Shown here in pieces: positions 1-20,162 of a stretch of 20,162 nt of DNA. Numbering within the stretch: the first letter of the stretch is position 1; each line of letters opens with the position of its first letter. The DNA is from a virus, in IMG/VR virus record IMGVR_UViG_3300010885_068551, positions 1 through 20,162 of that record; one strand, given 5' to 3'. Below the pieces are notes generated by a model. That model made no database searches. It was given only the letters and a program-made list of their open reading frames with translations, and was not told the DNA's origin. Both the position numbers and the translations under genes were made by a program.

Positions 1-361
1 CCTCTTTATTTTCCCTAATAAATTGAAACATATCATTCTTTTCTCTTAGGGCAACAAAGTCAAAACTGACCCCATTGTAATCTGGATGCGGCGGCTTGTA
101 AGCATTATCTTTTAATGACTTATTTACATCCTCACTATCTGAAATGTACACATGGTTCCATAATACGCACATGTTATCATTCATATAGCAATAACCCTTG
201 TATCTGCTAATATTCTCATATACTCTATCCAATATCTCGTCTATATTCTTTTCTCTTGCCAAAAATTCACTCTTGGGATGGTATTTTATTAATAAATCTT
301 GGCACTTAACAAAGAAGTCTACCTTCTCCTCTTGGGTAAGTGATGTAAATAGTTTAGGCAT
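1..361 (-). CDS. Hypothetical phage protein, C-terminus missing at window edge
   Basis: Read on the minus strand, an ATG at 361-359 opens a frame with no stop for 120 codons, running off the left edge, so the C-terminus is unknown. The product starts MPKLFTSLTQEEKVDFF and looks like a soluble mixed alpha/beta protein. An Asp/Glu-rich helical N-terminus is followed by an aromatic stretch with RYKGYCYMND near residues 54-63 and LWNHVYISD near 68-76. There is no signal peptide or membrane segment. I do not recognise the family and assign no function. It is the only minus-strand gene seen and diverges from the zinc-ribbon gene across a 67-bp AT-rich gap. A plus-strand frame at 198-389 over the same DNA has low-complexity, gene-unlike composition and is judged a shadow. 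The uninterrupted frame, plausible protein composition and start beside a promoter-like gap support a real gene. Confidence 0.75.
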   Translation of the reverse strand, partial: MPKLFTSLTQEEKVDFFVKCQDLLIKYHPKSEFLAREKNIDEILDRVYENISRYKGYCYMNDNMCVLWNHVYISDSEDVNKSLKDNAYKPPHPDYNGVSFDFVALREKNDMFQFIRENKE

Positions 362-428
362 ATATGAGTGTATTAAAAAATATAATTAATTTTATTTAAT
401 TACATTACAATATATTAAACAATTCAAT
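362..428. promoter_or_regulatory. Divergent AT-rich intergenic region with shared leader elements
   Basis: This 67-bp gap separates the divergent genes and must hold both start regions. On the plus strand it contains GTGTAT at 368-373, a 13-mer TAATTTTATTTAA at 387-399, and ATTCAATATG at 422-431 over the start codon. The last two recur before the protease gene at 17158-17170 and 17194-17203 with almost the same spacing (22 versus 23 bp). On the minus strand, GTAATGTAAT (complement of 400-409) resembles the GTGTAAT motif of other gaps. No Shine-Dalgarno sequence precedes the ATG at 429. A promoter role is inferred from position and recurrence only. Confidence 0.5.
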
Positions 429-857
429 ATGAAAACAACTAATAAATTTTGCCACAACTGCGGAATTAAGTTAATTCCCACGGCAAAGTTCTGCGGGGAA
501 TGTGGTACATCTCAATCTTCTTTATCGGCAAAGCCACCTGAAGCTGAACCAGTTGTGGAAAAGAAAAAGAAACCAATAGCATCATATACTCCGTCTATAG
601 CCAATGGGGGAGATGATGACGATGATGATAGCTATGTTGACCATCTTGACCATTTAAATGTATCAATATCTTCTTTGGAAGTAGATTTTGGAAGACCAAA
701 TGCCGCAAAAGAAACATTTGCAGGAGTTATAGCTCAAGGTGCAGCGTTGGGACAAAATGCGGATTCTTTTACTCGACCCGCCGGAGAAACAGTTACCGAT
801 TCAAAAGCTTTCCTACAGCAATTCCAACAAGAGGCTGGAACTTTAAGAAATAAGTAA
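429..857 (+). CDS. Small zinc-ribbon protein with poly-aspartate tract
   Basis: The 142-aa product begins with a zinc ribbon: Cys8-x2-Cys11 and Cys22-x2-Cys25, each pair in a CxxCG knuckle, as in the zinc-ribbon families common in phage and bacterial regulatory proteins. A Pro/Lys/Glu-rich linker follows (about residues 33-55), then six consecutive Asp codons at 612-629 (residues 62-67). The C-terminal half is probably helical and contains SISSLEVDF and GVIAQGAALG. It has no enzymatic motif. The start has no Shine-Dalgarno sequence, only an AT-rich leader ending in ATTCAATATG. The stop lies 4 bp before the sigma-like gene, so the two are probably co-transcribed. A role as adaptor or transcription accessory factor fits the fold and neighbour, but that is inference; it could equally be a small virion or packaging accessory protein. 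Confidence 0.8.
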   Translation: MKTTNKFCHNCGIKLIPTAKFCGECGTSQSSLSAKPPEAEPVVEKKKKPIASYTPSIANGGDDDDDDSYVDHLDHLNVSISSLEVDFGRPNAAKETFAGVIAQGAALGQNADSFTRPAGETVTDSKAFLQQFQQEAGTLRNK

Positions 858-861
858 CCCA

Positions 862-1542
862 ATGAGCAAAATCAAAAGACCCAAGTTTGAGGATTGTTTA
901 GATATAATTAATCAAGAGATTTTAAAAAGAAAATCTAAATGGAACTTATCTTCAATAGCTTGGATGGACTTTGATGATGTCTCCCAAATCATAAGAATAC
1001 ATATTCATCAAAAGTGGAAGCAGTATAATCCTGAAAAATCGCTGCAACCCTGGATTAGTATCATCATTACCAATCAAATTAGAAACTTAGTTAGAAATCA
1101 TTATACAAACTACGCAAGACCTTGTTTGAGGTGTGATGCCGCAGTTGATTCAGATGGCTGCAAGATTTATAAAGAGCAATGTGATGCATGTCCATTGTAC
1201 GCCCACTGGAAAAAAAATAAACAACCTGCCACTTTTGTAAAACTGCCCCTCTCAATAGAAAACCACAGCAATGAAGTTTTTGAAATGTCTGGAAATTCAA
1301 ACTATGCAGAAGGTGATGAGCAGAAACTTCATGAAGCAATGAAAAAGATTTTAAAGCCAATTGAATATACTGTTTACAAAGGCTTATATATAGACAATAA
1401 AGAAGAAGCTGATGTTGCCAAGAGTTTAGGTTTCATTTCTAATGAAAAAGGCCGTGCCCCAGGATATCGCCAATTAAAGAATATCCAAAAATCAATTATA
1501 ATCAAGGCTAAAAAACACATAGAAGAACAAGGATTAGATTAG
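862..1542 (+). CDS. Sigma-70-like factor with Cys-rich insert, putative late sigma factor
   Basis: The 226-aa product has the layout of a small alternative sigma factor. Residues about 36-85 resemble sigma region 2 (DFDDVSQIIRIHIHQ, then PWISIIITNQIRNLVRNHY), the part that binds the -10 element and core polymerase. Residues about 165-220 resemble region 4, a helix-turn-helix (EYTVYKGLYI, then ADVAKSLGF, then a basic helix). Between them lies a Cys-rich insert: Cys88-x2-Cys91, Cys100, and Cys107-x2-Cys110, likely a zinc site. The expected job is directing host RNA polymerase to phage promoters, as T4 gp55 does for late genes. The gene sits between a zinc-ribbon gene and the packaging genes, 1 bp before the next start, and lacks a clear Shine-Dalgarno site. 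The sigma assignment rests on motif reading; a diverged DNA-binding regulator is the alternative. Confidence 0.72.
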   Translation: MSKIKRPKFEDCLDIINQEILKRKSKWNLSSIAWMDFDDVSQIIRIHIHQKWKQYNPEKSLQPWISIIITNQIRNLVRNHYTNYARPCLRCDAAVDSDGCKIYKEQCDACPLYAHWKKNKQPATFVKLPLSIENHSNEVFEMSGNSNYAEGDEQKLHEAMKKILKPIEYTVYKGLYIDNKEEADVAKSLGFISNEKGRAPGYRQLKNIQKSIIIKAKKHIEEQGLD

Positions 1543-1543
1543 T

Positions 1544-2647
1544 ATGGAAATTGCTCAAGAAGCGTTGACCCCCGAACAAGAGAAATTGGTCTTGGAGCTT
1601 TGGAATAAAAACCCCAATAGCCCTCCAGGATTAAAAGAATTAACCCAAGGAATTTTTGGCGGCGAATATGATGGCAGAAGCTGGCAAGGCAGAGTCATCA
1701 AAGCTTTCCTTGCAAAATGTAATTTAAAAGCCAAGGCTTCTAGCGATTACTCTTCCAAAACTCAAGAAATTGTTTTAACTGAAGATCAAAAACAGTATAT
1801 TATTAATAATGCTTCTACCATGACTTCATTAGACATGGCCAAGATATTATTTAACAACAATAACTTAACAAATCTTAATGCAGAGACCCGCGTTGTTAAT
1901 GAATTTACAAAAACCTTAGAGGGCAGAGTCATTTACAATCAGGCACAGAATGAAGATGTGCCCACCGAAAATTATCAACCCCCCGCCACCATTGATAAAG
2001 TCTTAAGAAGAGTTAATAAGTATGTAAACTCCACCCTAGACAAAGACAAATTAAACGCCAAGCAAAAAAAGGGTTTAGAAATGTTGATTAACTATCTCCA
2101 TACTTACCGCTTCATTAGACAAATGAATACTTTTGAAAGTCAAGAAGATAGGAATCTTTGTGAAGACTCTTTTATCCGTTACACCTACGATAAGCCAGAT
2201 TTAACCCAAGAAGAAATTGACCAATATATAGAATTATCCAATCAAACTGTGCGCAGCTTTAGTATCAAAAGAAGAAGTGAGTTGATGCAAGCAAGACTAG
2301 AAGAATTTACTACTGCCGATCCAGAGTCAATGAAAGTTTCTATGGGATTGGTGGAAGCAATTGGTAAAGCTGGAACAGAGTATGACCAATGTTTAAAAAG
2401 ATGCAATGACCTCCTTGATGACCTTAAGGAAAAAAGGAGCACGCGCCTTTCTAAACAAATCAAAGAGAATGCTTCTATCTTAAATCTTGTTGAAGATTGG
2501 CGCAATGAAGAACAAAGAATAAAGATGTTAAAATTGGGCGAGCTAGAACAGATTGCCATAGCTAATGAAGTTGAAAAACTCACAAGCATGGCAGAAATTA
2601 AAGCAAGAATTTTGGGTTTAGATAGGGATTCAATTTTATATGGATAA
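1544..2647 (+). CDS. Helical protein of unknown function, candidate small terminase subunit
   Basis: The 367-aa, mostly helical, charged, soluble product is not a family I recognise with confidence. Residues about 77-115 (LTEDQKQYIINN, then SLDMAKILFNNN) could form a helix-turn-helix. The C-terminal third (about 255-360) is rich in Glu, Lys and Leu with heptad-like spacing, suggesting coiled coil and oligomerisation. A DNA-binding N-terminus plus an oligomerising helical core, two genes before the large terminase, fits a small terminase subunit that recognises phage DNA and stimulates packaging. It is longer than typical small terminases (often 100-200 aa), so the assignment is tentative. AAGGA at 1529-1533 is a plausible ribosome-binding site. 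Its end overlaps the next gene by 8 bp, indicating translational coupling with the nuclease and terminase genes. Confidence 0.6.
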   Translation: MEIAQEALTPEQEKLVLELWNKNPNSPPGLKELTQGIFGGEYDGRSWQGRVIKAFLAKCNLKAKASSDYSSKTQEIVLTEDQKQYIINNASTMTSLDMAKILFNNNNLTNLNAETRVVNEFTKTLEGRVIYNQAQNEDVPTENYQPPATIDKVLRRVNKYVNSTLDKDKLNAKQKKGLEMLINYLHTYRFIRQMNTFESQEDRNLCEDSFIRYTYDKPDLTQEEIDQYIELSNQTVRSFSIKRRSELMQARLEEFTTADPESMKVSMGLVEAIGKAGTEYDQCLKRCNDLLDDLKEKRSTRLSKQIKENASILNLVEDWRNEEQRIKMLKLGELEQIAIANEVEKLTSMAEIKARILGLDRDSILYG

Positions 2648-3563
2648 TATAATTTGTAAAGTTTGCGATAAACAATTTGATAATGATGGCGGTCTTCATA
2701 AACATTTGAAGACCCATAAGATGACCCAAACAGAGTACTATCAAAAATTTTATCCTAGACGCGATAGATCTGATGGCTCACTGATTAAATATAAAAATAA
2801 AGAATTTTACTTTAATACAGAATTTAATTCCAAAAACAGTTTAAAAGCTTGGCTTGCATCTGTTGCGCCAATTACCAGAGAAATATACATTAAAGATTTT
2901 CTTCTCAAGAGAAAGCAAAAGAAAAATTTGGTTTATGTACCAACCCAAATTGAACTTAGAACCTTAATGATTCCTGGAATTAAATATATTACTGATCAAC
3001 TTGGTGACTACAATCAATTTTGTCAAAACTTAGGTTTTAAAATCCGATTCTCAAAAAAAGAGCTAAATGAAAAAACTTTTAAAGATATTTCCAAGAAAGT
3101 AATATTTGCTGACTCAAGAGAGCAAAATCCATTAGACTTTGATAACACTACCAGAACCAAAGGTATGAGCTTTGGGGATTATAGAATGGCCAATTCCAAT
3201 ATTTATATTGAGCGCAAAAGCTTAGGAGATGCATGGGGAACATTATCTGGGGGAATTGAAAGATTTGAGCGTGAGATCATTAGAGCTAAAGAGGCTGGGG
3301 CTTATTTAATCATACTGGTAGAGAGCCCATTTGAATCTTTAGAAAAATTTCCTACCCAGAGACAAGTTTATGGCAAAATCAAGATACCCATAGAGTTTAT
3401 TCATCATAATATAAGAGATTTATTACAAAAGTATGAGGGTATCCAATTCTTATTTGTTAAAGATAGGGATGAAGCAAGCAGAATCATTCAAAAAGTATTC
3501 TCTGCCGATGACCAAGTAAAAGATGTTGATCTCCAATACTTGTATGATATAGGAGAATTATGA
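2640..3563 (+). CDS. C2H2 zinc finger fused to ERCC4-type nuclease
   Basis: The 307-aa product opens with a classical C2H2 finger: Cys6/Cys9, a hydrophobic core, then His22 and His26, followed by a MucR-like HKMTQTEYYQKFYP tail. The C-terminal half (about 153-287) carries the ERCC4/XPF nuclease signature: Asp158 in FADSREQNPLDF, GDY at 179-181, and Glu191-Arg192-Lys193 in IYIERKSLGD. This family cuts branched or flap DNA using metal ions at the D..GD..ERK site, and all these residues are present, so it should be active. The gene overlaps its upstream neighbour by 8 bp and the large terminase by 4 bp (ATGA), so the three proteins are probably made together. A role in trimming branched replicating DNA before or during packaging is inferred from this placement; recombination or repair is the alternative. 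AGGG at 2624-2627 may serve as the ribosome-binding site. Confidence 0.88.
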   Translation: MDNIICKVCDKQFDNDGGLHKHLKTHKMTQTEYYQKFYPRRDRSDGSLIKYKNKEFYFNTEFNSKNSLKAWLASVAPITREIYIKDFLLKRKQKKNLVYVPTQIELRTLMIPGIKYITDQLGDYNQFCQNLGFKIRFSKKELNEKTFKDISKKVIFADSREQNPLDFDNTTRTKGMSFGDYRMANSNIYIERKSLGDAWGTLSGGIERFEREIIRAKEAGAYLIILVESPFESLEKFPTQRQVYGKIKIPIEFIHHNIRDLLQKYEGIQFLFVKDRDEASRIIQKVFSADDQVKDVDLQYLYDIGEL

Positions 3564-5401
3564 GTTGGCATTCTCCTGAAAAATATAAAACACCCGTAGA
3601 GGATGTAAATAAAATTTTCTTAGATCTAAAAGGAGAATTAGATTCAAAGGAAGCTAGGATTACTCTTGCCAGATTTCTGCATCGTAATTTAGGTTTAACA
3701 ACTGAACTATTAACTGGAGTTAAACTCTATCCTGATCAAATCATAAATATTAAAGGCATGATGCAGAGCAATTTTACTCTTTGTGTTTGGGGGCGTGGCC
3801 TTGGTAAAACTTTCTCTGCGGCAATGTTTTGCATATTGCAAACTATCTTTTATCCAGGATCAAATATTCTTATTGCTGGACCAACATTTAGAACTGCCCG
3901 TTTTATTTTTAATCATATAGAAAAAATATGTGATAGTCGTGATGCCCAATTACTTTTTCAAGCAATGGGAGTTAAAAGCAAAAGAAACGACGAATTTAGA
4001 TGGAAAATTAATGGAGGAGAGATTGTTGCCATTCCCCTTAACGGAGAAAAGATTCGCGGTTTCCGCGCTAACATATTAATTATTGACGAGTTCCTTTTAA
4101 TGAATGAAGACTTGGTAGAAAAAGTATTAATGCCATTCCTTTTGGCTCCCCAAGACATCAAAGAGCGCCAAATCATCAAAGCAAAAGAAACAGAGCTTAT
4201 TCGTAGAGGAATTTTAAAAGAAGAAGACAGGATGGAATTCTCTAACAAAGCTAAACTAATTGCCCTTTCATCTGCCAGTTATACCTGCGAATTCTTATAC
4301 AAGAAGTATGATGAATTTGTTAAACAGATTTACTCACCAGAGATATCTGAGAATGGAGCCAAATATTTTGTAAGTCAAATGGCTTGGGATTCAATTCCTC
4401 TTGATCGTGTAGATAAGAATATTATCAAACAAGCTCAGAGCAATGAATCAAATGCTGCCACATTCAAAAGAGAATATGGTGCTCAATTTATTGATGGTTC
4501 AGACAGTTACTTTTCAATGAAAAAAATGATTGAGTGTACTGTCCCCGACGGCGAAATCCCAACTCTTTTGCTCCAAGGCAAGAAAGACAAGAAATACATC
4601 TTAGCTATTGACCCCAACTTCTCTAACTCTGCCACCGCTGACCATTTTGGCATGTGCGTTATAGAGCTTGATGATGAGGATGGCAAGGTAGGGGGCACAG
4701 TTGTTCATAACTATGCCAAAGCTGGTAAAGACCTGAAAGATCATATTAATTATTTTTATTATATATATAGTAATTTTAATATTGAGATGATTATCATTGA
4801 CTATGCTGGTTATCAGTTTATTGAGTCTGCTAATGAAAGCGAGTTGTTTAGAAAAGACGGGGTAGAGATTAAAGTGTTTGAATTTTACGCCGAAAAAGAT
4901 GGGGCAGAATTAGAAGAACAATTAAAACTAGCTAGGAAGGGCTACAATAAGCAAATTAATAAGATTGCCTTTACTCAATACTTTACTTCTGACTTTATCA
5001 GAAAAGGAAATGAATGGCTACAGGGTTGCATTGACTACAAGAAAATTTGGTTTGGGGGAGGTATAAAAGCAGATGGTTCATCATTTGATAGGGCTGTATC
5101 TGCAAATGTTGCCCTAAATTTAGTTGATGAAGAAAGCATCTCTGATTTGATTGATACCCAAGAAATCCTATTAAAAAACACAAAATATGAGTGTGCATCA
5201 ATTGAGGTCAAAACCACAGCCAAAGGCACTCAAAGTTTCGATTTACCACAAATAATGAAAAGAGATAATACTTCAACAAGAATGAGGCGCGATTCCTATA
5301 CTGCCCTTATGCTTGGTTGCTGGGGTATGAAATGTTATTATGACATTGCTAGGGGCCCCCAAGAAGATAATTCTCAATCTTTTGAGCCAATACTTATTTA
5401 A
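3560..5401 (+). CDS. terL: Terminase large subunit (packaging ATPase-nuclease)
   Basis: The 613-aa product is the DNA-packaging motor, which pumps DNA through the portal into the prohead using ATP and cuts it at the ends of packaging. The N-terminal ATPase has a Walker A motif GRGLGKT at residues 78-84, Walker B ILIIDE at 172-177 with catalytic Glu177, and a likely coupling motif SSAS at 237-240. The C-terminal RNase H-like nuclease shows Asp351 in ILAIDPNFS and Asp414 in IIIDYAG, two expected metal ligands. Length is typical for T4-type large terminases. The start ATG lies in an ATGA overlap with the nuclease gene, with AGGAG at 3551-3555, so translation is probably coupled. The ATPase motifs make this assignment secure. 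Confidence 0.97.
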   Translation: MSWHSPEKYKTPVEDVNKIFLDLKGELDSKEARITLARFLHRNLGLTTELLTGVKLYPDQIINIKGMMQSNFTLCVWGRGLGKTFSAAMFCILQTIFYPGSNILIAGPTFRTARFIFNHIEKICDSRDAQLLFQAMGVKSKRNDEFRWKINGGEIVAIPLNGEKIRGFRANILIIDEFLLMNEDLVEKVLMPFLLAPQDIKERQIIKAKETELIRRGILKEEDRMEFSNKAKLIALSSASYTCEFLYKKYDEFVKQIYSPEISENGAKYFVSQMAWDSIPLDRVDKNIIKQAQSNESNAATFKREYGAQFIDGSDSYFSMKKMIECTVPDGEIPTLLLQGKKDKKYILAIDPNFSNSATADHFGMCVIELDDEDGKVGGTVVHNYAKAGKDLKDHINYFYYIYSNFNIEMIIIDYAGYQFIESANESELFRKDGVEIKVFEFYAEKDGAELEEQLKLARKGYNKQINKIAFTQYFTSDFIRKGNEWLQGCIDYKKIWFGGGIKADGSSFDRAVSANVALNLVDEESISDLIDTQEILLKNTKYECASIEVKTTAKGTQSFDLPQIMKRDNTSTRMRRDSYTALMLGCWGMKCYYDIARGPQEDNSQSFEPILI

Positions 5402-5434
5402 TAAGATATAATAAGTGTAATCTTTTTATAGGCT
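5402..5434 (+). promoter_or_regulatory. Short leader with GTGTAAT motif, candidate phage promoter
   Basis: This 33-bp gap between terminase and the collagen-like fibre contains TATAAT at about 5407-5412 and GTGTAAT at 5415-5421, the latter 13 bp before the ATG. The extended form AAGTGTAAT also occurs twice at 17153-17193, and GTGTAAT occurs before the gene at 10841. It could be a -10-like element followed by a conserved transcript 5' end, or an RNA-processing signal. Only a weak TAGG at 5429-5432 could act as ribosome-binding site. Promoter function is inferred. Confidence 0.45.
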
Positions 5435-7912
5435 ATGGCTTTTGATTCAACAATAAGAATAAGGCAGATAAATCAATCAGAACTCTCGGGTTTTGTTATT
5501 GGTGCCATTCCCTCTGTCGCCTCTCAAATTTCGGGCAATATAATACCTTCTGGTTCTGGAGTTTATAATTTAGGCTCTCTAACAAATTATTATAAAAATG
5601 TCTATTCTAACGGTATCACACTCCCTTCTGGCAGCGGAATTCAAATTGGAAGTTCTTTCCTTACTGCTTATAGCTCTGGCGGCGCGGGAGTTGTTCAAAT
5701 AGATGGTTATAAAATTACATCTTCTGGAAATTTTATATCTATCCAAGGGCCACAAGGTATTCAGGGGCCAAGTGGAGCAACAGGAGTAACTGGTCCCACG
5801 GGAACAAGTATAACTGGAGCATCTTATAATTCAGGAACTTATAATTTAAGTCTTTATTTTTCTAATGGATATGTAACTGGTTTTTATATACCGCCAATAA
5901 CTGGCCCAACAGGTGTTTCTGTTACTGGATTTTTCCAGAGTGGATCATACATATATCCTCAATTTGATCGTTTTCAAGGGACAGGATTGCCAATTCAATT
6001 GATTGCTGGCCCAGTTGGTCCTCCAGGATCAATTAATTTAAATTTTTATTCTGGAAATAATAGTCATTCATTTAGTCAGGCAAATTTCCCAAATGGAGTT
6101 GTAATAGATCCTTATTATTATACTGGATATTATCCTGATATTTCCTTGATGAGAGGAATGGCTTATACCTTTGATTCTAGTGGATTAGCCACACACATAA
6201 TCACAGAACAAGATACTGGAATATTTGGACTTTTATTTTCTGGACAAACTATTCCATTTAGCGTTGGAGATCCTATTAATTATTATGAAGGAATAAATAA
6301 TGGAACAGGATATTGGAGACCCGTATTTTTTGATAAAAATCAACCAACTGGATTTTTTAATTCAATTAATAATCTTCCTGTTTTCGAGTCTATTGATGCA
6401 ACCAACAATGAAGTTTATTATGACCTTCTTCTAAATAATCTTTATAGAACTAAAATTTCTATTTCAACTGAGTTTACTGCCAAAAATAATTATAAATATG
6501 GTTTCGCTGTTTATACCATTGGTGGCGACACGACAAATGATTATTTAATGACTGGTAGTTCCATCACTGGCTATGCAGTAGTTTGCGGAAATGTTTATGT
6601 TTCTTCTGGAGTTGGTCCTGCTGGACCCAGTGGAGCACAAGGAACTCAAGGAGATCAAGGAATTGTTGGTCCACAAGGCGTGACTGGACCACCAGGAGAA
6701 AGCGTTCAAGGCGTAAGTGTTGTAAGTTTAAACTATGAAAATCCTGGAAACATAAATCCACAAATTCAATTTAATTTGTCTGATGGATCCCAGACAACTT
6801 GGGTTCCACTACCTACTGGTGGGCCATCTGGGGTAGCTGGACCACAGGGACCAATTGGTTCTTTAACCAATTATTTTCGTGGTGAATATTCTAATTCAAA
6901 CACATATATTCAAAATGATACTATCTCTTCTAGTGGTTCATCTTATATAAATACTGGCTCAACAATCATTGGAACTCCCCCACCTACTTCTCCTTGGCAA
7001 ATGCTTGCTCAAAAAGGGGACAAGGGAGATATCGGTGCAACAGGTGCGACAGGATATGCGGATAAATATAGTTCAAATTTTTATGTTGTATCTGGTTTTC
7101 CAACAGGGGCAGGTACTTATGCAAATGGAATCACAGGAATAACTGTCACGGGGTTAAGTTTAAGTGGAATCAATGCTAAATTCACAACTGGGCATCGTGT
7201 TTCTTTTAGAAATACTGGTTTAGTTGGATATAGTTATACCCCTTATCAACAAATCATTGTCTCGACCAATACATATACTGGTTCTTATTTTTATGCATCT
7301 GTTAATTCTTATAATTCCCAAAATGGAACAATTAGTTTCTCTGTCCTAAGTGGGTTATCAAACATTGCCGGTATATTAAACACAACTATAGATGCAAGTA
7401 ATAATATTCTCTGGTATAATTATGGTAATGCAACCATAAATTTAGGCGCTAATATATTGAGCGGCGCCAAAGGGGATCAAGGTATTCAAGGACCAAAAGG
7501 CGACCCTGGCACTCCACAAGCCTTAAGAAACACATCATATATTTTGAATTATAATTTAGAAGGGGGAGATTCTATTGTTCTTCCCACATCTTTATATGAT
7601 GTATTTAGCATTTTAATTACTGGCGTTCAAACCTATGGAAATACAAGTGCTGGAATAAATTTAGACTGGGCTAATTTTCAAACTGGTCAATCTGTTATAT
7701 TAAAAATAAGGAATAGTGGTGTAATTTATGGAAACGCCGCAGAAGGTAAATTGTTTACATTCTCGGGTGCAGCTTATAATAATATAAAATGGCCAGCTGG
7801 AACTTATTCTTGCCCAGACAAAGGGCAAGCGTATATTTATACATTATTGAGGTTCCCTGATGAGACGGGCAGCACATCATGTTATGGGACATACTCTAAT
7901 CCATATTATTAA
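5435..7912 (+). CDS. Collagen-like phage fibre protein
   Basis: The 825-aa product is a modular fibre. The N-terminus (about 40-80) has a YNLGSLTNYYKNVYSNGI motif of the kind found near attachment or trimerisation regions of phage fibres. Seven short Gly-X-Y collagen-like segments follow, near residues 105-125, 157-165, 192-199, 392-426, 463-476, 528-540 and 677-693. They are separated by Gly/Ser/Tyr-rich beta domains. Residues about 480-524 (FRGEYSNSNTY to SPWQMLAQ) resemble a CBM5/12-like aromatic module often found just before collagen repeats. The C-terminal domain has two cysteines (793 and 816) in a compact tip. Such proteins form trimeric fibres on the virion surface, likely for adhesion. 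No enzymatic motif is visible. Its position between terminase and portal is unusual, and head-fibre as well as tail-fibre roles are possible. Confidence 0.88.
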   Translation: MAFDSTIRIRQINQSELSGFVIGAIPSVASQISGNIIPSGSGVYNLGSLTNYYKNVYSNGITLPSGSGIQIGSSFLTAYSSGGAGVVQIDGYKITSSGNFISIQGPQGIQGPSGATGVTGPTGTSITGASYNSGTYNLSLYFSNGYVTGFYIPPITGPTGVSVTGFFQSGSYIYPQFDRFQGTGLPIQLIAGPVGPPGSINLNFYSGNNSHSFSQANFPNGVVIDPYYYTGYYPDISLMRGMAYTFDSSGLATHIITEQDTGIFGLLFSGQTIPFSVGDPINYYEGINNGTGYWRPVFFDKNQPTGFFNSINNLPVFESIDATNNEVYYDLLLNNLYRTKISISTEFTAKNNYKYGFAVYTIGGDTTNDYLMTGSSITGYAVVCGNVYVSSGVGPAGPSGAQGTQGDQGIVGPQGVTGPPGESVQGVSVVSLNYENPGNINPQIQFNLSDGSQTTWVPLPTGGPSGVAGPQGPIGSLTNYFRGEYSNSNTYIQNDTISSSGSSYINTGSTIIGTPPPTSPWQMLAQKGDKGDIGATGATGYADKYSSNFYVVSGFPTGAGTYANGITGITVTGLSLSGINAKFTTGHRVSFRNTGLVGYSYTPYQQIIVSTNTYTGSYFYASVNSYNSQNGTISFSVLSGLSNIAGILNTTIDASNNILWYNYGNATINLGANILSGAKGDQGIQGPKGDPGTPQALRNTSYILNYNLEGGDSIVLPTSLYDVFSILITGVQTYGNTSAGINLDWANFQTGQSVILKIRNSGVIYGNAAEGKLFTFSGAAYNNIKWPAGTYSCPDKGQAYIYTLLRFPDETGSTSCYGTYSNPYY

Positions 7913-7917
7913 AATTT

Positions 7918-10059
7918 ATGAAAAAGAAGACAAAAAATATTGAAAACTTACAAATGACTGGCTCTCATGCTGCTAGCTCATCTTTAGATAAGAAGAAGAG
8001 TATTAAAAAGAGCAAATCAGTATTGCCCGAAATGATTTCCGAAGCCTCAACTTCACCCAGCGGGGGCATGAGAAGAGATGCGGCGGGGTCAATTGAAAGA
8101 ACAGACCGATTTAAAAATATTGATGATGGTCTTGTTCCTTTCCGTAACTCTAATGCTATTTATGGACCAAATCAATCTGCTGTAGATATCCGTGACGCAG
8201 TAATTCTTTGTCAAAAGTGTTATTATAATTTTGCTCTTTTTAGAAACATTATTGATTTAATGACTGAATTTTCAATTGATGATATTTACTATAAAGGCGG
8301 GAATAAACAATCCAGAGCTTTCTTTGATGCCCTCTTTAAGAAAATAAATATTTGGGATCTGCAAGATAAATTTTTCCGTGAATATTATCGTAGTGGCAAT
8401 GTATTTATTTACCGCTTTGATGCTGATGTTGAAGCAAAAGATATTAAGAAGCTTATTCAAAGTGTTGCCGCCAAGAAAGAAATTGGTAATCCAGTAATGG
8501 ATCAAAATCAACCACTCTTAACAAACAAAGATAAAATTAAAGGCGACCCCGCTTTAGATAATGGAGATCAAATGGGTTATCCTACTGGTTATCCAAAAGG
8601 TCAAAGTGGCAACAATAATCCACTACTTGATGATGTTCCAATGAAATTGGAAGTGGAGCCAATGAAAATGCCGGCTAGATATATTATTTTAAATCCTGCT
8701 GATATTAACATGTTAGGAACTGCTAATTTTTCTTATGGTATTTATTATAAAGTTTTAACGGAGTATGAAGTTTCAAGACTTCGCAATCTTCAAACAGAAG
8801 AAGATATTGAAGTATTTAATAGTTTACCTAAATTTACACAAGACCAGATTAAGGCTGGTGTTCGCAGTGTTTATATCCCTCTTGATACAAAAAAGGTAAA
8901 AATTGTCTTTTATAAAAAACAAGACTATGAACCATTTTCTGTACCCATGGGATTTCCAGTTCTTGAAGATATTAATGCCAAGATTGAAATGCGCCGAATT
9001 GATATGGCAATCACAAGGACTATGCAACAGATTGTGCTTCTTGTTACTGCTGGGACTGAACCAGATAAGGGTGGAATCAATCAAAAACATTTAGAAGCTT
9101 TAAAAAATATCTTTACCAATCAATCAGTTGGCAGAGTATTAGTTGCCGATTACACTACCGAAGCTGAATTTATTGTTCCTAAGATTGCAGAATTACTTGA
9201 CCCCAAAAAATATGAGATTATTGATAGGGACATTAATATTGGACTTAACAATGTATTCATGGGCGGGGAAAAGTTTGCTAATCAACAACAAAAGATGGAT
9301 GTCTTTGTTAAGCGTTTGGAGCAGGCAAAAATGGCTTTCTTAAATCACTTCTTGATTCCAGAAATGAAACGCATTGCAAAATCATTAAATTTCAAAAGCT
9401 GTCCTGTACCATATTATGATCAACAAAACTTTACTGATGATGTTGCTTATACCAAAATTTATTCTCATTTGATTGATATTGGCATCTTGACTCCTGAACA
9501 AGGAATTGAAGCCATTCAGACCAATCGTCTTCCTGAAGCTGATACAGAAGAAATGATGGAAAAGCAAAAAGAATATAAGAAAATGCGCGACCAAGGTCTT
9601 TATACTCCATTAATTGGGGGACAAAAGCAACAGGGTCCAGGAGCAAATCCTCTTGGCGGCGCCGGAAGACCAGGGGGTTCAACTGGCATAAAACAAACTA
9701 CCAAGAATATATCTCCAATAGGTTCTAAGGCTAAAGAAGAGCCTAAGATTAATTTTAGTCTTTCTAAACTAAAAGATAATATGGTATTAGCTCAAGATGT
9801 TGAAAAAGAGATATCTTCATTTTTAAAAAAGAAACATAAAATAAAGAAACTTTCTGACCAGCAGTTAGCTGTAGCCTCTGAAATCCTTAATGTTATTATT
9901 GCAAATGAAAACCCAGAAAATTGGGTCAATGCTATTAAGGAATATTGCGAAAACCCAATTGATAAAAACCAAGATAGAGTAAATCAAGTTTTAGCTGTGG
10001 CTGCTGAACACCAAGTTGACAATTATATGGCTGGATTACTTTACTCTAGCAAAAAGTAA
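7918..10059 (+). CDS. Portal protein
   Basis: The 713-aa product is the head portal, a ring at one capsid vertex through which DNA is packaged and the tail attaches. Support comes from position after the large terminase and portal-like blocks: YNFALFRNIIDLMTEFS near 101-117, KFFREYYRSGNVFIYRF near 151-167, and FMGGEKFANQQQKMDVF near 446-462, as in T4 gp20-like and related large-phage portals. The Lys/Ser-rich N-terminus (1-75) and a Gly/Asn/Pro-rich insert (about 193-240) look disordered. A Gly/Gln-rich linker (about 567-595) leads to an extra helical C-terminal domain (about 615-713). No Shine-Dalgarno site is visible in the 5-bp gap after the fibre gene, whose last 20 bases contain no G, so re-initiation or an SD-independent start is likely. 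Confidence 0.92.
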   Translation: MKKKTKNIENLQMTGSHAASSSLDKKKSIKKSKSVLPEMISEASTSPSGGMRRDAAGSIERTDRFKNIDDGLVPFRNSNAIYGPNQSAVDIRDAVILCQKCYYNFALFRNIIDLMTEFSIDDIYYKGGNKQSRAFFDALFKKINIWDLQDKFFREYYRSGNVFIYRFDADVEAKDIKKLIQSVAAKKEIGNPVMDQNQPLLTNKDKIKGDPALDNGDQMGYPTGYPKGQSGNNNPLLDDVPMKLEVEPMKMPARYIILNPADINMLGTANFSYGIYYKVLTEYEVSRLRNLQTEEDIEVFNSLPKFTQDQIKAGVRSVYIPLDTKKVKIVFYKKQDYEPFSVPMGFPVLEDINAKIEMRRIDMAITRTMQQIVLLVTAGTEPDKGGINQKHLEALKNIFTNQSVGRVLVADYTTEAEFIVPKIAELLDPKKYEIIDRDINIGLNNVFMGGEKFANQQQKMDVFVKRLEQAKMAFLNHFLIPEMKRIAKSLNFKSCPVPYYDQQNFTDDVAYTKIYSHLIDIGILTPEQGIEAIQTNRLPEADTEEMMEKQKEYKKMRDQGLYTPLIGGQKQQGPGANPLGGAGRPGGSTGIKQTTKNISPIGSKAKEEPKINFSLSKLKDNMVLAQDVEKEISSFLKKKHKIKKLSDQQLAVASEILNVIIANENPENWVNAIKEYCENPIDKNQDRVNQVLAVAAEHQVDNYMAGLLYSSKK

Positions 10060-10060
10060 A

Positions 10061-10813
10061 ATGTCATTTGGAACGTTTACCCTATTTAATTTTTATCAAC
10101 AGCCGAATACTGGAGTAACGCCACTGCGTTCAAGTTTGTCTGCTGAGGATATCAATTCTATTGTAAATGGATTGGGGCGTCCTGGCAAAGTGGCCGATTT
10201 TAATTGGCCATTTCCATACGCTGGGACAAATATTCCAGTTCAACTTATTGAGGGTGGAGGAGCATTATTTACTGTACCACTATTATCTGATTCAGATATT
10301 GGATTGAGACATGCTTTTGTTGAATCAATTTTTTATGGATCTTTTACTGGGCAGATTGAATATAATTATTATAAAGTTGGGCTTTCTGGAGAGTTTTTTC
10401 CCCAAGATAAAGATTTTAATTTTTATAGAGTAGGTTTTTCTGGCGTTCCAACTGGCAGTCCTCCAGATATAAACCAACATTTAACTATTGTTAGTGGAAA
10501 TATAATTGGGGGACAGCAAGATAACTCTGTATCTATCTTTTTATTCTCTGGAAAATTTGATGATGATTCTCCCGAGATATCTTATTTAAATGATATTTTT
10601 TCAGGTAAAGTAATTAATGATAAACCAGATATTGAAACATCAAAATTTATATTATATGGGAAATTGATTAGGGCAGACTCGGATATTAACAATATTTCTT
10701 ATAATTTTAGTGGTTTTTCTTCTAAAAGTAATATTATTATTAATGACATTATCTTAGAGGATGAAAAAATGATAACTTATGGTTTTAATTCATATTCAAG
10801 TTTTAGAAGTTAA
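10061..10813 (+). CDS. Repeat protein of unknown function, putative virion fibre or spike component
   Basis: The preferred start is the ATG at 10061, one base after the portal stop; an in-frame ATG at 10016 would add 15 residues encoded inside the portal gene. The 250-aa product starts MSFGTFTLFNF. Its first 90 residues form a non-repeat domain with an SAEDINSIVNGLGRPG segment. Residues 93-218 consist of an 18-residue repeat ending in F-S-G or a variant: Gly110, 128, 146, 164, 182, 200 and 218 are exactly 18 apart, and many units carry P-D-I or S-D-I near the middle. An 18-residue period is typical of beta-solenoid coils or stacked beta-hairpins, suggesting an elongated rod. It lacks signal peptide and catalytic motifs. 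Between portal and two large putative adhesins, it is probably a virion fibre, connector or chaperone of those proteins; the function is not recognised. Confidence 0.78.
   Translation: MSFGTFTLFNFYQQPNTGVTPLRSSLSAEDINSIVNGLGRPGKVADFNWPFPYAGTNIPVQLIEGGGALFTVPLLSDSDIGLRHAFVESIFYGSFTGQIEYNYYKVGLSGEFFPQDKDFNFYRVGFSGVPTGSPPDINQHLTIVSGNIIGGQQDNSVSIFLFSGKFDDDSPEISYLNDIFSGKVINDKPDIETSKFILYGKLIRADSDINNISYNFSGFSSKSNIIINDIILEDEKMITYGFNSYSSFRS
10337..10714 (+). repeat. 54-bp (18-residue) in-frame tandem repeat, about seven units
   Basis: In the gene starting at 10061, units end at Gly110, 128, 146, 164, 182, 200 and 218, six consecutive steps of exactly 18 codons. An imperfect first unit from Gly93 is one residue shorter. 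Loose consensus: S-G-K/E, hydrophobic, two or three polar residues, P/S-D-I, four or five polar residues, then a hydrophobic pair before F-S-G. The DNA copies have diverged strongly, so the period is kept at protein level, which indicates structural selection and old duplication. Confidence 0.85.
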
Positions 10814-10840
10814 TCATAAAGCCGTGTAATAAAAAGAACA
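10814..10840 (+). promoter_or_regulatory. Short leader with GTGTAAT motif before large fibre gene
   Basis: This 27-bp gap holds GTGTAAT at 10824-10830, ending 10 bp before the ATG at 10841, followed by AAAAAGAA, a weak purine-rich ribosome-binding candidate. A CATAAA sequence at 10815-10820 lies just upstream of the motif. Recurrence of GTGTAAT in the gaps before 5435 and 17201 suggests a shared promoter or transcript-end element; this is inferred from position alone. Confidence 0.4.
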
Positions 10841-13800
10841 ATGAATGCAAGTATAAACTGTGGATTAAAGGGCGCTTATAAAGTTGAATTATTTAGCGGC
10901 GCAGGAAAAAATAGGAAATTAGTTGAGGAAACTGATTGGTTTTCTAATGATATTACCAATTATGGATTGAATTATCCATTTACTTATCCCTTTGCTAGGT
11001 GCTTTATGTTTCTTTCTTTAGGTTCTGGCGCAGGAGGAAATGCTCATCCTAATAGACAAAAATCAACAGGTTTATATCAACCCATCTCATCTTTTTGGGC
11101 CTATGATCCAATAAATGGTAGTTATCGTCAAACTGGTCAATATATAGGTTGGCAAGGTTATGAAATCGGTGGCCCACACAATGGTGATTTTGATGGCACT
11201 TTTTCTTCTGCCTGTGGAACTAAATTCACAGCAAATGGCGTAAATTTATATAGAGGCTGGACCATTCCAACTGGAGCAATTGAGAATGGAACTGTGATGG
11301 GAGAAACATTAAATATAGAAGGATTTATGACTTCTCCTTCTAGTGGAATAGATACAACAGGAAATTTAGCTTTTAGCTTGGTAGACAGATCTATTCAAAT
11401 ACCTTCAGGATATACTGCAACAGTTACTTATCAATTAAGTTTGAATTTTTTAAACTATGCAAATTATCAAACATTTGCTAGTACAGGCGGCTATAATCCA
11501 AGTGGATATTTTGATACTGGCAAAGCGGCAACAGGAACACTGATTCCTGGTTCTGAATTGCCTTTGTTAAGTGGCTGGAGCCGTTTGTCTGGTATTTATC
11601 GTCAAATTTTCCCTGCGGTGCAATTTATTGATGCTATGGGCGCATGTGTTGTATCTCCTTTGGGTGATCAATTGGAGCCTTCTTACACAGACTGTAAAAA
11701 ACTTTATTTTTACATGACCCCAGATATTTCTCAGTTTTCTGTTAGTAAATTTGGTTCCACTGACGTTTCTGAGCTTTCATCTTATCAGTCTACAGGCTTA
11801 ATGGCTAATTATACTGACTTTGTTACTAAAGTGGGAGGAACATTAAATATTCACAGCGATAGTGAAATCTCTTTTCCTAATGAACCATACAAATGGTATT
11901 ATGGCGGAGATTCTGCTAAAACAGCAAAAGTTATTCAAGAACCTACCCTATCCAATATCCGATTAGAAAATCTTTTGCCAATAAATGATTATGCTTCTGG
12001 TCCAATATTAAAAGATACTTTTACATACCAAGACAAGGGATATGTATCTCCTATTTTATCTAAGCAGCCAATTGCCTTTGCTACCCCAGGAAAACCAATT
12101 GACCCAAATTATGCAGATTATGGTCAAAAAGCAGTTTATTCTTCTTATTTAAAAAGATTAGCTATTGATACAGCAGTTTTATCAACTGGAGCTTTAGGAA
12201 TTTCAAACAGAAATAAAACAGCAACAAAAAGAGCCCTCTTCTCTCCAATTCAAAGTGCGGGTACAAATACTAGATTTGGCAGTTTGACTTTGGCTTATCT
12301 TTCTACTGCTGGGAGTGTAGGAGATTTAATTTTTGAGCCATATGTAGATTTTCTTTTCTTTGATTCTTCGGGCAGAGGAGCAGATATGCCCCATTATCGT
12401 TACATCCCTGATATTTATCTAGCAGAGAGAGGTAGTGGAGTTGCAAATGCATTTCTTTCTATAGTTGGGCAGGACTCAAATATACCAAGTTCTGTAAAAA
12501 GATTTGCTTCAGGACAATTATTTATGGGCCCAGGAGGAATTACTAGCGGGATAGATATAACAAATCCCTTATTTACAACACTTGTTCCAGGTACTATAAA
12601 TCAATATTCTGGATATTTTTTACCAGGGAGCAGTTCAAGTCAATATGCTCCAGGAACTGGATACAGCCAAAAAATAATAGGATATGATGAAAATGACAAT
12701 CCCATTTGGAATCCTGCAACTATTGGATGGGGAACAGTTTATGGAGTACTTGCAGACAAATATTTTTATGATCAAGCTATTGATATAGCTCTAATTGAAA
12801 ATAAAACTTGGAATGGACAAACCTGGGCAAATAATTTTTCTTCTAATGGCGGAATTCCAAATCCAACTGGAGAAAATTTATTCTGGTTAAATACTGGAAA
12901 CATTTTAAGGGCGAGTATTTCTAATGTATCGTATTATGATCCATATATTGGAAATTTTCTTGATACTAATGATTATTTTTCTAATATCGGTGTCCAATTA
13001 ATTCAAGATGCAATATATAAAAGTGGAGATTATACAAACGACTTAACCCAAATAGATACAGATAGAATTGGCAATGGTGGTTATGGATTTATTTTTGTTA
13101 CTGGTTCTGGAGTGCCAATAACTATAAATAGAGTTTTAACAAATGACACTTCAATTTGGCCCCAATCATTAATTGATTCTTTGAGTGGAGCTTTAATTGG
13201 GGGATCTTCATTAAATGGTAAAAAATTGCCTCTTGTTATTGATAGCCAGCCAACTTATATTCAACTAATGGGAATAGGCACAGATTTAACAGCAAGAGGG
13301 TATGGTCAAAATTTATTAGGAACCGATATTTCTAATGGAAATTTAATTTCTTCTGGTTTTGGTCCAACAATAAATGTGAATACTGGAGTATATTTAGCTA
13401 TAGGCAGAATAGATCCATATACTTATATCAGTCGCGCATATAGTTCATCTTTACCAGCAATTGGTAGCGGAAAATATTATAGTATCACTGGAATGAGTGG
13501 TAGATATAAAAATGTTTCTAATAATTTGGTTAATTTTAATCTAGTTGATGTTATTCAATCAAATGGACAACAGATTTATTTATCTACTGGAGACTACTAT
13601 GGGGATCCCTTTGTAGCTGATGGTACTTATGTTTCTGGTTTAATAAATATTACTGATTTGCAAACAGCTTTTAATACAAGTTCCAGCTTTATTGAAAATG
13701 GTTTACTCCCTTATTTTCCTCTTTATTTATATGAAGAGGGAGTTGGTAATATAAAAAATATTCCTTTGTCTTTTAATGGAGATAATAATAGTTATGCATA

Positions 13801-14851
13801 TATTTCTCAAATTAGTGGAATAACATATAGACCTAATGAAAGTGATTTCTTAGGATACAATGAAAAATGGACACAAGATAGGACAGGTAAATTCTCAATA
13901 AATGTTAATCAGGCTTTTACAAAAAATGTTTCTTTAGTTTATTCTGATGGGACAAATTATTCATTTATTAATAGTGGTGGAAATGCTGCCCCTAATTTTA
14001 CAGCATTTTCAACAGGTAGATATAAAATCCTTTCTGATGCTCATTTATATAATAGTGGAATTGATTTTTTGGTTGGACAACAAGCATCTTCTTATCCAGT
14101 TTATCTTGGTCCGACAGGAGTAAAAACTTTTTCAGATTTAAGTCCTTATGCATTAGCTTATACTGTTAATAGCTCACAAACTGGTATATTTGATTATTAT
14201 ATTGGTTTTGGTGCTTATGTTTACCACGCTCTTAAGAAAACAAAATCTTATAGTACAGAACTTAATGTTGTTTTTGTCGATAGTAATAATAATACAGTTT
14301 ACTCTGGAAAAACTTATTTAGTAGATAATTCAAATTTCTTAAAAAATAGTAAAGGAAAAACGCAATTAGATTTTTCAAAATTAGTTACTTTTTCTTTCGG
14401 GGAAAATGATAATTCAACAAATTTTAATAATATTTATCTTTCTTCTCTTTATGGTATTCAGACATTAACCACAAAAGAAGATTATTTTTATTTTAAATAC
14501 TACGATCCGTTCAATACGGTGCAATTGAAGGATCTTAATAAAACTATAACCACTACAACGACATCAATACTTTATCCATATGTTATTGCTCAACAAAATT
14601 ATTTCAATTTTACTCCAATAACAGGAAATAGTTCTTTCGTCTTAACTCCCACAAGTTTTAAAAAACCATCAGGAATTATTCATCATATTGAGGCTATTAA
14701 TGATTCAGGTCGCAGACTTTTACCAAATTATGCAACCCCAAATAATCAAGGGATAAATTATTATTCTCCAGTAAAAGGAGGATCTTATCCAGGATTAAGT
14801 ACAGAAAACGCAATGGAAATTTATTTTGATTTTAAATGGTCTGGAGGCTAA
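10841..14851 (+). CDS. Large fibre/adhesin-like virion protein, paralog A
   Basis: The 1336-aa product is rich in Gly, Ser, Asn, Tyr and Thr and poor in charge, typical of beta-structured phage fibres and baseplate adhesins. The N-terminal 280-300 residues are homologous to those of the next gene. Shared landmarks include FARCFMFLSLGSG (51-63), Cys125-Gly126, ANGVNLYRGWTIP (131-143), GFMTSPSSG (161-169), a VTYQLSLNF strand (195-203) and LEPS (278-281). A second shared landmark is ATKRALFSP at 461-469. The remaining C-terminal half has no counterpart in the neighbour and no motif I recognise. There is no signal peptide, membrane helix or lytic motif. Probably a structural surface protein, perhaps the main receptor-binding fibre; the family is not recognised. 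It follows a 27-bp leader with GTGTAAT and a weak AAAAAGAA ribosome-binding site. Confidence 0.75.
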   Translation: MNASINCGLKGAYKVELFSGAGKNRKLVEETDWFSNDITNYGLNYPFTYPFARCFMFLSLGSGAGGNAHPNRQKSTGLYQPISSFWAYDPINGSYRQTGQYIGWQGYEIGGPHNGDFDGTFSSACGTKFTANGVNLYRGWTIPTGAIENGTVMGETLNIEGFMTSPSSGIDTTGNLAFSLVDRSIQIPSGYTATVTYQLSLNFLNYANYQTFASTGGYNPSGYFDTGKAATGTLIPGSELPLLSGWSRLSGIYRQIFPAVQFIDAMGACVVSPLGDQLEPSYTDCKKLYFYMTPDISQFSVSKFGSTDVSELSSYQSTGLMANYTDFVTKVGGTLNIHSDSEISFPNEPYKWYYGGDSAKTAKVIQEPTLSNIRLENLLPINDYASGPILKDTFTYQDKGYVSPILSKQPIAFATPGKPIDPNYADYGQKAVYSSYLKRLAIDTAVLSTGALGISNRNKTATKRALFSPIQSAGTNTRFGSLTLAYLSTAGSVGDLIFEPYVDFLFFDSSGRGADMPHYRYIPDIYLAERGSGVANAFLSIVGQDSNIPSSVKRFASGQLFMGPGGITSGIDITNPLFTTLVPGTINQYSGYFLPGSSSSQYAPGTGYSQKIIGYDENDNPIWNPATIGWGTVYGVLADKYFYDQAIDIALIENKTWNGQTWANNFSSNGGIPNPTGENLFWLNTGNILRASISNVSYYDPYIGNFLDTNDYFSNIGVQLIQDAIYKSGDYTNDLTQIDTDRIGNGGYGFIFVTGSGVPITINRVLTNDTSIWPQSLIDSLSGALIGGSSLNGKKLPLVIDSQPTYIQLMGIGTDLTARGYGQNLLGTDISNGNLISSGFGPTINVNTGVYLAIGRIDPYTYISRAYSSSLPAIGSGKYYSITGMSGRYKNVSNNLVNFNLVDVIQSNGQQIYLSTGDYYGDPFVADGTYVSGLINITDLQTAFNTSSSFIENGLLPYFPLYLYEEGVGNIKNIPLSFNGDNNSYAYISQISGITYRPNESDFLGYNEKWTQDRTGKFSINVNQAFTKNVSLVYSDGTNYSFINSGGNAAPNFTAFSTGRYKILSDAHLYNSGIDFLVGQQASSYPVYLGPTGVKTFSDLSPYALAYTVNSSQTGIFDYYIGFGAYVYHALKKTKSYSTELNVVFVDSNNNTVYSGKTYLVDNSNFLKNSKGKTQLDFSKLVTFSFGENDNSTNFNNIYLSSLYGIQTLTTKEDYFYFKYYDPFNTVQLKDLNKTITTTTTSILYPYVIAQQNYFNFTPITGNSSFVLTPTSFKKPSGIIHHIEAINDSGRRLLPNYATPNNQGINYYSPVKGGSYPGLSTENAMEIYFDFKWSGG

Positions 14852-14858
14852 GATAAGT

Positions 14859-17141
14859 ATGCCTGGAATAAATTTAAAATTACAAGGTCAATTCAAATTT
14901 GACATTTATGATTCCAACAAACAATTAATAAAAAGCTCAGAATTCGTCGATAATTTTATCACAAATACTGGGGTTATTTACCCTTATCATTTTGCGTTTG
15001 CTGATTGTTTTAGATATTTAAGTTTAGGTTCTGGATCCTCACAAAACTCTACAGTTAGAAGTGGACCATATTCAACAACAGAGACAACTGGATTATCCAT
15101 TCCAATTCCTAACTTCTCTTATATTGGAGGAAGGAGTAAATTTGATGCTGGAGTAGAAGGCACATACTACTCTATCCCTGGAGATTTTGGGGCAGGATGT
15201 GGTAACATTCAAAACCCTGATGGCGTAAGTTTAGTAAGACAATGGACTTTGCCAGACAATCTTGGCAATACATTTGTTGGGCCATATAATTTTCAGGAAT
15301 TTATGGTTTCTCCTGGTAGACCATATGTAACTGGACAAAAAGTGGGCGATGAAATTCCTCAATTTTGTCACTGTAATGAGAGTGATGATTATGCAACCGG
15401 TTTAGATTGCTCTGCTGTTAGCGAATATTATGATTGGCTGTCTGATAGATATCTTACTAAAAACACAGAAGAAAGATTAAAAATATGCGAAGCTGAAAAA
15501 GCTTTTGCAAGAATACTCTATCCAATTAGTGTTCCAAATAACTCTGTATTAAATGTTACTTATAAATTAAATATTATTTTTGATACAGGAATAAATTTAA
15601 AGTCTCTATACTATAATAATCCAGATAGTAATGATGGTAATTGGACTAATTATTTAAATTCATATAGTAACATTACTCAGCCTGGAATAAAATTAATTAA
15701 TGATGGCACAATTTCTAAATCTCTTGCTCCAAATCTTAATAAAAGACTTCAGCATTATAATTATACTGGACAAGGGAGAAGATATGTTTTTGAAAACGAA
15801 TATGGGGAATCATTTGTGCCTCCAATGGGTGCCCCGCTTGAGCCATCTAATGTTTTCTTTTTGAATGATTTAAACAATCAAAATATTGCAGTATATCTCT
15901 CCAATGATAACACTGAATTTTTGGTAAGCTATTCTGGCGGCGCATTTTCAGAAGATACTGGTTTATATGAACCTTGGAATCAATATCAATATCAAGATAA
16001 TACAGTTTATTCTTATGGAGAAATTGCTTCTAGCGGCGGTGGGAATTACGAATATATTAATCTTGCGCCATCTAATTCCAGGAGATATATTGAGCTTAAC
16101 GATGAAAATTTTTGGCAATTTTCTGGAACATATAATGTTTATCAGCCATGGAATCAATTGACTCTTTATTTTTCTGGGGACATAGTTACTGATCTCTATC
16201 CGACCCCATTTACATCTGGAGGTATATATTATACTTCTGGGGCATTTAAATATATTTCTGGTAGCCCTTCTGCCAATCATCCAATATATGTAAATGGAGA
16301 TTTATCTATAGGGTATTGGAATGAATTTAAACCTTACAGAAATTATCCAACATTTGTGGCTGGAAAAGTAGATTACTACCCTCCCAATCCAGTTGTTGTA
16401 AGTGGAGATCTTGTTCAAGATGATTCTTATTTATTATACAAATGTTTTACTGATGATTACCCCATTGATGGAAAAGTAACTAGACCATTAACAGATACAG
16501 ATTATTGGTCCTATTATGGACAATCACAAATTGTTCACGCTTTTTGGAGTGGAATAAAACCATTTAGAAACGAAAATTCTGCAACTTTATTAAGCTCAGA
16601 ATATTGGACCAAAAATCCTAATAGCTACAACATAAGGAAAAGTGGGGCTTTTTTACCAAACCCAACAGATGTAACACAATCAATTGTCGGTAATATTCCT
16701 AGTTTCGGCGCAACAAAAGTTGGTAAGCCAATTTTTTCCCCAAAATATATAAATAAAATAGACGCATATAATTATGATGGAGTAAGAACTGGACAAGTAG
16801 TTTATACCTATAATTTTTCTAATTATAAAGGAACTAATCCCCTTTATACCAAAAGTTTTGTTGCCGGATACAAAGATATAACCCTACCAGAAGACGACAA
16901 AGACAGTGTTAATATTGTTCCTTTTTTTGATGCAATATTTTCTGGTACTCCTCCAGCAAAGATTTTTGTGCCAACAATGACTACAGGATATGATATTTTA
17001 GGAAATATCAAAGTGACAATAGATGATCCTGGCAGTACAGATAATTTTTATCTAATTAACCAAACCAACTCCCTTTACCCCATTTTTAATAATGTATTAA
17101 CTTGGACTGTGCCATGCCCACCAGGAACAATAGGGTGCTAA
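14859..17141 (+). CDS. Fibre/adhesin-like virion protein with CBM5/12-like modules, paralog B
   Basis: The chosen start is the ATG at 14859, 7 bp after the previous stop and 11 bp after GGAGG at 14843-14847; an in-frame ATG at 14826 would add 11 residues inside the upstream gene. The 760-aa product mirrors paralog A at FADCFRYLSLGSG (47-59), Cys114-Gly115, PDGVSLVRQWTLP (120-132), EFMVSPG (147-153), LEPS (327-330), and ATKVGKPIFSP (618-628). It differs by a Cys-containing insert (about 165-212; Cys170, 172, 184, 210). It also has a block of aromatic modules (about 372-583), with PWNQ at 372-375 and 429-433, G-D-I-V-like turns, and closing YW or FW pairs. Such modules resemble chitin or carbohydrate-binding domains in phage fibres. 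It ends in CPPGTIGC. Glycan binding on the host surface is inferred. No catalytic site is visible. Confidence 0.75.
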   Translation: MPGINLKLQGQFKFDIYDSNKQLIKSSEFVDNFITNTGVIYPYHFAFADCFRYLSLGSGSSQNSTVRSGPYSTTETTGLSIPIPNFSYIGGRSKFDAGVEGTYYSIPGDFGAGCGNIQNPDGVSLVRQWTLPDNLGNTFVGPYNFQEFMVSPGRPYVTGQKVGDEIPQFCHCNESDDYATGLDCSAVSEYYDWLSDRYLTKNTEERLKICEAEKAFARILYPISVPNNSVLNVTYKLNIIFDTGINLKSLYYNNPDSNDGNWTNYLNSYSNITQPGIKLINDGTISKSLAPNLNKRLQHYNYTGQGRRYVFENEYGESFVPPMGAPLEPSNVFFLNDLNNQNIAVYLSNDNTEFLVSYSGGAFSEDTGLYEPWNQYQYQDNTVYSYGEIASSGGGNYEYINLAPSNSRRYIELNDENFWQFSGTYNVYQPWNQLTLYFSGDIVTDLYPTPFTSGGIYYTSGAFKYISGSPSANHPIYVNGDLSIGYWNEFKPYRNYPTFVAGKVDYYPPNPVVVSGDLVQDDSYLLYKCFTDDYPIDGKVTRPLTDTDYWSYYGQSQIVHAFWSGIKPFRNENSATLLSSEYWTKNPNSYNIRKSGAFLPNPTDVTQSIVGNIPSFGATKVGKPIFSPKYINKIDAYNYDGVRTGQVVYTYNFSNYKGTNPLYTKSFVAGYKDITLPEDDKDSVNIVPFFDAIFSGTPPAKIFVPTMTTGYDILGNIKVTIDDPGSTDNFYLINQTNSLYPIFNNVLTWTVPCPPGTIGC
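15972..16607 (+). repeat. Three to four tandem CBM5/12-like modules within the fibre gene
   Basis: Within the gene starting at 14859, residues about 372-422, 430-490 and 492-554 repeat the pattern P-W/Y-N/R, about 12-15 residues, G-x-I/V, a Tyr-rich strand, then Y/F-W plus an aromatic residue near the end. A shorter fourth unit may run from PFRNE (568) to EYW (581-583). Sequence identity between units is low, but the order of aromatic and Gly positions is kept. The pattern resembles chitin-binding-like modules common in phage fibres. Confidence 0.6.
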
Positions 17142-17200
17142 AAAACATTTTAAAGTGTAATTTTATTTAAATATATATAAGAAAAAGTGTAATATTCAAT
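17142..17200 (+). promoter_or_regulatory. Capsid-operon leader with two GTGTAAT motifs
   Basis: This 59-bp AT-rich gap is the longest in the plus-strand run after 429 and precedes the protease-scaffold gene. It contains AAGTGTAAT twice (17153-17161 and 17185-17193), 32 bp apart, with TATATATAAG between. The block TAATTTTATTTAA (17158-17170) and the start-spanning ATTCAATATG (17194-17203) are shared with the leader of the gene at 429. No Shine-Dalgarno site precedes the ATG. A late promoter for the capsid genes is the simplest reading. TATATAAG resembles T4-type late TATAAATA boxes only loosely. Confidence 0.55.
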
Positions 17201-18817
17201 ATGTTAATTAAGGATTTGCCATTTCATAGTAGTTTTTCTTCCATAGTGAAACCATTGGTTTCGGAAGAGAAGGATAAATTACTTGCTATTGCCTCTTTGC
17301 AAGAATTAAAAAACTTTATTCCTGAAATTGATACAGCAACGAATATTGACCTTCTTCCTATTGCCTTTAATGCCTGCGTTATCAATCGCCCAAATAAAAA
17401 TGGCGATATGATTGACGCAGATACAGCTTTGGCAACTTATAAGCATTTTGTTAATAAGTTTATTGATACTGAACACAATCGCCAAAAAGTAATTGGAGTT
17501 ATCCTTACTGCTTCACTTAGCGAATTTGGCACAGACAGACTTTTATCAGAAAGTGAAGTAATTGGTTCTAGTGAACCATTTAATATCACTTTGGGTGGTA
17601 TTCTTTGGAAAGCTGTTAATTCTGACCTGTGTGATTTAGTAGAGGAATCAAATGACCCTACCTCAACAAACTATCTGTCTGTGTCTGCAAGTTGGGAATT
17701 GGGATTCTCTGGCTACAAAATAGTTGAAATGAGTCAGGGAGAAAAAGATTTTAGTACAGCAAGAATTTTAACCTCTCCAGAAGAAATTGAAGGGGTAACA
17801 AAATATTTAAAAGCTATTGGTGGGTCTGGTGTTAAAGATGGTAAATGTTATTATCGTATGCCAAATAAAGACGTTATCCCTATGGGCATAGGCTTAACAG
17901 AAAAACCTGCCGCCGAAGTTAAAGGCGTAGCCATAAAAGAGGAAAAAAATGATGAAACAAAACAAAATCAGCCAGAAAAATTACCAGAGCAAGTTCAAAA
18001 AGCTTTTGAAGAAAATCAAAATCAAGAAACTATTTCTGAAAGTAAAGAAATTTTTTCACAAGATACAAAAATAAATGTAAAACTAGAAAGAGAATATAAT
18101 ATGAAAATTACGTCAATTGCCGATATAACGGATGAAAATTTGAAACAATGTTCTGCGTCTGCCATTGCAGAATTCGTTTCTTCTGAGCTCAAAAAAGCTA
18201 GTGAATCTTTTTCGAAAGAACAAGCTCAGAAAGAAGATATGCACAAAAAGCTCCAAGAGCAGCATGATAATTTGAACAACACTGTTGCTCAAATGAAAGC
18301 TACAATGGATGCTCTTTCTAAAGAAAAGCAAGATCGTGAAGCAGTTGATACATTCAATGCTCGCATGAATGACACCTGCGCAAAATATGATTTTCCTCAT
18401 GATGTTGCCAAGGTTGTTGCTGATGATTTAAAGTCTTGCGCTGATGAAGCTGCTTATGCCAATTGGCAAGCCAAGGCTGATACTCTTTTCCGCCCATACT
18501 TAAAGAAGGCCAAAGCTGAAGACATGGAAGCTTCTGCCGCCAAAAAGGATGAAGCTAAAGAAGAGAAGACAGAAAAGGTTGATTCCAAGCAAGAGGAAAA
18601 AGAGGAAGCCAAGGCTTCTGAAGTGGTTCAAGAACCAGCTAAGGAACAGACCAAAGAAGAGACAAAAGAAGCCATTGCTTCTGTTGTTGAAGAAGCTTTA
18701 GATAATGCTAAAGAAGAGACAGCAAGTTTGCCCAATTCTTCTAGTGCGACTGCACCAGGATTAAAGGAAAAATTCAAGCAAGCTTTTGCTGAAGAGAATT
18801 TTGTAATCAAATTATAA
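17201..18817 (+). CDS. Prohead protease fused to scaffold protein
   Basis: The 538-aa product combines two assembly functions. Residues about 45-235 look like a prohead serine protease: INRPNKNGDMID (61-72), His92 in DTEHNRQKVIGV as the likely catalytic His, and SVSASWE at 160-166 containing the likely catalytic Ser. This enzyme matures the prohead by cutting scaffold and capsid proteins. A Glu/Gln/Lys-rich linker (about 240-295) leads to Met301, where a scaffold-like region starts: coiled coil about 325-375, then an acidic Lys/Glu/Ala-rich stretch (about 440-515). The arrangement recalls phage lambda C/Nu3, in which a protease gene also yields a shorter scaffold from an internal start. The gene follows a promoter-like leader and precedes the cement and major capsid genes. 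The protease call is good; the exact catalytic Ser is uncertain. Confidence 0.85.
   Translation: MLIKDLPFHSSFSSIVKPLVSEEKDKLLAIASLQELKNFIPEIDTATNIDLLPIAFNACVINRPNKNGDMIDADTALATYKHFVNKFIDTEHNRQKVIGVILTASLSEFGTDRLLSESEVIGSSEPFNITLGGILWKAVNSDLCDLVEESNDPTSTNYLSVSASWELGFSGYKIVEMSQGEKDFSTARILTSPEEIEGVTKYLKAIGGSGVKDGKCYYRMPNKDVIPMGIGLTEKPAAEVKGVAIKEEKNDETKQNQPEKLPEQVQKAFEENQNQETISESKEIFSQDTKINVKLEREYNMKITSIADITDENLKQCSASAIAEFVSSELKKASESFSKEQAQKEDMHKKLQEQHDNLNNTVAQMKATMDALSKEKQDREAVDTFNARMNDTCAKYDFPHDVAKVVADDLKSCADEAAYANWQAKADTLFRPYLKKAKAEDMEASAAKKDEAKEEKTEKVDSKQEEKEEAKASEVVQEPAKEQTKEETKEAIASVVEEALDNAKEETASLPNSSSATAPGLKEKFKQAFAEENFVIKL
18101..18817 (+). CDS. Internal in-frame scaffold protein, nested in the protease gene
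   Basis: An in-frame ATG at 18101 (codon 301 of the larger gene) is preceded by GAAAGAGA at about 18086-18093, at a usable distance for ribosome binding. Translation from here would give a 238-aa free scaffold starting MKITSIADITDEN. It would contain the whole predicted coiled coil (KEQAQKEDMHKKLQEQHDN region) and the acidic Lys/Glu-rich tail, ending in FKQAFAEENFVIKL. Scaffolds guide capsid assembly and are needed in far greater amounts than protease, so an internal start makes sense. Codons in this part appear richer in AAG, GCC and GTT than the protease part. Known precedent: lambda Nu3 inside gene C. Its expression here is inferred; the alternative is that scaffold is made only as a fusion and cut free by the protease. 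Confidence 0.6.
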   Translation: MKITSIADITDENLKQCSASAIAEFVSSELKKASESFSKEQAQKEDMHKKLQEQHDNLNNTVAQMKATMDALSKEKQDREAVDTFNARMNDTCAKYDFPHDVAKVVADDLKSCADEAAYANWQAKADTLFRPYLKKAKAEDMEASAAKKDEAKEEKTEKVDSKQEEKEEAKASEVVQEPAKEQTKEETKEAIASVVEEALDNAKEETASLPNSSSATAPGLKEKFKQAFAEENFVIKL

Positions 18818-18836
18818 AAAAACAAAAGGATAAATT

Positions 18837-19412
18837 ATGCCACTATTAAGACCATTTAGAGATTATAACGAGAAAGATGTAATTAATCTTTACACTTTTT
18901 CTGGACAAACCAGCACAACCCAGATCATCAACAGAGGAACTCTTGTTGCCATCGTGGGCGACGGTTGGAGAAATGATACTGATCCCACAGAATTGATCGG
19001 TAACTACGGTGATTTTAGCGTGAACAATGTTCAGGCTCCACGTTATGGAACGCCTGCCAAAGTAGGTTATGCCGGAACTGGCAGTTACCCAATTGGTATC
19101 ACTCTTTTTGATATTCGTGAACTTGATGAAAACTTGATTCCCCTCAAGTATAACCCTCGCAAAGCTGCTGAATTGGAAGCTTGCATTTCAGGTCAAACTG
19201 TTCCCATCGTTGCTAGAGGTATCTTCCTTTACAGCGGTCTTGCTGGAACTCTTACTCCTGGACAGCCTCTCTATGCTGGTGCATCAGGAACCATCACCCA
19301 AACGCCCGTCACTGGCGTGAGTGGAACTGTTTTAAATAGCTTTGCTATTGTTGGTCAAGTACTTGGAGTAACTGGAGTGGATGGTTCTGCTCTTATCAAG
19401 TTGACCTTGTAA
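18837..19412 (+). CDS. Putative capsid cement/decoration protein
   Basis: The 191-aa product starts MPLLRPFRDYNEKDV and is rich in Gly, Thr and Val, with no signal or membrane segment. It lies directly before the major capsid gene, where many phages encode a small head-stabilising or decoration protein. Landmarks are an early INRGTLVAIV strand, YPIGITLFDIRELDEN (about 85-100), NPRKAAELEACISGQTVPIV (about 106-125), and a Gly/Thr-rich C-terminus with repeated TGV turns. The arrangement resembles small cement proteins seen in this position in large marine phages. AAGGA at 18826-18830, 6 bp before the ATG, is a strong ribosome-binding site. Codon choice is more GC-rich than the fibre genes, fitting high expression. 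The cement role is inferred from position and composition; a minor head protein is the alternative. Confidence 0.65.
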   Translation: MPLLRPFRDYNEKDVINLYTFSGQTSTTQIINRGTLVAIVGDGWRNDTDPTELIGNYGDFSVNNVQAPRYGTPAKVGYAGTGSYPIGITLFDIRELDENLIPLKYNPRKAAELEACISGQTVPIVARGIFLYSGLAGTLTPGQPLYAGASGTITQTPVTGVSGTVLNSFAIVGQVLGVTGVDGSALIKLTL

Positions 19413-19437
19413 TCTTAAATAAAAAGGAAAATCATTT

Positions 19438-20162
19438 ATGGAAATCAAATTAAAAAATACACCAGAGCAGGTTGAGCTTATCAAGGCTATGGGTTCTAAG
19501 AACTCCACTGTTGCCCGTGAAGCCACCGAAGCTATTGCAGCGTTTTTAGCCCCAGTCATCAAGAAAGTTCTCTTGACTGCTGGTACCGCTTCAACAGTTT
19601 ACCGTGATATCGAATTCGACGAAGATTCGGATCCTTCGATCCCATTGGATCTCTTCTACAATGAAGGCGCTGGATATGTTACCGTTTGGAGTCAAACCCA
19701 AGCTGGTGGCATGCCAACCTCTCAAGTTGAAGGCATGAAGGAAGTTAAGTTTGGTACTTACCGTCTTGACTCCGCCGTTTCTTTCAATAAGAAATATGCC
19801 CGTAAGAGCCGTCTTGATGTTATCAGCAAGGCGATTGAACGTATGGTTAACGAAGTTTTGACCAAGCAGGAAAAGAATGCTTGGGCTGTTATTCTCAAAG
19901 CTCTCGCTGAAGCTTATACCCCAGTTTATGCTGGTGGTCAGGCCGTTCAGACAACCTATGGTCATACTGTTACTGGTGCTGACACTGCCTCCAATGCTGG
20001 TGCTGGTAAATTCCTCTTGGCCGATTTGAACAACTTGATTGTTCGTATCAAGAGAATCAATGAGTCATACAGCGGTAACACACCAATTCAGCCATACTCA
20101 AATGGTATCACTGATTTGTATGTTTCCCCTGAAGTTAAAGCTAACATTCGTGCGTTTGCTTA
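19438..20162 (+). CDS. Major capsid protein, C-terminus cut by window edge
   Basis: An ATG at 19438 opens a frame that stays open for 241 codons to the right edge. The product starts MEIKLKNTPEQVELIKAMGS and continues with a helical region (AREATEAIAAFLAPVIKKVL) and a DEDSDPSIPLDLFYNE segment. Later blocks include SQTQAGGMPTSQVEGMKEVKFGTY and SKAIERMVNEVLTKQEKNAW. These features and the gene order (protease-scaffold, cement, capsid) identify an HK97-fold major capsid protein of the type in T4-like or large marine phages. It builds the icosahedral shell; the protease upstream may trim its N-terminus. AAGGA at 19424-19428, 9 bp before the ATG, and GC-richer codons (GCC, ACC, CGT, CTC) fit very high expression. 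Length and C-terminal domain cannot be judged because the gene is truncated by the window edge. Confidence 0.92.
   Translation, partial: MEIKLKNTPEQVELIKAMGSKNSTVAREATEAIAAFLAPVIKKVLLTAGTASTVYRDIEFDEDSDPSIPLDLFYNEGAGYVTVWSQTQAGGMPTSQVEGMKEVKFGTYRLDSAVSFNKKYARKSRLDVISKAIERMVNEVLTKQEKNAWAVILKALAEAYTPVYAGGQAVQTTYGHTVTGADTASNAGAGKFLLADLNNLIVRIKRINESYSGNTPIQPYSNGITDLYVSPEVKANIRAFA

Follow-up and report, generated by a model that had tools for sequence, protein, structure and literature searches.

A repeat protein gene between the portal and fibre genes

The window, the whole 20,162-nt stretch of viral DNA analysed here, carries at 10061..10813 (plus strand) an open reading frame for a 250-aa repeat protein, which we call R; it was read from the ORF and from an alignment that contains 38 homologues. 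Its ATG lies 1 base 3’ of the stop codon of the preceding gene (7918..10059, plus strand). The window’s own copy of that gene product, searched alone, gave no portal-family match in PHROGs; 10 of its 22 homologues matched phrog_16240 portal (best portal E-value 2.3e-10), which confirms, by way of the homologues, that R adjoins a portal gene.

Two fibre-type genes follow R on the same strand. B1 (10841..14851) encodes 1336 aa, and its N-terminal domain is of the tail-fibre type (11/14 relatives matched phrog_4176 tail fiber protein); this N-terminal part is conserved and the later part variable. B2 (14859..17141) is an N-terminal paralogue of B1, detected by phmmer with the B1 N-terminus (E 3.8e-15). 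A second B copy was present in 11 of the 12 R-positive records, and the twelfth (G012) stops just past the B1 start. A collagen-like fibre protein gene (5435..7912, plus strand) occupies the interval between terminase and portal, where it is also found in the R-positive loci. The tail-fibre-type domain of B1 and the linkage to fibre genes give R a fibre-like setting, in keeping with the virion rod or fibre shaft suggested in the first-pass annotation.

The conserved backbone runs from a sigma-like gene through o1544, an ERCC4-type nuclease, terminase and portal to a protease-like gene, a decoration candidate and a major capsid protein (MCP) candidate, the last three named from position and size, with no significant family match. 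The first and third of these backbone genes, both upstream of the terminase and conserved in the lineage, encode a Sigma-70 region 2 protein (window 862-1542) and an ERCC4-type nuclease with a zinc finger (window 2640-3563).

R contains eight units of a near-exact 18-residue protein repeat

The repeat array, delimited by the glycine chain and a unit profile, spans residues 85-228 (10313..10744, plus strand) and comprises eight units. Marker glycines occur at residues 93, 110, 128, 146, 164, 182, 200 and 218: a spacing of 17 from the first to the second is followed by six steps of 18, so that the seven glycines from 110 to 218 stand in a row at exact 18-residue intervals. When R was shuffled, seven glycines in regular succession, with every step length from 3 to 39 allowed, arose with a chance of about 0.0002. 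Self-similarity of the protein was highest at lag 18 (z 7.7), with lags 54 and 36 next. A unit profile trained on 226 units, from which the window’s R and the four relatives nearest to it had been left out, located all eight units at the same glycines and gave a tandem score of +77 bits; 2000/2000 shuffles scored -9 or lower.

Direct or tandem repeats were looked for in the DNA and none were found, which indicates that the period is old and maintained at the protein level, and rules out a DNA tandem repeat or recent expansion as its source. The strict protein period with diverged DNA, noticed at first reading, was real, and the span then given for it (10337-10714) is exact, running from the codon of residue 93 to the end of the codon of residue 218.

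R founds a protein family in uncultured phages

The 38 homologues share 14-44% identity, and all lie in uncultured phage contigs. Scanning viral contigs with R yielded four full relatives and one contig that ends after 17 residues; further members were found by using the downstream B1 as bait and reading the gene before it. The resulting alignment (A6) holds 39 members, including the window’s R, with lengths of 203-254 aa. Lag 18 ranked top in most family members. Every member of the close subfamily has an uninterrupted run of 7 or 8 units (spacings 17, 18, 18 and onward), and distant subfamilies show spacing 18 with some 17 and 19. Retention of the 18-residue spacing by most of the 38 homologues is in line with the first-pass annotation. 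Its proposal of a rod or shaft fared less evenly when unit number was compared across relatives: the count proved nearly constant (7-8 in the close subfamily), which speaks against adjustable length, and a variable-length shaft is not favoured.

Isolated weak matches aside, R and its homologues fall into no Pfam, PHROGs or NCBIfam family, in keeping with the initial failure to assign it to a family; R itself matched no fibre family in these library searches. Against annotated phages, tblastn returned no relative except one weak match in Blautia phage Montmirail (E 0.06). A peptide-pattern search of bacterial genomes, which reaches close relatives only, found none, and a search of the available literature found no paper on an 18-residue repeat in phages. 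No solved structure, fibres included, matched R by sequence. The matches that a PDB search did return (pentatricopeptide and the designed ‘Cake’/‘Bagel’ proteins) were rejected as composition matches, no stretch of which passes alone.

The unit suggests one strand and one loop

The unit consensus is h-x-h-x-h-S-G-x-h-[TS]-[GP]-x-x-P-x-D. Across 145 exact units of the family, with positions counted from the marker G, the hydrophobic share was 66, 57, 74 and 80% at -6, -4, -2 and +2; S stood at -1 in 76% and D at +8 in 66%, +4 was mostly G, P or S, and P was common at +6 and +7. These frequencies establish the F-S-G end and mid-unit P-D-I, picked out at first reading, as real features of the unit. 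Judged from sequence, the unit is an amphipathic strand pattern of ~9 residues (h-x-h-x-h-S-G-x-h) joined to a predicted 9-residue loop that carries the fixed D, and the marker glycine falls on the hydrophobic face of the strand.

AlphaFold, run on R with 5 and with 39 sequences, gave low-confidence models that are unusable for the fold because pLDDT reached only 32 and 46; in both models a single strand runs over the SG in several units. Foldseek found no significant match to the low-confidence model. In the strand part, a unit resembled its immediate neighbour more closely than the next unit but one (z 3.7, a value inflated by related rows), which hints at a structural repeat of 18 rather than 36 residues. 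This likeness of neighbours may fit parallel stacking and not a 36-residue hairpin; recent duplication of neighbouring units would explain it equally. Similarity and charge pairing of adjacent units, compared to distinguish a parallel from an antiparallel order, gave no clear antiparallel signal and did not separate the two.

Comparison with known repeat folds

Hydrophobic autocorrelation of R was positive at lags 18 and 36. At lag 9 it was -0.14 in the window’s R and 0.02 in the family. An RTX-type beta-roll is built of nonapeptide repeats, two per 18-residue turn, and was ruled out for R by the missing 9-residue periodicity. The left-handed beta-helix, proposed in the first-pass annotation, has 18 residues per coil, the same length as the R unit, made of three hexapeptides [LIV]-[GAED]-X2-[STAV]-X (PMC3046976). 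R lacks the hexapeptide periodicity (autocorrelation at lags 6 and 12 of -0.08 and 0.00 in the window’s R, and -0.12 and -0.02 in the family) and has one strand-like stretch per unit instead of three; the sequence does not support this fold.

The triple beta-spiral of adenovirus fibre and reovirus sigma1 places hydrophobic residues at c, e, g, k and m with a G/P turn at j, and sigma1 units, taken from residue ranges, average about 16-19 residues (PMC3150272). As in that fold, hydrophobic residues alternate in the R unit, and a predicted strand leads into a turn marked by Gly or Pro. When -6, -4 and -2 are read as c, e and g, k (+2) holds a hydrophobic residue in 80% of units; unlike the spiral, m (+4) holds one in only 4% (G, P or S stands there), and the R glycine falls at i, one place ahead of j. 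The match to the published consensus (PMC3150272) thus covers four of six places, too few for us to assign R to it. Another fibre fold, the beta-bracelet of Orsay virus delta, has five-residue strands and three-residue loops with the consensus (L/V)x2Vx4V (PMC7565637). Both proteins repeat short strands (predicted in R) joined via loops, but the 18-residue unit of R is unlike the short bracelet unit.

That R represents a new fibre-shaft or solenoid fold, in which each 18-residue unit adds one strand to a parallel stack about a ladder of glycines and the whole serves the lineage as an exposed adhesion rod, strikes us as rather doubtful.

R and B1 are inherited together

R and B1 were always together or both absent: 108 R-positive loci (duplicates counted) held both, and no locus held one alone. 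For comparison we used 42 portal loci that lack R and extend over 3 kb past the portal. Those R-positive loci that were recovered with B1 as bait form an ascertained set; 80 loci recovered with the portal alone do not, and show the same pattern, with R in five, B in 5/5 of these, and B absent from every R-less locus with over 3 kb downstream. R was single-copy in 12/12 R-positive records.

In R-positive loci the portal is preceded by the collagen-like gene, which separates it from the terminase, and is followed by R-B1-B2. In R-less loci the collagen-like gene was not detected, and other genes, many of them fibre-like, follow the portal. On the portal tree the presence of R required 2 changes, against 28.8 in shuffles. 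R is therefore best regarded as an inherited lineage trait, and the same comparison rules out a freely swapped adhesin cassette.

An N-terminal motif of the collagen-like gene, IRIRQINQSELSGF, recurs in the post-portal fibre genes of R-less relatives, the form common to both being I-R-x-x-Q-x-x-x-x-E-L-S-G-F; because of this recurrence, the collagen-like gene may have switched sides of the portal.

A conserved N-terminus and a fast-changing body

Between the window and its relative L010, R was the most diverged of 11 genes. Core genes were 74-96% identical (terminase 95%, MCP candidate 93%, portal 87%), and identity fell to 63% for the collagen-like protein, 50% for B2, 47% for B1 and 40% for R. 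The corresponding dN was 0.70 for R and 0.03 for terminase at similar dS, a contrast that is rough because dS is near saturation. R evolves under purifying selection, with dN/dS of 0.09-0.26 in 7/7 homologue pairs.

Divergence within R is uneven. Among 13 close homologues, residues 1-22 (10061..10126, plus strand), a candidate anchor, had a mean pairwise identity of 0.68; they read MSFGTFxLFNFYQQPNTG, and other subfamilies begin MGxPxNxLQ. A second conserved segment, residues 41-60 (10181..10240, plus strand), includes VADFNWPFPYAG and had a mean pairwise identity of 0.57. The repeats and the C-terminus are not conserved: repeat strands without the SG averaged 0.23 and loops 0.24 in the close homologues. 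In two close pairs, dN of the repeat region was 4.6 and 12 times that of the N-terminus. Exposed phage parts that face a host or partner typically combine a conserved base with a variable body in this way, amid other fibre genes that vary. R displays two properties sought in a fibre-apparatus protein, a conserved anchor with a fast-changing distal part and linkage with fibre genes (always with B1).

A probable component of the fibre or adhesion apparatus

Mainly because of this conserved base and variable body within a variable fibre gene set, we lean towards reading R as a virion protein of the fibre or adhesion apparatus that is anchored by its conserved N-terminus and whose beta-repeat body keeps its length but evolves fast, a reading to which we give somewhat better than even chances. 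We infer the location in the virion from gene order and evolution. The N-terminus would dock on the neck, the fibre base or another conserved part of the virion, and the repeats would form a beta-rod or sheet that is short and probably oligomeric, in which the glycine column would let successive strands pack tightly and the turn would be set by the D/P loop. Contact with the host surface, or with a variable partner such as B1, would explain why the exposed face varies.

T-even gp38-type adhesins are about 250 aa long, with a conserved N-terminus, glycine-marked repeats and a fast-changing body, and are encoded beside a large fibre gene. R shares all of these traits, including the adjoining large fibre gene. 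It differs in having single glycines at fixed spacing in strand-like stretches where the gp38 type has glycine-rich motifs, in a loop length that hardly varies, and in a gene that precedes that of the large protein.

The small size of R and its adjacency to the portal also fit a head-neck or assembly role. A portal-binding protein that bears the fibres without itself contacting the host (a collar, a connector or the base of a neck whisker) would account for the one-base gap to the portal gene, the fixed size, the conserved N-terminus and the position between portal and B1/B2 in every R-positive lineage (a tubulin-like gene sometimes intervening). However, relatives with the same portal family lack R, so portals of this family can do without it as a connector, and its repeat body is the fastest-changing part of the operon, which would be unusual in a connector; we consider such a role unlikely. 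A role outside the virion, as a chaperone or assembly factor for B1/B2 comparable to the small proteins encoded beside tail-fibre genes, appears less likely again: R is small and strictly linked to B1 and B2, but that linkage can be explained without a chaperone-client pair, and fixed-period beta-strand repeats with a fast-changing body are atypical of chaperones. Least probable, and by our estimate very improbable, is a non-structural protein whose repeat is unrelated to the virion; the unannotated family and the indirect placement in the virion leave room for it, and it sits poorly with the fixed place of R inside the head/fibre operon in all R-positive loci and with its co-occurrence with B1 and the collagen-like gene.

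R defines a so far unlisted phage protein family spanning about 40 uncultured viruses, and its clean, alignable repeat is suited to structure work. Should R prove to be an exposed rod or adhesin, as the fibre-apparatus reading would have it, it would offer a handle on host attachment in a widespread uncultured phage lineage, and its strand-per-18-residue repeat may join the known fibre folds.

Other genes in the lineage

A search of 14 records, of which many are fragments, turned up no member of the tail-sheath family. A tubulin/FtsZ-like gene directly follows the portal in several lineages, some with R and some lacking it (L141:4094-5257 and L176:4026-5252; also L133, L120, L035, L072, L085, L087 and L088); the L141 copy matched Pfam Tubulin (E 8e-9) and, weakly, PhuZ in PHROGs. 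Homing-endonuclease-like genes, GIY-YIG-type and HNH-type by eye, lie between R and B1 at L117:3607-4395 and L122:4351-4953. Shortly after the portal of one R-less relative, a long repeat protein (L017:10137-11375) has the look of a YadA head (STIGGGxxNxAxG). A fibre-like gene of another R-less relative (L018:3343-5202) carries a different 18-residue repeat, YINNLSGDFxxTGxxLNx, which is probably a coiled coil and unrelated to that of R.
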